NCBI RefSeq assembly: GCF_004104015.1
Contig: NZ_RYFV01000012.1
Location: forward strand, 20,329-84,328
Reading direction: 5' to 3'
Origin: Actinomyces oricola
GTDB taxonomy: Bacteria; Actinomycetota; Actinomycetes; Actinomycetales; Actinomycetaceae
DNA length: 64,000 nucleotides
Part shown: positions 1 through 64,000 of the stretch, piece after piece
Layout: each line of letters begins with the position of its first letter
Numbering within the stretch: the first letter of the stretch is position 1
Notes under the pieces: model-generated
Database searches by the model: none
Seen by the model: only the letters and a program-made list of their open reading frames with translations
What the model was told of the DNA's origin: nothing
Program-made: the position numbers and the translations under genes

Positions 1-236
1 TGCGAGGGCGAGGCTGGATTCGGGTTCTTCCCCATGAGTCGGACGTACCCGTCAATCGGAGGGTGCAGCCCCAGGCAGGTGCGCAGAAACGTGGACTTTC
101 CGGCCCCGTTGACCCCAACGACGAAGACCGCATTCCCAGGGCTCACGCTCAGGTCGATGGGAGCGCATAATGCGCGTCCCGCGTAGCCAATGAGGAGTTG
201 TCGAGTCTCAAGCACGTGCATCGCCTGGGCGGCCAT
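1..236 (-). CDS. ABC transporter ATP-binding protein, N-terminal part (cut by window edge)
   Basis: Reading the minus strand from the ATG at 236 gives an ABC ATPase N-terminus of about 78 residues that runs off the window. It contains a Walker A of the form GVNGAGKST followed by FLRTCLGL, typical of the nucleotide-binding subunit of an importer or exporter. A second in-frame ATG lies five codons downstream (221). The signature and Walker B motifs are outside the window, so the substrate cannot be guessed. Confidence 0.75.
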   Translation of the reverse strand, partial: MAAQAMHVLETRQLLIGYAGRALCAPIDLSVSPGNAVFVVGVNGAGKSTFLRTCLGLHPPIDGYVRLMGKNPNPASPS

Positions 237-577
237 TACCGGCCCGACCTTCGAGCTAATCCATTGCTCATTCAACCCTCCGCATTCGTGTTGCTGACAG
301 ATATGAGAATATCACTGAGTTTTTCTCGTCGGAGCCGGGGCTGGAGGTGCCGCTCAACGGCGGGCCGGCAGGTGGGGGTCACCGTGGTGTCGCTGTGCCA
401 CAGCGTCCCCCAAGGCCCCCGGGCCGCGGCCGCCGACATGTGCAGGGTCTCCCGGCCCCAGGCGGCGCTCCGATTGCTCAGGGAGCGCCCTGAGTCAGCC
501 CTGGAATCTGGCGGTGAGCCCCTGATTCACGCGCCGTCCTCTTGGGGCGACTCCGATGCCGGCGTAACTTGGTGGCC
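237..577. other. Intergenic region with no gene seen
   Basis: This 341-bp stretch separates divergent genes. The open frames in it are short and have neither a recognisable domain nor a ribosome site. I see no RNA gene or clear promoter pair. Confidence 0.5.
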
Positions 578-1555
578 ATGAGCGAATATCACAAAGATGT
601 GCATCAGTCGGTCACACGGGTCCAGAATCGCGGAAGTCGAGAAGAATCCGGCGCCCATCATTCACAGATGTCAGAGATGATTGACGGCGGAGCGGCGGAT
701 CACCCGGCAGCAACAACGAACACTCCCGGTCCGGGCGGCGTGATCCTGCGCGTGGTCATTGCCATCGCCGTGACAATTATCGCAGCCATGGCCCCCTCTC
801 TCATGACCGCTATTCCTGGAATCCGCGAATTGCTCAATGGGGATGTTATAGGGAGAGGGACTACGGGACTCGTGGTCGCCTATGCCGTGGGCACTGCGGC
901 CTTTGCCCTGGCCACCGTAGCCGCCCTGGTCATGTGCTGCCTCCTGTGGCGCACGCTGGATCGCGGGCGCGGCGTCGATCTGCGCATGCGCCCCAGCGGG
1001 CGCGCCATCGCGTGGATGCTGGTGATGGCGGCGATAGCAGCGGCTGTGCTGTGCGCAACCGCGGGGATCACCCACATCCTGGGAGCCCGCGGAGAGGTAC
1101 TGGAACCCTCGGGCGACTCCGCCTGGGGCCAGATCATCGCCGGCATTGCCGTGGGCTTCCTCCTGCAAGGAGTTCCAGAGGAGCTGATCTGGCGCGGCTG
1201 GCTCTTCTCCTCCCTGGGAGGCACCCGCAAAGCGGCGATCATCAGCGTATTGGCCTTCTCCCTCATCCATCTGATCTCCCAGGGCGGGCAGCAGGGAGTG
1301 GCCGAGCACATCATCTATCTGATCATGCCGTGCGGATTCGCCATCGCCGCCATGACGGTGCGCATGGTCTCGGGCACAACCTGGGCGGCCATCGGCGTTC
1401 ATGGAGGTCTCCACCTGGCCAACAACATGCTGGGTCATCACCTGGGTGTTCCCAACGGCCCGACCACGTGGATCGTCAATGGCCTGCTGTGGGCCGTCGT
1501 CGGCGCCGCCATCCTCTTCATCGGTGTGCGCAGCGGCCGCTTGAGCCGCGTGTAG
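578..1555 (+). CDS. CPBP family intramembrane glutamic endopeptidase (CAAX protease/Abi type)
   Basis: This is an integral membrane protein of about 325 residues with several hydrophobic segments. It carries the CPBP family motifs in order: EE-x3-R (E201, E202, R206, in EELIWRGW), a conserved His in SLIHL (H231) and a final H-x3-H-x2-N region (H275 to N282, HGGLHLANN). The family includes Rce1-type prenyl-protein proteases and bacteriocin-immunity or membrane-stress proteins; the substrate here is unknown. An in-frame ATG at 542 would add 12 unconserved residues, so I prefer the ATG at 578. A start near 668 is also possible because residues 1-45 are polar and low in conservation. Confidence 0.82.
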   Translation: MSEYHKDVHQSVTRVQNRGSREESGAHHSQMSEMIDGGAADHPAATTNTPGPGGVILRVVIAIAVTIIAAMAPSLMTAIPGIRELLNGDVIGRGTTGLVVAYAVGTAAFALATVAALVMCCLLWRTLDRGRGVDLRMRPSGRAIAWMLVMAAIAAAVLCATAGITHILGARGEVLEPSGDSAWGQIIAGIAVGFLLQGVPEELIWRGWLFSSLGGTRKAAIISVLAFSLIHLISQGGQQGVAEHIIYLIMPCGFAIAAMTVRMVSGTTWAAIGVHGGLHLANNMLGHHLGVPNGPTTWIVNGLLWAVVGAAILFIGVRSGRLSRV

Positions 1556-1719
1556 GGGCGGAGGCGGCGAGCGTGCGCGGTCTAACCCCGCTGGTCGTCG
1601 CCGCTCGCCCGGCCCTGGCCTAGGCTGGGCGGCAGTGCGCGCTGTCGGCCTCCCTGGATGCCTCTGGGGTGTGCGCGCAACCCGTCCAGCTCACATCCTG
1701 ACGAAAGGCGTACAGACCT

Positions 1720-3402
1720 GTGGCTGAGTACATCTATCAGATGATTAAGGCGCGTAAGGCGCACGGTGACAAGGTGATCCTTGACGACGTCACCATGGCC
1801 TTCCTGCCCGGAGCCAAGATCGGCATGGTCGGCCCCAATGGCGCCGGCAAGTCCTCCATTCTCAAGATCATGGCCGGCATCGACCAGCCCTCCAATGGAG
1901 AGGCGTGGCTGGCCCCCGGCTACACCGTCGGCATCCTCCTGCAGGAGCCGCCGCTCAACGAGGACAAGACTGTTCTGGGCAATGTTGAGGAGGGCGTCGC
2001 TGAGATCAAGGCCAAGCTGGACCGCTACAACGAGATCAGCGCGGCCATGGCCGATCCCAATGCCGACTTCGACACCCTCCTGGCTGAAATGGGAACCCTC
2101 CAGGACGCCCTGGACTCCTCAGGTGCCTGGGACCTCGACTCCCAGCTGGAGCAGGCCATGGACGCACTGCGCTGCCCGCCGCCGGACACACCGGTCAAGC
2201 ACCTCTCCGGTGGTGAGCGCCGTCGGGTGGCCCTGTGCAAGCTGCTTCTGGAGGCCCCCGACCTGCTTCTCCTCGATGAGCCCACCAACCACCTGGACGC
2301 CGAATCCGTCCTGTGGCTCGAGCAGCACCTGGCCTCCTACAAGGGCGCTGTTATCGCGGTGACCCACGACCGCTACTTCCTCGACCACGTCGCCCAGTGG
2401 ATCGCCGAGGTCGACCGCGGCCACCTCTACCCCTACGAGGGCAACTACTCCACCTACCTGGAGACCAAGGAGAAGCGCCTGGAGGTCCAGGGCAAGAAGG
2501 ACGCCAAGCTCGCCAAGCGCCTCAGGGAGGAACTGGAGTGGGTGCGCTCCTCGGCCAAGGGCCGCCAGGCCAAGTCCAAGGCCCGCCTGGCCCGCTACGA
2601 GGAGATGGCCGCCGAGGCTGAGCGCACCCGCAAGCTCGACTTCGAGGAGATCCAGATCCCACCGGGCCCCCGCCTGGGCAGCCAGGTCCTCGAGGCCAGC
2701 CACCTGAGCAAGGGCTTCGACGGGCGCACCCTCATTGACAACCTGTCCTTCACGCTGCCGCGCAACGGCATAGTGGGAGTGGTCGGCCCTAACGGCGTGG
2801 GCAAGTCGACCCTATTCAAGACGATCGTGGGGCTGGAGCCGCTCGACGGCGGCGAACTCAAGATCGGTAAGACCGTCAAACTGTCCTATGTGGACCAGGT
2901 TCGGGCCGGCATCGACCCGAAGAAGACCCTGTGGGAGGTCGTCTCCGACGGCCTGGACCACATTAAAGTCGGCAATGTCGAAATGCCTTCGCGCGCCTAC
3001 GTGGCATCCTTCGGCTTCAAGGGCGCCGACCAGCAGAAGCCCGCGGGCGTGCTCTCCGGCGGTGAGCGCAACCGCCTCAATCTGGCCCTGACCCTTAAGC
3101 AGGGTGGCAATCTCATCCTCCTGGACGAGCCCACCAACGACCTGGATGTGGAAACCCTCTCCAGCCTGGAGAACGCCCTGCTGGAGTTCCCCGGCTGCGC
3201 TGTGGTCATTACCCACGACCGCTGGTTCCTCGACCGCGTGGCCACCCACATCCTGGCCTGGGAGGGCACGCAGGACAACCCCGCCAGCTGGTACTGGTTC
3301 GAGGGCAACTTCGCCTCCTATGAGGACAATAAGGTGGCTCGTCTGGGCGCCGAGGCCGCCCGCCCCCACCGCGTCACCTACCGCAGGCTCACACGCGACT
3401 GA
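1720..3402 (+). CDS. ettA: Energy-dependent translational throttle protein EttA (ABC-F)
   Basis: This soluble 560-residue protein has two ABC cassettes in tandem. Walker A motifs lie near residues 38 and 356 (GPNGAGKSS and GPNGVGKST). The signatures LSGGERRR and LSGGERNR lie near 163 and 445, each followed by LLLDEPTNHLD or LLDEPTNDLD. A charged linker between the cassettes carries the ABC-F arm and P-site tRNA interaction motif. EttA binds the ribosomal E site and gates the first elongation steps according to the ATP/ADP ratio. Length and domain layout match EttA rather than antibiotic-resistance ABC-F proteins. The start is a GTG at 1720, preceded by a GAAAGG-type ribosome site about 15 nt upstream. 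Confidence 0.93.
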   Translation: MAEYIYQMIKARKAHGDKVILDDVTMAFLPGAKIGMVGPNGAGKSSILKIMAGIDQPSNGEAWLAPGYTVGILLQEPPLNEDKTVLGNVEEGVAEIKAKLDRYNEISAAMADPNADFDTLLAEMGTLQDALDSSGAWDLDSQLEQAMDALRCPPPDTPVKHLSGGERRRVALCKLLLEAPDLLLLDEPTNHLDAESVLWLEQHLASYKGAVIAVTHDRYFLDHVAQWIAEVDRGHLYPYEGNYSTYLETKEKRLEVQGKKDAKLAKRLREELEWVRSSAKGRQAKSKARLARYEEMAAEAERTRKLDFEEIQIPPGPRLGSQVLEASHLSKGFDGRTLIDNLSFTLPRNGIVGVVGPNGVGKSTLFKTIVGLEPLDGGELKIGKTVKLSYVDQVRAGIDPKKTLWEVVSDGLDHIKVGNVEMPSRAYVASFGFKGADQQKPAGVLSGGERNRLNLALTLKQGGNLILLDEPTNDLDVETLSSLENALLEFPGCAVVITHDRWFLDRVATHILAWEGTQDNPASWYWFEGNFASYEDNKVARLGAEAARPHRVTYRRLTRD

Positions 3403-3502
3403 GCCGAGCGGCGCCGAGCTTGCTCGAGCGTCCGAGGCGATTGAGCGTGTTGGAGGCCGTGCCCGAACACACGCGACTGAGGAGCCGAGGGCGTCTACTC
3501 AC

Positions 3503-3545
3503 GGCCGACGGCGGAGACCGCACCAGGTGGTCTCCGCCGTCGGCC
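3503..3545 (+). terminator. Strong hairpin terminator after ettA
   Basis: A perfect 17-bp stem (3503-3519 with 3529-3545) closes a 9-nt loop, about 100 nt after the ettA stop codon and before the next gene. There is no T-run, as is common in GC-rich actinomycetes. Confidence 0.75.
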
Positions 3546-3676
3546 CGTGGCTGAGCGGTCCCGGGGTGGCTGTGACCGTTTTGATATGTGCCTACGGCAG
3601 ACTCGGGACTGGCTTGATACATAGGCTTCTTGGGGTCGGCTTGGTGGTCGGTACCGGTAGTGCTCAGGAGGTTCAC

Positions 3677-4366
3677 ATGTCTGTCCAGGAGCAGGCGGCG
3701 GTGGCGTGGATGCGGGTGAACGGGTTCCCTGACGCCACGGTTCACGACCCGACGATTGATACCGGAGTCGATATCATCGCCGTGAGCGCGGTAGCCCAGG
3801 TTCGTTCCGGGGCTCAGCTCGTTACCGGCGCAGACCTCATGCGCTTTGCGAGCAGCTCGGCCTCGATGGTCGGTAAGAACCGCCTGGTCTTCGCCCGTGC
3901 TGGCTACGCCGACGACGCCGTGGCGCTTGCGGACGCTCACGGCCTGGCCCTGTTTATCGAGCGGCAGGGCGCGGACATGGTTCCAGTCAATGGGCGGGCC
4001 CAGGGACTGCTGCTGGCAAGGCGCGGGGCAGTCCCGCCGCCGACGGCCTCGCCGTACACAGCCCCAGGACCGCTCCCAGTGGCAGCAGCGCCCGTACCTC
4101 CTCCTTCCTCGCTGACGCCTGTGTCTCTGCCAGCTCCTGGCTCGTTCACGACCAGGCCGCGCTTGTGGAGCAGGCAGGGCGTCTGGTACGTCATGGCGGT
4201 CTTCTTCGCTGGTACCGCTGCGATCGAGGCACTCGAGCCCAGCCCGGAGAACGCCGCCAATAACTCACTGACCACCCGGCTCATCGTGGCCGCAATGTTC
4301 GTGGCGTTCGCCGTGCTCTCCTGGCGCCACGGAAGGAACCTTGGCTCCCGCAGGCGCCAGGGCTAG
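3677..4366 (+). CDS. Mrr-like restriction-endonuclease-fold membrane protein
   Basis: The 229-residue protein starts at ATG 3677 behind an AGGAGG ribosome site (3666-3671). Residues 1-110 look like an Mrr/REase-fold domain: GVDIIAVSAVAQVR resembles the D...QxK catalytic core, with Arg where Lys is usual, followed by a FAR-x-GYADDAVALAD helix as in Mrr_cat proteins. A Pro/Ala-rich linker (about 115-155) leads to two hydrophobic segments near 170-185 and 205-220 and a basic tail. A nuclease core anchored to the membrane and possibly degenerate suggests a sensing or defence role; this is inference. It stands alone between terminators. Confidence 0.6.
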   Translation: MSVQEQAAVAWMRVNGFPDATVHDPTIDTGVDIIAVSAVAQVRSGAQLVTGADLMRFASSSASMVGKNRLVFARAGYADDAVALADAHGLALFIERQGADMVPVNGRAQGLLLARRGAVPPPTASPYTAPGPLPVAAAPVPPPSSLTPVSLPAPGSFTTRPRLWSRQGVWYVMAVFFAGTAAIEALEPSPENAANNSLTTRLIVAAMFVAFAVLSWRHGRNLGSRRRQG

Positions 4367-4494
4367 ATGCTGGACCCCTGGGACTGACCGATGGGGCTGG
4401 CTGGCCTCTTCGTTGAGATCGGCTGCATCGCCCAGCGTGCTTGATGAGCGCCTTGCGGTGTGCGGTCGCCAGTGGCTCCCAGTACGCCTTTAAG

Positions 4495-4513
4495 TTAGGG
4501 TAGGCTTACCTGG
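4495..4513 (+). promoter_or_regulatory. DtxR/IdeR-like iron box upstream of the DUF4418-FtsX operon
   Basis: The 19-nt sequence TTAGGGTAGGCTTACCTGG agrees with the DtxR/IdeR consensus TTAGGTTAGCCTAACCTAA at 14 of 19 positions, including both core half-sites. It lies about 100 nt before the first gene of a five-gene operon (4615). I could not place a convincing -35/-10 pair next to it. Confidence 0.5.
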
Positions 4514-4614
4514 TGCTGGCGGTGGCGGTTGCCCGGAACTGCCAGCGAAAGTGATGCCCCGGGTCGCCGAACACTCTCGACCGACACCTTGATAACCCCT
4601 GAGGAGCGCACTCT

Positions 4615-5028
4615 ATGTCGAACAAGAGCCGCCTTGTACCGCTGGTCCCTGCGGGACTCAGCCTGTTGCTCGCCCTCGGGGTGACCACGTTTTTCTCCGC
4701 GTGCGACCAGAGGCCCGACGGCACCTGGATGCACTGCCACAGCTGTCAGAACACCGTAGCCGCCAGCGGCGGCGGGCTGGGGCTCCTCTTCGGTGCCTCC
4801 TTCCTGGTCACCAACAGGATCGTCAGGATCGTCGTGCAGGCGCTCGCCGTCGTCGGCTCCGTCGTCGTCTTCTTCGTCCCCGGTGTCATCTGTCCGATGT
4901 GCATGATGCGCACCATGCGCTGCTACACGGTCTTCCAGCCTTATGTGAGGATCATGGCCGTCCTCATCGCCAGTTCCGGCGTCGGTGCCCTGGCCGCCTT
5001 GCTGCGACGGTCTGGGGATCCTGCCTGA
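4615..5028 (+). CDS. DUF4418 family membrane protein
   Basis: This 137-residue protein has about four hydrophobic segments and the cysteine patterns of DUF4418: a periplasm-like loop with CHSCQN (about residue 42) and a membrane-edge CPMCMMRTMRCY (about 96-107). DUF4418 genes usually sit beside FtsX-like permeases and MacB-type ATPases, as here. The clustered Cys, Met and His residues could bind a metal or haem; that is inference. A GAGGAG ribosome site precedes the ATG. It is the first gene of the operon that continues to 9077 and lies downstream of a possible iron box. Confidence 0.8.
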   Translation: MSNKSRLVPLVPAGLSLLLALGVTTFFSACDQRPDGTWMHCHSCQNTVAASGGGLGLLFGASFLVTNRIVRIVVQALAVVGSVVVFFVPGVICPMCMMRTMRCYTVFQPYVRIMAVLIASSGVGALAALLRRSGDPA

Positions 5029-5085
5029 GGCTGTCGGCACGCGGGCACATCGAGGAACACAGCACGAGACAAGGAGCGGCCTGTC

Positions 5086-5964
5086 ATGACCAGTCGCGGT
5101 GTCCGCGCGACCGGCACCAGATCCACGACCCTGGTGTCGCTGGTGTCGCTGGTCGTGATAGCGGCCCTCGTCGGATGGGGCGTGCACAGGCAGGCCTGCT
5201 ACACACAGGCGCTTCGCCTGGCAGAGGCCGGGTGGACCGATGAGGCATATGGGATCCTCAGCGGGCTCGGTGGCTACCGCGACTCCGCGCAGCGGGCGGC
5301 GGAGCTGGTCGCTGACGACCCGGCGCTGCCGTACCGCACGGCCCAGAAGGACGACACGGTCCTCCTGGGCACCTACGAGCAGGATGGGGACCTGTCCAAC
5401 GGCGCCGAGCCCATCCGGTGGATAGTCCTTGACAGGATCGAGGACCAACTGCTCCTGCTCGCCGCCGACTGCCTGGACAGCCGCCCCTACCACCGCACCC
5501 CCTTCGAGGCCGTCACGTGGGAGACCAGTGACCTGCGCGCGTGGCTGAACGGTGAGTTCCTGCGGGCGGCGTTCACGCAGGACCAGCGGAGCATCATCGT
5601 GCCCACGCACAATGAGAACGACGACCAGACCGTGGTCGGGACGGAGGGTGGGGCGGCGACGACCGACCACGTGTTCGCGCTCAGCCAGACACAGGCCCTC
5701 ATCTACATGGGCGGTGAGGAGGACCGGTACTCCGTCGGCCGCGCCCCTGCGAGCGCGTACGCGACGAGAGGGCGGCTGTATGTCGATCCGGACAGCGGCA
5801 CAGCGGACTGGTGGCTGCGCTCGCCGGGTACGTACGCCTACGCCGCGCAGTACGTCAGCGTCTCCGGGACACCCTCTGTTGCCGGGGCGTCCGCGGACGT
5901 GGAGTTCGCGGTGCGCCCCGCCCTGTGGCTGAGCGTCGCCGAAGCGGAGAGAAACCGGCAGTGA
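5086..5964 (+). CDS. DUF6273 domain protein with N-terminal membrane anchor
   Basis: The 292-residue protein has one N-terminal hydrophobic anchor (about residues 16-33) and an extracytoplasmic part. Around residues 45-70 is a short repeat-like helix pair (LAEAGWTDEAYGILSGLGGYRDS). The C-terminal two thirds form a DUF6273 domain with its hallmarks LRAWLNGEFLRAAFT, FALS, WWLRSPG and VRPALWL. This domain occurs in surface-exposed proteins of Firmicutes and actinomycetes; its biochemical role is unknown. The stop overlaps the next start (GTGA), so it is translationally coupled to the first permease. Confidence 0.75.
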   Translation: MTSRGVRATGTRSTTLVSLVSLVVIAALVGWGVHRQACYTQALRLAEAGWTDEAYGILSGLGGYRDSAQRAAELVADDPALPYRTAQKDDTVLLGTYEQDGDLSNGAEPIRWIVLDRIEDQLLLLAADCLDSRPYHRTPFEAVTWETSDLRAWLNGEFLRAAFTQDQRSIIVPTHNENDDQTVVGTEGGAATTDHVFALSQTQALIYMGGEEDRYSVGRAPASAYATRGRLYVDPDSGTADWWLRSPGTYAYAAQYVSVSGTPSVAGASADVEFAVRPALWLSVAEAERNRQ

Positions 5965-7148
5965 GCAGACTCCTGTCCCTGCGCAGAATCCCCTTCCGGA
6001 GCATCCGCGCCCACCCCGTGCGCGCCGTCGTGGTCCTCGTCCTCGCCCTGACCCAGGCCGCCTGCCTGTTCAGCGGGCTCACACTTGTCCAGAGCATTCG
6101 CCACGAGCTCGCCCTGGCGGAGCAACGACTGGGCGCCGACCTCCTGGTCTACCCGACCTCCGCCCTCCAGACGCTGCACAAGGACCGGATCACCATGCTC
6201 GGCACCCCGGTGGAGTCCTACCAGGACCGGTCTGTGCTCTCGCGCATGGACTTCAACAACGACATCGAGTCCGTCTCCTACCAGGTCTATATCAAGGGCG
6301 TTCTGCCGGGCGGGGAGACGATCTGGATCGTCGGCTACGATCCGCAGACTGACTTCGTCATTGCCCCCTGGTTGGAGGAGGGGGCCGACGCAGAGCCGGG
6401 CGACGGCGTTGTCGCAGGCAGCGAGGTGCTCACTGATGGCCCTGGAACCGTCACGCTGTTCGGTCGAGAGCTGCCCGTGACCGCCCATCTGGCGCGGACC
6501 GGCTCTGACCTGGACCGCGCTGTCATGGTCAGCATGGACACCTTGAGCAGGCTCATTGATGCCTCGACTGCCCAGGGGGTCGAAACCTACGCCTCCGTCG
6601 ACCCCCGGTGCGACTACTCCGTCGCGCTGGTGCGCCTGGCCGACCGGGACCGCGCGGAGAGTACAGCCGCCTGGATCAACACCTACGTGCGGAAGGTGAC
6701 TGCTGTGAACGCCGACGAGGGCTTGGCCCTCACCGCCTCCGGCATCCACCACCACACGGGCGTGGTCGCCTCGATAGCGGCCCTGGCGTGGCTGGTCGTG
6801 CTCGTTGCCCTGGCCGTCGCCCAGTCCCTGTTCATAGGTGGCAGGCGGCAAGAGCTCCACGTGTGGCACACGATCGGGGCATCGCGCGCCACAGTTGAAC
6901 GAGTCATGTTGTACGAGGCACTCATCGTTCACACCCTCGGGGCCTGCGCGGGAGTAGCGCTGGCCGGCGGCCTGCTCGCCGTCAGCGACGGCCTGCTCGA
7001 CGGCGGCGGCGGACTCACCCCGGCATGGGCACTCATGGCGGCGGGCACCACACTGCTCGTCTCCTTGACCTTCGGATCCGCGAGCACGTGGCTGACCGTC
7101 AGAAGGGTCATGCGCGCACAGGGTGGCCAGGAGCTCCTGACGGCTTGA
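5961..7148 (+). CDS. FtsX-like (MacB-type) ABC transporter permease 1
   Basis: The 395-residue permease starts at a GTG overlapping the upstream stop. Layout: a basic N-terminus (RIPFRSIRAHPVRA), a first transmembrane helix (about 21-43), a large extracytoplasmic MacB_PCD-like domain (about 44-265) with a GADLLVYP start, then three C-terminal helices of the FtsX domain with a WHTIGASRATVERVMLYE coupling-helix motif. It resembles the next gene along its length, suggesting a duplicated permease pair that forms a heterodimer. MacB-type systems usually perform mechanotransmission rather than simple transport. Confidence 0.85.
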   Translation: MSRLLSLRRIPFRSIRAHPVRAVVVLVLALTQAACLFSGLTLVQSIRHELALAEQRLGADLLVYPTSALQTLHKDRITMLGTPVESYQDRSVLSRMDFNNDIESVSYQVYIKGVLPGGETIWIVGYDPQTDFVIAPWLEEGADAEPGDGVVAGSEVLTDGPGTVTLFGRELPVTAHLARTGSDLDRAVMVSMDTLSRLIDASTAQGVETYASVDPRCDYSVALVRLADRDRAESTAAWINTYVRKVTAVNADEGLALTASGIHHHTGVVASIAALAWLVVLVALAVAQSLFIGGRRQELHVWHTIGASRATVERVMLYEALIVHTLGACAGVALAGGLLAVSDGLLDGGGGLTPAWALMAAGTTLLVSLTFGSASTWLTVRRVMRAQGGQELLTA

Positions 7149-7174
7149 GGACAAGACTGAGAGAGGTGAATCGC

Positions 7175-8377
7175 GTGCTGTCACTCAGAGGACTTCCGTG
7201 GAGAAACCTGCGCGGGTACCCAGCGCGCACGGCGACCCTGGTTACCTTCACGGCGCTTATGACGATCGTCATCTTTAGCGGCACCATGCTCGTCCAAGGT
7301 GTCCGGCAGAGCCTGGAGACGGTCCAGGCCCGCCTGGGTGCCGATATCCTCGTCATCCCAGATGATGCTCGCGACGACTTTGATGCGCAGACCGTCCTGG
7401 TCCAGGCCGAGCCGGGGTACTTCTACATGGAGGCCGACAAGCTCAACCAGGCCGCCGCGGTCGACGGCGTCGAGCGGGCCTCGGCCCAGCTGTTCCTCGC
7501 CTCGACCCGGGCGAGCTGCTGCTCGGCAAGAGTCCAGATCATCGCCTTCGACCCCGCCACCGACTTCACGGTCCAGCCGTGGATCGCCGACACCCTGGGC
7601 GACGGCGAGATCGGTAACATGGACATTGTTATCGGAAGCAACGTGACCTCCGACGACGGTACTATTCGCCTGTTCGACAACGACCTGCGCGTTGTCGGGC
7701 AGTTCGCGCCCACGGGATCCACGCTGGACAATGCGGTCTACATGAACTTCACTACCTTCAGCACCGTCCTGAAGTCCTCCTTTGACAAGCATCTCAACAA
7801 GTACGGCTACGTCGCCTCCGAGGACGTTATCTCATCGGTGTCGATCAGGGTCAGGCCCGGACACGATATTGATGCTGTCGCTGCTGACATCGAGCGTCAG
7901 GTTAATGGCGTCACCGCCGTTACCTCCAAGAACATGGTCTCGAGCATCGCGGACAGCCTGGCCACGATCTCACACACGGTGGCGGTCCTCATCGCTATCG
8001 CCTGGGTGACCGGCCTGACGATGACCGTCCTCGTCTTCGCCCAGATGACCCACGAGCGACGCAGGGAGTTCGCCTCCCTGACAGCGATGGGGGCCGCCCG
8101 CGGTACGATCGCGCGGATAGTCGTGAAGGAGGCGATGACTGCGGACCTCGGCGGTGGCCTGGTCGGCATCGTTGTCTCGGCGGTCCTGCTCTACTCCTTC
8201 CACGGCCTGGTCAGGCAGGTCCTCGGGGCCTTCGTCCTGCCTCCTGCCGGCATGATCGTGGCACTGGCTGTCCTCTCGCTGGCCTGCGTCGGCCTCGCCG
8301 CGGTGGTGTCGGCATGGGTCTCGGTGAGGATCATCAACAGAACGGACCCGAGCCTCGTGCTCACGGAGGGCGAGTGA
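7175..8377 (+). CDS. FtsX-like (MacB-type) ABC transporter permease 2
   Basis: The roughly 400-residue permease is a paralogue of the preceding gene, with matching N-terminus (LSLRGLPWRNLRGYPARTA), GADILVIPDD and IAFDPATDFTVQPW blocks, and an FtsX domain with a TAMGAARGTIARIVVKEA coupling motif. A CC pair in its extracytoplasmic domain (RASCCSARV) is absent from permease 1 and could form a disulfide or bind metal. I chose the GTG at 7175 because GAGAGG lies 8 nt upstream and the N-terminus then aligns with permease 1; a GTG at 7166 is the alternative. Confidence 0.85.
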   Translation: MLSLRGLPWRNLRGYPARTATLVTFTALMTIVIFSGTMLVQGVRQSLETVQARLGADILVIPDDARDDFDAQTVLVQAEPGYFYMEADKLNQAAAVDGVERASAQLFLASTRASCCSARVQIIAFDPATDFTVQPWIADTLGDGEIGNMDIVIGSNVTSDDGTIRLFDNDLRVVGQFAPTGSTLDNAVYMNFTTFSTVLKSSFDKHLNKYGYVASEDVISSVSIRVRPGHDIDAVAADIERQVNGVTAVTSKNMVSSIADSLATISHTVAVLIAIAWVTGLTMTVLVFAQMTHERRREFASLTAMGAARGTIARIVVKEAMTADLGGGLVGIVVSAVLLYSFHGLVRQVLGAFVLPPAGMIVALAVLSLACVGLAAVVSAWVSVRIINRTDPSLVLTEGE

Positions 8378-8378
8378 G

Positions 8379-9077
8379 ATGAGGATTAGTGCGACAGGCG
8401 TCTCGAAGAACTACCCGCGCGCGGGTAAGAGCGGTGATGTTCTCGCCGCGGTGCGGCCGCTGGACCTCGATCTGAAGGTGGGGGACCTGACCGTCCTCAC
8501 CGGGCGCTCCGGGAGCGGCAAGAGCACCTTGCTGAGCATGCTGGCTGGCATGCTCACTCCGACATCGGGCGTCGTGTCCGTGGACGAGACGGATATGTAC
8601 TCGCTGGACGAGAGGGCCAGGTCGCGGCTGCGCAACGCACGGATCGGCCTTGTCCCACAAGGACACACCGCCTTGCGCAGCCTGACCGTGCTCGAGAACG
8701 TCCTGCTCCCGGCAGTCCTGTACTCCAGGCAGCCCCCACCTCTGCAGCGTGCGGAGGAGTTGCTGGAAGCGGTCGGCATCGCATCACTGGCGCCAGCCAG
8801 ACCGAATGAGCTATCCGGGGGTGAACTGCGCCGCATGGCTGTCGCCCGCTCCCTGCTCATGAGCCCGGGCGCCGTCCTCGCCGACGAGCCGACCGCCGGC
8901 CTCGACGATGAGAGCACGGCGGATGTTCTCAGGCTGCTGCGCGAGACGGCGGACGACGGTGCGGCCGTGCTGGTGGTGACGCATGAGGACGAGGCAATGA
9001 GGTTCGCTGACCGCACGCTCACCATGGAGGCGGGCCGCCTGCGGCCGCGGGACCGGAAGACAGAGACGCAGGGCTGA
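8379..9077 (+). CDS. ABC transporter ATP-binding protein (MacB/LolD type)
   Basis: This 232-residue ATPase has Walker A GRSGSGKST (about residue 47), signature LSGGELRRM, Walker B AVLADEPT and an H-loop VVTHED. It starts one base after the permease 2 stop, so it belongs to the same transcript and should energise the two permeases. It is the last gene of the operon and converges on tesB. Confidence 0.9.
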   Translation: MRISATGVSKNYPRAGKSGDVLAAVRPLDLDLKVGDLTVLTGRSGSGKSTLLSMLAGMLTPTSGVVSVDETDMYSLDERARSRLRNARIGLVPQGHTALRSLTVLENVLLPAVLYSRQPPPLQRAEELLEAVGIASLAPARPNELSGGELRRMAVARSLLMSPGAVLADEPTAGLDDESTADVLRLLRETADDGAAVLVVTHEDEAMRFADRTLTMEAGRLRPRDRKTETQG

Positions 9078-9154
9078 GCGCCGAACCCGCGGGTGGCCCC
9101 AGGCCTCCCAGGACATTGGGACCTCAATTGCGATCTCGCGGCTCTCTCCGCGCT

Positions 9155-10108
9155 TCAGTCCTCCCCGTCCACGCGGATGCCCCAGCGACCCGAGCCCCGC
9201 GTCGTCGTGGTGGGCGTGCGGATCATGCCCTCCTGGGCAATGGTCGACACCAGCCTGCCGGAGGAGTCGAACACCTGCGCCCGGGCCACGGCCCGCCCTC
9301 CCTGGGAACTCGGCGAGTCCTGTACGAAGAGCATCCAATCGCCGGCGTCCACGTCCCGGTGGAACCACTGGGCGTGGTCCAGGGTGGCCAGGCTCATTCC
9401 CTCACTGCGCCAAAAAAGGCCCTGACTGCGCAACGCCGGCTCCAGCATGACCTGGTCGCACACGTAGGTCAACAGGGCCCGATGCACGGTCTGCGCCGCC
9501 TGCTCGGGCACCCGCCCACGGGCGCGCATCCACAGATGCTGCACCCCGGTGGCCTCCGGGGCGGGCCGCAGATAGATACTGCCCTCCACGTGCCGCAGAT
9601 CGAAGGCCGCGGTACGCCCCAGGAACCGGGCCACCGGGTGGTCAATAGTGCGGAAGATCTCCAATGCGCTGGTAATCTCCTCGGGGCGCGGGACGTCAGG
9701 GGCGGGGAGTTGAACCTCGGCCCCCTCCTGCTCCTCCTGGTATGAGGAGATCATCGCCAGGATCGGAGTGCCGTTCTGGGACGCCGTGGTACGGCGCTGG
9801 GAGAAGGAACGGCCGTCGTGGAGGCGCTCAACGTTGAAAGCCACCGGCTCATTGGGGTCGCCGCCGCGCATGAAATAGGCGTGAACGGAGTGGGGCAGGC
9901 GCTCGCCATCGCCGTCGTCGATAAGCGTGGCCGCGGCGGCGAGCAGCCCTTGGGCGACCACCTGACCACCGTAGATCCGCCCTGAGATCTGGGGTAAGGA
10001 GGTCCCCAGGAACGAGTCGACCCCGTCCCCTTCCGTCAGGGCGAGGACCCGCGTAACAGAACCTAGGGGCTCCTCGGTGGCGGAGGGGACGGGGTACGGC
10101 GTCGTCAC
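9155..10108 (-). CDS. tesB: Acyl-CoA thioesterase II (TesB family)
   Basis: The 317-residue double-hotdog thioesterase hydrolyses acyl-CoA to fatty acid and CoA. Family blocks are visible: RIYGGQVVAQGLLAA, LPHSVHAYFMRGGDP and GRSFSQRRTTASQNG in the first hotdog, and AQWFHRDVDAGDWMLF in the second. The GTG start overlaps the ptsI stop (10105-10108), so it is co-transcribed and coupled with enzyme I. That is an odd metabolic pairing with no obvious functional link. Confidence 0.88.
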   Translation of the reverse strand: MTTPYPVPSATEEPLGSVTRVLALTEGDGVDSFLGTSLPQISGRIYGGQVVAQGLLAAAATLIDDGDGERLPHSVHAYFMRGGDPNEPVAFNVERLHDGRSFSQRRTTASQNGTPILAMISSYQEEQEGAEVQLPAPDVPRPEEITSALEIFRTIDHPVARFLGRTAAFDLRHVEGSIYLRPAPEATGVQHLWMRARGRVPEQAAQTVHRALLTYVCDQVMLEPALRSQGLFWRSEGMSLATLDHAQWFHRDVDAGDWMLFVQDSPSSQGGRAVARAQVFDSSGRLVSTIAQEGMIRTPTTTTRGSGRWGIRVDGED

Positions 10109-11802
10109 AGGCCGAGGTCCTCCAGAATGGGCAGCTCGGCGCGCACAGCGGTGCGAGCTTCCTCGGCGGTGCCGGCGTTAATGGCAATCTCGGCCAGGCG
10201 CTTGGCCTCATCAAGGGTCACGGACTTCATAACCGCGTCCACGTCGGGCAGGGCGCGGGCGGTCATGGACAGGCTGGCCACCCCCAGGCCCACCAGGACC
10301 ACGGCCAGAGCCGGATCGGCGGCGGCCTCACCGCACACGCCCACCGGGCGGCCCTTGGGGGCGGCGCCGTCGCAGGCCTGCTTGATCAGGCGCAGCACGG
10401 CCGGCTGCCACGCAGTGGACAGATCCGCCAGGGAGGAGAGCAGCCGGTCGGCGGCCATGACGTACTGGGTGAGGTCGTTGGTGCCAATGGACGCGAAGTC
10501 CGCGTGCTCGAAGAGCTTGTCCGACATGAGGGCGGCCGAGGGGACCTCGATCATCATGCCCGCGGTCTTCAGGCCGTAGGAGCGGGCCTTCTCAGTGAAG
10601 GCGAGCGCCTCATCCTTGGTGGAGATCATTGGGGCCATGACCCATACCTTGGCGTTGGTCTCGGCCTCGGCCTTGGCCAGGGCCTCGAGCTGGTGCTCCA
10701 GGACCTCGGGGTCGCGGCGGGTGGTGCGGTAGGCGCGCACGCCCAGGGCGGGGTTGGCCTCGGTGGCGTCGGTGAGGAAGGGCAGAGGCTTGTCGGCTCC
10801 TGCGTCCAGGGTGCGCACCACAACCTTCTTGCCGGGGAAGGCCTCCAGCACACCGCGGTAAGCCTCGACCTGATCCTCGACGCTGGGCTCCTCCGGCTGG
10901 TCCAGGAAGCAGAACTCGGTGCGGAACAGGCCCACACCCATGGCATTGGCCTCGGCGGCGGAACGGGCGCCGGCGGCGTCGCCGACATTGGCGAGCAGCT
11001 GGACCTCGTGGCCGTCCTTGGTGGCGCCGTCGCCGTTGAAGACGCGTACTCGCTGGGCGAGCTCGCGGGCCCGGCGCAGAGCATCCTCGCTCGGGTTGAC
11101 GGTGATCAGGCCCTTGGTGCCGTCCACCAGGACAATGTCGCCGTCGTGGAGCTGGTCGGTGACCTTGTTCCCAGTGCCGACGATTGCGGGCATGCCCAGC
11201 GCGCGGGCGAGGATCGCGGTGTGGGAGGTGGGACCGCCCTCGGAGGTGATGAAGGCGACGACCTTCTCGGGGTCCAGCAGGGCGGTGTCCGCCGGGGCGA
11301 GGTCCTCGGCCACCAGAACGAAGGGCTCGGGCAGGCGCGGGATGCCGGGCATGGGAGCGTCGGTGAGGACCGCGACAATGCGGTCGCGCACGTCGGCGAC
11401 GTCTCGGGTGCGCTCAGCCATGTAGCCGCCAAGGGACTCCAGCATCGAAGCCAGGGTGCCGGCGGCCTCCCAGACTGCGCGCTCGGGGACGAGGCGGCGC
11501 TCACGGACCATGGCCTGGGCCGACGAAGTCAGCGTGGGGTCTGCGGCCATCTGGGCCGTGGTCTCCAGAAGCGTGCGGCCCTCGCCCTTGGCCTCAGCCG
11601 CTGAGAGCACGAGGCCCTTCTTGACGGTCTGCGCGGCAGCGGCGATGCGCTCACACTCCTTCTCGATGTCGCGGCTGGCATCAAGACTGGCGATCTCGGG
11701 CTCGCTGATACCGGGGGCCATGCGGGCGACCGGACCGGCGACAAGGCCGGGGCTGACCCCGATGCCGGTCAGCGAAGTGGGATTGGCGTCGGACGGGACC
11801 AT
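10105..11802 (-). CDS. ptsI: PTS enzyme I (phosphoenolpyruvate-protein phosphotransferase)
   Basis: The 565-residue cytoplasmic enzyme transfers phosphate from PEP to HPr. The phospho-histidine motif GGPTSHTAILAR places the active His near residue 194. The PEP-binding barrel has the LFRTEF, ANPALGVRAYR, MAPMIS, IGTNDLTQY and VGVCGEAA motifs, the last with the catalytic Cys. The frame stays open about 210 codons upstream, but the ATG at 11802 has a GAGGAG ribosome site and gives the normal enzyme I length. HPr is not encoded in the window. Confidence 0.95.
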   Translation of the reverse strand: MVPSDANPTSLTGIGVSPGLVAGPVARMAPGISEPEIASLDASRDIEKECERIAAAAQTVKKGLVLSAAEAKGEGRTLLETTAQMAADPTLTSSAQAMVRERRLVPERAVWEAAGTLASMLESLGGYMAERTRDVADVRDRIVAVLTDAPMPGIPRLPEPFVLVAEDLAPADTALLDPEKVVAFITSEGGPTSHTAILARALGMPAIVGTGNKVTDQLHDGDIVLVDGTKGLITVNPSEDALRRARELAQRVRVFNGDGATKDGHEVQLLANVGDAAGARSAAEANAMGVGLFRTEFCFLDQPEEPSVEDQVEAYRGVLEAFPGKKVVVRTLDAGADKPLPFLTDATEANPALGVRAYRTTRRDPEVLEHQLEALAKAEAETNAKVWVMAPMISTKDEALAFTEKARSYGLKTAGMMIEVPSAALMSDKLFEHADFASIGTNDLTQYVMAADRLLSSLADLSTAWQPAVLRLIKQACDGAAPKGRPVGVCGEAAADPALAVVLVGLGVASLSMTARALPDVDAVMKSVTLDEAKRLAEIAINAGTAEEARTAVRAELPILEDLGL

Positions 11803-12076
11803 TCGGTGCTCCTCAACATCGACGGAGGCGGGTGTCACACCCCATTCTGCACGGGAGTCGGAATCGGCGTGGCGTTTCCGCCCAGGGATGAACAACGTTT
11901 GACAGGGAACCGGCCCGGCTGCGCGCCTGCGCCACCGGCCCGGCCAAGGTGTGGGTGCTGTCGCACTGGGATAAAGTGATATCGAACACGAGCAGCGCTG
12001 GCCGCCCCGCACGCCCCGGACACGCCCGGGTGTGCAGCGGCACCAGGGTGGACGCCGAGCGCCAGAAGGAGCAGAT

Positions 12077-12307
12077 ATGAGCACAGCATCCGAGATCGTT
12101 GCCGGCTTGGGGGGCCGGGACAACATTACCGACCTTGAGCCCTGCATCACGCGGCTGCGGGTGGAGGTCGTGGACCAGGAGAAGGTCGATGAGCAGGCCC
12201 TGCGGGCCAGCGGCGCTTTCGGCGTTGTGCGCTCCGGGCGGGTAGTCCAGGTGGTCGTCGGCCCGACGGCGGACGTCCTGGCCAGTGAGATCGCCGCGCT
12301 CGACTGA
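12077..12307 (+). CDS. PTS glucose-family EIIB subunit (stand-alone)
   Basis: This 76-residue EIIB of the glucose/GlcNAc family has the phosphorylated cysteine C23 in EPCITRLR and the SGAFGVV...VVQVVVG core. It is read divergently from ptsI and starts behind AAGGAG. It is a close relative of the EIIB at 15414-15644, so the two may serve the same or different EIIC proteins. No EIIC is adjacent to this copy. Confidence 0.88.
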   Translation: MSTASEIVAGLGGRDNITDLEPCITRLRVEVVDQEKVDEQALRASGAFGVVRSGRVVQVVVGPTADVLASEIAALD

Positions 12308-12689
12308 CAGGGCCGGCAGGGCCGGCAGACGGGCGAAGAGCGCCCCCTGCCGCCAGGACCCCGGGGCCGGGTGCGGAGGCCCGCGGTCGGGCGCCGGCCG
12401 GCGCTGCGGTCGCGGCGCCGGCGGTGCCGGCCGGCGCGCACCTGCGTGTAAAGGCATCCGGCCGGGTGACAGTTTTTTCATGGTTACGGCTTCTTGATGG
12501 GCGCTCCGCTGGCATGGCGGCGCCCGAGTGTGAAATCCTTGCAGAAATGAGTGGACCTGCCTGCGAGTCAAAGCTGCGTCGCCTTGAGGATTCAGGCACA
12601 CTCGTTCCCGTCACGTCCCCAGCGCTACCGCATCCGCGGTGGCGCTTCCTCGCGCATGTGCGCGACCGAATGCAAGGCCGATCCACGAC
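12308..12689. other. Intergenic region with GC-rich inverted repeats and a T-run
   Basis: There is no convincing gene in these 382 bp. They contain a 14-nt palindrome GCGCCGGCCGGCGC (12391-12404), further GCCGGC repeats to 12435, and a small GC-rich inverted repeat just before a run of six T (12473-12478), which may terminate the EIIB transcript. A promoter for malQ should lie between 12480 and 12680. Confidence 0.4.
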
Positions 12690-14849
12690 ATGACAGAGCA
12701 GAGAAACGCTCACGAGCCCGCCGGAGAGCGACTCAAGCACCTCGCCGAAATCCATGGAGTCTCCACTGAATACTGGGACTATCATGGCAACCTCGCCGCG
12801 CCCTCGCGTGAAACACTCGTCGCCGTCCTCACGGCGCTGGGAGTGGACGCCAGTAGCGACGAGCAGATTGAGTGTTCCATTACCGAGGCCGACCTCGCCC
12901 CCTGGCGCAGGATCCTGCCGCCCACCGTCGTCGCCCGCCAGGGCACGAAGGCCTCCGTCGCCGTCCACGCCCCCGAGGGCGCGGGCGTGGAGCTGGGGGT
13001 CGCACTCGAGGACGGTGGCACCCGCGAATTGACCCGGGTTGAGGACCGCACCTCACCACGTGAGGTCGACGACGTCCTCATTGGCCGTGCCACCTTCGCC
13101 CTGCCCTTGGACCTGCCCCTGGGCTGGCACACCCTGGTGGCTCGGGTCCGGGTCGAGGGAGAGGAGAATGTGCGCACGGCAACCGCCAGCCTGGCCGTCA
13201 CCCCTGACCACCTGGAACTGCCCGCGTCCCTGGGGCGTCGCGGGTGGGGTGTTATGGCACAGCTGTACTCGGTGCGCTCGCGCGGCTCCTGGGGTGTGGG
13301 GGACGCCGATGACCTGGCTGAACTCGCCAGCTTCCTGGGGGACGAGGGGGCCGACTTCCTTCTCATTAACCCCCTGCACGCCGCCGAGCCCGCCGGCACG
13401 ATGACGCCATCGCCCTATCTGCCGGTCACCCGCCGTTTTGTCAACCCCATCTACATCCGCCCGGAGAACATTCTGGAGTCATCCCGCCTGTCCGGGCCGC
13501 GCCGCTCCCTGGTGCAGTGGGGTCTGGAGGAGGTTCAAGAGGCCAACCTGAACGCCGAGCCCATTGACCGCGACACCGCCTGGAACGCTAAACGAGAAGC
13601 CCTTGAGGTCATCTTCGCGGCCGGCCGCTCCCGCGCCCGCCAGCGCGACTTCGAGCGTTTCCGCGCCGAGCAGGGCGAAGGGCTGGAGCACTTCGCCCTG
13701 TGGAGCGCCTTGACCGAGAAATACGGTGAGATGTCGCAGTGGCCCGAGGCCCTGCGCGACTCGCACTCGGCCCAGGTGGTCAGCGAGACCCATGAGTTGC
13801 AGGAGCGCATTGACTTCTTCGCGTGGCTCCAGTGGATTGTTGACGAGCAACTGGAACGGGCCCAGGCCCAGGCCAAGGCCGCCGGCATGTCTTTGGGCAT
13901 CATGGATGATCTTGCCGTGGGGGTCCACCCCTATGGCGCCGATGTATGGTCCAACCCCGAGGCCTTTGCCACTGGTGCCGAGGTGGGCGCCCCGCCGGAC
14001 ATGTACAACCAGTTGGGGCAGAACTGGTCCCAGCCGCCGTGGAGCCCGCTGCGCCTGGCCGAAACCTCCTACGCCCCGCTGCGCGACATGGTCCGCACGG
14101 TGCTGCGCCATGCCGGCGCGTTGCGCGTCGACCACGTTATCGGGTTGTTCCGCCTGTGGTGGGTCCCCGAGGGCATGCGGGCCGACCAGGGCGCCTATGT
14201 GCGCTACGACCATGAGGCCATGGTCGGCGTCCTCCTCCTGGAGGCCCACCGGGCCGGGGCGGTCATTATTGGCGAGGACTTGGGCACAGTCGAGCCCTGG
14301 GCCCGTGACTACCTCGCCAGCCGGGGGGTCCTGGGCACCTCGGTGCTCTGGTTCGAGAAGCAGGATGACGGCTGGCCCCTTGAGCCGGAGGCTTACCGGC
14401 ACCTGGCCCTGTCCACGGTTAATACCCACGACCTGCCGCCGACTGCCGGCTACTTGGCCGACGAGCACGTTGAATTGCGCGAGCGCCTGGGTTTGCTCAC
14501 CGAACCGATTGAGCAGGTGCGGGTCGAGGCCCGTATTGAGCGCGAGCGCATGTTGGCCCGCCTGCGGGAGCATGGCCTGCTGCGGAAGGACCCCACTGAG
14601 CGCGAGGTCGTTGAGGCCCTGCATCGCTACATTGTGCGCACCCCCTCCGCCCTGGTGGGGGTGGCCCTAGTTGACGGCGTGGGTGAGCGGCGCTGCCAGA
14701 ATCAGCCGGGCACCGATCAGGAGTACCCGAACTGGAAGATTCCCCTGGCGGACTCCGCGGGGGAGGTGGTCCTGGTGGAGGATCTGCCGGACAACGCCCG
14801 TCTGAGCAGCCTCCTGGCGGCGGTGCGCTCCGAGCTCCGGCAGTCCTGA
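12690..14849 (+). CDS. malQ: 4-alpha-glucanotransferase (amylomaltase)
   Basis: The GH77 enzyme of about 719 residues transfers alpha-1,4-glucan segments during maltodextrin and glycogen metabolism in the cytoplasm. It has an N-terminal extension typical of actinobacterial MalQ (about residues 1-185), then the catalytic barrel. The nucleophile Asp lies in ALRVDHVIGLFRLWW, the acid/base Glu in IIGEDLGTV and the stabilising Asp in NTHDLPPTAGY. I chose the ATG at 12690 although the ribosome site is weak; an ATG 51 nt upstream adds unconserved residues. It stands alone and ends in a strong terminator. Confidence 0.93.
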   Translation: MTEQRNAHEPAGERLKHLAEIHGVSTEYWDYHGNLAAPSRETLVAVLTALGVDASSDEQIECSITEADLAPWRRILPPTVVARQGTKASVAVHAPEGAGVELGVALEDGGTRELTRVEDRTSPREVDDVLIGRATFALPLDLPLGWHTLVARVRVEGEENVRTATASLAVTPDHLELPASLGRRGWGVMAQLYSVRSRGSWGVGDADDLAELASFLGDEGADFLLINPLHAAEPAGTMTPSPYLPVTRRFVNPIYIRPENILESSRLSGPRRSLVQWGLEEVQEANLNAEPIDRDTAWNAKREALEVIFAAGRSRARQRDFERFRAEQGEGLEHFALWSALTEKYGEMSQWPEALRDSHSAQVVSETHELQERIDFFAWLQWIVDEQLERAQAQAKAAGMSLGIMDDLAVGVHPYGADVWSNPEAFATGAEVGAPPDMYNQLGQNWSQPPWSPLRLAETSYAPLRDMVRTVLRHAGALRVDHVIGLFRLWWVPEGMRADQGAYVRYDHEAMVGVLLLEAHRAGAVIIGEDLGTVEPWARDYLASRGVLGTSVLWFEKQDDGWPLEPEAYRHLALSTVNTHDLPPTAGYLADEHVELRERLGLLTEPIEQVRVEARIERERMLARLREHGLLRKDPTEREVVEALHRYIVRTPSALVGVALVDGVGERRCQNQPGTDQEYPNWKIPLADSAGEVVLVEDLPDNARLSSLLAAVRSELRQS

Positions 14850-14856
14850 AACGAGG

Positions 14857-14898
14857 CGCGGTGGGGCGGGATCGTTTCTTCGATCCCGCCCCACCGCG
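14857..14898. terminator. Bidirectional hairpin terminator between malQ and EIIA
   Basis: A perfect 18-bp stem (14857-14874 with 14881-14898) has a 6-nt loop TTTCTT. It lies between the convergent malQ and PTS EIIA genes and can serve both. Confidence 0.88.
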
Positions 14899-14952
14899 GC
14901 GCTTGTCCGGACGGATGGTGTGATGGTGCCTCGACGGGGTGGTCGGGGCGCC

Positions 14953-15417
14953 TCAGGACCAGGTCATGACCACCTCTCCGTTCTCCACGACCCTTCCGCC
15001 GGCCGTTGGACTCAGGGCTGAGGCCTCGGCCTGGAGGGCGATAATGGGCACGATCGGGTTCAGCCCGCCGGCCTCGATACTCGCCGGGCTCCAGGTGACT
15101 ATCGGATCACCGGCGTGCACTTCCTGGTCGGGGGTCGCATGCAGGGAGAACCCTTTTCCGGCGAGGGTGACGGTGTCCAGCCCCAGGTGCACCAAGACGC
15201 AGCGGGCGTCATCAGCAGCAACGACAAAAGCGTGCGGGTGCAGCTTGGCGATCCGGCCATCGACCGGGGCGGTGACCGTGACCTCCTGGTGGTTGTCATC
15301 GCGCGTAGGGTCAATGGCCAGGCCGGGTCCCACAAGCATGCCGGCGAAGACCGGATCGGGGACCTCGGTGAGAGGCACGATCCGGCCGGCCAGTGGTGCC
15401 CGGACGGGGATGCTCAT
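14953..15417 (-). CDS. PTS glucose/GlcNAc-family EIIA subunit
   Basis: The 154-residue EIIA(Glc)-like protein is phosphorylated by HPr at H77 in LVHLGLDTV, with the partner His H62 in PHAF. The usual start APLAGRIVPLTEVPDPVFA is intact. Its ATG overlaps the stop of the EIIB gene (ATGA), so both are made from one transcript. With EIIB and the divergent EIIC it completes a split N-acetylglucosamine or glucose permease. Confidence 0.92.
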   Translation of the reverse strand: MSIPVRAPLAGRIVPLTEVPDPVFAGMLVGPGLAIDPTRDDNHQEVTVTAPVDGRIAKLHPHAFVVAADDARCVLVHLGLDTVTLAGKGFSLHATPDQEVHAGDPIVTWSPASIEAGGLNPIVPIIALQAEASALSPTAGGRVVENGEVVMTWS

Positions 15418-15644
15418 CGAAGGTCCTCGATATCCTCCGCAACGGTGTCGGCATTGGGGCCGACAACAACCTGGACGATGTTCCCGACCGTGACCACCCC
15501 GTGGGCCCCCGCGGACCGCAGGGCCGCCCCGTCGACGGCGTCGGCGTCCTCCAGCTCGCAGCGTAAGCGCGTAATGCAGGGCTCGATCTCGACAATGTTG
15601 TCAAAGCCGCCGAGGGCGTCGACGATTCTCTGGGCTTGGGACAT
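15414..15644 (-). CDS. PTS GlcNAc/glucose-family EIIB subunit
   Basis: This 76-residue EIIB has the active-site C23 in EPCITRLR. It is the first gene of the EIIB-EIIA pair and lies downstream of the GntR regulator on the same strand. A DasR-like operator is 92 nt upstream of its start. It is very similar to the orphan EIIB at 12077-12307. Confidence 0.9.
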   Translation of the reverse strand: MSQAQRIVDALGGFDNIVEIEPCITRLRCELEDADAVDGAALRSAGAHGVVTVGNIVQVVVGPNADTVAEDIEDLR

Positions 15645-15735
15645 GGGTGCTCTCCTGGGTTGTGCCGGCGTCAACCGGCCCTGGCTGGGGTACGGCAGGG
15701 ATGCGGTACTCGGGCGGCAATGCCCCAGACCGACG

Positions 15736-15751
15736 AGTGGTCCATACCAGT
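15736..15751. promoter_or_regulatory. DasR/NagR-like operator (dre) upstream of EIIB-EIIA
   Basis: AGTGGTCCATACCAGT matches the dre consensus A(C/G)TGGTCTAGACCA(C/G)T at 14 of 16 positions. It lies between the gntR gene and the EIIB start. The regulator encoded next door is of the GntR/HutC (UTRA) family, which binds such sites. Confidence 0.65.
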
Positions 15752-15807
15752 AGTCATCCTGGCAGACCTGAGCGCCGCTGTCCAGCCGGTCTGCCGTGGC
15801 GTCGTCC

Positions 15808-16623
15808 TCAAGGGGCGGAAGACTCGCGGGGGCGTTTGCGGCGCGGCGCCCCCTTGCGTGTTGACGGCGGCCGGGGGGCGGCCACCGGCACCCACAGAGT
15901 GTAGCGGTCGGCGCGGTAAACCGAACGCGAGTAGTCCACCGCTTGGTGGCCGTGGAAGGTACGGCGGGTGATGTCCAAGGTCGGCGCGCCCGGCTGCACC
16001 GAGAGGATGGTGGCCTCCTCTGGGGTGGCGGCATGGCCGGCGATGACGTCCTCGCCCCATTCGGGGGTCAGCCCGGCCTCCGTGAGCCGCTCATAGACTG
16101 AAAAGCCCAGGCCGTCGTCGAGCAGTCCCGGCAGGAGCGCCTCCGGGACCCAGTTCTCCTCAATGGACATGGGCGTCGAGTCCGCGGTGAGCAGGCGGCG
16201 CAGGTGGTAGACCCTGGCCCCGGTCTCGATTTCCAAGGCGGTGGCGGCATTGGGCGGGGCGGCGATGGTCTCCGCCAGGAGGAAGACTGCGCCCGGCTCC
16301 ATTCCGCGCCGGCGCATCTCCTGGGTGAAGGAGGTCAGCCGCAGCTGCAGGTCGAGTTTGGGGGGCGCCACGAAGGTGCCCCGGCCCTGTTGGCGCTCCA
16401 GGATCCCGTCAACGACCAGGGTGTCAATGGCCTGGCGCACGGTCATGCGGGAGACGCCGAAGGTCTGGCACAGTTCGCGCTCGGAGGGCACCGGGGCGCC
16501 GGCCTCCAGTCCGCCCTCGATCAGGGACAGGAGGTGGTCTCGTACCACCATGTACTTTGCCGGTGGTCTCAAGGCTGGCATCGTTGTCCCCGGTCTGGGA
16601 GTGCTGGAGGCGGACGCATCCAT
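15808..16623 (-). CDS. GntR/HutC-family transcriptional regulator, probable DasR/NagR
   Basis: The 271-residue protein has an N-terminal winged helix (about residues 22-90, with FGVSRMTVRQAIDTLVVDG and ERQQGRGTFV) and a C-terminal UTRA effector domain (about 105-250). Proteins of this type repress aminosugar uptake and are released by phosphorylated GlcNAc or GlcN derivatives. Its place between split PTS genes and the two dre-like sites supports that role. The first ATG is used here; the ATG at 16581 (MPALRPPAKY) is also plausible. Confidence 0.87.
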   Translation of the reverse strand: MDASASSTPRPGTTMPALRPPAKYMVVRDHLLSLIEGGLEAGAPVPSERELCQTFGVSRMTVRQAIDTLVVDGILERQQGRGTFVAPPKLDLQLRLTSFTQEMRRRGMEPGAVFLLAETIAAPPNAATALEIETGARVYHLRRLLTADSTPMSIEENWVPEALLPGLLDDGLGFSVYERLTEAGLTPEWGEDVIAGHAATPEEATILSVQPGAPTLDITRRTFHGHQAVDYSRSVYRADRYTLWVPVAAPRPPSTRKGAPRRKRPRESSAP

Positions 16624-16678
16624 TGTGCCTTGGGGGGAGGCGGATTCGCACGCCGAGTCGGGGGCGGAGGGCGAGCAC

Positions 16679-16684
16679 TTGACA
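16679..16684 (+). promoter_or_regulatory. Candidate -35 element for the EIIC gene
   Basis: TTGACA at 16679-16684 is a perfect -35 hexamer upstream of EIIC. The -10 is unclear: TTCGCT lies at 17-bp spacing and a TAGTAC at a longer spacing. The dre-like operator starts about 30 nt downstream of the -35, where bound repressor would block initiation. Confidence 0.4.
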
Positions 16685-16713
16685 TCTGATATCCGATCCG
16701 TTTCGCTAGTACC

Positions 16714-16729
16714 ACTGGTCCAGACGAGT
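16714..16729. promoter_or_regulatory. DasR/NagR-like operator (dre) upstream of EIIC
   Basis: ACTGGTCCAGACGAGT matches the dre consensus at 14 of 16 positions and keeps the dyad. It lies between the divergent gntR and EIIC genes, so it can control EIIC and probably autoregulate gntR. Confidence 0.7.
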
Positions 16730-16820
16730 TCGACGTCGAGCCGTCATGACAGGCCGCCCCTTCAGCGGTTTCCCATCACTGCGGCTGGCAGGCCGCACCT
16801 CCCTCACTTTGGAGTACATC

Positions 16821-18182
16821 GTGTCTGACAAGAAGAGGTCAGGCGGCGCATTCGCAGCCGCACAACGACTCGGGCGCTCGCTCATGCTGCCGATCGCCAC
16901 CCTCCCGGCCGCGGGCCTCCTCCTGCGCCTGGGCCAAGGGGACATGCTCGGCTCCGACGGCGCCGGCGGCGGCCTATCCTCGCATTTGCCATGGATGCAG
17001 CCGGTGGCCGACGTCTTCGCCGCCGCGGGCGGAGCCGTGTTCGACAACCTTCCACTCATATTCGCCGTCGGCGTGGCCGTGGGCTTCGCCAAGAAGGCAG
17101 ACGGCTCCACCGGGGTGGCCGGGCTCTTCGGCTACCTCGTGTTCAAGGGCGTCCTGGATGTTCTGGCCCCCTACTGGGGGGCCGGCGGCGATGGCGCCGA
17201 CAAGCCCGACACCATTAATTACGGGGTCCTGGGCGGCATCATTATTGGTATTGTGGCGGCCCTGCTCTGGCAGCGGTTCTACCGCACCAAGCTGCCGGAC
17301 TGGCTGGCCTTCTTCGGCGGCCGGCGCTTCGTCCCAATTATCACCTCCCTGTGGGCGGTGGGTATTGCCGTCGTCCTGGGTGCCGTCTACCCGGCCTTTA
17401 ACTGGCTCATTAACGACAAGCTCGGCGGCTGGCTCATGCACGCCGGCACGGAGGGCGGCCCGGCCGGAGCTATTGCGGCGTTCGTCTTCGGCACCGTCAA
17501 CCGGCTGCTCATCCCCTTCGGCCTGCACCACCTGCTTAACTCCATCCCCTGGTTCCAGCTCGGTGAGTGCACGACGGCCGCCGGCGAGACCGCTCATGGC
17601 GACCTGACCTGTTTCTTCTCCGGCGTGGACGGCACCAATGCCTGGACCGGCGGCTTTATGACCGGATTCTTCCCCATTATGATGTTCGCCCTGCCCGGTG
17701 CCGCCCTGGCCATCTGGCACTCGGCCCTGCCCCGGCGCCGCAAGGCCACGGGGGCGCTCATGATCTCCGTGGCCCTGACGGCCTTCCTCACCGGCATTAC
17801 CGAGCCCCTGGAGTACGCTTTCGCCTACGTGGCCTTCCCGCTCTACGCCATCCACGCGGTGCTCACCGGTTCCGCCCTCGCGGTTGTCAACCTCCTGGGT
17901 ATTAAGGACGGCTTCGCCTTCTCCGCCGGGGCCATTGACTACGTGCTGAACTTCGGTAAGTCCGCCGACCTGTCCGGTGGCGCGATCCAGGGCCCGATCT
18001 TGTTGGTGGTTATCGGCCTGGTTTACGGGGCCATCTACTATTTCCTCTTCCGTTTCCTCATTGCCAGGTTCGGCTTTAAGACCCCTGGTCGTGAGGAGGA
18101 CGACGCCGACGCCTTCGCCGCTGCGCAGGAACAGGCGGCCCAGTCCACCGGCAAGAACGCCGAGGCGGCCCGCAAGCGCTGA
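16821..18182 (+). CDS. PTS EIIC permease, N-acetylglucosamine/glucose family
   Basis: The 453-residue membrane protein has an EIIC domain only, with no fused EIIB or EIIA. The N-terminus AAQRLGRSLMLPIATLPAAGLLLRLGQ and the GITEPLEYAFAYVAF loop, which carries a substrate-binding Glu, are typical of the glucose superfamily. The segment GAIDYVLNFGKS favours the NagE/PtsG branch. The GTG at 16821 has GGAG six bases upstream, so I prefer it to the ATG at 16746. EIIB and EIIA come from the divergent operon. The hydrophilic tail is Ala/Glu-rich. Confidence 0.9.
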   Translation: MSDKKRSGGAFAAAQRLGRSLMLPIATLPAAGLLLRLGQGDMLGSDGAGGGLSSHLPWMQPVADVFAAAGGAVFDNLPLIFAVGVAVGFAKKADGSTGVAGLFGYLVFKGVLDVLAPYWGAGGDGADKPDTINYGVLGGIIIGIVAALLWQRFYRTKLPDWLAFFGGRRFVPIITSLWAVGIAVVLGAVYPAFNWLINDKLGGWLMHAGTEGGPAGAIAAFVFGTVNRLLIPFGLHHLLNSIPWFQLGECTTAAGETAHGDLTCFFSGVDGTNAWTGGFMTGFFPIMMFALPGAALAIWHSALPRRRKATGALMISVALTAFLTGITEPLEYAFAYVAFPLYAIHAVLTGSALAVVNLLGIKDGFAFSAGAIDYVLNFGKSADLSGGAIQGPILLVVIGLVYGAIYYFLFRFLIARFGFKTPGREEDDADAFAAAQEQAAQSTGKNAEAARKR

Positions 18183-18282
18183 GCGGCCCCTCCGCCCCGG
18201 CCAACCCACCGGCTGCCCCAAATGGGGCGGGGCGAGTGCAGCCGGGGCCGCGAGGGCCGTTGCTCCAGTGCGCCAAGCCCGG

Positions 18283-18316
18283 GTGTGGGGTGACAACCAT
18301 GGTTGTCACCCCACAC
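18283..18316. terminator. Perfect 34-nt palindrome between EIIC and pepN
   Basis: Two 17-nt arms meet without a loop, centred at CATG (18299-18302). The site lies between convergent genes and probably terminates both. A protein-binding role cannot be excluded because the dyad is perfect. Confidence 0.75.
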
Positions 18317-18344
18317 TGTCAGCGGCAAGGAACGGCCCCGAGGC

Positions 18345-20936
18345 TCAGCGCCCCCGGGCTGCGGTCTCCGCCGCCTGCGCCCCAGTCACCCTCAAGGTGT
18401 CGTCAAGGTTCTCACGCACAATCCGGCGCAGCGCCGCCGGGGAGTGCTCATGGGACGCCAGCCAGCTCTCCAAGGCCGCCGCCGGGTCGGCCCCGGCCAG
18501 GCCCACGGTCGCGCAGGACCACAGGCGGCTGAGTAGGTTCTCCGCCATGTGGAAGGTGCGTGAGGCCCAAATGCCCTCGGCCTCCTTGACATACTCGTCG
18601 ATGAAGGGCACCAGCAACTCGGGGTTGCGCTCCACCGAGGTGAAGCCCCGTAGCACGCGCACCTGCGTCTCATTGGGCATGGCCTTATCCTCGACCAGCG
18701 CCCGCCAGGTGGCGGCCTTCGCCTCCGGTGTCGGTACGGCGGCCCGGGCCTCAGCGGCGCGCTCGCGGCCGGTGGCGGTCATGTCCCGGGCCTCTTCAGC
18801 GGCGATCCGCTGCTCGCCGTAGCGACCGGCAGCCACCAGGCCGGTCAGCAGCTCCCAGCGCAGATCCTGGTCCACCACGAGGCCCGCGAGTTCCCGGCCG
18901 CCCTCCAGGAGGGCGGCAACGGCATCGAGTTGCTCGGCCGTCACGGCGTGGGCGGCCACCGCGCGCACCAACTGGAGCTGCTTGTCGCTGCCGGCCTCGG
19001 CTTGGCGGGCCAGATCCCACAGGGCCCCGACGGTGGGCGGGGCTGCGATGGCGCGCTCCGCAGGGGGCAGGTACAGGCCCAGGCAGGTGGCGATACGGGC
19101 CAGCAGCCCCTGGAGCACTGAGGAGTGCGTTTCCACGGTCAGGGCGGCCAGCGCCCCTCGAAGGTAGTGGGAGGCGGCGAGTTCGCCGTCGCGCACCATG
19201 TCCCAGGCGCTGGCCATGACTACTGAGCGCGGCAGGGACTCGGTGAAGGCGCCCACATGCGCAAGGCCCGCCTCCAAGGAGGCCTCGTCTAGGCGCACCT
19301 TGGCGTAGGTAAGGTCTTCGTCGTTGAGCAGAAGGACGTCGGCGCGCCGCGTGCCCACCAGCTCGGGCACGTCGGTGCGCTCGCCGTCAACATCGAGCTC
19401 AATGCGGCCGGTGCGCTCCAGGCGCTCACCGTCCGGGCTCAGCGAATAGGAGCCGAGCACCACCCTATGGGGGCGCAGGGAGGCAGGGGAGGAGCCGGGG
19501 ATCTCCTGGAGGATCGCCGCAGAGGTAATGACGCCCTCGGAGTCCACGGCGACCTCGGTGCGCAAGGTAGTGACCCCGGCCTCCTGGAGCCACAGGCGCG
19601 TCCATGACGACAGGTCCCGTCCTGAGACCGCCTCCAGCTCGCGCAGCAGGTCGGCCAGCTCGGCGTTGCCGTAGGCGTGGGCGGCCAGGTAGTTCTTGAT
19701 TCCGGCGAAGAACTGGTCCCGGCCCACATAGCTCACCAGGGCCGCCAGCACGGAGGCGCCCTTGGCGTAGGTAATGCCGTCGAAGTTGACCTCGACATCG
19801 TGCAGGTCATTGATCTCGGCCGCAACGGGGTGGGTCGAGGAGAGCTGATCCTGATTGTAGGCCCAGCCCTTCTCAATGGTCTGGAAAGTGGTCCAGGCGT
19901 CGGTGAAGCGCGTGGTCTCCGCGGTGGCCAGGGTGGAGGTGTACTCGGCGAAGGACTCATTGAGCCACAGATCATTCCACCACTTCATGGTCACCATGTC
20001 CCCGAACCACATGTGGGCCAGCTCGTGGAGGATGGTTATCGCCCGCCGCTCCACCCGGGCCCGGATGGGGCGGGAGCGGAAGATGTAGTCGTCGCGATGG
20101 GTGACGCACCCGGCGTTCTCCATGGCCCCGGCGTTGAACTCGGGAACGAAGACCTGGTCGTACTTGGTGAAGGCGTAGGGGGTGCCGAAGAGCTCCTCAT
20201 AGTAGGCGAAGCCCTTCTTGGTGATCTCCAGGATCTCTTCGGAATCCATGTGCTCAACCAGGGAGGCGCGGCAGTAGACGCCCAGGGGCACAACGCGCCC
20301 GTCGGCGGCCCGGTACTCGTCGGCGGCGCCCGCATAAGGGCCGGCCACGATCGCCGTAATGTAGGAGCTCATGCGCTCGGTGGGTGCGAAGGCGAAACGG
20401 TTGGCGTCCTGGCCCTCGGCTCCGGTGACGGCCACTGGTTCAGGGGTGGGGGAGTTGGAGAAGACCGTCCACCCGGCCGGGACGATGACTGTGAAGGTGA
20501 AGGTGGCCTTGAGATCGGGCTGCTCGAAGACCGTGAAGACCCGGCGGGAGTCGGGGACCTCGAACTGGGAGTAGAGGTAGGTGGCGCCGTCAACCGGATC
20601 GGTGAAGCGGTGCAGGCCCTCGCCGGTGTGCATGTAGGCGCAGTCCGCCACCACCGTCAACTCATTGACCTCCGCCAGTCCCTCCAGGGTGATGCGGGAG
20701 TCGGCGTAGACCCCGGCCGGATCCAGGGCACGGCCGTTGAGGGTGATTTCGTGGACGGCGGGGGCCACCAAATCAATGAACGTGGTGGCGCCGGGGCGGG
20801 CGCCGAAACGGACCGTGGTGGTGGAGCTGAAGTGTTTTTCGCCGCGCGTCAGGTCCAAGACGACGTCGTAGGACTCCGTGCGGATAATCGCGGCGCGCTC
20901 GGCCGCCTCAATGCGGGTCAAGTTCTGCCCGGGCAT
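18345..20936 (-). CDS. pepN: Aminopeptidase N (M1 family)
   Basis: This 863-residue zinc aminopeptidase is of the Streptomyces PepN type. The exopeptidase motif GAMENAG is followed by the zinc site HELAHMWFGD-x8-WLNESFAEY (HExxH-18-E). An ERAP1-like helical C-terminal domain follows (after about residue 530). It removes N-terminal residues from peptides in the cytoplasm. The start at 20936 has a CAGGAG ribosome site and gives the conserved MPGQNLTRIEA N-terminus; the frame is open 48 codons further upstream without conservation. Confidence 0.95.
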   Translation of the reverse strand: MPGQNLTRIEAAERAAIIRTESYDVVLDLTRGEKHFSSTTTVRFGARPGATTFIDLVAPAVHEITLNGRALDPAGVYADSRITLEGLAEVNELTVVADCAYMHTGEGLHRFTDPVDGATYLYSQFEVPDSRRVFTVFEQPDLKATFTFTVIVPAGWTVFSNSPTPEPVAVTGAEGQDANRFAFAPTERMSSYITAIVAGPYAGAADEYRAADGRVVPLGVYCRASLVEHMDSEEILEITKKGFAYYEELFGTPYAFTKYDQVFVPEFNAGAMENAGCVTHRDDYIFRSRPIRARVERRAITILHELAHMWFGDMVTMKWWNDLWLNESFAEYTSTLATAETTRFTDAWTTFQTIEKGWAYNQDQLSSTHPVAAEINDLHDVEVNFDGITYAKGASVLAALVSYVGRDQFFAGIKNYLAAHAYGNAELADLLRELEAVSGRDLSSWTRLWLQEAGVTTLRTEVAVDSEGVITSAAILQEIPGSSPASLRPHRVVLGSYSLSPDGERLERTGRIELDVDGERTDVPELVGTRRADVLLLNDEDLTYAKVRLDEASLEAGLAHVGAFTESLPRSVVMASAWDMVRDGELAASHYLRGALAALTVETHSSVLQGLLARIATCLGLYLPPAERAIAAPPTVGALWDLARQAEAGSDKQLQLVRAVAAHAVTAEQLDAVAALLEGGRELAGLVVDQDLRWELLTGLVAAGRYGEQRIAAEEARDMTATGRERAAEARAAVPTPEAKAATWRALVEDKAMPNETQVRVLRGFTSVERNPELLVPFIDEYVKEAEGIWASRTFHMAENLLSRLWSCATVGLAGADPAAALESWLASHEHSPAALRRIVRENLDDTLRVTGAQAAETAARGR

Positions 20937-21164
20937 GAAGACTCCTGTTCTGTATGGGAACGGTTTGACGGCGCATGGGCTTGTGGCCTGCGCCCTCCCG
21001 GAGAGCCTCCGGGCCTGGGGCCGATTGTTGCACTGGTACGGACGGCCCTGAAACGGGCGGGGCCGGCACAACCGTGTCAAGCCGGGGGCGTCGCCGTCGG
21101 CGGCCCTGGGCCGGCGCCGCCGGCAGAGATCGGCTGCGGCCGGCGGCCCGGCTCGCCCGGGAGC

Positions 21165-22241
21165 TCACGGGGCGGCGGGCGCGCATGTTCCCGGCGCGTA
21201 GCCGTGTTGGGCCAGGACGGTGAAGGTCTGCTCCTGGGGCGTGGCGATAAAGGACCCCTCCAGGGAGGTCACGGGCACGGTGACCGTCTCAATGCCTTGG
21301 CCGCCCTGGGCGGCGCGCGCGGAGCGGGCCAGGGCCAGCAGATCCAGGATGCCGGTGCCCTCATCCATGGTCAGGTCGCCCGCCACCTGATGCGCCAGGG
21401 AGTGCGCGGCCAGCGGGTTGCGGGCCTTGGCGGCCAAGGATTCCAGGACCGCGCGCATGATCAGCCCGGAGAACTCGCTGCGCCGCTGGGAGCCCTCAGT
21501 CTCACTTAACGCGGTCCAGGTGCCCTCGCGCAGGACCTCGGGGTGCCGGGAGCGGACCAAGGCCAGGGCGTCAATGCCGTTGAGGTGCTGGGTCCCGGCC
21601 GTAGTGAGGTTGAGCCCGGCGTAGGTGTCCCTGACCGGCTCGGAGATACTGACCTCCACCCCGCCCAGGGCGTCCACGACCTGGGCGAACTGCGCCATGT
21701 CAATGGTGACCAGGTGGGAGACGGGCACGCCCAGAGTGGTGCACAACAAATCCACAGTGTTCTGGGGCCCCTCCAGGTAGCTGGTCGCCAGCCGGTGGTG
21801 GCGGTAGTTCGAGTCCACCAGTGTCAGGTCGCGCGGGATAACGAGGACGCTCATCCCCGTGGTGGAGCGCTGAATGAGGACGACGACGTCAGCGCGGGAG
21901 CCCGGTACCTCCTCGGTGGTGCCGTAGCGGTTGGGGCCGTCGGGAACTGTTTGGCGGGAGTCCGTGCCCAGGATCAGCCAGGTCTCAGGGGCGGCTGCGA
22001 GTGGGGAGGGCATGGCGATCTCGACCCTGGCCGGGCGTCCCATGAGTACTGCGGTGTCGACGGCGGCAGCGCCCCCGAACGCCAGTACGAGGGCGGCAAT
22101 GGATACTGCGGTCCGGCTCCAGCGGGCCGACCACCGCCGGGATGGGCGTCGGTCGGCTCGGCTGGTGAGACGGTTCTCCGCCGGTGAGACGGCCTGGGGG
22201 GCTGTCTCACCGGCGGAGGAGTGTGGAGTCGGCTCGGCCAT
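21165..22241 (-). CDS. LytR-CpsA-Psr (LCP) family protein
   Basis: The 358-residue protein has one transmembrane helix (about residues 46-68) and an extracytoplasmic LCP domain. LCP hallmarks are LILGTDSRQ, SRADVVVLIQ, VLVIPRDL and ALALVRSRHP, with the pyrophosphate-binding Arg and Asp residues. Such enzymes attach glycopolymers or glycans to peptidoglycan or, in Actinomyces, to surface proteins. It lies 17 nt downstream of the LAKTG-protein gene on the same strand, so it may act on that protein; this is inference. Confidence 0.88.
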   Translation of the reverse strand: MAEPTPHSSAGETAPQAVSPAENRLTSRADRRPSRRWSARWSRTAVSIAALVLAFGGAAAVDTAVLMGRPARVEIAMPSPLAAAPETWLILGTDSRQTVPDGPNRYGTTEEVPGSRADVVVLIQRSTTGMSVLVIPRDLTLVDSNYRHHRLATSYLEGPQNTVDLLCTTLGVPVSHLVTIDMAQFAQVVDALGGVEVSISEPVRDTYAGLNLTTAGTQHLNGIDALALVRSRHPEVLREGTWTALSETEGSQRRSEFSGLIMRAVLESLAAKARNPLAAHSLAHQVAGDLTMDEGTGILDLLALARSARAAQGGQGIETVTVPVTSLEGSFIATPQEQTFTVLAQHGYAPGTCAPAAP

Positions 22242-22258
22242 TGCCGAGAGGGGGTTGG

Positions 22259-23170
22259 TCAGGCCTTGCGGCGGGAGGCCACGAAGGCGGCTGCGGCGCC
22301 GAGGCCGGTGAGGCCTAGGGCTGCCAGGGCGAGGGTAGTGCCGTTAACACCGGTCTTGGCCAGGGCGGGCTGAGCAGTTGCGGTCGGTGCGGCGCTCGGA
22401 GCTGCGGTCGGGTCGGCCGGGTCGGTCGTGGGCGGGACAATGTTGTTGTTGCCGTCATCAATACTGTAGACGCCATTGGAGACCTTAATGCGGTCCGCGC
22501 TCTGGCCGCCCTCACCGTGGTGGTCGCCGAAGATCTCCAGGTAGTAGGTGCCGTCGGGGACATTGGGGGCCGCGAAGACCGCGTTGACACTGCCATTGGC
22601 ATCCACCACAACGGTGCCCACCAGGTAGGTGACGGTCGGGTCGGTGGCGCTCACCAGATTGATGGTCGCGGTCTCACCGGGAGTCAGGCCCGTGGCCTCA
22701 ATCCTGAAGTTCTGGGCTCCGGGCTCGCCCTCAATGGTGAAGGTGCCATTGAAGGGGGTGGAGTCGAAGATCAGGGGGAAGCTGACGGCCTGCTGGGTGA
22801 CGTTGTCGTAGCTAACGCACTCCGCGACGATCGTCCAGATGTCGTTCTCCTGCGGGGAGGGCAGGGTCAGGTCCAGGTCGAGGGACCAGCTTCCGTCCGC
22901 CTCCGGGGTGACGCTCTTCTGGACCAGAGGGATATTGACCTCGTTGTAGGCCGCAACGAACACCTCGGAGGGTTTGTCGTTTATGGCGGCGCATCCGGTG
23001 CCGGAGACCGGGTAGGTGGTGTCACTGGGGCTCACCGTGTTCGACGAGACCGTGACTGTGAAGTTGCCGTCTTCGTAGGTCTGTGCCGTGGCTGGGGCGG
23101 CGACCAGAATCGAGGCGCCGATCAGGACGGCGCCGGAGGCGATCGCCGCGAGGGAGCGTTTGAGGCCCAT
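22259..23170 (-). CDS. Sortase-anchored surface protein with LAKTG motif
   Basis: The 303-residue precursor has a signal peptide (residues 1 to about 29, ending ATAQ) and two beta-rich regions. A Thr/Ala/Pro-rich stalk leads to the C-terminal sorting signal LAKTG, a hydrophobic helix and the basic tail SRRKA. LAxTG is the form preferred by class E sortases of high-GC actinomycetes. The start at 23170 has GGAGA nine bases upstream. The function of the exposed part is unknown. It lies upstream of an LCP gene. Confidence 0.85.
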   Translation of the reverse strand: MGLKRSLAAIASGAVLIGASILVAAPATAQTYEDGNFTVTVSSNTVSPSDTTYPVSGTGCAAINDKPSEVFVAAYNEVNIPLVQKSVTPEADGSWSLDLDLTLPSPQENDIWTIVAECVSYDNVTQQAVSFPLIFDSTPFNGTFTIEGEPGAQNFRIEATGLTPGETATINLVSATDPTVTYLVGTVVVDANGSVNAVFAAPNVPDGTYYLEIFGDHHGEGGQSADRIKVSNGVYSIDDGNNNIVPPTTDPADPTAAPSAAPTATAQPALAKTGVNGTTLALAALGLTGLGAAAAFVASRRKA

Positions 23171-23472
23171 GGGGTTCTCCAAGCGGTAGGGGATGAAGGG
23201 TCGACAGCGGTGGGACCGTGCGTGCCTTGGGAGACTACAAGGAAGTCGTGACGCAGGCAATGCTTCCAGTGTGATCGCGCTGTGATTTTGCTTGACATTA
23301 TTGCGGCGTTGGACCTCGGGGAGGGCGTCATCCGCAGAGCCGCGGCCCCCTGGCTCCGGCGCCGCCAGGGGCCTCAATGGCCTCAATGACCGGAGTGAAT
23401 GACCGGAGTGGTCTGGGGTGCGCCCCGCCAAGGACCTAAGGAAAGGACCTAAGGAGTTGCCCCAATCGTGGC
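23171..23472. repeat. Intergenic region with three adjacent short tandem duplications
   Basis: No gene is visible. Between about 23372 and 23460 the sequence carries successive duplications: GGCCTCAAT twice, GACCGGAGTG twice, and AAGGACCTAAGGA twice. The rest probably holds the promoter and leader of the LAKTG gene. Confidence 0.6.
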
Positions 23473-25710
23473 TCACCAGATGGTGACCCGCTCGGCGGGG
23501 TCTCGCCACAGGGCGTCCTCCTGGCTCACCCCGAAAGCCTCGTAGAAGGCGTCCACATTGCGCACGATTTCGTTGCAACGGAACTCCGCCGGTGAATGCG
23601 GGTCGACGGTCAGCAGCAGCTCGGCGTAGTCGTCCCGGTTCTTCCCCCGCCAGATCCGCGCCCAGGAGTAGAAGAAGCGCTCCAGGGCGGTCAACCCGTC
23701 AATGCGCGGTGCCTCGGCGAAGGAGGCCACCCCCGCGCGAGCTAAGGCCAGCCGGTAGGCCTTGAGGGCTATACCCAGGCCCCCCAGGTCGCCAATGTTC
23801 TCCCCAATGGTGAGGGCCCCGTTAACGTGGGGCACCTGCTCCGCCGGGGTGCCCGCGGCCCGGGCGCGCTCCAGGAGGGCCGCAGGGGTGCAGGCGTTGT
23901 ACTGGTCGACAAGCGCGCGGGTGCGTGCCGCAAAGGCCTCTCGATCCTCCTCGGTCCACCAGTTCACCACCTTGCCGGTGCCGTCGAAGGTCGAGCCCTG
24001 GTCGTCGAAGCCGTGCCCGATCTCGTGGCCGATCACCGCCCCGATTCCCGCGTAGTTGACGGCGTCGTCCGCGGCCGGATCGAAGAAGGGGGGCCGCAGG
24101 ATGGCCGCCGGGAAAACGATCTCGTTCATGGTGGGGTTGTAGTAGGCGTTGACCGTCTGCGGCGTCATGTGCCACTCCTCGCGGTCCACCGGCTCGGTCA
24201 GCTTCCTCAGTCGGCGCGCCAACTCCACGCTCTCCACGCTGCGCACCGACGCCAGCACGTCCCCGGGCACGATTACCACCGCCGAGTAGTCCTTCCACCG
24301 GCTCGGGTAGCCGATCTTGGGAGTGAACAGGGCCAGCTTGGCCAGCGCCCGGTCACGGGTAGCCCGACTCATCCACTCCAGGGCGGAGATGGACTGGCGG
24401 TAGGCCTCAATAAGGTCGGTGACCAGCGCCTCCATCGCCTCCTTGTGGGCCGGGGGGAAGTGACGCTCCACATAGACCTCGCCCAGGGCCTCCCCTAGGC
24501 AACTCTCCACCAGGCCCACGCCACGCTTCCAGCGGGGACGCAGCTTGTCAGTGCCCTGGAGGGTACGCCCGTAGAAGTTGAAGTTCTCCTCCACGAAGGC
24601 GCTGGACAGAAGCGTGGCGCGACCGTGGACCACGTGCCATGCCACCCAGGCGCGCAGGTCCTCCAGGTCGGTGTCGATCCACACCCGGGCCAGGTGGGGG
24701 AGGTAGTCGGGCTGGGTGACAATGACCTCCTCCAGGAGGATTGTGCTGGTTACGCCCGCCGCCGCGGCGGTGGCGCGCACACCCCGGCGCCAGGCCTCCC
24801 AAGGGAAGGAGGAGGCCGACCCGGTCAGCTCCTCCCAGGTCATGGGGTTATTCATGGCTTCGACATCACGGGCGCGCACGCGGTCCCAATGCCCTCGCGC
24901 CAGGGCCGTCTCCACGGCCATGACCCGGCCGGCCAATGCCATGGCCCGGGGGGAGGCCATCGCGCCCTCGTTGGGGTCCGGGCTGGTGGTTCCCGACTCC
25001 GGCGCCTTAGCGCCGTGCACGGGGCTCTCCTCCACCGTCACCCCCTGGGGAAGATCCAGGCGGGAGTCCAGGCCGGCGAGGTCGAGCATGCGGGCCACAT
25101 GCGCCACGTAGGCGGCGCGGACCTCGGCCTGCGCCTCCTCCCGATAGTAGGACTCGTCGGGAAGGCCAATGCCCGCCTGCCCCATCCAGGTGGTGTAGCG
25201 CTGCGGGTCATTGAGGTCGTTCTCAACATCGACTCCCACTGCGCCGCAGAACCCGGCCGCCAGGCCCGCGCCGAGCGCACTCGCCAGCTCCTCCTTGCTG
25301 TCCGCTGCCAGCACTGGGGCGAGCTCGACCTTCAGGGGAGCGGCCCCCACGGCCTCAATGCGCTCACGGTCCATGAACGCCGCGTACAGGGCGCCGATCT
25401 TGCCCCGGTTGGTGGCGGGCAGGGGGTGCTGCGCCATGGCGGGTGCGTCATCGTCCTGTGCGCTGACGGCCGTGAAGGGGGCGGCCGCCTCCTCCAGGAT
25501 CTCCCGGCAGTCCGACTCGGCGGCGTCATGCAGCACGGTGAAGGTGCCGGTGGCCGGACGGTCCGCGGGGATCTCGGCGGTGGACAGCCAGGTGCCGTTG
25601 ACGTGGCGGAAGAGGTCGTCCTGGGGGCGGATGGTCTTGTCGACCCAAGCGGTCTCGTAGACCCCGGCGAGCACGGGTGCGGCGTCGTTGGTGGAGGTGG
25701 TCTCAGTCAT
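23473..25710 (-). CDS. M13 family zinc metallopeptidase (PepO/neprilysin type)
   Basis: The 745-residue peptidase has the N-terminal M13 block (RPQDDLFRHVNGTWL), the NAYYNPTMNEIVFPAAIL substrate-binding stretch, the zinc site HEIGHGFDDQG and the second ligand motif GENIGDLGGL, followed by RCNEIVRNVDAFYEAF. It lacks a signal peptide, so it is probably cytoplasmic or released without Sec. The ATG at 25710 is chosen; the longer frame to 25812 is not conserved. An unusual acidic insertion lies near residues 235-275. Confidence 0.92.
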   Translation of the reverse strand: MTETTSTNDAAPVLAGVYETAWVDKTIRPQDDLFRHVNGTWLSTAEIPADRPATGTFTVLHDAAESDCREILEEAAAPFTAVSAQDDDAPAMAQHPLPATNRGKIGALYAAFMDRERIEAVGAAPLKVELAPVLAADSKEELASALGAGLAAGFCGAVGVDVENDLNDPQRYTTWMGQAGIGLPDESYYREEAQAEVRAAYVAHVARMLDLAGLDSRLDLPQGVTVEESPVHGAKAPESGTTSPDPNEGAMASPRAMALAGRVMAVETALARGHWDRVRARDVEAMNNPMTWEELTGSASSFPWEAWRRGVRATAAAAGVTSTILLEEVIVTQPDYLPHLARVWIDTDLEDLRAWVAWHVVHGRATLLSSAFVEENFNFYGRTLQGTDKLRPRWKRGVGLVESCLGEALGEVYVERHFPPAHKEAMEALVTDLIEAYRQSISALEWMSRATRDRALAKLALFTPKIGYPSRWKDYSAVVIVPGDVLASVRSVESVELARRLRKLTEPVDREEWHMTPQTVNAYYNPTMNEIVFPAAILRPPFFDPAADDAVNYAGIGAVIGHEIGHGFDDQGSTFDGTGKVVNWWTEEDREAFAARTRALVDQYNACTPAALLERARAAGTPAEQVPHVNGALTIGENIGDLGGLGIALKAYRLALARAGVASFAEAPRIDGLTALERFFYSWARIWRGKNRDDYAELLLTVDPHSPAEFRCNEIVRNVDAFYEAFGVSQEDALWRDPAERVTIW

Positions 25711-25798
25711 GCCGATCACGCTAGCCCGCCGTTCCCGGGCCGGTCCCGCGGGCGCCCAGGGCTGCGTCAGGGTGTTCGCGTGAGGCACAATCTGATCC

Positions 25799-26263
25799 AT
25801 GCGCATCCACATTGCCGCCGACCACGCCGGCTACGAGCTCAAAACCGCGGTCAGTGAGCACCTGACCGCCGCTGGGCACGAACTCACCGACCACGGCGCT
25901 CATGTCTACGACCCCGGTGACGACTACCCCGCCTGCTGCATCGCCTGCGCCGAGTCCGTGGCCGCCGACCCCGACTCCCTGGGCATTGTCCTGGGTGGAA
26001 GCGGCAACGGCGAGCAGATTGCGGCCAATAAAGTCGACGGCGTGCGCGCCGCCCTGGCGTGGTCGATTCGAACCGCGGTCCTGGCGCGCCAGCACAACCG
26101 GGCCAATGTCGTGGCCGTGGGTGGGCGCATGCACTCCCCGGCCGAGGCCCTGGAGATCATTGACGCCTTCATCGCCGAACCCTTCAGCGGTGAAGAGCGG
26201 CACGCCCGCCGCATCGCTCAAATCACCGACTACGAGCGCCGCGAGCGCCGCAGCCAGGTCTGA
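25799..26263 (+). CDS. rpiB: Ribose-5-phosphate isomerase B
   Basis: The 154-residue RpiB/LacAB-family isomerase interconverts ribose 5-phosphate and ribulose 5-phosphate. The start IAADHAGYELK, the anion-hole loop GGSGNGEQIAANK and the NRANVVAVGGRMH phosphate-binding segment are intact. It is followed after 3 nt by the glycosylase gene, so the two are probably co-transcribed. Confidence 0.93.
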   Translation: MRIHIAADHAGYELKTAVSEHLTAAGHELTDHGAHVYDPGDDYPACCIACAESVAADPDSLGIVLGGSGNGEQIAANKVDGVRAALAWSIRTAVLARQHNRANVVAVGGRMHSPAEALEIIDAFIAEPFSGEERHARRIAQITDYERRERRSQV

Positions 26264-26266
26264 GAG

Positions 26267-27271
26267 GTGCCTGAGGGCCACACGATTCACCGGCTCGCCG
26301 CCGCTCTCTTCGAGCTGTACGGGGGGCAACGCCTGCGGGCCCTCTCCCCCCAGGGGCGTTTTGCCGACGGCGCGGCCCGCCTTGACGGCCAGGTGCTCCT
26401 GGGCTCCCAAGCGCACGGTAAGCATCTTTTCGTGCCTTTTGCCCCGAGCGCCGACATCCCCGTGGACCATGACGCCGTCACCTGGTTGCGTGTCCACCTG
26501 GGCTTGTACGGGTCGTGGACCTTCGACGGCGACACCTGCTTCACCGCCCCGCACTCCATTGGCGCCCCCCGACGGAGGGTGGGTGAAAAAGGGGAGTCGG
26601 TCCTGCGTCACGGTGGCGGCTCGGCGCTCTCGGGCCTGCGCGGGGCTCCGGAGGCCACGGCGGCCGACGACGGGCCGGCCCCGGCCGCTCCGCCGCCCGA
26701 CCTGTGGGAGCCACCGGAGCCGCGCGGTGCCGTGCGCCTCCGGCTCCTGGGTGAGCACGGGGTCGCCGACCTGACCGGTCCGGCCGCCTGCGAGCTTCTG
26801 GACGGTGCGGGAGTGGCTGCGGTGCGCCGCCGTTTAGGACCCGACCCGCTGCGCCCCGACGCCGATCCGGAGGCCTTTGTGGCGGCCGTGCGGCGCCGTC
26901 GTCGTCCCCTGGGTGAGCTGCTTCTGGACCAGTCCGTGCTGGCGGGGGCCGGCAACATCTACCGTGCCGAAACCCTCTTCCGCGTGGGCGTCAGCCCCTT
27001 CCGCGCCGGGAACCGGGTCGGTCGGGCCCGGCTGCACGCCATCTGGGCCGACTTGGCCCTCATCATGGCCCAGGGCAAGGCCACTGGGCGTATTACCACG
27101 GTGGATGCTGTGGACGTGCCCGAGCCTCTGGAGGAGACGGACCCCGAGGCGCGCCGCTGGTACGTCTACCACCGCGCCGGGCGAGCGTGCCTGCGCTGCG
27201 GCACCCCGGTGCGATCGCGCGACACGGCCTCACGCCGCCTGTTCTGGTGCCCGGCCTGCCAGGCCCACTGA
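26267..27271 (+). CDS. Fpg/Nei family DNA glycosylase (endonuclease VIII-like)
   Basis: The 334-residue protein starts with PEGHTIHRLA, whose N-terminal Pro and Glu are the catalytic residues of Nei/Fpg. The LLLDQSVLAGAGNIYRAETLF motif is the helix-two-turn-helix, and a C-terminal zinc finger has CLRCG...CPACQ. The PEGHT start is typical of actinobacterial Nei. The start is a GTG. An Ala/Pro-rich insertion near residues 105-155 is longer than usual. Confidence 0.9.
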   Translation: MPEGHTIHRLAAALFELYGGQRLRALSPQGRFADGAARLDGQVLLGSQAHGKHLFVPFAPSADIPVDHDAVTWLRVHLGLYGSWTFDGDTCFTAPHSIGAPRRRVGEKGESVLRHGGGSALSGLRGAPEATAADDGPAPAAPPPDLWEPPEPRGAVRLRLLGEHGVADLTGPAACELLDGAGVAAVRRRLGPDPLRPDADPEAFVAAVRRRRRPLGELLLDQSVLAGAGNIYRAETLFRVGVSPFRAGNRVGRARLHAIWADLALIMAQGKATGRITTVDAVDVPEPLEETDPEARRWYVYHRAGRACLRCGTPVRSRDTASRRLFWCPACQAH

Positions 27272-27365
27272 GGCCCGTCCGCCGGCCCCGTCCAGGTGCG
27301 TGAGCGCCAGTGGCGGGCGAGTTGCCGGGCGTGGTGGAACGTTGCGGGACGTGGTGCGGCCGGGA

Positions 27366-28613
27366 TCAGCGGCGGGCGGCCGCAGCATTGCGCGCGGCCG
27401 CCAGGGCCCCGGGCAGCACCGCCAGAAGACGCTCGATGTCCTCAGGGCGCGTCGTCGCCCCCAAGGAGCAGCGCAGCGTCGCGCGGGCCGCGTCAGACCC
27501 CAGCCCCATGGCCTCCAGCACGTGGCTGGGGCCCGCCACTCCGGCGTGACAGGCTGAGCCCGCCGAGGCGTCCACCCCCGCCAGGTCCAGGCTCATGAGC
27601 AGGGCCTCAGCATCAGCCCGCTCGAACCACAGGTGGGCGATGGCCCCCAGGTGGGCGGCGTCGGCGGGCAGAGTGGCGTGCACGCCGGGCAGTGCGCAGG
27701 CCCCCTCCAGGAGCCTGGTGCGCAGCGCCTCCAGGCGGGCGGCCTCCTCACGGCGCTCGGTCACCGCCAACTCGACCGCCAGTGCCAGGGCCCGGGCGGC
27801 CACCACGTCTTGCGTGCCCGAGCGCAGGCCCCGCTCCTGGCGGCCGCCCCCGGACACCGCCACCAGGTCGAGGTCGCGGCGGGCCACCAGCGCACCGACC
27901 CCGACGGGGGCGCCAATCTTGTGGCCGGTAATGCTCATGGCGTCCAGACCCCAGCCGTGGAGATCTACCGTCGTCTTCCCCAGGGCGGCCACGGCGTCAC
28001 TGTGGACCGGCACATACCCCGCGTTGCGGGGGGAAGGCGCGTCGGTGGCCTCGCGCACCGCGCCTACCAGGGCGGCCATGTCCTGGACCAGCCCGGTCTC
28101 ATTGTTGGCGGCCATGACGCTCACCAGCGCCGGCGGCGTCCACTCCCCCCGGCGCCGGCCCCCGGCCCCGGAGCCCGGCGTCACGGCACGGGTCAGGGAC
28201 TGAATCGCCACCCGTCCGGCGGCGTCGACCTCGAGCTCGCTCAGGTGCGCCCCCAGATGGGTCACGGCGGCGCGCGCGGTCTGAAGGACCGCCGGATGTT
28301 CAATGGGGGAGACGACCAGGTGAGGCGCCGCATTGGGGTGCGCGGCCCGGGCCGCCAGTACTCGACCGGTCACCACCAGCGCATCCGCTTCTGTGCCGCC
28401 GCTGGTGAAGAGCACCTCGTGGGGGTCTACGGCCAGGGCGTCCGCGAGGCGGGCGCGCGCCTGCGCCAGGAGCGCCCCGGCCCGCCGGCCCGATGAGTGC
28501 AGGGCCGCCGGATTCGCCCAACCGCCCAAACCCTCAGCCAGATCGTCTGCGACCTGGGAGGAGACCTCGGGGCGTACCGGCGTTGTCGCCGCATGATCCA
28601 GGTAGGTGCGCAC
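27366..28613 (-). CDS. Cysteine desulfurase (NifS/IscS family)
   Basis: This 415-residue PLP enzyme mobilises sulfur from cysteine for Fe-S clusters or tRNA thiolation. It starts with YLDHAATTPVRPEV. The PLP lysine lies in SITGHKIGAPVGVGAL, and the catalytic Cys in GSACHAGVAGPSHVL. It is convergent with the glycosylase gene and divergent from nudC. No scaffold gene or mnmA is visible nearby, so the acceptor is unknown. Confidence 0.93.
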   Translation of the reverse strand: MRTYLDHAATTPVRPEVSSQVADDLAEGLGGWANPAALHSSGRRAGALLAQARARLADALAVDPHEVLFTSGGTEADALVVTGRVLAARAAHPNAAPHLVVSPIEHPAVLQTARAAVTHLGAHLSELEVDAAGRVAIQSLTRAVTPGSGAGGRRRGEWTPPALVSVMAANNETGLVQDMAALVGAVREATDAPSPRNAGYVPVHSDAVAALGKTTVDLHGWGLDAMSITGHKIGAPVGVGALVARRDLDLVAVSGGGRQERGLRSGTQDVVAARALALAVELAVTERREEAARLEALRTRLLEGACALPGVHATLPADAAHLGAIAHLWFERADAEALLMSLDLAGVDASAGSACHAGVAGPSHVLEAMGLGSDAARATLRCSLGATTRPEDIERLLAVLPGALAAARNAAAARR

Positions 28614-28757
28614 TGCTCAACCATAGGCGCGCCGCGCTGTGCGAGCCTCCTCCTGGGCGGGCTGTGCTTCAAGGCCCGGGCCTGCGGCCTGGTGCGAGAA
28701 GGAGCGGCGGGGTTTGGTCAGTCAGTAGCCGGCCCGCAGCGGGCCTAGGGTGGCTGC

Positions 28758-29858
28758 ATGTTCTCCCACCAGTTGGCCCTGTCCCGCTCCACCACCAGCC
28801 GTGACGCCGAGCGCCGCCTGGACCCGGGCCTGTTGGAGGCCCTGGCGGCCGACCCGGCCACTCGGGTCCTGCTCATTGATGCCCGCGGCCGTGTGGCCCT
28901 GACCGGCCCCACCAAGCATCCGGACCTGCCCGACGACGGACTGACTCCCCCCACGTTGGACGACGTCTGGGAGGGCGCCTCACCGGCGGCCATTGAGCTC
29001 CCGGAGATCTCCGCCAGTGCGCTGGACCTGAGCGGCCTAACGACCCTCTACCTGGGTTGTGAGAGCGGCAGCGGCCAGGCGGGGCGGGCTCAGGAGGGCA
29101 GCGCCTCAGGCACTCGCTGGCTGGCCGTGGTCGTCCCCCAGGAGCTGGAGGTGCCCGAGGCGCCACGCGTCCCGGTCGGGGGCGCCGACGCTGAGGGCGC
29201 CGCGGCTGGCCACCCGGACCTGCGGGCGCTCCTGGTGCGACACCCCCTGTCCGCGCTGCGGGGCGTCGGCGCCCAGATGGGAGCCCGCGACGCGGGCCTG
29301 GCCACCGCTGCCGCCGCACTGGCGGCCTGGCACGCCGTGTCCCACCACTGCCCTGCCTGCGGCGGGCCCACCAGCATTGTTCAGGCCGGCTGGGCGAGGC
29401 GCTGCGCCGTGTGCGGCGCCCTCCACTTCCCCCGCACGGATCCCGCCGTCATTATGTCTGTCACGGACGACAACGACCGGATCCTCCTGGTCCACGGCGC
29501 CGCCTGGGAGAAGCGAAGGTTCTCCGTGGTGGCCGGTTTTGTGGAGGCGGGGGAGTCCGTGGAGGCGGCCGTAGTCCGAGAGGTGGCCGAGGAGACTGGG
29601 CTGGCGGTGGCCAGCGTGGAGTATGTGGCCTCTCAGCCCTGGCCCTTCCCACGCTCCCTCATGCTCGGCTATCGGGCTCGGCTGGCTCCCGGCCAGCCCC
29701 TGGCCCGCCCTGACGGGCGGGAGGTGACCGACGCCGTCGTCGTCTCCCGTGAGGAGCTGACCGAGGCCGTAGCGCAGCGCCGCATCGTCCTGCCGGGGGC
29801 GACCTCCATCGCCCGCCTCCTCATTGAGGACTGGTATGGCGGGCCCATTAAGGGCTGA
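28758..29858 (+). CDS. nudC: NAD(+) diphosphatase / NADH pyrophosphatase
   Basis: The 366-residue protein has a variable N-terminal domain, a zinc ribbon (CPACG...CAVCG, near residues 198-219) and a Nudix box GFVEAGESVEAAVVREVAEETGL, followed by the SQPWPFPRSLM motif that marks NudC. It hydrolyses NAD(H) and removes NAD caps from RNA. It precedes uvrD2 as in mycobacteria. Confidence 0.93.
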   Translation: MFSHQLALSRSTTSRDAERRLDPGLLEALAADPATRVLLIDARGRVALTGPTKHPDLPDDGLTPPTLDDVWEGASPAAIELPEISASALDLSGLTTLYLGCESGSGQAGRAQEGSASGTRWLAVVVPQELEVPEAPRVPVGGADAEGAAAGHPDLRALLVRHPLSALRGVGAQMGARDAGLATAAAALAAWHAVSHHCPACGGPTSIVQAGWARRCAVCGALHFPRTDPAVIMSVTDDNDRILLVHGAAWEKRRFSVVAGFVEAGESVEAAVVREVAEETGLAVASVEYVASQPWPFPRSLMLGYRARLAPGQPLARPDGREVTDAVVVSREELTEAVAQRRIVLPGATSIARLLIEDWYGGPIKG

Positions 29859-30005
29859 CGCGACACTCCACCGCCAGCGCCGCGCCGGCCCGGACCAGCC
29901 GGACAGACCGGGGGAGACGGCCGATGGGGCGCGCCCGGCCTACAGCGCCTCAGGCCCGCTCCCAGTCCACGGCCCGCGTCGCAGGCTCGTGGCAGGCTGG
30001 GGGCG

Positions 30006-32102
30006 ATGAGCCAGAACCCGCCCGCCCGGGCCTCGCACCCCCTGCCCAGCGCCAGCCAACTCCTGGAAGCCCTGGACCCCGACCAGCGCCAGGTCGCTGA
30101 GCACCTGGAGGGGCCCTTGTGCGTCCTGGCGGGCGCCGGCACCGGCAAGACCCGTGCCATTACCTACCGCATTGCCCACGGCGTGGCCACTGGCGCCTAC
30201 CAGCCCACCCAGGTGCTGGCAGTCACCTTCACCGCCAGGGCCGCCGGGGAGATGCGCTCACGCCTGACGGACCTGGGCGTGCCCGGGGTTCAGGCCCGCA
30301 CCTTCCACTCCGCGGCCCTGCGTCAACTCACCTACTTCTGGCCCACCGCCATTGGCGGGCGGCGCCCCGCAATCCAATCCCACAAGGCCTCCCTGGTGGG
30401 TGCTGCGGCCCGTCGCCTGGGGCTGGGAGGCGACCGGGCCCTCATGAGGGACCTGGCCGGGGAGATTGAGTGGGCCAAGGTCACCATGACCCTGCCCGAG
30501 GACTATGTCCAGGCAGCCGCCGCAGCGGGGCGCGCCGAGGTCGCCGGCCTGGACGCCGCCACCGTCGCCGGGGTCCTGGCGGCCTACGAGGAGGCCAAAA
30601 CCGAGCGCGGCGTCATAGATTTTGAGGACGTTCTGCTTCTCATGGTCGGCATTCTGCTGGACCGCGAGGACATTGCCGCCCAGGTGCGCGGCCAGTACAA
30701 GCATTTCGTCGTCGACGAGTACCAGGACGTTTCGCCGCTCCAGCAGCGCCTGCTGGACCTGTGGCTGGGTCGCCGCCGCCAGTTGTGCGTGGTGGGGGAC
30801 GCCTCTCAGACCATCTACTCCTTCACCGGCGCCACCCCCGAGTTCCTCACTGGCTTCGCCTCCCGCTACGAGGGCGCCCGCACGGTCCGCCTGAGTCGGG
30901 ACTACCGCTCCACCCCCCAGGTGGTATCTCTGGCCAACCGGGTGCTGGCCCGCTCCCGCAGGGGCACCGGCGGCCCACTCCTGCCCAGGGGCTCCGTCGA
31001 GCTCGTCGCCCAGCGCCCCAGCGGTCCGGACGTGCGCTTTGAGACCCACAACGACGACGTCGCCGAAGCCGCCGGGGTCGTCGCCCAGGTGCAGCGCCTG
31101 CGCGCCGCCGGGGTGCCCTTGTCCGAGATCGCCGTCCTGTACCGCACCAACTCCCAGTCCGAGGCCGTCGAGCAGGCCCTGACCCAGGCCGGCATCGGCT
31201 ACCTGGTACGTGGGGGCGAGCGCTTCTTCGAGCGCGAGGAGGTCAAGCGCGCCATGGTGGTGCTGCGCGGTGCCGCCCGCACTGAGAAGGCGTCTCTGAC
31301 AGGCGACCTGGGCCGCGACGTTCGCATGGTCCTGGCCCGTGAAGGATGGAGCGAGGAACCACCCGCCCCCCGGGGCGCCGTGCGTGAGCGCTGGGACTCC
31401 CTGGCCGCCCTGGTCGTCTTGGCCGATGAGCTCTCCGCCAAGCGCGGCGCCACCCTGGAGGCCCTGGTGGCCGAGCTCGCCGAGCGCGCTGACGCCCAGA
31501 ACGCCCCCACTGTCGAGGGCGTCACCCTGTCCTCCCTGCACGCCGCCAAGGGGCTGGAGTGGGATGCTGTTCTACTCATTGGCGCCAGCGAAGGTCTGCT
31601 GCCGATCTCCCTGGCGGAGACGCCCGCAGCCGTGGAGGAGGAACGGCGCCTGCTCTACGTGGGGGTCACCCGGGCTCGGGAGCACCTGGTCATCTCCTGT
31701 GCCCGGGCCCGCACTCCGGGCGGGCGGGCCAGCCGCAAACCCACCCGGTTCCTGGATGGCATCTGGCCGGCTCCGGGCGCCCGCAGGCCCCGGCGCCCCG
31801 GCGCCGGCGGAGACTCCCCCAGGGCCCGCGCCAAACAGGCCGCCGTCGACTTCGAACAGGACAATGACCCGGCCACCATAGCCCTGTTCGAGGTGCTGCG
31901 CGCCTGGCGGGCCGAGGCCGCCAAGGAGCGTTCCAGGCCCGCCTACACGGTCTTCGCCGACGCCACCTTGCGCTCCATCGCCGTGGCCAAGCCCGCCACC
32001 CTGCCGCAGCTGTCCCTCATCCGCGGAGTCGGGGCCGTCAAGCTCCAGGAGTACGGTCCGGCGGTTCTGGCCCTCATTGGCGAGCACGCCGCCCAGCAGT
32101 GA
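30006..32102 (+). CDS. uvrD2: UvrD2-type superfamily I DNA helicase with HRDC domain
   Basis: The 698-residue helicase has motif I AGAGTGKTRAITYR (near residue 43), motif II VDEYQDVSPLQQ, motif IV/V segments LYRTNSQSEAVEQAL and TLSSLHAAKGLEWD, and motif VI RLLYVGVTRAREHL. A C-terminal HRDC domain (about 615-695) is present. Size and layout match mycobacterial UvrD2, though I do not see the four-cysteine linker. It probably acts in DNA repair or replication. It converges on the next gene with a 13-nt gap. Confidence 0.9.
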   Translation: MSQNPPARASHPLPSASQLLEALDPDQRQVAEHLEGPLCVLAGAGTGKTRAITYRIAHGVATGAYQPTQVLAVTFTARAAGEMRSRLTDLGVPGVQARTFHSAALRQLTYFWPTAIGGRRPAIQSHKASLVGAAARRLGLGGDRALMRDLAGEIEWAKVTMTLPEDYVQAAAAAGRAEVAGLDAATVAGVLAAYEEAKTERGVIDFEDVLLLMVGILLDREDIAAQVRGQYKHFVVDEYQDVSPLQQRLLDLWLGRRRQLCVVGDASQTIYSFTGATPEFLTGFASRYEGARTVRLSRDYRSTPQVVSLANRVLARSRRGTGGPLLPRGSVELVAQRPSGPDVRFETHNDDVAEAAGVVAQVQRLRAAGVPLSEIAVLYRTNSQSEAVEQALTQAGIGYLVRGGERFFEREEVKRAMVVLRGAARTEKASLTGDLGRDVRMVLAREGWSEEPPAPRGAVRERWDSLAALVVLADELSAKRGATLEALVAELAERADAQNAPTVEGVTLSSLHAAKGLEWDAVLLIGASEGLLPISLAETPAAVEEERRLLYVGVTRAREHLVISCARARTPGGRASRKPTRFLDGIWPAPGARRPRRPGAGGDSPRARAKQAAVDFEQDNDPATIALFEVLRAWRAEAAKERSRPAYTVFADATLRSIAVAKPATLPQLSLIRGVGAVKLQEYGPAVLALIGEHAAQQ

Positions 32103-32115
32103 AGGCGGGGCCGGC

Positions 32116-33024
32116 TCAGGTCAGGGAGGAGCACAGGCACTCAGGGTGAGGGTCCCAGGCGCGCACCACCCCCAATGGCTCGGCGCCGCTGAGTTCCACG
32201 CTTCTTCCCCGCCAGGAGGCCCCCGGAGTGGTGAGCACCTCAATGACCGCCCGTGCCGCCAGGGCCGCCGCCTGGTGGGTCAGGAGGCGCTCGGTGGCAG
32301 GCGGGGCCATGGTGCGCAGCTGGGTGGCCAGTGCCGGCCAACTCGGGTCGGCATCCCTCTCCCACAAGTCCAGGCAGGTCGAACACACCGGCTCATTCGG
32401 ACGGATTACGGGCCCCACCCGCACACTGACCTCCCGCACCGTCACCGGCAGGTGCACCACCCCTGCCTGAGCCAGGCCGCGGGCGCGCACTGGATCTATG
32501 ACATGCGCCTCCTGGGTGACTACCAGGTCAGGATGATGGCGCAGAGGGGCCCGGGTCTTGACCAAGGGCCAGTCAGCCGCCAGGGCGGCTCCCAGGGGCC
32601 GGTCATCGGTCAGCAGGGTGCCGACCCCCGACTCGGCCAATAGCAAGGCGGTCTCCCGCAGCAGGCTCCCGACGCCGAGTAAAGCCACGACAGCCCCCTC
32701 CAGGGCGGCACTGCGCTTGCGGTGGCTGTCTACTAGACGGTCCCAGTAGACCTCGTCGGGTGAGACGGGCTCCTCGGTGTTGTCCGCCAGGGCGCCCGCC
32801 CCCGTCAGTTCGGCGACGAGTTCGCGGGCACGGGCCACGGGAATCCGCGCCCAACGGGCGTTGCGGTAAAGCGCGGCCGGCTCCAGGCTGTTGTGGAGGC
32901 GGTCCAGGAACTGCTGCTCGCGGGGGGACAGGCCGGTGAGGACCAGGGCCGTGCCGGGTTCAGCGCCGAGTTGGCTCTCGCCCTGGCCGCGCCATAGGAC
33001 CGGGGTGTTTCCGCGGACGCGCAT
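32116..33024 (-). CDS. ThiF/E1-like Rossmann protein of the conserved actinobacterial cluster
   Basis: The protein of about 302 residues (307 if the ATG at 33039 is used) has an N-terminal helical part and a central Rossmann-like segment (AALEGAVVALLGVGSLLRETALLLAESGVGTLLTDD). A Cys pair, PVCSTCLDLW, resembles the C-x2-C of ThiF/E1-like adenylyltransferases. Such proteins are annotated as TOMM-leader-binding or ThiF-like, but no peptide-modification genes are nearby. The glycine loop is GVGSLL, without the usual Arg/Lys pattern for ATP binding, so activity is uncertain. The gene sits next to uvrD2 and the Lon-like protease. Confidence 0.6.
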   Translation of the reverse strand: MRVRGNTPVLWRGQGESQLGAEPGTALVLTGLSPREQQFLDRLHNSLEPAALYRNARWARIPVARARELVAELTGAGALADNTEEPVSPDEVYWDRLVDSHRKRSAALEGAVVALLGVGSLLRETALLLAESGVGTLLTDDRPLGAALAADWPLVKTRAPLRHHPDLVVTQEAHVIDPVRARGLAQAGVVHLPVTVREVSVRVGPVIRPNEPVCSTCLDLWERDADPSWPALATQLRTMAPPATERLLTHQAAALAARAVIEVLTTPGASWRGRSVELSGAEPLGVVRAWDPHPECLCSSLT

Positions 33025-33139
33025 CACTGTTCTCCTCACGGCAGCCCGCAGGGGAGGACCGCTGGAAGGAGCTTGACATCAATGGGGCGCAGTACGCCAG
33101 CCTCAAACCGTGGCCTGTGGAAAACTCCTGACGACGGTG

Positions 33140-33230
33140 GCCGACGCCGCCGGCCGGGGTGAGGCAGTCCCGGCCGGGGTGAGGCAGTCCCGGCCGGTCA
33201 ATTGGGTTAATTGGGCCGGTCGATTGATGG
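33140..33230. repeat. Short tandem and AT-containing repeats between two minus-strand genes
   Basis: A 21-nt unit (GGCCGGGGTGAGGCAGTCCC plus C) is present twice in tandem, followed by two similar AATTGGG blocks. No gene is seen. The repeats lie just after the end of the Lon-like protease gene. Confidence 0.5.
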
Positions 33231-34406
33231 TCAGCCGCCGGTCGACTGGCAGGTTGGCAGGGAGGAGGTGTCGCCCTCGGCAATGGCTTGGGCGGCGAGG
33301 ACTGCATCGTGGAGCGTTGCAATGGCGAAGACCTCCAGGCCGTCGGGCTCATGTCCCACGACCTCCGAACAGTTGTCCACCGGCGCCAGGAAATAGCTCG
33401 AGCCGTCCTTGCGGGCTCCGGCCATCTTTTGAACAATGCCGCCAATCGGCCCCACCGTGCCGTCAATGGTGATGGTGCCGGTGCCGGCGATGTCCTGGCC
33501 CCCGGTCAGGGAGCCCGGAGTGATCTTGTCAATGATCCCCAGGGCGAACATGGTGCCGGCGCTTGGCCCGCCTACGTCGGACAGCGAGAAGGTCGCGTTG
33601 ATCTCGGAGTCGACCTTGACTGACAGGTTGATCCCCAGGATTGATCCCGAGCGCCCATCCTTCGCGGGCGGGGTCTGCGTGGTCAGTGTGATCCCGAGGG
33701 GCTGCCCCTGGCGGGTGACGCCCAGGACCACCTCGGTGCCCGGATCAATGGTCTCCATGAGGGCGCGCAGCTGAGCGTAGGTGGTGATGGTGGTGGTCTC
33801 GCCTCCCGCGGGTGTTATCGAGGTCAGCACGTCCCCTTGAACGACCTTGGACTGGAGCTCCTGGGCGGAGGCGCTCTCAATGGTCAGGGTCATCGAGGTA
33901 GCCGCGCCGCTCTCCATGAGGGCGGCGATGACCGCGTCGTCCTGGGAGTTGGTCATCTGCGCCTGATTGACCTCGTTGATCTCCTCGGCGGTCAGGGACT
34001 GGGGGCAGACCTCGTCGCGGTCCAGGATCACCGCATCAGGGTCCAACCAGGCCCTGATCAGGTCGAACGTGGTCACGGGGTAGCCGGGGCACCCCAGCAC
34101 CGAAACCGTTGTCATGCGCAGAGCCCCCTCGGCGGGATAGGTGGTGGTGCCGGTAACGGTCAGCAGGTCCCCCTCGCCCTCGGTCCCCGAGTCGGCAAGC
34201 ACGTTCCAGGTGGGGCCGGGAGCCTCAATAACCTTGTTGACCGGGATTGTGGCGGCCGCGACGACCAGCCCGGCAACCAGGAGGCTGACGAGCATCAGCA
34301 GTGTCAGGAACCGCCACCGGCGAGGTGGGCGCCCCGGACCAGAATTCTCAAGAGCGTGGGTATCGGTACTATCCGGTTCGTCACTCACGGTTCCATCATG
34401 GCCCAT
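33231..34406 (-). CDS. Lon-like PDZ serine protease (YlbL family, S16)
   Basis: The 391-residue protein has one N-terminal membrane helix (about 35-57), an extracytoplasmic PDZ domain (about 195-270) and a Lon-type proteolytic domain. The catalytic Ser lies in GGPSAGTMFAL and the Lys in GGIVQKMAGA. It has no ATPase domain. The counterpart in M. tuberculosis is Rv3194c. It is divergent from the DUF2342 gene, as in other actinobacteria. Confidence 0.88.
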   Translation of the reverse strand: MGHDGTVSDEPDSTDTHALENSGPGRPPRRWRFLTLLMLVSLLVAGLVVAAATIPVNKVIEAPGPTWNVLADSGTEGEGDLLTVTGTTTYPAEGALRMTTVSVLGCPGYPVTTFDLIRAWLDPDAVILDRDEVCPQSLTAEEINEVNQAQMTNSQDDAVIAALMESGAATSMTLTIESASAQELQSKVVQGDVLTSITPAGGETTTITTYAQLRALMETIDPGTEVVLGVTRQGQPLGITLTTQTPPAKDGRSGSILGINLSVKVDSEINATFSLSDVGGPSAGTMFALGIIDKITPGSLTGGQDIAGTGTITIDGTVGPIGGIVQKMAGARKDGSSYFLAPVDNCSEVVGHEPDGLEVFAIATLHDAVLAAQAIAEGDTSSLPTCQSTGG

Positions 34407-34577
34407 GAGGTATGGAAAGCCCTACCGGCGATCACAATCCATCGGCGGTCACAGTCGGCGTACGGCTTGCGCTCAGGAAGACGTGGCAGGATCGTGGGTG
34501 CATAAGGAGGCCGCTCGCCGTCGGGGCGCCTGGTGGCCGCCTTCACCACCTCCAGCCCATCCAAGGAGAGGAACCAC

Positions 34578-36056
34578 ATGAGCGAAGACCGCCACGGCGA
34601 GGACCCCTTCGCCCAGATCGAGGAGCTACTCTCCTCCCTCTTCGGTGAGCAAACGGCCGCTGACGCCGTAGGCGCCCTGCGTTCTTCAGGTGTGGACCCG
34701 GCCGACCTGGCCCGCATGAGCGGCATGGGGGACCTTTCTCAACTCAGCCCCGGCCAGCGCATGGCCCTACAAGCCCAGTTCCAGCAGATGCTCGCTTCCG
34801 CTGACTCTGAGCCCGTCAACTGGACCATGGGCAAGGACCTGGCGCTCCAGGAGGCCCGGGGGAAGGGCGACCCGGCCATTACCGCGACCCAGGCCCAGGC
34901 CGCCCGTCAGGCCTTGACCGTGGCAGACCTGTGGCTGGACACCGTCACCGACTTTATGCCGGCCCCTGGCGCACGTGAGGCCTGGAGCCGCTCGGACTGG
35001 GTGGAGCGGACCGTGCCGGTGTGGCGGGAAGTGTGCGCTCCCGTGGCCGGAGCCGCCACCAGGGCCCTGGCAGAGGCCCTGGAGCACCAGATCAGGGAGA
35101 TACCCGAGTCCATGGGCGAGGCCGCCCGCCAAATGGGGGCCTTGGGATCGATTATGCGCTCCATGGCCGGTGCCGCCTTCGGTCTCCAGCTCGGACACGC
35201 TATTGGTGAGCTCGCCGGTGAGGCGGTGGCCTCCACTGACGTGGGCCTGCCCTTGACACGGGAGCCGGGCACCGCCCTGGTGCCCGCCAATGTGGCTGCT
35301 TTTGCCGAAGGCTTAGAGGCTCCAGAGGAGGAGGTGCGCATGTTCCTCGCTGTTCGTGAGGCGGCCGCCGCGCGCCTGTACGCCCATGTGCCCTGGCTGC
35401 GTGGGGGCCTCCTCGGGGCGGTCGAGGCCTATGCTCGCGAAATCCGCATTGACCACGAGGCCGTCCAGGCGGCGGTCACCCAGGTCGACCCGAACGATCC
35501 TGAGGCACTGCGGGCGGCGCTGGAGGGCGGCATGTTCGCCCCCCAGGAGACACCGGCCCAACGCGGCGCCCTGGAGCGCCTTGAGACCCTGCTGGCGCTG
35601 GTGGAGGGGTGGGTCGAGGTGGTCACCGCCCGCGCCACCGCCCCCCACCTTCCTCACGCCATGGCCCTGCAGGAGATGGTGCGCAGACGCCGCGCTCAGG
35701 GCGGGCCCGCCGAGCAGGTCTTCTCCCGGCTCATCGGGCTCACCTTCCGGCCCCGGCGCGCCCGGGAGGCCGCCGAACTGTGGCGGCTGCTGGGGGCCGA
35801 GGTCGGGGAAGCGGAGCGGGACGCCTACTGGCGCCATCCCGATGTGATCCCCACAGCGGCCGAGCTGACCAACCCCAACGACTTCCTCGTGCTGCGCCGG
35901 GCCGCCCAGGACATGGATGCGCAGATGGACGCCGATCTCGCCTCCCTGCTGGATGGGACCCTGGGGTATGCCGAGGGCGCCAAGGAGGCTGACGAGAACT
36001 CCTCCGAGGGCTTGGACGGGCCCGAGGATCCTCCCGGGCGGGCCCCGGGCGAGTAG
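34578..36056 (+). CDS. Zinc-dependent metalloprotease-like protein (DUF2342 family)
   Basis: The 492-residue protein begins behind AAGGAGAGG. It has the family's Gly/Met-rich start, a helical repeat region, MRSMAGAAFGLQLGHAIGEL and the conserved AAARLYAHVPWLRG block. A C-terminal part with LTFRPRRAREAAELW follows. The family is called zincin-like. In the core block of this copy Ala occupies a place where, as I recall, relatives have a metal-binding His, so activity is uncertain. The gene belongs to the conserved block with YlbL, PPA1309 and UPF0182. Confidence 0.8.
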   Translation: MSEDRHGEDPFAQIEELLSSLFGEQTAADAVGALRSSGVDPADLARMSGMGDLSQLSPGQRMALQAQFQQMLASADSEPVNWTMGKDLALQEARGKGDPAITATQAQAARQALTVADLWLDTVTDFMPAPGAREAWSRSDWVERTVPVWREVCAPVAGAATRALAEALEHQIREIPESMGEAARQMGALGSIMRSMAGAAFGLQLGHAIGELAGEAVASTDVGLPLTREPGTALVPANVAAFAEGLEAPEEEVRMFLAVREAAAARLYAHVPWLRGGLLGAVEAYAREIRIDHEAVQAAVTQVDPNDPEALRAALEGGMFAPQETPAQRGALERLETLLALVEGWVEVVTARATAPHLPHAMALQEMVRRRRAQGGPAEQVFSRLIGLTFRPRRAREAAELWRLLGAEVGEAERDAYWRHPDVIPTAAELTNPNDFLVLRRAAQDMDAQMDADLASLLDGTLGYAEGAKEADENSSEGLDGPEDPPGRAPGE

Positions 36057-36065
36057 CCAGAAGGA

Positions 36066-36116
36066 GACTGGGAGGCGGCCGGTTGCTTTTCCCGGGGCCC
36101 GCCCCGCCTCCCGGTC
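36066..36116 (+). terminator. Probable terminator after the DUF2342 gene
   Basis: A 12-bp stem with one G-T pair (36066-36077 with 36105-36116) closes a GC-rich 27-nt loop, 10 nt after the stop codon. Confidence 0.5.
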
Positions 36117-36230
36117 CCGGTACCCGTCAGGGCCGCTCGGTGGCCACCGTAATCGCGACGCCGCGCGCCCCCAGTTCCGGGCGCCCGTCATAACCCGTCA
36201 TAAGCGGGCATGGGCCCAGGCGGGTGGGGT

Positions 36231-36809
36231 TCAGGCCAGAGTGGCGCGCAGCGCCTCAACCAGGCCCGGGACCACGTCGGGGCCCTGTACCACCTGCCCG
36301 GGGGAGTCGTGGGAGCGGGTGCGCAGGGCGCACCAGGACGGGCCGCCCCGCAGGACGCCCACAACTATGCGCACCTCGTCGCGCCCGGGATGGGAGGTGA
36401 GAAAAGTTAGGCGTTCCTGGGCGTCGGTGATTGAGGCGGCCTCCTTCTCGGCGGCCGGGGGCACAATGATCCGCTCCACGCTCAGGGCCGCGCCATCGAC
36501 AGTGTTGGGCCACGCCAGCTGCCCGAGCAGATCCTCCAGGTCGGTTGAGGCGGGCAGTTCCTCCTGCTCGATGGCGGTCAACGATTCTGGGTCGACCGCG
36601 GCCTGTTCCCGCGCCGAACGGTCCAACAACCCGGCGAGGCGGGGGTCGGCCGCCAGTGCCCCAGCAGTGCGCACCAGCGCGAAAACACCGACGGCGGCGT
36701 CCCAACCGCGCTGGGCGACGTACTCCTCAATATCAACCACGCAGCGGACAAGGGCCGCCTGGCGAGCAGGGGCGGACATGGGGCGAGGCGGGAGAGGATC
36801 ATCAGCCAT
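36231..36809 (-). CDS. PPA1309 family protein
   Basis: The protein of about 192 residues contains the PPA1309 family blocks: ALVRCVVDIEEYVAQRGWD near the start, LPASTDLEDLLGQLAWPNTVDGAALSVERIIVPP in the middle and DEVRIVVGVLRGGPSWCALR near the end. Its function is unknown; it is restricted to actinobacteria and sits beside UPF0182, as here. The start could be 36818, 36809 or 36779; 36809 gives MADDPLPPRP. Confidence 0.8.
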   Translation of the reverse strand: MADDPLPPRPMSAPARQAALVRCVVDIEEYVAQRGWDAAVGVFALVRTAGALAADPRLAGLLDRSAREQAAVDPESLTAIEQEELPASTDLEDLLGQLAWPNTVDGAALSVERIIVPPAAEKEAASITDAQERLTFLTSHPGRDEVRIVVGVLRGGPSWCALRTRSHDSPGQVVQGPDVVPGLVEALRATLA

Positions 36810-37033
36810 GCACCCCATGGTCGCATCAGTTGGCGCGCCCCTGTGGAGGCTCGAAGCCGGTGGGGCGGGAGGAGTCGAGGGGAGTACTGCCGCCCGGCCG
36901 GCGCATCCCAGAGGCAGGTGCTGTCCATCCGAGTTTTGTGACCTTGACCGCCTATGGGACGATGTGCGGGTCCGGCGTCCCCGGCGTCGGAGGATCTTGT
37001 ACCAGAGCCGTACAACTGAGACGGAGCGTGACC

Positions 37034-40000
37034 GTGAGCAGATGGTCCGACGACGAGCCCACTGACCTGCCCGACTCCACCTCGCCTGACGGCGAGGGTG
37101 ATGAGGGCGGCACTGAGGACGACCGAGCCAGCAGTAGTCGTGAGGATCGGGTCCGCTCGGGCTTTTTCGCCCGGGCGGAGGCCTGGTCGCGCATTGGCGC
37201 CCGGCAGGGTTCCGGCTCCAAGTCCGAGAAGAAAGAGCCCAAGGGCGGATCCCCCTCGGGGCCCCGCACCCCCCGTTCGGGCCGCGGTCCCGACCGGCGC
37301 CAGCCGGGCCCCCTGGCCACCACTATTGGGATCCTCCTGGCCGCCGGGGTGATCATCGTCTTCCTGTCCCAGGTTTGGACGGAGGTGCTCTGGTACAACC
37401 AGCTCGGCTTCGCCCGCGTCTTGTGGACCCAGTGGATCAGTACCGGCGTGCTCTTCATTGTCGGCTTCCTGGTCATGTTCCTGGCCATCCTGGGGGCCAT
37501 GTTCAGCGCCTACCGGGCGCGCGAAATAAGTCTCCCCACCGATGAGGCGGCCCGGAACCTGGAGGCCTACCGCACCGCCATCGAACCGCTGCGCCGCCCC
37601 CTGGGCTGGGGCGTACCCGCGGTCCTGGCGCTGCTGGGAGCGGCCTGGGAGCTCGCGCCTCACTGGCGGGAGATCCTGCTTGCGCTCAACGCCGAGCCCT
37701 TCGGGGTCAAGGACCCCCAGTTCGGTCTGGACGTGTCCTTCTACGTCTTCATCCTGCCGGTGCTCTCCATCCTGGTGGGCTATCTCTCGCGCGTGGTGAT
37801 CTTCGCCGGGCTCGCCAGCGTCGTCGTCCACTACCTGTATGGCGGCATTTCCGTGGTGCGCCAGCCCCATTTCACTCGTGCGGCCCGCGTCCACCTGGCG
37901 GTCTTCCTCACCCTGTTCTCCCTGCTGGAGGGGGCGAGGCACTGGCTGGGGCGCTACACGGCCCTGTACGCCTCGAATCCCAAGTTCGACGGCGCCACCT
38001 ACACCGATGTCAACGCCGTCATCCCCGCCAACGGGATCCTTGCGGCGATCGCCGTGGTTATCGCGGTGCTCTTCGTATTCTCGGTGCGCTCCTCGTCCTG
38101 GAGGCTGCCGATCACCGGCGTAGCGGTCATGGTCGTTTCCTCGCTGCTGATTGGGGTCGTCTACCCGCTGGCGGTGCAGAAGTTCGTCGTGGACCCCAAC
38201 GCTCAGCGTGAAGAGGCCCAGTACATCGACCGGAACATTAAGGCCACCCTGGCCGCCTACGGCCTGGACGGGGTTGAGATCACCGCCTACGACGCCACTA
38301 CCACCGCCGAGGCCGGCCAGCTCCTGGCCGACGCGGAATCCACCACCTCCATTCGGCTCCTGGATCCCAACCTGGTGTCCGCCACCTTCCGCCAGCTTCA
38401 GCAGAACAAGCAGTACTACTCCTTCTCATCGTCCCTGAACGTGGACCGCTATGTCGTCGATGGCAGCAGCCGCGACACCGTCATTGCGGTGCGCGAACTC
38501 AACCTCGATGGCCTGGACGCCGGGCAGCGCACATGGATCAATGAGCACACCGTCTACACCCACGGCTACGGTGTGGTCACCGCCTACGGCAATACCGTGG
38601 CCTCTGGCGGTGTCCCCTCCTTCTGGGAGGGCGGCATCCCCTCCACCGGCGACCTGGGGGACTACGAGCCGCGAATCTACTTCGGCCAGAGCTCCCCGTC
38701 GTACTCCATTGTCGGGGGCGACGACGGCGGCAACCCGCGCGAACTGGACTACCCCGACGACACAGCGCAGTCGGGGCAGGTCAACACCACCTTCGCCGGC
38801 AACGGCGGACCGGATGTGTCCAACCCCTGGAACCGTCTGCTCTACGCGGTGAAGTTCCAGGAGATGAACATCCTGTTCTCCCAGGAGGTGCGGGACGGCT
38901 CCCAGATCCTCTACGACCGCAACCCGGCCGAGCGAGTGGCCAAGGTGGCGCCGTGGCTGACCCTGGACGGCAACCCGTACCCCGCGGTCGTTGACGACGA
39001 TGATGACCCGAATACCCCGCGGCGCGTGGTGTGGATTGTTGACGGGTACACCACCTCCAACAACTACCCCTACTCCCAGCACGAATCCCTTGAGGACACC
39101 GTTAGTGACGCCACCACCGGCTCGACTGCCCTGCTGGGGGCGCCCGCGGAGTCCAACTACGTGCGCAACTCTGTTAAGGCCGTGGTGGACGCTTACGACG
39201 GCTCGGTCACCCTCTATCAATGGGATGAGAACGACCCGATCCTGCGGGCCTGGGAGTCGGTGTTCCCGGGGGCGATCACCCCAATGAGTGAGATGAGTGC
39301 CGACCTCATGGCGCACATGCGCTATCCCGAGGACCTGTTCAAGGTTCAGCGCACTGTCATGGCCAGGTACCACGTCACCGACCCTGAGGACTTCTACTCC
39401 GGCGGCGACTTCTGGAAGGTGCCCGACGACCCCACTAAGGATGGTGACGGCGCCCAGGCCCCCTACTACCTCACCTTGAAGATGCCGGACCAGGAGAACG
39501 CCTCCTTCTCCCTGTCCAGCGTCTACATCATTGGCGGGAACACCGACCGCAATGTGCTCACCGGTTTCTTGGCGGTGGACTCCGAGACGGCCACGGGCCA
39601 ACCGGGGGTGCGCAACCCCGGTTACGGCAAGCTGAGACTCCTGGAGCTGCCGCGTTCCTCGAACGTGGCGGGCCCGGGTCAGGTGCAGAACAACTTCGAC
39701 TCCAACCAAGTGGCCTCACCGGCCCTCAACCTGCTTTCCCAACAAGGCTCGCAGGTGATCAAGGGCAACCTGCTGACCCTGCCTGTGGGCGGTGGACTGC
39801 TCTATGTCCAACCGGTGTATGTCCAGTCATCCCAGGGCACGCAGTACCCGCTGCTGCGCAAGGTACTGGTGGCCTTCGGCGACAGGGTCGGTTTCGCGGA
39901 CACGCTCTCAGAGGCGCTCGACCAGATCTTCGGCGGGGACTCCGGCGCGACAACTGGGGAGCAGGTTGTCGACGGCGACGCTGGAGCCGCGAACGACACC

Positions 40001-40297
40001 TCTGACGCCGACGCGGTCGCTCAGGGGGCTGAGACTGCGCCCACGGACGCCCCCAGCGCAGCCGCCGGCACCGCCCCGAGCCCGACGCCCACCCCTAGCG
40101 CCGCCGCCTCCGCCTCAGCCGGGACGGGGGACCCCAAGACCGACCTGGATACGGCCCTGGCTGACGCCCAGGCGGCAATGACCGAAGCGGACACCGCTTT
40201 GAAGAATGGCGATTGGGCCGCCTACGGCGTGGCGCAGGACAAGCTCGACGACGCCATTACCAGAGCCATCGACGCTCAACAGCGCATGGGCGGGTAA
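37034..40297 (+). CDS. UPF0182 family membrane protein
   Basis: The 1087-residue protein starts at GTG 37034 (GGAG about 9 nt upstream). Residues 1 to about 95 are acidic then basic and cytoplasmic. About seven transmembrane helices follow (95-385), then a large extracytoplasmic region with many conserved Asn/Trp/Tyr positions. The last 110 residues are Ala/Pro/Thr-rich with a coiled-coil end (LDTALADAQAAMTEADTAL). The family is universal in actinobacteria (Rv3193c in M. tuberculosis) and of unknown function. Confidence 0.92.
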   Translation: MSRWSDDEPTDLPDSTSPDGEGDEGGTEDDRASSSREDRVRSGFFARAEAWSRIGARQGSGSKSEKKEPKGGSPSGPRTPRSGRGPDRRQPGPLATTIGILLAAGVIIVFLSQVWTEVLWYNQLGFARVLWTQWISTGVLFIVGFLVMFLAILGAMFSAYRAREISLPTDEAARNLEAYRTAIEPLRRPLGWGVPAVLALLGAAWELAPHWREILLALNAEPFGVKDPQFGLDVSFYVFILPVLSILVGYLSRVVIFAGLASVVVHYLYGGISVVRQPHFTRAARVHLAVFLTLFSLLEGARHWLGRYTALYASNPKFDGATYTDVNAVIPANGILAAIAVVIAVLFVFSVRSSSWRLPITGVAVMVVSSLLIGVVYPLAVQKFVVDPNAQREEAQYIDRNIKATLAAYGLDGVEITAYDATTTAEAGQLLADAESTTSIRLLDPNLVSATFRQLQQNKQYYSFSSSLNVDRYVVDGSSRDTVIAVRELNLDGLDAGQRTWINEHTVYTHGYGVVTAYGNTVASGGVPSFWEGGIPSTGDLGDYEPRIYFGQSSPSYSIVGGDDGGNPRELDYPDDTAQSGQVNTTFAGNGGPDVSNPWNRLLYAVKFQEMNILFSQEVRDGSQILYDRNPAERVAKVAPWLTLDGNPYPAVVDDDDDPNTPRRVVWIVDGYTTSNNYPYSQHESLEDTVSDATTGSTALLGAPAESNYVRNSVKAVVDAYDGSVTLYQWDENDPILRAWESVFPGAITPMSEMSADLMAHMRYPEDLFKVQRTVMARYHVTDPEDFYSGGDFWKVPDDPTKDGDGAQAPYYLTLKMPDQENASFSLSSVYIIGGNTDRNVLTGFLAVDSETATGQPGVRNPGYGKLRLLELPRSSNVAGPGQVQNNFDSNQVASPALNLLSQQGSQVIKGNLLTLPVGGGLLYVQPVYVQSSQGTQYPLLRKVLVAFGDRVGFADTLSEALDQIFGGDSGATTGEQVVDGDAGAANDTSDADAVAQGAETAPTDAPSAAAGTAPSPTPTPSAAASASAGTGDPKTDLDTALADAQAAMTEADTALKNGDWAAYGVAQDKLDDAITRAIDAQQRMGG

Positions 40298-40332
40298 GAC
40301 GCCCGCGCGGGCCGCTGCGCTGCAGCGCCGGT

Positions 40333-40378
40333 CGTGCCTGGTGTCCCCAAGAAAGTCTTGTTGGGGACACCAGGCACG
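40333..40378. terminator. Bidirectional terminator between UPF0182 and SDR genes
   Basis: A perfect 18-bp stem (40333-40350 with 40361-40378) has a 10-nt loop. It lies between convergent genes, 36 nt after the UPF0182 stop. Confidence 0.88.
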
Positions 40379-40412
40379 TCATTTACGAGCGGATTGTCGC
40401 CAAACGCCCGAA

Positions 40413-41297
40413 CTAGCGTCGACTGCTCTTCTCCCCGGGCCGGTCTTCGTCCCCGCTGCCGGGTGTGGGTGCGAGGCCTGCGAGGGGCCCGTAGAAATGG
40501 GAGGCGGTGCTGCCGCCGTCGATGAGGATGTCGCTGCCGGTGATGAACGAGCCGCGGTCGCTCATCAGCAGTTCGCCCACGGTGCCGACCTCATCGGGGG
40601 TCCCGGCACGGCCGGCCGGGGAGAGCTCGATCATGCGCCGGTACCCGGCACCGTTGGAGCCGTTCAGCTCGTCGAGGGCGAGCGGGGTGATAATGATGCC
40701 GGGGCTGATCGCATTGACCCGCGCCCCGCGCTCGGCCCATCGCACGGCCTCGGCCTGGACCCGGAGCACATTGGCGCGTTTGGAAATCTGGTACGCGTGC
40801 AGGCCGTCGCGCAGCTGCCCGGGCTGGAGCAGGGGCAGTGAGAGCAGTTCGTCGACCGGGGTGGTCGCGAGAGCGCGGTCCGCCTCGGCGCTGAGTGAGG
40901 GCAGGCGGTGGCCGGACTGGGAGGAGATCACCACGGCAGAGCCGCCCGCGGCAATCACCCGGCCGAACTCCTCCAGGACGAGCGCGGTGCCGTAGAGGTC
41001 GACGTGAAGAATCTGCTCGATCGAGGCCTGGCTGGCCGAGACACCGGCGGCATGGACAACGCCGGTGATCTCGCCGAGCGCGTTCGCCGTTTCTACGAGG
41101 GCGCGCACGGACTCCCGGGACGAGACGTCCACGACGGCGGTGGATGTCTTGAAGCCGGCGTCGGCGAGCACCTGCGCCGCGGCGTCGGCGTTCTCCTGTC
41201 GCACATCGGCGAGCAGGACGTGACGTCCGGCGCTGACGCGGCGGGCGATCGCCTGCCCGATGGATCCGGATCCGATGACAACGGTGATCTGAGTCAT
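40413..41297 (-). CDS. SDR family NAD(P)-dependent oxidoreductase
   Basis: The 294-residue short-chain dehydrogenase has the N-terminal nucleotide motif GSGSIGQAIARR (a variant of TGxxxGxG), VVHAAGVSASQ as the NAG-like block, the catalytic Ser in VVISSQSGH and the Tyr/Lys pair in HAYQISKRAN. The tail VTGSDILIDGG is recognisable as ITGSDILIDGG. The ATG at 41297 has GGAAGG upstream. The substrate is unknown. It is the last chromosomal gene before the tRNA hotspot. Confidence 0.88.
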   Translation of the reverse strand: MTQITVVIGSGSIGQAIARRVSAGRHVLLADVRQENADAAAQVLADAGFKTSTAVVDVSSRESVRALVETANALGEITGVVHAAGVSASQASIEQILHVDLYGTALVLEEFGRVIAAGGSAVVISSQSGHRLPSLSAEADRALATTPVDELLSLPLLQPGQLRDGLHAYQISKRANVLRVQAEAVRWAERGARVNAISPGIIITPLALDELNGSNGAGYRRMIELSPAGRAGTPDEVGTVGELLMSDRGSFITGSDILIDGGSTASHFYGPLAGLAPTPGSGDEDRPGEKSSRR

Positions 41298-41361
41298 GAG
41301 GGTTCCTTCCTTCAGACGGCGAGCATAACCTCCCTCGCATTTCGCGACATTTTGCTCGTTT

Positions 41362-41523
41362 GTGACCACCCCGCCTACCGACGACCTACGTGGCCGACGA
41401 CACCAACGAGGCCCGACCCTCGCCCAGGCCGCCACTGACCTGAACACCTCACCGGCCCGCATTAGCGAACTTGAACGCGGCACCCGCCTCGGCACCATCC
41501 TCGCCAACATCTACCGCCACTAA
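41362..41523 (+). pseudogene. Short XRE-like HTH remnant
   Basis: An uninterrupted frame from GTG 41362 to TAA 41521-41523 encodes 53 residues with a helix-turn-helix pattern (LAQAATDLNTSPARISELERG) typical of XRE-type DNA-binding domains. It lacks a ribosome site and ends abruptly (ANIYRH), so it looks like a truncated remnant near the integration hotspot. Confidence 0.4.
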
Positions 41524-41727
41524 TCACTATCGCCTCACCACCCCTTGACGCCCATAGGAGCATCACCAGCGGCCGGCAGCTTTTAGGAGGTTTGGGTCAG
41601 GAACAGGCGCTGGAAGCGGCGAGCGCCCTTATGGGGCGTGACTGTGCCGGAGGCGATCTGAGGGGCGCGGCAATGGGGCCGCTCGGCCGCAGCCGATTGA
41701 AGGTGAGGCAAAGCACGTACCTCAGAC

Positions 41728-41757
41728 TTGAGGCCGGCAGCGAGGTTGGCCTATTGT
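41728..41757 (+). promoter_or_regulatory. Promoter of the initiator tRNA gene
   Basis: TTGAGG (41728-41733) and TATTGT (41752-41757) are separated by 18 bp, and the tRNA begins 11 nt later. The 200 bp before it hold no gene. Confidence 0.6.
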
Positions 41758-41768
41758 TATCTGGCCGA

Positions 41769-41842
41769 CGCGGGGTGGAGCAGTTCGGTAGCTCGCCGGG
41801 CTCATAACCCGGAGGTCGCAGGTTCGAATCCTGCCCCCGCCA
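41769..41842 (+). tRNA. tRNA-Met (initiator, anticodon CAT)
   Basis: The 74-nt gene folds into a full cloverleaf with anticodon loop CTCATAA. Initiator hallmarks are the mismatched first acceptor pair (C1 opposite C72) and three G-C pairs (GGG/CCC) next to the anticodon loop. CCA is not encoded. The 3' part from 41806 belongs to the 42-bp att core, so the gene was rebuilt by the integrated element. Confidence 0.95.
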
Positions 41843-42173
41843 CGAGACCGGGGGCCCCGGCACCATCAGGTGCCGGGGCCTTCCGCGTTCCCGGCACGTA
41901 GGGCGCTGGCGTGAAACCTGCCTGCGCGCTGTAAGACGGCATGAGCGAGTCGACGTTGACCCCAAGAGCCTCAGCGGTTGCATACAGATCGGCCAGGCTC
42001 CATCCCACCTGCCCTCGGAGCTTGAGGGAGATCGACGGACCGGACATACCGATGCGCCGCCCAAGCTCTGCGCGAGTAATGCCCTGGTGAAACATCACCT
42101 GGTTGATCGTCATACCAAGCGCCGCGTCGGCGCTCAGTGTGCCAGGAGGGGTGAGGAGCCGTTCGTTCATCAT
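41802..42173 (-). CDS. XRE-family transcriptional regulator ending inside the tRNA gene
   Basis: The 123-residue protein has a central XRE helix-turn-helix (GITRAELGRRIGMSGPSISLKLRG) and a dimerisation-type helix after it. The last 14 residues (LVAGAGFEPATSGL) are translated from the antisense strand of the tRNA, and the stop codon lies in its anticodon loop. This tail is an effect of where the frame runs, not a domain. The gene is the first of the element and divergent from the excisionase-like gene, so it is a candidate repressor of the element. Confidence 0.75.
   Translation of the reverse strand: MMNERLLTPPGTLSADAALGMTINQVMFHQGITRAELGRRIGMSGPSISLKLRGQVGWSLADLYATAEALGVNVDSLMPSYSAQAGFTPAPYVPGTRKAPAPDGAGAPGLVAGAGFEPATSGL
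41806..41847. other. attL (42-bp att core inside tRNA-fMet)
   Basis: These 42 bases cover the 3' half of the tRNA from the anticodon loop to five bases past A73. They are identical to 63557-63598. Outside the repeats the sequences differ at once. Confidence 0.92.
41853..41880 (+). terminator. Terminator of the tRNA gene, supplied by the element
   Basis: A perfect 12-bp stem (41853-41864 with 41869-41880) has loop ATCA, 10 nt after the tRNA. It lies inside the element. A related hairpin follows the right att site. Confidence 0.8.
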
Positions 42174-42191
42174 GGTTCAACTCTGTCATGA

Positions 42192-42205
42192 ACGATTAAG
42201 ATCGT
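42192..42205. promoter_or_regulatory. Candidate operator between XRE and excisionase-like genes
   Basis: ACGATTAAGATCGT is an inverted repeat of 5-bp arms with a 4-nt centre, lying in the 76-bp divergent spacer. Near it are CATGAAC and GTTCATG on opposite sides (about 42187-42193 and 42251-42257). One of these dyads is likely bound by the XRE protein. Confidence 0.45.
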
Positions 42206-42249
42206 CAACATCCTCGTGATGGATCTTACGCATGTAGCCGTGTACCATC

Positions 42250-42564
42250 ATGTTCATGGCAGTTAAGAATCCTTACGGAGAAGGCGAGTTGCTCACGGCG
42301 GCTGAAGTCGCTGAGCTCCTCCCTGACACGTCAGCGCAGACGGTCTTGAGGTGGGCTCGGCAGGGCGCACTCGCCTTCGTCAAGCTTCCGAGCGGACGCA
42401 AGTACTTCCGACGAGCCGACATTGAGGCTCTGCTGACGCCAGTGGTCGCCTCTGCTGCGTCTGCGGGGTCGGCTGATGCTGCGGGTCCGGTTGAGATGCC
42501 TGGACAGGGTCGCTTGTGGTCGGCGGCGATGTCGTCGCCTGCTGGTGGGGGTGATCCGTCGTGA
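42250..42564 (+). CDS. Excisionase-like helix-turn-helix protein
   Basis: The 104-residue protein has a MerR/excisionase-type winged helix in its first 65 residues: LLTAAEVAELL...TVLRWARQGALAFVKLPSGRKYFRRADIEALL. The rest is Ala/Gly-rich. It may be the recombination directionality factor for the integrase or a transcriptional activator. An ATG at 42256 is an alternative start. Its stop overlaps the next start. Confidence 0.75.
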   Translation: MFMAVKNPYGEGELLTAAEVAELLPDTSAQTVLRWARQGALAFVKLPSGRKYFRRADIEALLTPVVASAASAGSADAAGPVEMPGQGRLWSAAMSSPAGGGDPS

Positions 42565-43670
42565 GTGTGGTGGCGTCGGCATGGGCGTGGTCGGTTATGG
42601 GGGCGGGTCCGATGCCGAAGTTGGTGTTGGCGGCGTTGGCGGATCAGGCGGATGACGATGGTTGGTGCTGGCCGTCGCAGGCGGCGATCGCGGAGCGTTG
42701 TGAGATGGGCGAGCGGACAGTGCGGAGGCATATCGCGACGCTCCGGAGTCTGGGACTTTTGACCCCTGTGGCGAGGTCTTCGTCGTGGGGTCGGCGGTCG
42801 AATGGGTATCAGCTTCATGTGGGTGCCGTGGTGGATGCTGGTGAGAATTCGTTGGAATCCGGGCAACAGGCCAATCTGGCCTCTTGCGATGACTCGTCGG
42901 ACGACGAGTCTGTGGATAACTCGCCCGGGGGGTGTGTTTCTGTTGAGATTCCGGCAACAGGCCAATCTGGCCTCTTGCGCAACCGGCCAGATTGGCCTCT
43001 TGCGCAACCGGCCACTGTTGGCCGGTCGCAACCGGCCAACAGTGGCCGGTTGCTACCTATAAAGGAAGAACCACCATTAGAACCACCAGACCAGACCGAG
43101 CTTGACCGCGAGGAGTCTCCAGCGCGCGGGGCGCCGTTGGTTGGGTCTGGTCCGGCACCCGAGGACCCGGGACATTCGTCCCAGACTGGTGGGCGGGGTC
43201 CGGCTCCGGCGGGGCCGGGTGGGGCGGTTCACCTGCTGGGTTCGTGCCTGCCTGAGCGGATGAGGGTTCTGGATCCTGAGGGGGCTCGGGTGGTGGCTGG
43301 GCTGCTGGTTGAGCGGTTGGATGCGGGGTGGCGTCCGGAGGAGATCATGCGGGTGATGGATCAGCGGCTGCCGGCGTCGGTGGGGCGTTTGTCGTCGTTG
43401 GTGGCGCACCGGCTGCGGGTGAATGTGGCGCCGGATCTGGCGCCGATGCGGGGATCGCCGGCGGTTGATCGGTTGGGGATGTCTGATGATGAGCGTTTTG
43501 CGTTGGCGCGGCGTCGGTCGGAGGCGTTGGCTGCTGAGCGGCCTCGTCGGGGGGATCCGGCTTTTGGCCGGGCTTTTGAGGAGGCTCGGCTTGAGATGCC
43601 GGGTGCGGATCATTTGGCGCTTGCTCGGAGGGCTGCGGACATTCTTCGTGTGGGAGTTTGTGATGAGTGA
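42561..43670 (+). CDS. Replication-initiator-like HTH protein
   Basis: The 369-residue protein begins with a HTH_36-type domain (residues about 15-80: WCWPSQAAIAERCEMGERTVRRHIATLRSLGLL), as found in phage and plasmid replication proteins. The middle (about 100-175) is encoded by a repeat cluster and reads as low-complexity NRPDWPLAQPATVG. The C-terminal part is Arg-rich and helical. The start is a GTG coupled to the upstream stop (GTGA). I infer an initiator role from the domain and from the iterons in its own gene, as in lambda gene O. A transcription regulator is the alternative. Confidence 0.6.
   Translation: MSVVASAWAWSVMGAGPMPKLVLAALADQADDDGWCWPSQAAIAERCEMGERTVRRHIATLRSLGLLTPVARSSSWGRRSNGYQLHVGAVVDAGENSLESGQQANLASCDDSSDDESVDNSPGGCVSVEIPATGQSGLLRNRPDWPLAQPATVGRSQPANSGRLLPIKEEPPLEPPDQTELDREESPARGAPLVGSGPAPEDPGHSSQTGGRGPAPAGPGGAVHLLGSCLPERMRVLDPEGARVVAGLLVERLDAGWRPEEIMRVMDQRLPASVGRLSSLVAHRLRVNVAPDLAPMRGSPAVDRLGMSDDERFALARRRSEALAAERPRRGDPAFGRAFEEARLEMPGADHLALARRAADILRVGVCDE
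42863..43053. repeat. Iterons and large hairpin inside the initiator-like gene (candidate replication origin)
   Basis: An exact 26-nt unit (GCAACAGGCCAATCTGGCCT plus CTTGCG) lies at 42863-42888 and 42954-42979. A diverged third copy follows at 42980-43004. Then come two 23-nt arms in exact inverted orientation (43004-43026 and 43031-43053) separated by 4 nt. All share a GGCCA...TGGCC dyad flanked by GCAAC or TTGCG. Confidence 0.7.
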
Positions 43671-44751
43671 TGTGCGTGTGTCGTGGCTTGTGTGGGCGAG
43701 GGGTTTGGTGGGGTTGACGCCCTCGGAGTCCCTGGTGGTTGGTGAGTTGGCGCGTTTAGCGGATTGGCGTGGTGAGGCGATTGTCGCGGTTGATCATTTG
43801 GCTGGTGCGACGGGTAGGTCGCGTCGGTCGGTGTTGCGGGCTTTGGCGGGTTTGGAGGCTCGGGGTGTGTTGGAGCGGCGCCGGCGGCGTGTTGGTGGGC
43901 GGCAGGCGGCGTCGGTGCTGCGGTTGTTGCCTGTTGATGAGCCTTTGGATGAGGTCGAGGAGGCTGAGTCGGCGGTGAGGGTGTATCGGTTCGCTTTGCC
44001 GGAGATTGATCCGGAGGGTCGGTGGGTCGCGACGGCTGATGATGAGGGTTTGCGGGACGCGATTGTCGGGGCGGTCGCGCAGGATTGGGCTGGTGGCGAG
44101 GATGTTGGGGTGGTGTGCCGGAGTTTGGATCGCGCGGTTGAGCGTCAGTTGTCGGGGGCGGTGAGGGACGGGATCCGGTTTGCTCGGTTGAGTCGGGATG
44201 AGGCGAAGGCGGACACGATGTCTTCGGCGTGGGAGGTTTTGCGTTTGGAGACGCGTCGTGTGGTGATGGCGGATCGGCCGTGGGCGATGTGGACGGCGCT
44301 GACTCGTCGGGAGGCGCGTCGTGGTCGGGATGAAGGATTGCCTGACGGGGTGTCGGTCTCCACAGTGGATCCGGCGTTGCTGACCGACGGTGGCGTGGAT
44401 CTTCCGGGGGCGGTGGTTCGGCGCTCGGTGGTGGCGTTGGATGATTTCGAAACCGTGTTGTCTGGTGTTGTGGCGGCCCTGGTGGGGGCTGGGATGAGTG
44501 AGACGATCGCGTGGGCTGGGACGCGGCGGGTCGCGGAGTTGTCGCTTCGTGGGGCGTCTCGGCGGCACACGTTGGCGGGTGAGGATCCGCGTTTGGAGGA
44601 TTTGGGGGCGTCTCCTGCGTGTGCGCGGGCGTGGATGACGTTGTTGGTGGGTTCTCGTCGGGGTGCGCAGGTTCCGGTGGTGCAGATGAGTGAGGATGAG
44701 TTAGCGATGGGTGCGTGCAGGGTCGCTCGTGCCTACAGCAAGCGTGAGTGA
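43663..44751 (+). CDS. HTH-domain protein of the element, function unknown
   Basis: The 362-residue protein starts at ATG 43663, overlapping the upstream stop by 8 nt. Its N-terminus is a winged helix similar in plan to the preceding protein (LTPSESLVVGELARLADWRG...[34 protein letters not shown]). The rest is helical with no motif I recognise. It may be a replication or transcription partner of the upstream gene. The coding strand is very G/T-rich. Confidence 0.6.
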   Translation: MSDVRVSWLVWARGLVGLTPSESLVVGELARLADWRGEAIVAVDHLAGATGRSRRSVLRALAGLEARGVLERRRRRVGGRQAASVLRLLPVDEPLDEVEEAESAVRVYRFALPEIDPEGRWVATADDEGLRDAIVGAVAQDWAGGEDVGVVCRSLDRAVERQLSGAVRDGIRFARLSRDEAKADTMSSAWEVLRLETRRVVMADRPWAMWTALTRREARRGRDEGLPDGVSVSTVDPALLTDGGVDLPGAVVRRSVVALDDFETVLSGVVAALVGAGMSETIAWAGTRRVAELSLRGASRRHTLAGEDPRLEDLGASPACARAWMTLLVGSRRGAQVPVVQMSEDELAMGACRVARAYSKRE

Positions 44752-44809
44752 CGTCACAATTGTCTGGGTGACATTGTGGCACTCAGCACAGAATGTGATG
44801 TAGGTCATA

Positions 44810-45502
44810 TTAGGGGTGGTGGGTGTGGATCTGGGTGATGAGGTTGAGGGGGTCGACGTGGTGGGTCTCGGGGATCCATGGGGTCTCGGCGCTGGCTTGG
44901 ATGCTGTGCCAGAAGATGATGCCGTCGACGGGGTCGGGGTCTGGGGGGTTGTCCTCGTTGATCTGTTCGGCCATCGACATGTAGAGCGTGCGGGCTTGGG
45001 TGAGAGTTGTGGTGTCGTGGTCGACGATGGGGCTGGACCAGATGTCGTCGGGGCCGTTGGGGTCGTCTCCGTCGAGGGTGACGAGCCACAGGTTGCGTGA
45101 TGCGAGGTCGAGGTCGGGGGTGATCGGGGCCGTGGTGTTCGGGTGGTCTCCGATGATGGTGGGTCTGGTGTGGGTTTTCATCTGCTGGTGCGCGATGGCC
45201 AGGAGTTGGGACTGGGGGGTGTGATCGGCTCGAACCCATGGGGTTTCGATGATGGCGGTGAGGCGGTACCAGAAGGTGGCGCACTGCTTGGGGATCATGA
45301 CGGCGATGTCGGCGAGGCGGGTGTAGAGGTCGGTCGCGTCATCGGGGATGGGTTGGAGGAGGCGATGGAACTCGGTGCGGGCGGCGCCGTGGCGGGCTTG
45401 GGTGAGGGGGCAGTAGGCGGTGGTGCTCGGGTGGGGTCCGTGGGTGACTGCCCAGCTGTGGTGAATCGTGGCGACGCTGCCGACTGATTCGTCCCCGAGC
45501 AT
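44810..45502 (-). CDS. Uncharacterised protein with an internal duplication (possible cargo)
   Basis: The 230-residue protein reads against all neighbouring genes and starts behind a clear AAGGAG. I do not recognise a family. Two halves repeat a pattern: LTQAR, a helical spacer, then FW-x7-ETPW (CATFWYRLTAIIETPWV and IIFWHSIQASAETPWIP). It is acidic and rich in His, Thr, Pro and Trp, with no signal peptide or membrane helix. Its opposite direction within the transfer region suggests an independently regulated accessory gene. Confidence 0.6.
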   Translation of the reverse strand: MLGDESVGSVATIHHSWAVTHGPHPSTTAYCPLTQARHGAARTEFHRLLQPIPDDATDLYTRLADIAVMIPKQCATFWYRLTAIIETPWVRADHTPQSQLLAIAHQQMKTHTRPTIIGDHPNTTAPITPDLDLASRNLWLVTLDGDDPNGPDDIWSSPIVDHDTTTLTQARTLYMSMAEQINEDNPPDPDPVDGIIFWHSIQASAETPWIPETHHVDPLNLITQIHTHHP

Positions 45503-45626
45503 TTGTTTCTCCTTAGTTTATTCGCCTGTTGGTGTCACGGTACTCGACGGTGTTGGGTGTTGGTCTGATTCTTGGCGGGTGTGGTGCGCGCACGGTCTAC
45601 GTGGGGTTATAGGGAGGTGGCCCCTG

Positions 45627-46196
45627 ATGACGATGGTGAATCCGTGGCTGGATCTGGATGAGGATGCGGGTGCGGGCTTGGAGGAGCCCGGGCGGGCGGG
45701 TTTGGAGGAGCCCGGGGTGCGGGTGCGTTCGTGGTTGCCGGTGGCTGAGGTTCCTGAGGTTGATGATGGGTTGCCGTTGGTCGAGGTGGCTGAGGGGCGT
45801 GTGTGGGTGGTTGGGGCTCATGGGGGTGCGGGGACGAGCACGGTGGCGTTGGTTTCGGGTGTGGCTGAGGCGGGCACGGGCTGGCCGGTGCCGGCTAAGG
45901 GTGTGTCCAGGGTGTGGATTGTGGCGCGCACGAATCATGCGGGGATGCGTGCGGCGCAAAGTGCTGCGGTGCAGTGGGCTGGTGGTGGTGTGCCCGGGGT
46001 GGACTTGGCGGGTGTGGTGTGGGTCGCCGATGCGCCTGGGCGTCTGCCACGAGTCCTGCGCGAGGACAAGGCGCTGATTTCGGGGGCTTTCCCGTCGAGC
46101 CTGATGGTTCCCTGGGTGGGGGCGTGGCGTGAGGGTGGGGTGCAGACCTCGTCGATTCCGAAGCGGGCGCTAAGAATTCTTAGCGCAATTCAATAG
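45627..46196 (+). CDS. MinD-like small protein with deviant P-loop, element-encoded
   Basis: The 189-residue protein starts at ATG 45627 behind GGGAGG. A short duplicated stretch near residue 14 (GLEEPGRAGLEEPG) is followed by a central VWVVGAHGGAGTSTVALVS, which resembles the P-loop of ParA/MinD proteins but lacks the Lys of GK(S/T). It may correspond to DUF6668-type proteins of actinobacterial conjugative elements; I am not certain. It immediately precedes the type IV secretion genes. Confidence 0.6.
   Translation: MTMVNPWLDLDEDAGAGLEEPGRAGLEEPGVRVRSWLPVAEVPEVDDGLPLVEVAEGRVWVVGAHGGAGTSTVALVSGVAEAGTGWPVPAKGVSRVWIVARTNHAGMRAAQSAAVQWAGGGVPGVDLAGVVWVADAPGRLPRVLREDKALISGAFPSSLMVPWVGAWREGGVQTSSIPKRALRILSAIQ
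46167..46186. promoter_or_regulatory. Perfect 20-nt palindrome before the type IV secretion genes
   Basis: GCGCTAAGAATTCTTAGCGC overlaps the end of the preceding gene and lies 49 nt before the VirB2-like start. Its half-site GCGCTAAG resembles GTGCTAAG of the palindrome at 56701-56720, suggesting an operator of a common regulator. Confidence 0.5.
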
Positions 46197-46234
46197 TGCA
46201 ATTGTTAGTCGCTGTCAGAACAGGAGAAGGAAGG

Positions 46235-46552
46235 ATGACAGTCATGATCAGTAGTATTCCCAGGGCGGCGCTTACGCTTTATGCTTTTGTCGCTCCGTTG
46301 GTTGATGCCTCTCCCGTGGAGCCGCCGGGCATCGCGGCTGATGTTAAGACGGTTTTGGGGTACCTTATGTGGGGTGGTGGCATTGCGTGTGTCGTCGCTA
46401 TTGTGACGATCGGGATAATTTTTATTCTGAACGCTACGGGTCGTATTGGTGGCGGCGCTGAGGAGATTATTAACAGGATCGGGCTCGTGGCGATTGGCGC
46501 CGGGCTCCTCGGTGGGGCTACCGGCATCGGTTATGCGTTGACGGGGGTGTGA
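46235..46552 (+). CDS. VirB2/TrbC-like small membrane protein (candidate pilin subunit)
   Basis: The 105-residue protein has an N-terminal signal-like hydrophobic segment (about 8-22), a helix near 42-62 and a second near 80-102, in the plan of VirB2-like pilins of Gram-positive conjugation systems. The start at 46235 has AGGAGAAGGAAGG upstream. It opens the secretion operon. Confidence 0.65.
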   Translation: MTVMISSIPRAALTLYAFVAPLVDASPVEPPGIAADVKTVLGYLMWGGGIACVVAIVTIGIIFILNATGRIGGGAEEIINRIGLVAIGAGLLGGATGIGYALTGV

Positions 46553-46553
46553 T

Positions 46554-47300
46554 ATGAGCTCGAATAGTGGGCCGTTAGCGGAGTTGTTCAAGAGTCGGGG
46601 ATTCATAGCGGGTCTCGTGTTTGTCGTCCTCGTCGTGGGTATGGGGGTGTGGATCGTCTTTGATCCAAGAGCGTCGGACGGCGGGGGCGCCCGTGCTGGT
46701 GGTCAGCAGGGGACCCAAGAGTCCGTGGAGTTGGCTACCGAGTCAACGGCGCCTGAATCGGTGTCGGAGTGCGGCCTGGATGCCGGTGATCAGTCCATTC
46801 CTACTGGGCCGTTGCCTATGAAGTCGGTCAGGGTCGGTCAGACGGTCACGGCGCCGGTGGTTGAGGGTGTTGGTCCGGGTGTTATTGAGGATGGTGAGGT
46901 GAGTCATTGTTTTGCTCATTCGCCAACGGGTGCGGTTGTTGCGGCCGTGAATTTCATGAGGTGGTTCTCGGCGCGGGAAAAGCTTCCGGACGTGATCACG
47001 GCCCTCATGGTCCCCGGGTCTGATCGGGATCGGTTGGCGTCTCAGGTTGAGGTGGGGTGGGACGGGTCGGTGTCCTCTCCGTTTGCGATTATGGGTTACA
47101 AGGTCGAGGTCAGGAGCAGTGACGAGGTTCTGGTCACGGTCCTGACGTCGAAATCGGTTGATGTTCTCCAACTCGTGTCGTGGCCGCTGGTCATGGTGTG
47201 GGAATCTGGGGACTGGAAGGTGGAGACTCCTGCGAATGATTCGTGGGGCGAACAAGCAGAGACGTCTACGGACGCTTTTACAGCCTGGGTAGTCCGATAA
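46554..47300 (+). CDS. VirB8-like conjugal transfer protein
   Basis: The 248-residue bitopic membrane protein has one helix at about residues 18-34 and an extracytoplasmic domain. The segment from about residue 125 (GAVVAAVNFMRWFS...) to the end resembles the NTF2-like fold of VirB8/TcpC-type scaffold proteins, but only by its helix-strand pattern. It starts two nt after the preceding stop, and its stop overlaps the next start (TAATG). Confidence 0.65.
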   Translation: MSSNSGPLAELFKSRGFIAGLVFVVLVVGMGVWIVFDPRASDGGGARAGGQQGTQESVELATESTAPESVSECGLDAGDQSIPTGPLPMKSVRVGQTVTAPVVEGVGPGVIEDGEVSHCFAHSPTGAVVAAVNFMRWFSAREKLPDVITALMVPGSDRDRLASQVEVGWDGSVSSPFAIMGYKVEVRSSDEVLVTVLTSKSVDVLQLVSWPLVMVWESGDWKVETPANDSWGEQAETSTDAFTAWVVR

Positions 47301-48607
47301 TGTCGGATTGTTGGTTTTGGCAAGTTGAGTGCAAAGCCGAAGAGACTGCTGAGAAGGTGGCCGAGAACATTGTCGCGATGTGGGGGAGGTCGACCCTTGA
47401 GGCGTTGGACAAGGCGTTAGCGAAGGTTGGCACCTTCTGGGTGGACATGGAAACCCCGGATGTGTCGTCGGAGTCGTCGGCAACAGCTTATGTCGTTGAT
47501 TCGACCGAATGGATATCCGGCGTGCTTCTTATCGGGTCGATCATGGTTGCCAGCATTTACGTGATGTGGAATATGCGCGGTGAGGAGATCCGCAAAATAG
47601 TGGGCGGTGTTCTGCGCATGATCATTATCAGTGGTCTTGCGGCCACTGTGACACAGTTAGCGATTAACATTTCGGATGGTTTGAGTACGTGGTTCCTTAC
47701 CGAGGCCGTTGATGACATGAACGGTAGTTTCGCCACGAAGCTGCTGGTGATCACGAGCGTGTCTCCGACTGGGGTCGGGTGGCTGACGATCATCCTTGGT
47801 GGGATTTGCGGGATTATTGCGAACCTCATCCAGATGGGGTTGATGTTTGTCCGGTCGGCGATGCTGGTGTTGATCACCGGTATTATTCCTTTGGCGAGTG
47901 CGGCGGCGCTCACTGACTGGGGGAAGGAGTGGCTATCGAAGATCATCGGTTGGACCGTGGCGTTCGCGCTCATGAAACCGGCGGCGGCGATTATTTATGG
48001 GGTCGCGATTAAATTAGTGACCTCGAACTCGATCACGGCAATGGATGATCTGGGTAGTTTCATCCAGGGAATTATTTTGATGGTGATGGCGGCCATGGCG
48101 TTGCCGGCCTTGGTGAAGTTCGTCGTGCCTGCGGCTGGCGCGGTTGCGTCGGGGTCGGGCGCTGCAGTGCTGGCTGGTGGAGCCGGCGCGGTGGCGACCG
48201 GTGCGGTGCATGTTACTCGCAGCGGTGGATCGGGAGGGTCCTCGGGGCGGGGATCGTCGGGCTCGTCAGGCGACGACGGGGACAGTGGACCGACTGGGGC
48301 GAGGGGCCGGCCCGGCGCCGGTGGTAGTTCAGCGGATGCCTCATCGGGTGCTTCTGGTACTGCAAGAGGCGCTTCGGGCGCGTCGAGTGCGGGTGCGTCG
48401 GGTGCGGCTGGCGCGGGCGGTGGTGGCGCTTCGGGCGCTTCGAGTGCGGGTGCGTCGGGTGCGGCTGGCGGGGGTGTGGCTGGGGGCGCTGCCATGGTGG
48501 TGATGGCCGGGTTGCAGGTGGCTCAGAAGGGGGCGGATGTGGTTGTGGACACGACCGAGGAAGCCACCGGTGAAAGTGCGTCGGGTGCCGGGGAGGTAGC
48601 CAGATGA
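47300..48607 (+). CDS. VirB6/TrbL-like polytopic membrane protein
   Basis: The 435-residue protein has six or so transmembrane helices between residues about 70 and 275, as in VirB6/TrbL channel components. A long Gly/Ser/Ala-rich tail (about 290-410) follows. The tail contains a near-exact 43-bp tandem duplication. The gene overlaps both neighbours by one and four bases. Part of its tail sequence has been copied into the MinD-like gene at 57454-57507. Confidence 0.8.
   Translation: MSDCWFWQVECKAEETAEKVAENIVAMWGRSTLEALDKALAKVGTFWVDMETPDVSSESSATAYVVDSTEWISGVLLIGSIMVASIYVMWNMRGEEIRKIVGGVLRMIIISGLAATVTQLAINISDGLSTWFLTEAVDDMNGSFATKLLVITSVSPTGVGWLTIILGGICGIIANLIQMGLMFVRSAMLVLITGIIPLASAAALTDWGKEWLSKIIGWTVAFALMKPAAAIIYGVAIKLVTSNSITAMDDLGSFIQGIILMVMAAMALPALVKFVVPAAGAVASGSGAAVLAGGAGAVATGAVHVTRSGGSGGSSGRGSSGSSGDDGDSGPTGARGRPGAGGSSADASSGASGTARGASGASSAGASGAAGAGGGGASGASSAGASGAAGGGVAGGAAMVVMAGLQVAQKGADVVVDTTEEATGESASGAGEVAR
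48371..48470 (+). repeat. 43-bp direct repeat in the VirB6-like tail
   Basis: Copies at 48371-48413 and 48428-48470 differ at one base (period 57 bp) and encode GASGASSAGASGAAG-like sequence. The second copy ends inside the 54-bp segment shared with the MinD-like gene. Confidence 0.8.
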
Positions 48608-50097
48608 GCGACAAGACAGCGGTGGTCACGTACGGCGGCTGGCGTGTGAGCCGTCCTGCTGGTCTGGCTAAGTTCACGGTGGGGCAGACCTTGGTCTTGT
48701 TCGCTGCGTCTGTGGTCTTAGTGATTGTTGAGATCACGATGGGGATGAGATGGCTGTTCATTTTGGGTGCGCCGGTGGTTCTGGTCGCGGTTCTGGCCAC
48801 GATCCGAGACAAGTTCGGGCTGAGTTGGTTTGACAGACGAAAGGAACGGGCCGTGTTTAGAAGGGCTCGCCGGAAGAAAACGAATATTTTTCGTGCGGGC
48901 TTGCTGGACCCGTCCAGGCACAGCTCGGGGAAGTGCCGGCTGCCCGGGCTGCTCGGGGCCTTGACCGTGAGTGAGCATGAGGATGCTTGGGGGCGCCCTT
49001 TCACCGTGATTCGGCATGGTGATGGACGTTTGACGGTCCCGATGGCGTTGGCTCCGGCGGGAGAGGACCTGGTCGATCGGGATGCGATCGAGCGCAAGGT
49101 TGCCTTGTGGGGGTTGCAGTTGGCGGACTTGGCCAACGAGACGGGGATCGTGGGAGCGACCGTGACGGTGGAGACGAGTCCTGACACGGGGCAGCGTCTG
49201 CGCCGTGAGGTCACCGCGCGCCGTGACCCTGAGGGTCCTGTGCTGGGGCGCCAAATAGTTGATGACGTTGTGGCGGCCGCGGCCGGTACTGGGGTCGAGG
49301 TTCGCACGTGGGTGACGTTGTCGTTCGATCCTGGGAGTATGACTGGACGGGGAGGGCATGCTCGTGCTGTTCAGGACATTGCCACACGCCTGCCGGGTTT
49401 GACGCAGAATCTTGTCGAGTCCGGGGATGGGGCGGTTCACCTGCTCAGGGCCGCGGAGATGGTGCGGCTGGTGCGTGAGGCTTTTGATCCTGAGTCATCG
49501 ATGGTGTTCGAGCAGGCCGTGACGGCTGGGCGGGTGATCGACCTGGATTGGTCGGAGGCCGGGCCGGTGAGCGCGGAGGCCGGCTGGGACCATTACCGGC
49601 ACGACTCCGGTGTGTCGCGGTCGTGGGTGATGAGCCGGCCTCCGCGTGGGGTCGTTCAGGCGCGGGTCCTCAAGCGTGTCCTCGAGGTCAGCAGGGACGT
49701 GGAGATTAAACGTGTCACTGTGCTGTATCAGCCGATGGATCCTGCCCGGGCGCCGGATGTGGTGGAGAGCGATGTGGACAAGGCCGAGGCTCAACAGCGC
49801 ATGTCTAAACGTCCGACCGAGCGCATGAAGCGGGAGGTCGCTCAGGCGCGCAGGACGTCTCAGGAGGAATCGGCCGGGGCGGCGGTCATCGATTTCGGGG
49901 TGGTGATCACGGCGACGGTGTCGTCGGGTCCGGACGACACCGATCGGTTGGAGACCGCTTCAGCGGCGGTTGTGGCTGGGGCTGCGGGCTCTCATTTGCT
50001 GGTGCGCCCCGCCTATGGGGCTCAAGACGCCGCGTTCGCGATGGGGTTGCCGTTGGGGATGCCGCCGACACGACAGCGTCTTATTGGGGGGTGGTGA
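48604..50097 (+). CDS. SCO6880 family conjugation protein (PrgI/VirB3 plus VirB4 N-domain-like)
   Basis: The 497-residue protein has two N-terminal membrane helices (about 28-45 and 50-66), as in VirB3/PrgI, followed by a cytoplasmic domain. It ends with HLLVRPAYGAQDAAFAMGLPLG, a sequence like the end of the VirB4 N-terminal domain. The SCO6880 family is common in actinobacterial conjugative elements. The ATGA overlap with VirB6 and the overlap with the ATPase gene indicate one operon. Confidence 0.78.
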   Translation: MSDKTAVVTYGGWRVSRPAGLAKFTVGQTLVLFAASVVLVIVEITMGMRWLFILGAPVVLVAVLATIRDKFGLSWFDRRKERAVFRRARRKKTNIFRAGLLDPSRHSSGKCRLPGLLGALTVSEHEDAWGRPFTVIRHGDGRLTVPMALAPAGEDLVDRDAIERKVALWGLQLADLANETGIVGATVTVETSPDTGQRLRREVTARRDPEGPVLGRQIVDDVVAAAAGTGVEVRTWVTLSFDPGSMTGRGGHARAVQDIATRLPGLTQNLVESGDGAVHLLRAAEMVRLVREAFDPESSMVFEQAVTAGRVIDLDWSEAGPVSAEAGWDHYRHDSGVSRSWVMSRPPRGVVQARVLKRVLEVSRDVEIKRVTVLYQPMDPARAPDVVESDVDKAEAQQRMSKRPTERMKREVAQARRTSQEESAGAAVIDFGVVITATVSSGPDDTDRLETASAAVVAGAAGSHLLVRPAYGAQDAAFAMGLPLGMPPTRQRLIGGW

Positions 50098-51581
50098 GCG
50101 TGGACCTGGGCAGTTGGCTGCTGGGGACGGCCGATAGGCGTCGAGAGCCATCGGGGCCGGGCAGTGGGCGCGTGGCGGCAATGCCGAGGATGGAGCCGTG
50201 GAGGGGCACATCGGTTCAGGTGTGCGGATTGTGGCCACTGATTAGTGGGGGCGCCCCTCCAACGGTCGGGGCGCCCCTGGGGCGGGTCCTGGACGGAGTG
50301 GGATTCCTGTGCGCCGATCACATCTCATGGTTTGAGCGCGGCCTGATCTCAGCACCGTCGGCCATGGTCCTGGCCCTGAACGGGGTCGGTAAATCGTCCC
50401 TGGTGCGACGCATTGTTGCCTCCCATGCCGATATGGGGATTCACTCAATGATTTTGGGGGATATTAAGCCCGATTATGTGGATCTGATTGAAGCGCTCGG
50501 GGGGCAAGTGATCACGATCGGTCACGGCCAGGGTGGGATCAACCCGCTCGATGCCGGCAACGTGGATCACGCTGCCCAGGCGCTGGGAGGTGATTCCGAC
50601 CGACGGTCGGCGCTACTTAAGGCCGCGCACGAGCGCAAGAAGAACATGGTCCTGTCTCTGATTCAGATCATGCGTCGAGAACCTCCCGGGAACCGGGAGG
50701 AGATCGTGATCGATGAAGCAGTGAACATTTTGGAGCAGCGCGGGGACAGACCGGCTCTGTCTGACCTGCTGCAAGTCATTCGAGATGCGCCGGCCGAGCT
50801 GAGACAGGTGGCCCTGGATCGGGGTGACGTCAAACGGTATCGCAAAGTGACCGAGGAACTCGAAGTCTCGTTGATGGCGCTCCTGCGAGGACGGATGGGA
50901 GGCATCTTCGCTGCGCGCGAGACCGTCCCGATGCGGATGGATCGCTCCGTAGTTTTCGATGTGCATGGGCTCATGCACGAGCATTCCGACATCCAAGCGG
51001 CGGTTTTGTTGTCCTGCTGGTCCTATGGTTTTGCGACTGTTGAGGTTTCTCAGGCCCTGGCCGATGCTGGAGCGGCGCCACGGCGTCGCTACTCGCTGGT
51101 CATGGACGAATTGTGGCGTATCCTCCAGGCCTCCTCCGGCATGGTCGAGCGGGTCGATTCCTTGACCCGCTTGAATCGCACCATCGGGATCGGGCAGATG
51201 ATGATTACGCATTCTATGGCTGATTTCTCGACCCTGGCGTCTGAGGAGGACAGGGTCAAAGCACAAGGATTCGTTGAGCGCTCGAAAATGCTGTTCTTGG
51301 GCGCCCTGCCGGCCAAAGAAATGCCATTGCTCACGGGTGTGTTCGAGTTCTCACAGGCGGAGCAGGATCGTCTGAGTGGTTGGAGCGCTCAAGGTGGATA
51401 TGACCCGTTCAGCCAGGATGCGCTGCCACCGGCCGGACTGGGAAAATTCCTGATGAAAACATCGGGTGCGCCGGGGATATCGTTTAAAGTCGATTTCGCT
51501 CAGCCGGAGCGAACATTATCGGATACCAATAAGCGGTGGGCGGCGAAACAACAACTCGATGGCGACCATGACGATGCGTGA
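50091..51581 (+). CDS. VirB4/TraC-type conjugal transfer ATPase
   Basis: The 496-residue ATPase has a P-loop LALNGVGKSS (K101) whose first Gly is Ala, and Walker B YSLVMDELWRIL. An arm with TIGIGQMMITHSMADF follows, as in VirB4/TraE motor proteins. The usual VirB4 N-terminal domain is missing and seems to be supplied by the preceding gene. GTG starts at 50091 or 50094 overlap the upstream stop. It energises pilus assembly and DNA transfer at the inner face of the membrane. Confidence 0.82.
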   Translation: MVSVDLGSWLLGTADRRREPSGPGSGRVAAMPRMEPWRGTSVQVCGLWPLISGGAPPTVGAPLGRVLDGVGFLCADHISWFERGLISAPSAMVLALNGVGKSSLVRRIVASHADMGIHSMILGDIKPDYVDLIEALGGQVITIGHGQGGINPLDAGNVDHAAQALGGDSDRRSALLKAAHERKKNMVLSLIQIMRREPPGNREEIVIDEAVNILEQRGDRPALSDLLQVIRDAPAELRQVALDRGDVKRYRKVTEELEVSLMALLRGRMGGIFAARETVPMRMDRSVVFDVHGLMHEHSDIQAAVLLSCWSYGFATVEVSQALADAGAAPRRRYSLVMDELWRILQASSGMVERVDSLTRLNRTIGIGQMMITHSMADFSTLASEEDRVKAQGFVERSKMLFLGALPAKEMPLLTGVFEFSQAEQDRLSGWSAQGGYDPFSQDALPPAGLGKFLMKTSGAPGISFKVDFAQPERTLSDTNKRWAAKQQLDGDHDDA

Positions 51582-53220
51582 AAAGATGGGTGGGTGGGCG
51601 CCATCGAGCATCGCGATCGCCTACGGCTTGGTGGTCGGTGCATGGATGACAGTTTCCTTCATGCTGGGGTCTCAGGTGTGGGCCTGGTGGGCGGGTGCGA
51701 GTATGCCGCTGAACCCGTTCGCGGCGATCGTCGTCCTGGCACGGGGACAGATCACGCCCACATCCGGCCTGTGGGGATGCGTAATTACGATCGGCGTGGT
51801 GATGGCTGCGGCGCCGATGGTGTGGCGTGTGGCGCGTCGTGGTCGGCGCCAGCGCCGGCGCCGCGGCGACGGTGCAGCGCGCTTGACGGGGCGGAGCGTG
51901 GACACGGCACCGTTGAATCAGCGGGACGTGACGGCCAAGGCCCGCCGGCTCGGCGTCGACGTGGACAAGGGAATCGGTCTGCCAATCGGGCGAGCGGTGG
52001 CTGGCGCCAGGTGGCTTTGGTCATCGTTCGAAGACGTCTGTGTGGTGATCGCCGGCCCGCGCACGGGCAAAACGACGCGGTGGGTGGTGCCGCGAATTCT
52101 CAAGGCTCCCGGGGCCGTCGTGGCCACGTCGAACAAACGGGACATCCTCGATGCTACCAAGGCAGCGCGTGGTCGGCGAGGCACCGTGTGGGTCTTCGAC
52201 CCGCAGGGGCTCGCCGACACTGGTCAGCAGTGGTGGTGGGACATCATGGCCTATGTCACTGATGCCATGCAGGCTGAAGCACTGGCGAAGATTTTCTCCG
52301 ACACTACCAGAGAACCAGGGGCTCAGGTCTCGGCGTATTTCGACGCCGCCGCCCGGAACCTCATCTCCGGTCTGCTCCTGGCGGCTGCACGTGCAGGGCG
52401 CCCCATCACTGAGCTGCATCGGTGGCTCAACGACGAAACCGACCGGGAGCCAGCCCGTATTCTGCGTGACGCCGGCGAGGACCTTATGGCGCAAACCGTT
52501 GACGGTATCCTCAACCTGGTCCCCGAGACCCGTTCTGGGGTATTCGGGTCGGCCTCGACCATAATGAACTTCCTGCTCAACGAGCAGGCGATGCGTTGGG
52601 TTACCCCTCAGCCCTTCCTCACCCAGTTCGATCCAGGAGATCTCGTCAGGAGCAATGACACGCTCTACTGTCTGAGCCAGGAAGGCCGCCGGAGCGCCGC
52701 ACCGATCGTGACGGCCCTGACCGTCGCCGTCACCGAAGCGGCCGTCAATGACGCTAGAAAAAGCTCCACTGGCCGGCTGACCACGCCTTTGCTCATCATG
52801 CTCGACGAGGCCGCTAACGTCTGCCGTTGGAGCGAACTGCCGAGCATGTATTCCCATTTTGGGTCCAGGGGGATTTGTGTGGATACGCTTCTACAATCTT
52901 GGTCCCAGGGGGCCTCAGTATGGGGTGAGGATGGAGTCAAGAAACTATGGAGTGCCGCGAACGTCAAAGTCTACGGCGGCGGTGTTTCCGAGAAGGTGTT
53001 CCTCGCAGACCTTTCCGAACTATTAGGGTCATATTGGATCGACTCGAAACAGATCAACAGATCGCGTCAGGGATGGTCGAAAACTGTTACCAAGGAGTCT
53101 CAGCAACGGCAGATCGCCACGGTGTCCGACCTCCAGTCCCTCCCTGCCGGGAGGGCCTGGGTCCTGGCGTCAGGCATCAAGCCCGTGCTGACGAGTCTTA
53201 TCCCGTACTGGGAACTCTGA
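51559..53220 (+). CDS. VirD4/TraG-type coupling protein
   Basis: The 553-residue protein has two N-terminal membrane helices (about 14-33 and 65-88), a basic segment and a large ATPase domain with Walker A IAGPRTGKTT (about residue 173) and Walker B LLIMLDEAANV. It delivers the relaxase-DNA complex to the secretion channel. Several in-frame ATGs (51559, 51568, 51574) overlap the upstream stop and none has a clear ribosome site. Confidence 0.87.
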   Translation: MATMTMREKMGGWAPSSIAIAYGLVVGAWMTVSFMLGSQVWAWWAGASMPLNPFAAIVVLARGQITPTSGLWGCVITIGVVMAAAPMVWRVARRGRRQRRRRGDGAARLTGRSVDTAPLNQRDVTAKARRLGVDVDKGIGLPIGRAVAGARWLWSSFEDVCVVIAGPRTGKTTRWVVPRILKAPGAVVATSNKRDILDATKAARGRRGTVWVFDPQGLADTGQQWWWDIMAYVTDAMQAEALAKIFSDTTREPGAQVSAYFDAAARNLISGLLLAAARAGRPITELHRWLNDETDREPARILRDAGEDLMAQTVDGILNLVPETRSGVFGSASTIMNFLLNEQAMRWVTPQPFLTQFDPGDLVRSNDTLYCLSQEGRRSAAPIVTALTVAVTEAAVNDARKSSTGRLTTPLLIMLDEAANVCRWSELPSMYSHFGSRGICVDTLLQSWSQGASVWGEDGVKKLWSAANVKVYGGGVSEKVFLADLSELLGSYWIDSKQINRSRQGWSKTVTKESQQRQIATVSDLQSLPAGRAWVLASGIKPVLTSLIPYWEL

Positions 53221-53248
53221 TTGAAAGAGATTCAAGAAAGAAACAATA

Positions 53249-53983
53249 ATGAGTGAACATGATGAAGTGACGCCAGCGGTTGCCCGTGAGGCGCGCATGG
53301 CTTTCCAAGTTGCAATGCAGATCGGTCGCTTCTTCGCTGAGAAACGCCGCCAGCAACTCGACAATGCGCGACGTGATTCACTTGCGCAGGCTCGACGGGT
53401 CCAAGAAACCATCAGACAACAGCGCATAATGGCCAGCGCCGCCCTACGCACCGGTCTGGATGACAAGTTCTGGGACAAAGCCAAACCCCAGGACGCGGCG
53501 TTCATCCACGGACTCGCCACCCGGTTCGAGGACATCGACCCCTTGGCGCGTCAGGTGGCCCAGCGATGCCGAAAGGAGGCGCTGGCGCGATGGGGCACAG
53601 AACTGACCTCGCTGACGCCCGTTCACAGGCGCGACGTGCCCGCGAGCATGATCGCCGAGGTCTCCCCGACACTGACCGATGAGGAGAACAAGCAAGCGAA
53701 TCAAGCTCTCGACAACGAGCCACGAGAGATGATGCCGGAGCCCGCCGAACCGCAAGTATCGTCCAATACTAATTGGGATTCGACGGCTGCTCGCGATGCG
53801 TGGGCGAAACAGAAGCTGAAAGAGGGTCATGATCCCCAAGCAGTGCGCTCGGCGGTGGCTGGCGACCGTGCATTGCACGAGCCGGCGCACCGGGCCAGCG
53901 CCCCGGCGAGGCCAGCGGCCAAGGTTAAGAGCCCCGAGAAGAGTTCACCCCACCAATCGAGGACTCAAACACGGCGCGCGTGA
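53249..53983 (+). CDS. Uncharacterised helical protein at the end of the transfer operon
   Basis: The 244-residue, highly charged protein starts behind GAAAGAAAC. Residues 10-75 form a long Arg/Gln-rich helix of possible coiled-coil type (FAEKRRQQLDNARRDSLAQARRVQETIRQQ). The C-terminal third is Pro/Ala-rich and disordered. No family is recognised. It follows VirD4 by 28 nt and may be an accessory DNA-processing factor. Confidence 0.6.
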   Translation: MSEHDEVTPAVAREARMAFQVAMQIGRFFAEKRRQQLDNARRDSLAQARRVQETIRQQRIMASAALRTGLDDKFWDKAKPQDAAFIHGLATRFEDIDPLARQVAQRCRKEALARWGTELTSLTPVHRRDVPASMIAEVSPTLTDEENKQANQALDNEPREMMPEPAEPQVSSNTNWDSTAARDAWAKQKLKEGHDPQAVRSAVAGDRALHEPAHRASAPARPAAKVKSPEKSSPHQSRTQTRRA

Positions 53984-53986
53984 TGG

Positions 53987-54019
53987 AAGGGTGTTTCACC
54001 GGGGGGTGAACAGCCCCTT
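53987..54019. terminator. Imperfect hairpin between convergent operons
   Basis: AAGGGTGTTTCACC (53987-54000) pairs, with a bulge, with GGTGAACAGCCCCTT ending at 54019. It lies just after the 244-residue gene and overlaps the end of the DUF4913 gene. Confidence 0.45.
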
Positions 54020-54454
54020 CGGTGGCGCGTCGCAGGGAAGAATCCCGTCGGGGTGCTCGGGCCACTGGTTGTGCCCCTTGGACGGGGAGCACGATCGGAA
54101 TGGTCCTCGGGGACTGACAAGCTGATTCATGATCGGGTCAGCGTAGCTCACCAGCCACTGGGCGGCCGCTAACGGTCCGTTGTTGGCGTGCATGTGCTCC
54201 CATGCCTGCCACAGACTCATGAGACGGAAATGGGCCTCAGGGTGGTTCCACCACTGAGGGCACCAGCACCCGCTGGTGGGACTCACCCCTCTCTCATAAA
54301 TCACACAGATGAAGTTCTCAACGAATTTATCGAGTGTTGGGAACTGGAGCTCGGGAATCGGCGCATCGTCGACCGTGTCTGCTTCATTCGTCTCGCTCAT
54401 ACTCTGCTCGTGCTCCGTGGGCGCACGATCTCGGCGAGCGAGCAGGATGGTCAT
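53996..54454 (-). CDS. DUF4913 domain protein
   Basis: The 152-residue protein has the DUF4913 pattern WCPQWWNHPEAHFRLMSLWQAWEH...WLVSYADPIMNQLVSPRGPF, a family seen in actinobacterial conjugative elements beside relaxase genes. Its function is unknown; the spaced Trp, His and Cys residues are suggestive of a metal site. The ATG at 54454 overlaps the relaxase stop (ATGA), which supports this start over the ATG at 54400. Confidence 0.78.
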   Translation of the reverse strand: MTILLARRDRAPTEHEQSMSETNEADTVDDAPIPELQFPTLDKFVENFICVIYERGVSPTSGCWCPQWWNHPEAHFRLMSLWQAWEHMHANNGPLAAAQWLVSYADPIMNQLVSPRGPFRSCSPSKGHNQWPEHPDGILPCDAPPKGLFTPR

Positions 54455-56205
54455 CTGCGCCGGCTGTTCTTCTTCACCACGCCGTCACCATGCCGGTGTG
54501 GTGGTGTGGTCTCCGGCTGGGGGCTGGGCGCCCGGCTGGCGCGCTGCGGCGCGGACGGCGCCCCGACGATCTCGGTGATACGACGGATGCGGTCGGCGTG
54601 TGCTTGGCTGACCCCGCTCACCGGTGGGCCGCCGGCAATCTGTGGCGAGCGCTGACCAGCTGCCGCGTCCTGCTCCTGCCGGTGTGGTGGTGTGGTCTCC
54701 GGCTGGGGGTCGGGCGCCCGGCCGGCGCGCTGCGGCGCGGACGGCGCCCCGACGGCTGCGACGACATGGGTGCTGGAGGGTGCGTTGCTCACGGCTTCTA
54801 AAGCTGTGGTCGCTTCGGCGAGCAGTTGCTGGGCGGTCCTGGCCTGCTGTGCGGCATGGTAAAGATCGGCCAACGACCGCAGTAGCGCTAGGGATTGGAC
54901 GGCCAGGACCGCAGGATTGGCCTGGCGATTCATCGTGGCTGACATGGCCACCGACGCCGCCATGGCCACCGCGCCCGGAACCGGCGCCACCGGTGCCGGA
55001 CGATGATGGGTTTGCGCGGCCCGACCCGCGGTGAGGGCCGCCCGCTCCAGGACTCTACGGGCTTTGGGATCACGTTCGGCAAGCGCCTGCGCGGACAGCA
55101 ATCCGGCCACATCACGGGTCGCGTCAGCGAGCACGACCGGATCGGTCGCGTCAATACCGCCAAGCGTATCCGCATAAGTGTTCAAGGCCCGCGCCGTGGC
55201 CACGACCTGGGAACGATTGATGCCGGTACGGCGCGGCACGCCCCGCCACGCATCACGCCACGCGTCGACGGCCTGCTGTGCCGAGTGCGGCGTGTCCGGC
55301 CATCTGGCGCGCAAACGCTGAAGTGTCAAGTCACGGGCGACGCGCCCACCCCCGTACCACTGGGCCTGCCCGTCAGGCCTGTGCAGCGCGACCGAGTAAC
55401 CGACCACGACGTCGGTCCGCCCGCGCGCGAACCGGGGCCTGGCACGCACACCCACCCCGCGCAAACGCAGCACGAAATCGCGTTCGCTCCTCGCCGCGGT
55501 CGCAGCGGCTCGCACACGATGCTCCAACACCTGACGGTCGGTGCGCTCCTCGCCGCGACGCGCACTGACCCGCAGATCAGCAGTGGAATCGGCGCGCGCA
55601 CCACGGGAATGCTCGCGAGCCTCGATGACTGTTAGGTTGTGCCGGTGCTCGATCGCATTGACGGCTCGACCGGCACGTCTCTGGTCCTGCCAGTTCGACC
55701 ACTTCGTCCCGTCCTCGCGCACGATATTGGCCACGATGTGGACATGATCCCCACCGTTCTTAGATCGTCCGTGGTGCACGGCCACCCATCGGCACGGCGC
55801 CTTCCCGTCAACGCCGGTGAACCCCATGGATTCCATGAACTCGGCGGTGATCTGCCGCCACGCATCATCCGACAAAGGTCCGTCCTGCGGTGAGAGCGAC
55901 AACGAGCAATGCCACACATGGTTGGGGGCATCTGCCTTACTGATCACGCGCCGCCCGGCGTCGTGATCAAACCCGCGCCGCGGGCCGGTCGGTCGAGTGC
56001 CAGTTTCGGTCATGAACTGGTCGACGAAACGAGCCAACTCATATCCTTGGGAAGCCGACAGCTCCTCCCAGGATCCCCATCGGCGCATGATCACATCGGA
56101 ACCGGACACGACGTGTGGTGAGGCGTGCTCATTCGCTCGGCCCGGACCAACGAGATACAACACCAATCCCGTGGTGTTCCCCCCGTCAACGATTGCCGCG
56201 ATCAT
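54451..56205 (-). CDS. Relaxase / mobilization nuclease
   Basis: The 584-residue protein has a relaxase domain in its first 210 residues. The metal-binding triad is visible in HHGRSKNGGDHVHIVANIV (H144/H145, H154, H156), and Y17 near the N-terminus is the best candidate nucleophile. The C-terminal half is Ala-rich and helical, with a disordered tail that repeats GAPSAPQRAxRAPxPQPETTPPHR twice. It nicks oriT and pilots the strand. ATGA overlaps link it to MobC and DUF4913. Confidence 0.87.
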   Translation of the reverse strand: MIAAIVDGGNTTGLVLYLVGPGRANEHASPHVVSGSDVIMRRWGSWEELSASQGYELARFVDQFMTETGTRPTGPRRGFDHDAGRRVISKADAPNHVWHCSLSLSPQDGPLSDDAWRQITAEFMESMGFTGVDGKAPCRWVAVHHGRSKNGGDHVHIVANIVREDGTKWSNWQDQRRAGRAVNAIEHRHNLTVIEAREHSRGARADSTADLRVSARRGEERTDRQVLEHRVRAAATAARSERDFVLRLRGVGVRARPRFARGRTDVVVGYSVALHRPDGQAQWYGGGRVARDLTLQRLRARWPDTPHSAQQAVDAWRDAWRGVPRRTGINRSQVVATARALNTYADTLGGIDATDPVVLADATRDVAGLLSAQALAERDPKARRVLERAALTAGRAAQTHHRPAPVAPVPGAVAMAASVAMSATMNRQANPAVLAVQSLALLRSLADLYHAAQQARTAQQLLAEATTALEAVSNAPSSTHVVAAVGAPSAPQRAGRAPDPQPETTPPHRQEQDAAAGQRSPQIAGGPPVSGVSQAHADRIRRITEIVGAPSAPQRASRAPSPQPETTPPHRHGDGVVKKNSRRR

Positions 56206-56615
56206 CGGCGCACACTCGCCAAGATCTCGTTAATGTCGTCATGCAGCTGGTGGACCTGCGCCACGACATCGTCGAAGTCGAAGGGAACCTCACTGATCGT
56301 GTTGGCGTGACGCGCAACCTGGTTCAGGTTCGTCGCGACTCCCGCGAGTTGACGACGATAGTAGCGCAACAGCGCGACCACCTCACCCAGTCGGCCAGCA
56401 TCAACCCCGTCCGCGCTCACCGGCCGTAGCGCACCATCGACCAAGAACTTCGCCATGGACTCTCCCGAGACCTGCGCGCGAAGCTCAAGAAGCTCGCGAT
56501 CCGCCGGCGATAAATACACCGTCAACCTCGACCGCCGCTGCCCACCCCGCAGACGCGGAGAGCGGCGTCGATCATGACGCGCCGCAATATTGCGCTCACT
56601 ACTCGACATCGTCAC
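56202..56615 (-). CDS. mobC: MobC-like relaxosome accessory protein
   Basis: The 137-residue protein has a basic N-terminus, a ribbon-helix-helix-like segment (SRLTVYLSPADRELLELRAQVSGESMAKFLVDGAL) and the MobC block LRYYRRQLAGVATNLNQVARHAN. It helps the relaxase to bind and open oriT. It overlaps the relaxase start by four bases and is the first gene of the mobilization operon. Confidence 0.85.
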   Translation of the reverse strand: MTMSSSERNIAARHDRRRSPRLRGGQRRSRLTVYLSPADRELLELRAQVSGESMAKFLVDGALRPVSADGVDAGRLGEVVALLRYYRRQLAGVATNLNQVARHANTISEVPFDFDDVVAQVHQLHDDINEILASVRR

Positions 56616-56921
56616 GACTCAACCTCCCGCCAGCGCAGCGACCCGTAGGGACCACACGACAAGTGTGCCCCGGCGGACGATCATCGTCCACCGGAAATCG
56701 ACTTAGCACAGGTGCTAAGTCCCATCTTGCTCTGTGTAACGGTTCCCTTCGCGTCGATGCGTGCCAGCGGCTGGGTGTGAGGTTCGGTTCGGTCCGGGAT
56801 GCGCGCCCGTAGCGCGCATCTATCGCAACTGACCACACCGGCAGGTGGGTTGTGCGCGCACACCGCACGTAGGTGGTGACGCGCCCGGTGGGCGCAACCC
56901 CTACAGCAAAGGTAAGGAAAC
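56616..56921. other. Candidate oriT region with inverted repeats
   Basis: This 306-bp gene-free spacer lies upstream of mobC. It contains the dyad ACTTAGCACAGGTGCTAAGT (56701-56720) and a stem GATGCGCG/CGCGCATC (56798-56805 with 56813-56820), and several GTGCGCGCAC-like repeats. This position and structure are usual for a transfer origin and for the promoters of the divergent operons. Confidence 0.55.
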
Positions 56922-57152
56922 ATGGATCCGATTGACGCGCTTCTAGGCCAAGAGCAGACGCGAACAACACTGGCGCGCAACCTTAGCGCCGCCCAGGAAT
57001 CAATGGTCCAGGCCATCGACACCTACAAAGAGCTGTGGAAACAAGCAACGAGAGCCGGGTGGGCCAAGCGGGACCTAACGCGCGCCGGGCTCATCGATCC
57101 CGTACGACTCCCACGGATCCGACACGACGCAAATAACGCACCGAAGGAGTAA
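56922..57152 (+). CDS. Small uncharacterised helical protein
   Basis: The 76-residue protein starts behind GGTAAGGAAAC. It is mostly helical (ALLGQEQTRTTLARNLSAAQESMVQAIDTYKELWKQATR is not split by Pro or Gly runs) with a basic C-terminal part. It ends two nt before the MinD-like gene, so the two are one operon. No family is recognised. Confidence 0.6.
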   Translation: MDPIDALLGQEQTRTTLARNLSAAQESMVQAIDTYKELWKQATRAGWAKRDLTRAGLIDPVRLPRIRHDANNAPKE

Positions 57153-57154
57153 CC

Positions 57155-58591
57155 GTGCTGCAAGCAACAATCAATCTGTCCGCTGCGGGAAGCGGATCAA
57201 TGAGCGTCGGGGACGTCATGCGGCCGGTACGCGGAACCGACCTGAACGATGCGCGCGACAAAGTCAAGAACATTCTCATCAACCGCGCCGCCGATCTGGA
57301 CGAGACCATCATCGCAACGTGCACCGACCCCGACGGCGACTTCACCATCGCCATCAACCCGGACGGAACAATCTCAGCCGCCGAACCAATGGCCGGGTCG
57401 GACGAGATCGAGGACCAGACCCACGACCCGCACGCCACCACACCCACCAGATCCAACCCGGCCATCACCACCATGGCAGCGCCCCCAGCCACACCCCCGC
57501 CAGCCGCGACGGCGGACACATCCACCCCCGCTGGGCCTCCAAGCTCGCCTCCCAGGTCCTCCCACTCGGCTGGACCCTCCACTCCCTTCGCCACAGGGTC
57601 GCCAGCATCTCCTGAGCCAGAGATCACCGAGACACCCCACGCACACACCCAAACCCGACGCGAACGCCAAGCAGCACTCCGCCAACAAACACTTCTGGAA
57701 GACATCGCCAATGAAGCACCCGCGAAAAACGGAGTGCGCGGCATCCTCAACACCCTCGGGCTTCACCTGCGGCCCTCAACACACGAGCGCGCCGAACGCG
57801 CCGACATCGCTCTAGTATCCCAGCACTGGCCACGACCACGAACCATCGCAGTAGTCAACGGTAAAGGCGGCGCCGGGAAAACCCCCTCAACAATCCTTCT
57901 CGCCGCGATCCTGGCCCGTAACAGCGGCACAGGAGTCGTCGCCTGGGACAACAACCCCAGCAGGGGAACCCTGGGCTGGCGAACCCAGACAGGACCTCAC
58001 GACAACTCCGTGATCGATCTCCTCCCCGAAATTGATCACCTCTTATCACCGACGGCACGCGCCGCCGAGATCGCACGCTTCACCCACCACCAACGCGACG
58101 ACCGCTTCGACGTGCTCCGATCACGCCCCGAAGTCCTGGCAGCATCAGGAGACGGAGACGCGGCGACGTTCCTGCGCGTCCACGACGTGCTGGAACGCTA
58201 CTACCGCGTCATCGTCATCGACTCAGGCAACGACGAAACAACACTGTCCTGGCGAGCCATGATCGCCAAGGCCGACGCCCTGGTCGTCCCAACCATCACC
58301 CGGCCCGAACACGCTGAATCCGCCAGACTCCTGCTCGACGAACTCAGCCGCGACGACCAGCACTCGGCACAACTCGCCGACCAGGCACTGGTCATCGTCT
58401 CTCAAGGCTCCAAAGCCGAACCGGGCCCGCACGAACTCGTCAAGACCTTCTCCTCTATCGCCCGCGCGGCCGTCGGCATCCCCTACGACCCCGCAATGGC
58501 CGGACGACCACTGACCCTCGACTCACTAGCGCCCATCACCCGCCGCGCCTGGCTCGCAGCCGCGGCCGCGCTCGCTCAAACACTCGGATAA
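57155..58591 (+). CDS. MinD/ParA-like P-loop ATPase with chimeric Pro-rich linker
   Basis: The 478-residue protein has a small N-terminal domain (residues 1 to about 85), a Pro/Thr/Ser-rich linker (about 90-170) and a C-terminal MinD/ParA-like ATPase with Walker A VVNGKGGAGKT (about 234-244), VIVIDSGNDE as the Walker B-like strand and VVPTITRPEHAESARLL. Thr-Pro after the P-loop (KTPST) replaces the usual KT(T/S). Such ATPases occur in actinobacterial transfer and secretion loci, where they may position the machine. The linker is encoded by inverted copies of two other genes of the element. Confidence 0.75.
   Translation: MLQATINLSAAGSGSMSVGDVMRPVRGTDLNDARDKVKNILINRAADLDETIIATCTDPDGDFTIAINPDGTISAAEPMAGSDEIEDQTHDPHATTPTRSNPAITTMAAPPATPPPAATADTSTPAGPPSSPPRSSHSAGPSTPFATGSPASPEPEITETPHAHTQTRRERQAALRQQTLLEDIANEAPAKNGVRGILNTLGLHLRPSTHERAERADIALVSQHWPRPRTIAVVNGKGGAGKTPSTILLAAILARNSGTGVVAWDNNPSRGTLGWRTQTGPHDNSVIDLLPEIDHLLSPTARAAEIARFTHHQRDDRFDVLRSRPEVLAASGDGDAATFLRVHDVLERYYRVIVIDSGNDETTLSWRAMIAKADALVVPTITRPEHAESARLLLDELSRDDQHSAQLADQALVIVSQGSKAEPGPHELVKTFSSIARAAVGIPYDPAMAGRPLTLDSLAPITRRAWLAAAAALAQTLG
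57454..57597 (+). repeat. Inverted copies of VirB6-like and integrase gene segments
   Basis: Bases 57454-57507 are the exact reverse complement of 48461-48514 (54 bp, VirB6-like tail). Bases 57505-57597 are the exact reverse complement of 60243-60335 (93 bp, integrase). The two copies overlap by the three bases CGC. They are read here in a frame different from the integrase. Confidence 0.92.
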
Positions 58592-58641
58592 CACGCTCAC
58601 ACAACACCCAACCAGAAGGACACTGCATCCCTGTAATCGAA

Positions 58642-58683
58642 GAACGCGGTTGGTCCCGCATCGAGGCGGGACCAACCGCGTTC
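58642..58683. terminator. Strong hairpin terminator between convergent genes
   Basis: A perfect 18-bp stem (58642-58659 with 58666-58683) has loop ATCGAG. It separates the MinD-like gene from the NlpC gene and can stop both transcripts. Confidence 0.88.
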
Positions 58684-58726
58684 GCACTACCACCAGACGC
58701 CTCGGCCACCGTCGATTCAATCCGCT

Positions 58727-59698
58727 CTAGTACGGACGGACTGCGTTGGGCATTAACTCCTGGTGGTCCACCGCTGCCTCGCGCACCTCCATCCCAAAGG
58801 TTGGTGCCTCAATAACCCGGCCTTCCCCCAGGTAGAGGGCGACGTGATAGATACCGTTCTGAGTCCCGTCATGAGACCAGAACAGCAAGTCACCGGGCTG
58901 GGCCTGGTCAACCGGCACCTGCGTGCCTTCCCCATACTGGACACGCGAGGAGTGCGTCAGCTCGACACCCGCGGCCCGGTACGCGAGCATGGTTAGGCCC
59001 GAGCAGTCCATGCCAGCACCGGACTCGCCGGCCCACACGTAGGGCAGGCCAATATAGTTGCGGGCCGTGCTGATCGCCATAGCTGCTACAGGGCCGGCCT
59101 CGCTAGTCTCTTGACCTTGACTGGGCATGAACCGAGGCATCGTTTCGATAATCGCCGCAACATACTGTTGGGTATCCGGGTACGGGGGAATACCTCGCGC
59201 CTCTTGAACTGTACCAATACCCGCGTTATAAGCCGCAAGAGTCAACTCCAAGGGGTCGCCCTGAACCTCACCGTTCTCGATCATCTCTGCGATCGCCCCA
59301 GACAATTCGCACATATAGTGCGCCTGGGACCAGATCGCGTCGGCCGGGTTCCACACATCTGCCTGACCATCCCCGTCCCCGTCCTTACCATGACTATCCC
59401 ACGTTTCGGGCATGAACTGCGAGATCCCTTGCGCCCCGACCAACGATTGCGCTTTGGGATCCCACCCCGACTCCGCTTCGATCTGGGCTGCGATTGCGGG
59501 AGCGGAAATTTGCTCACACACAGCCCCCGCCCGGATAACCGCCTCCCGATACTCCGCAGGAACACCACTGACAGCAGAAGGAGTAGAAGTCTTCTCCCCA
59601 CCAAGGCTCTCGCCACCCTCATCGGCACTACCACCGACCATCATTGGCACTATGAACAACAAGGGAGTAAGAGCAGCCAGCAGTCCTTTTCTCATCAC
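58727..59698 (-). CDS. Bifunctional lytic transglycosylase / NlpC-P60 endopeptidase (VirB1-like)
   Basis: The 323-residue secreted protein has a signal peptide (1-25). A lysozyme-like transglycosylase domain follows (about 50-190, catalytic Glu E76 in QIEAESGWDP, then GISQFMPETW and LAAYNAGIGTV). The C-terminal NlpC/P60 domain (about 203-323) has C232 in MDCSGL and H285 in HVALYL. It opens peptidoglycan for the conjugation channel. It starts behind GGAGGG. Confidence 0.92.
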   Translation of the reverse strand: MMRKGLLAALTPLLFIVPMMVGGSADEGGESLGGEKTSTPSAVSGVPAEYREAVIRAGAVCEQISAPAIAAQIEAESGWDPKAQSLVGAQGISQFMPETWDSHGKDGDGDGQADVWNPADAIWSQAHYMCELSGAIAEMIENGEVQGDPLELTLAAYNAGIGTVQEARGIPPYPDTQQYVAAIIETMPRFMPSQGQETSEAGPVAAMAISTARNYIGLPYVWAGESGAGMDCSGLTMLAYRAAGVELTHSSRVQYGEGTQVPVDQAQPGDLLFWSHDGTQNGIYHVALYLGEGRVIEAPTFGMEVREAAVDHQELMPNAVRPY

Positions 59699-60056
59699 GA
59701 CCCTCCAAGCACGTCACCACCTACGTGCTCCGTGCGCGCACCCCCACCGCCGCAGACATCATGAAGACCAGCAACGCTGGCAACGCCAGCAACAACGACA
59801 ATGCCGCTAACGCTGACGGTGGTGCTGTCAGTGGGGGTGCGTGATCTGGCAAGCGAGGTGTGCGATGGCGGTGACCCACCACCCGAGGTCAGCCTTGCCT
59901 CTTTACTTGGTTTTGTTCCTGACCACGACGGTCGGTGAGCACGACCCAGCTCAGCCGGCCGGGTGCTAGGCGGCAGCGGCAGGTAACCGGTTACGGGCAC
60001 CGCCCGCCGTGCCCGGCCGGGCCCTACGGACCCCAGCCACCGGCACCAACCCGGGG
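59699..60056. repeat. Gene-free region with centromere-like repeat A
   Basis: No gene is seen in these 358 bp. Bases 59768-59822 contain repeated CCAGCAACG/AACGCCAGC units and the 14-nt core AATGCCGCTAACGC (59800-59813), which recurs at 61273-61286 and 63437-63450 as its reverse complement. The promoter of the NlpC gene should also lie here. Confidence 0.6.
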
Positions 60057-60926
60057 TCAGCTCGCCCAGCGCCCCCGTGGCTCTGGGATTGTCGCGGTGG
60101 CGGGATGAGCGGCGGTGATGGCAGCGCGCATGGCGCTGAGGGCCGGGGCGGTGTAGCGCTGGGTGGTGGCTACGGAGGAGTGGCCCAAGAGGCGCTGGAT
60201 GGCCAGAATGTCGCGGTCGGCCTGGTAGGCGACAGTGGCGAACCTGTGGCGAAGGGAGTGGAGGGTCCAGCCGAGTGGGAGGACCTGGGAGGCGAGCTTG
60301 GAGGCCCAGCGGGGGTGGATGTGTCCGCCGTCGCGTGAGGGGAAGGCCCAGCCCTCAGGGCTGGCCTGGGTGCGCCGCCGGATGAGGGAGGCGAGCTGGT
60401 CGTCTAAGGGCAGGACTCGGTCGTGGCCGCCTTTGGCACGGACGATCAGAGTGGCGCCCATGGGGCCGTCGGCCAGGTCGTCGCGGTGGACGCGGGTGAT
60501 CTCGGCGCAGCGCAGCCCCAGGCAGCCAGCCAGGGTCAGGATCGCCCTGGTGCGCTCGTCTGCCCGGGCTAGGGCCTGGGCGAAGACATGCTCTGGGGTG
60601 GGGCGAGGTGGGGGTGTGGGCCGGCTGATCGAGGGCAGGACGGCCGCGGGTGACGGATCGGCCCCCATGGCGGCGTAGAACTCTTTGATGGAGACGTAGT
60701 AGGCGTGGCGGGTTTCCGGCGCCCAGTCCTGGTTGCCGGCCCATTCCAGTAGGGCGTTGGGGGTGATGGCGTGGGGCGGGGCGCCGATGGTGCGGGCCAG
60801 GCGGCGGATGTGGCGGGCACGGGTGGCGATAGTGGCCGGGCGCATGCCGGCGGCGCGCATGGTGGTCTCGAAGTGCTCCAAGGGCCCCAACCAGGGCACG
60901 GGGACGGGGATGGGGAGTGTGCTCAT
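60057..60926 (-). CDS. int: Tyrosine recombinase / integrase of the element
   Basis: The 289-residue phage-type integrase has a SAM-like N-terminal domain (about 15-90) and a complete catalytic set: R139 in LGLRCAEITR, K165 in AKGGHDR, H223 and R226 in LHSLRHRF, H249 in LLGHSS and nucleophile Y258 in TTQRYT. It should catalyse recombination between attP and the tRNA-fMet site. The ATG at 60938 is an alternative start four codons upstream. It lies 2.6 kb from attR, with partition genes in between. Confidence 0.92.
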   Translation of the reverse strand: MSTLPIPVPVPWLGPLEHFETTMRAAGMRPATIATRARHIRRLARTIGAPPHAITPNALLEWAGNQDWAPETRHAYYVSIKEFYAAMGADPSPAAVLPSISRPTPPPRPTPEHVFAQALARADERTRAILTLAGCLGLRCAEITRVHRDDLADGPMGATLIVRAKGGHDRVLPLDDQLASLIRRRTQASPEGWAFPSRDGGHIHPRWASKLASQVLPLGWTLHSLRHRFATVAYQADRDILAIQRLLGHSSVATTQRYTAPALSAMRAAITAAHPATATIPEPRGRWAS

Positions 60927-61013
60927 AGCACGCAGCATCCCAAGTCGCCAGCCGGCGTGGGTCTAGAGGCGGGGCCAGGGCACGGCGCTCATGTTTCCTC
61001 CTTGGTGATTAGG

Positions 61014-61382
61014 TTATCGGCCGGTGGGGCGGCCTGTGGGTAGGACGCCGGTGGGGGTGGGGGTCAGGGGGCCGTGGGCGGCTTCGGCGGTGGCTACGGC
61101 GTCGGCGATGACGCCGGCGACCCAGGCCGAGAAGCTGGATGGGGTCTGCTCGAGCTCGGACAGGCTCAGGCGGTAGGCGGTACGGGCTTTGGCGGCGGTG
61201 GCGGCGTCGATGCGCACGGTGATCTTGACCGTAGGGGCGCCGGCCGTGGCGCTGGCGTTGCTGGCAACGCCAGCGTTAGCGGCATTGCCAGCAACGCTGG
61301 TGGCGCCGATGAGGGCGGGGTCGGGGGTGTTGGCTTTGGGGACGAGGGGGGCTTTGCGGGGGCGCGGCGTGGGGGCTTTCAC
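61014..61382 (-). CDS. Small ParB-type partition partner (putative RHH centromere-binding protein)
   Basis: The 122-residue protein lies directly downstream of parA, the usual place of the small DNA-binding partner in type Ib partition loci. It has a basic Pro/Lys-rich start and an Ala/Asn-rich stretch encoded by repeat B. The C-terminal half (VKITVRIDAATAAKARTAYRLSLSELEQTPSSFSAWVAGVIADAV) fits a ribbon-helix-helix strand and two helices. The identification is by context and pattern. Confidence 0.65.
   Translation of the reverse strand: MKAPTPRPRKAPLVPKANTPDPALIGATSVAGNAANAGVASNASATAGAPTVKITVRIDAATAAKARTAYRLSLSELEQTPSSFSAWVAGVIADAVATAEAAHGPLTPTPTGVLPTGRPTGR
61257..61303. repeat. Centromere-like repeat B (inside the small partition gene)
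   Basis: The segment is built from CCAGC(A/G)(A/T) units in both orientations around the core GCGTTAGCGGCATT (61273-61286). Its flanks GTTGCTGGCAACGCCAGC and GCCAGCAACGCTGG are themselves dyads. Confidence 0.65.
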
Positions 61383-61397
61383 GGGGGTGGTCCTCTT

Positions 61398-62180
61398 TCA
61401 GTGGTGGGGCAGGAGGCGGGTGGCCAGGTGGTGGATGGCGGCGGTGTAGTCGCGTCCGGCGCGTTCGGAAGCGGGGACGGGGACGCGGTTGGTGGCGGCC
61501 TTGGCGACGATGTCGCGCTCGGGGATTTCGCCGAGGATGAGGTCGGCGTAGGTGTCGGTCAGGACCTGGCGCCAGGCGGTGGTGTCTTGGCGGTCGGGCC
61601 GGTAGCGGTTGACGGCGATACCGGCCAGAGAGAGGTGGGGGTTGTAGTGGGTCTGGGTGAGGGTGATGGTGTCCATGAGCTCGGCCAGGCCGGCCACGGA
61701 TGAGGCTCGGGCTTCGGTGATGGCCAGGACGGCGTCGGCGGTCACGAGTGCCCCGACGGTGAGGACTCCCAGGGCCGGTGGGCAGTCGATCAGGACATGG
61801 GAGTAGTCGTGGGTAGCGCCGTCGAGGGCGGTGCGCAGGGCGGCCTCGCGGCCGATGGTGGTGATGGCCTCCAGGCCGGCTAGGGCGCGTGTGCCGGGCA
61901 CGACGTCGATGCCGCTCCAGGCGGGGGAGGCGGGGGTAATGGCGTTGGTGATGGCGCCGGTGTCCACGGAGCGGTCCATGACTGCTGCTAGGACGTCGTG
62001 GAGGGTGATGGACTCGGCGCTGATGTCGGCGTCGAGGATGTCGGTGGCGTTGCCCTGTGGGTCGGTGTCGATCACTAGGACGCGGCCGTCCTGGGCGAGG
62101 TTGTGGGCCAGGGCCAGGGTGGTGGAGGTCTTGCCGACCCCGCCCTTCTGGTTGGCGATGGCGAGGATATGTGGTGTCAT
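61398..62180 (-). CDS. parA: ParA family partition ATPase
   Basis: The 260-residue ATPase has the deviant Walker [13 protein letters not shown] (K12, K17), Walker A' [14 protein letters not shown] and Walker [11 protein letters not shown], as in short ParA proteins without an N-terminal HTH (type Ib). With the small partner gene it would keep an excised or replicating element in dividing cells. It overlaps the upstream gene by four bases. Confidence 0.92.
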
Positions 62181-62587
62181 GAGGCTTCCTTGGAGAGGTT
62201 GTGGGTGCCGCTGGGTGTGGTGGCTGCTGGTTGGGTGAGCTCGATGCTTGCAGCGTTGGTGAGCATGTGGCTGAGATGGTCGGTGCGCTCCAGGTCGGCC
62301 TGGACGCTGGTGTCGCCGTTGGCGACTTGGGCGCGTAGGTCGTCGGCCAGGCGGTCCACGGCCTCCATGAGGAGGAGGACATCAATGAATGACAGAACGG
62401 TAGTGGTGGCCTGGACGCTGTCGAGGATGTCCTCGATGGTCGCGGCCAGGTCGTGCTGCCCTTCGTGGTAGGCGTCCCAGGTCGAGTGATCACCAGAGAC
62501 GCGGTAGTCGATGTCCTGACAGGCCTGCTGGATCTGCTGGAGACCGACCATGGGATTGGGCCGGCTGGGCTGGGTCGTGTGGTTCAT
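62177..62587 (-). CDS. Uncharacterised helical protein upstream of parA
   Basis: The 136-residue acidic protein is mostly helical ([39 protein letters not shown]) with a Thr/Pro-rich tail. I recognise no family. It is coupled to parA by an ATGA overlap, so it belongs to the partition operon. Confidence 0.6.
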
Positions 62588-62604
62588 GAAGACTCCAAGG
62601 GTGG

Positions 62605-63384
62605 TTACATGTCCTGGTCACGGTGGGTGATGGTGTTGGGGTTGGTTCCCAGGCCCGAGGCCTGGGCGTCGCGCTGGCCGTCGTGGTAGGCGCGGTAGTC
62701 GGGGTTGAGGGTCTTCCCGGGGATAAGTCCCAGGGTGTTGAGGTAGTCGGTGATGCGCTGGTCGCGGCTGCGCACCACGAGGGCGGTGGAGGCGCTGCCG
62801 GTGGGGGTGTCCTGGTCGCGTTGGGCGATGGTGTTGGCGCGGGCGGCCCGCATCCGGGTGGCGATGGCGTCGCCCCATCCCAGGATGTAGCCGTCGCGGG
62901 TGGCCCGTCGGGTCGCGGGCTTCATGGGCTTGTACCGGCGAGGGTTGGTGCGGGTCCACGCTCGCCAGCCGACGGCGGCATGGGCCTGGACAGCGGTCAG
63001 GAGCGGCATGAGCTGGTCTAGGTCGGAGGGGTAGCCGACGACGTGGACCACGATGTGGGGGCCTCGGCCCCGTTCGCGCGTCTCTCGGAGGCGCAGGGTG
63101 CTGTATGTGGAGGCGCCTGCGGCGCGGGCGATCCTGTGGAGTGCGGCGGCCTGGGTGGAGGAGGCAGTTGTTGGTCCTCCCATCACGATGATGTCTCGTG
63201 TGGTGATCTGCTCGGTGTTGCCGTCGTCGAGGTCGAGTTCGTTGATCATGAGGCGGGCCATGAGCATGGATGCCCGCAGTTGGGCCTGGTCGCGCTCGTT
63301 CTGGGACGCGCTGGGGTCGCCGGCGATCGCCAGCAGCTGGCGGACCAGGTTCTTGTCCTTCTTCGTGGTGGTCTGAGTGCCCAT
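62605..63384 (-). CDS. DUF2786 domain protein
   Basis: The 259-residue protein has an N-terminal DUF2786 helix pair (LVRQLLAIAGDPSASQNERDQAQLRASMLMARLMI) and a middle domain with GRGPHIVVHVVGYPSDLDQLMPLL typical of the family. The C-terminal part has RATRDGYILGWGDAIATRM. Its function is unknown; the family is common on actinobacterial plasmids and phages. It is the first gene of the minus-strand operon and lies downstream of centromere-like repeat C. Confidence 0.75.
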   Translation of the reverse strand: MGTQTTTKKDKNLVRQLLAIAGDPSASQNERDQAQLRASMLMARLMINELDLDDGNTEQITTRDIIVMGGPTTASSTQAAALHRIARAAGASTYSTLRLRETRERGRGPHIVVHVVGYPSDLDQLMPLLTAVQAHAAVGWRAWTRTNPRRYKPMKPATRRATRDGYILGWGDAIATRMRAARANTIAQRDQDTPTGSASTALVVRSRDQRITDYLNTLGLIPGKTLNPDYRAYHDGQRDAQASGLGTNPNTITHRDQDM

Positions 63385-63428
63385 GACTCACGCACCCTTG
63401 GCGGTGATCACGGCGAGCCGGCGGGCAT

Positions 63429-63496
63429 CATTGCTGGCGTTAGCGGCATTGCTGGCGTTTGTCTCGACTGCTGGTGTTCGGGACAAACGCCAGCAG
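63429..63496. repeat. Centromere-like repeat C and palindrome
   Basis: The core GCGTTAGCGGCATT (63437-63450) is flanked by ATTGCTGGCGTT-type units. A second dyad CTGCTGG/CCAGCAG spans 63468-63496. The site lies in the promoter region of the DUF2786-parA operon, close to attR. Confidence 0.65.
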
Positions 63497-63556
63497 TAGT
63501 AGTAAAGCCGCAGCTGGACGTGCTCAACGGTGCAAATGAGGGCGCGCACAGCCCGC

Positions 63557-63598
63557 AACCCGGAGGTCGCAGGTTCGAATCCTGCCCCCGCCACGAGA
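63557..63598. other. attR (42-bp att core)
   Basis: This segment is identical to 41806-41847 and contains only the 3' part of the tRNA. The 5' part of the tRNA is absent, so this is the right junction of the element. Confidence 0.92.
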
Positions 63599-63602
63599 GC
63601 GG

Positions 63603-63632
63603 AGTCCCCGGCACCAGCAAGTGCCGGGGACT
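63603..63632. terminator. Hairpin downstream of attR
   Basis: A 12-bp stem (63603-63614 with 63621-63632) stands in the same position relative to the att core as the tRNA terminator at the left end. This supports common origin of the two flanks. Confidence 0.6.
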
Positions 63633-63873
63633 TCTGCGTTCCCGGCACGTACGGGGCGGGGGTCCATGAGCCATCAGCGGCACGGGTGGGCGCGAAGGCG
63701 TCAAGAGTCAGCCCGAAGAGCGACGCCATGATTGAGGGTTATAGGACAGAACGTGTTGTTTTAGGTGGCGTGTCGTGGGGTGTTAGTGGGGTCGTCCTGC
63801 CCAGCCTCGGCGGTTCCATAGGCCTTCTTCGGGGGTGGGGGTGGTGCCCCATCCGGTGGGGTGTGGGCTGGTG

Positions 63874-64000
63874 TGAGGTTCCCCCCGGACCGTAGAGGCA
63901 TCAGCTATAAGGAGTGGTGATGTCAGAGAAGCGGAAGAAGTACGACCGGGAGTTCCGTGAGGGAGCTGTCCGGATCGTTGAGGAGACGGGGAAGCCGATC
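63874..64000 (+). mobile_element. Left end of an IS3-family insertion sequence (cut by window edge)
   Basis: TGAGGTTCCCCCCGG at 63874 resembles the TGA...CCCC termini of IS3-family elements and lies 46 nt before a transposase OrfA start. The rest is outside the window. Confidence 0.55.
63920..64000 (+). CDS. IS3-family transposase OrfA, N-terminal fragment (cut by window edge)
   Basis: The ATG at 63920 has AAGGAGTGG upstream. The 27 residues visible (KKYDREFREGAVRIVEETGKP) match the start of the HTH_Tnp_1 domain of IS3 OrfA proteins. The frame continues past the window. Confidence 0.8.
   Translation, partial: MSEKRKKYDREFREGAVRIVEETGKPI

Follow-up and report, generated by a model that had tools for sequence, protein, structure and literature searches.

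A probable templated insertion in the linker of a MinD-like ATPase, copied from two genes of the same conjugative-type element

Part of the linker of a MinD/ParA-like ATPase, encoded within an integrated element of Actinomyces oricola, is likely a well-resolved templated insertion, through which 48 codons of new linker were drawn from two other genes of that element. The insertion looks real and seems to be recent. Should it be real, a single mutation turned sense and antisense scraps of other genes into new protein sequence, in a clean natural case whose sources, inner junction and reading frames are all legible. It would also suggest, in a form open to testing, how disordered linkers can turn over quickly, and nicks made during DNA transfer may then cause such mutations outside the laboratory. 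The evidence concerns one event, and any function of the new linker would be hypothetical.

The window, meaning the whole 64-kb stretch of DNA that was analysed, contains in its last third an integrated conjugative-type element of approximately 21.8 kb that is bounded by att-like direct repeats. Its genes encode a TrbL/VirB6-like protein, an SCO6880-family protein, a VirB4-like ATPase (a weak call, with NCBIfam hits below cut-offs), a VirD4-like coupling protein, a DUF4913 protein, a relaxase, MobC, the MinD-like ATPase, a transglycosylase/NlpC-P60 protein and a tyrosine integrase. The combination of an integrase, a relaxase with MobC, a VirD4-type protein, a VirB4-like protein and att-like repeats at a tRNA gene would place it among the integrative conjugative or mobilizable elements. 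The features required for the following are:

41769–41843, plus strand: tRNA-Met at the left end of the element
41806–41903, plus strand: left att-like repeat, overlapping the 3′ part of tRNA-Met
47243–48607, plus strand: TrbL/VirB6-like gene (precomputed PF19590 and names of homologues)
54451–56205, minus strand: relaxase (PF03432)
56202–56615, minus strand: MobC/NikA-like accessory protein (PF05713)
57155–58591, plus strand: MinD/ParA-like ATPase of the conjugation gene cluster, 478 aa (PF13614 and PF01656 above cut-off)
60057–60938, minus strand: tyrosine recombinase/integrase, 293 aa (Pfam PF00589)
63557–63655, plus strand: right att-like repeat, 42 bp exact and 92% identical over 99 bp

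The linker DNA and its two sources

The inserted DNA consists of two pieces that abut without intervening sequence and have 3 bp in common:

57454–57507, plus strand: piece A, exact reverse complement of 48461–48514 (54/54)
57505–57507, plus strand: CGC, the 3-bp junction overlap common to pieces A and B
57505–57597, plus strand: piece B, exact reverse complement of 60243–60335 (93/93)
48461–48514, plus strand: source of piece A, in the C-terminal part of the TrbL/VirB6-like gene
60236–60335, minus strand: source of piece B, integrase catalytic region including HSLRHRF

Both identities and the CGC overlap had been claimed in a preliminary description of this DNA, which proposed alignment of the three loci within the window as a check; the alignment bore this out, both identities being exact and the overlap being present at 57505–57507. 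The match had also been called perfect, which stands up to 57597, but one mismatch lies just beyond, at 57598 (the copy has G where the source, in the same orientation, has T). The match of piece B then continues to 57604, corresponding to 60236 in the source (99/100), and its right edge is slightly softer than first stated. A comparison with the organism's own draft genome (2,930,686 bases in 78 contigs) gave no match to the linker DNA beyond the linker itself and its two sources. A partial match of 57436–57473 to 45983–46019 (32/38) was dropped as C/A-rich low complexity.

The inverted matches of the linker are beyond chance. When the 64-kb window was simulated 200 times with a third-order Markov model, non-local inverted matches reached 20 bp at most. 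In 200 rough triplet shuffles of the genes of the element the maximum was 18 bp; these did not amount to a strict codon shuffle (several gene intervals were out of frame, DNA between genes kept its original order and 600 end bases were trimmed).

Piece A is antisense to its VirB6-like source gene, whereas piece B has the same sense as the integrase, whose gene lies on the minus strand, and is read one frame off. Along the strand that reads the MinD-like gene, VirB6 antisense (48514 to 48461) is followed by integrase sense (60335 to 60243). It had been stated that the integrase-derived part is read in another frame, and this is indeed the case: the base at 60335 opens a codon in the integrase, and its counterpart at 57505 closes one in the MinD-like gene (codon positions 1 and 3, respectively). 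Both pieces are inverted copies, but the VirB6 piece alone is antisense to its gene. We rejected the formation of a single cDNA from two mRNAs by reverse transcription, since both pieces should then be antisense, or both sense, on one strand.

When 144 bp are taken out, the reading frame stays open and the protein has 430 aa, close to the 436 aa of the Actinomyces howellii homologue. Removal of 151 bp breaks the frame, and the event thus most simply added 144 bp (48 codons). As the copies are exact and both sources are still in place, the proposal that parts of two of the element's own genes were copied within it is upheld.

Regarding the direction of copying, the integrase source appears clearly native: source B lies within GWAFPSRDGGHIHPRWASKLASQVLPLGWTLHSLRHRFATVAY, with a gap-free alignment to the integrase of A. 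succiniciruminis (L004; 63% identical overall). For the VirB6 tail, moderate evidence points to a native source. Source A encodes AAGGGVAGGAAMVVMAGL, which aligns in 8/8 relatives with 6–11 of the 18 residues identical, the best identity (11/18) being found in two relatives (P0122 and P0133). The VirB6-like tail is Ala/Gly-rich and of low complexity, and the direction is for this reason less sure for piece A than for piece B. Pfam scans in our analysis gave no family for the TrbL/VirB6-like gene; its homologues begin with MSDCWFWQ, and these starts suggest that the ATG at 47300 is its probable start. We also observed in its Gly/Ala/Ser-rich tail a 50-bp direct repeat (96%; 48368–48417 and 48425–48474) that overlaps the start of source A.

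Of 2259 homologues found, the 120 best were compared with the insert peptide: 119 have no 6-residue word in common with it, and the remaining one, P0100, shares three overlapping Pro-rich words. In 110 of these 120 homologues the ATPase motif is located beyond residue 140, and a linker is therefore present in them. When the linker region alone was used as a database query, nothing was returned at E 0.001 among 1028 candidates, not even the window's own protein; this result says little, and low-complexity sequence may score poorly. By these comparisons the linker is most likely the recipient and both sources are probably native, in agreement with the preliminary description: the integrase source is kept in A. 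succiniciruminis, the VirB6 source can be aligned in all eight relatives at 6–11 of 18 residues, and the insert peptide is found in no homologue checked. The event had been called recent on account of the perfect match, and this holds relative to the split from known relatives.

The MinD-like ATPase and its predicted disordered linker

The MinD-like protein comprises an N-terminal beta-rich domain (residues ~1–76), a disordered linker (~77–166) and then the ATPase domain, with a KGGAGKT motif that we take to be a deviant Walker A. In the best of five AlphaFold2 models built from an alignment of 14 sequences (mean pLDDT 72.7, against 45–62 for the other four), the N-terminal domain is confident, residues 79–163 are almost wholly of pLDDT <50, and the ATPase domain matches ParA and MinD structures in the PDB. 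The insert corresponds to residues 100–148, all but residue 132 of which fall in stretches of pLDDT <50 (79–131 and 133–163), and it is predicted to sit in the disordered linker. The added stretch would lengthen a putative spacer between the N-terminal domain and the ATPase.

The composition of the insert is ~86% P/A/S/T/G/Q/E and 6% hydrophobic. We defined as linker-like a PASTGQE content of at least 0.8 with hydrophobics of at most 0.1, and applied this threshold to 48-codon scraps of the genes of the element, taken in six frames and overlapping windows with the sources included. It was reached by 68 of the 9486 sampled scraps, i.e. by 68 of the 4398 open ones. The idea that any scrap would do as a linker was rejected on these counts, and they suggest that selection may have kept a scrap that the protein could bear. 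The earlier proposal that a catalytic sequence was re-read as a linker accords well with an insert that is linker-like in composition and lies within the predicted disordered part.

The linker measures 90 aa here and 48 aa in the closest homologue, which is also the nearest named one (A. howellii, 436 aa). Across the 12 full-length relatives that were compared, linkers range from 48 to 132 aa, and because they vary to this extent without such copies where tested, the shorter linker of A. howellii constitutes weak evidence. It had been proposed to compare the MinD-like gene in related elements, where absence of the insert between conserved flanks would show the acquisition. The support from this comparison is at the protein level, the A. 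howellii linker being 42 aa shorter.

These data also bear on an assembly or library chimera, in which case the junctions would be absent from the cell. The draft genome is in 78 contigs, and the database VirB6 protein is from an 84,328-base contig, a length equal to the contig position at which the window ends, yet the 100% database match to the MinD-like protein covers a 285-aa C-terminal part only and is listed with a 2,538-base contig. Both observations would be in line with a chimera. The 285-aa record may reflect a gene-calling effect of the odd linker, whose out-of-frame sequence a gene finder could have disliked, a contig break at repeats or the sign of a problem. A chimera would, however, need three joins, a return to both flanks of one gene and 48 stop-free codons, and its product happens to fit the linker composition reached by 68 of 4398 open scraps, while its removal leaves a plausible ancestor length of 430 aa. 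We consequently regard a chimera as very unlikely.

Proposed template switching near a predicted oriT

It is probable, in our view, that the middle of the linker was created by a single templated insertion, with a polymerase jumping between the VirB6-like and integrase templates of the same element. Synthesis would have started from a 3′ end in the linker, at a fork that had stalled or broken. After a first switch to the opposite strand near 48514 and the copying of 54 bases, a jump to 60335, with a match of 3 bp, would have been followed by the copying of ~93 bases and by a return to the original locus, which makes three template switches in all. One template strand, the plus strand of the element, would account for all three joins. 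Most simply, 144 bp (48 codons) would have been added by these steps, with the frame kept open and the linker lengthened. Two marks of templated insertion by template switching (MMBIR/FoSTeS type) are found here, namely an exact copy with its source left in place and more than one template in one insert. Template switching with microhomology, as put forward in the preliminary description, stands as the best mechanism but not as an established one, since overlaps of at least 3 bp occur at ~7% of random junctions (6.7% of random joins in the element); the 3-bp overlap at the inner join is a hint only.

The nearest rival is fragment capture, by which two short DNA pieces would have been joined at a double-strand break by end joining (Ku/LigD or alternative). 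Unlinked fragments with little or no microhomology would fit equally well, and the expected signature would be nearly the same. The same strand polarity of both pieces is, however, not required by capture, which would produce it with an even chance alone, and we consider capture unlikely.

Build-up in steps would involve at least two separate insertions, or a gene-conversion copy, in an element prone to copying inverted scraps. It finds some support in a third exact inverted pair:

45279–45301, plus strand: arm 1 of the third exact inverted pair, 23 bp, partner 53826–53848
53826–53848, plus strand: arm 2, inside a conserved conjugation gene

This 23-bp pair joins two ORFs of the element, has no flanking similarity and exceeds all non-local matches in 200 simulations. 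Since the gene around the 53826 side is conserved, the copy may be the 45279 side. The pair hints at more than one such copying in the element, or at one event with more products. The two large pieces of the linker nevertheless abut with shared 3 bp and are exact over 54 + 93 bp, which fits one event, and a stepwise origin is in our estimate highly improbable.

For the single templated insertion, a likely trigger would be a relaxase nick at a predicted oriT located 0.7–0.8 kb away, a link that we infer:

56630–56732, no strand assigned: predicted oriT-like element, non-coding, 103 bp, upstream of mobC

The predicted oriT is 83% identical in A. succiniciruminis (L004) and 80% identical in A. 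oris (L006). Its core is common to Cryobacterium and Glutamicibacter plasmids, and 33 columns are invariant in five aligned sequences. The insert starts 722 bp from it. By simple arithmetic, a random point in the 21.8-kb element would be this close to the predicted oriT in about 1 in 13 cases, and the proximity is suggestive only.

The nicked relaxase complex is a covalent DNA-protein crosslink. Covalent DNA-protein crosslinks stimulate template switching in Escherichia coli, according to one report (PMC6357072). In another (PMC3161906), some rearrangements of an E. coli F′ plasmid are read as paired inverted template switches with 3–30 bp microhomology, and F′ amplification requires TraI, the enzyme that nicks oriT. 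The F′ system, attributed there to MMBIR or long-distance template switching, resembles the present case, as reconstructed above, in its paired inverted switches and its conjugative element, and perhaps in its short junction microhomology. It differs in producing kilobase-scale duplications and amplifications under selection, whereas here ~150 bp of coding sequence would have entered a protein linker in a natural element, and in that amplification is TraI-dependent, whereas nick dependence is only proposed here (PMC3161906). Inverted-repeat template switching in yeast is also similar, as a coding change results from opposite-strand copying; the yeast case is local, with short repeat arms and at most five neighbouring residues affected, whereas here two distant sources yielded 48 codons (PMC8604942). 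A much broader proposition would be that conjugative elements mutate themselves in transfer: relaxase nicks at oriT would break forks, switching on the exposed single strand would write inverted scraps of the element's own genes into the oriT-proximal gene, the disordered linkers of high-GC bacteria would act as a sink, and linkers would be made by single jumps and not by slow drift. We consider this general scheme speculative and quite unlikely.

The class of mutation is known, and it is the product that is unusual, with two distant inverted sources and a catalytic region re-read as linker, on a mobile element and near a predicted oriT. In eukaryotes, end joining by polymerase theta leaves short inserts copied from elsewhere, and more than one template can be joined. 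To our knowledge, bacteria have no polymerase theta of this end-joining kind; the two situations are alike in their short copied insert and differ in the enzymes. Diversity-generating retroelements copy one stretch into a protein gene with adenine changes. They are alike in copying into a protein gene, but here ordinary genes served as sources and were copied in inverted orientation; such a retroelement was rejected, as scattered adenine changes are lacking and 54 + 93 bases are exact. The edge mismatch at 57598 amounts to a T-to-G change for the copied strand, or A-to-C for its complement. Among the matches listed in the open-access literature, judged by titles and abstract beginnings, there was no account of a linker in a bacterial coding sequence that had been put together from inverted copies of two distant sites.

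Parallels in relatives and other repeats

The same MinD-like ATPase occurs among conjugation genes on plasmids of Cutibacterium, Arthrobacter, Cryobacterium, Miniimonas and others, and in Actinomyces loci. The MinD/ParA-like ATPases of actinobacterial plasmids and elements (pTZC1 and others) have the same layout of N-terminal domain, linker and ATPase, and in most of these plasmids and elements the gene is likewise found near genes for a relaxase, a VirD4-like protein, an SCO6880 protein and a cell-wall hydrolase. Their linkers differ, where tested, in having no copied piece of this kind, with one 21-bp in-frame exception. In a test of each linker against the rest of its own locus, performed for six of 11 relatives (L004, L005, L008, L009, L010 and L015), the longest exact match was 12–14 bp in five of the six and 21 bp in pTZC1 (L009). 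The pTZC1 match (5915–5935 and 10939–10959) connects the MinD-like linker with the VirB4-like gene and encodes HLPSRRE in frame in both; a shared peptide motif or chance would probably explain it equally well.

Twelve loci (L004–L015) were further scanned for exact repeats of at least 20 bp that are at least 300 bp apart. Among the matches listed, which for L015 comprised 6 of 18 direct repeats, none beyond the pTZC1 case fell in the MinD-like gene. Four Actinomyces loci (L004, L005, L006 and L008; 15–22 kb each) have no non-local exact repeat of at least 20 bp, as compared with three inverted pairs of at least 20 bp in this 21.8-kb element; L004–L008 are pieces of 15–22 kb, in which more distant sources would be missed. 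The Microbacterium locus has one 20-bp non-local repeat, upstream of its N-domain match. A search of viral contigs gave nothing, and one of plasmid DNA gave no record covering 80% of the MinD-like gene. The templated insert looks like a one-off, with no clear parallel in the relatives examined, and the present data do not support generality in relatives.

Several plasmids carry longer repeats elsewhere, outside the MinD-like gene. In Arthrobacter plasmids we noted an exact inverted repeat of 109–114 bp (L011, 21175 and 42049; L012, 8148 and 27528), one copy of which is near the mobC region. Within the element studied here, the C-terminal part of the relaxase contains a 78-bp direct repeat (96%; 54491–54568 and 54677–54754). 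Finally, an imperfect inverted repeat is found in intergenic DNA at 56839–56884 and 59709–59752 (46 columns at 85%, including an exact core of 17 bp), and it is perhaps a shared regulatory site.
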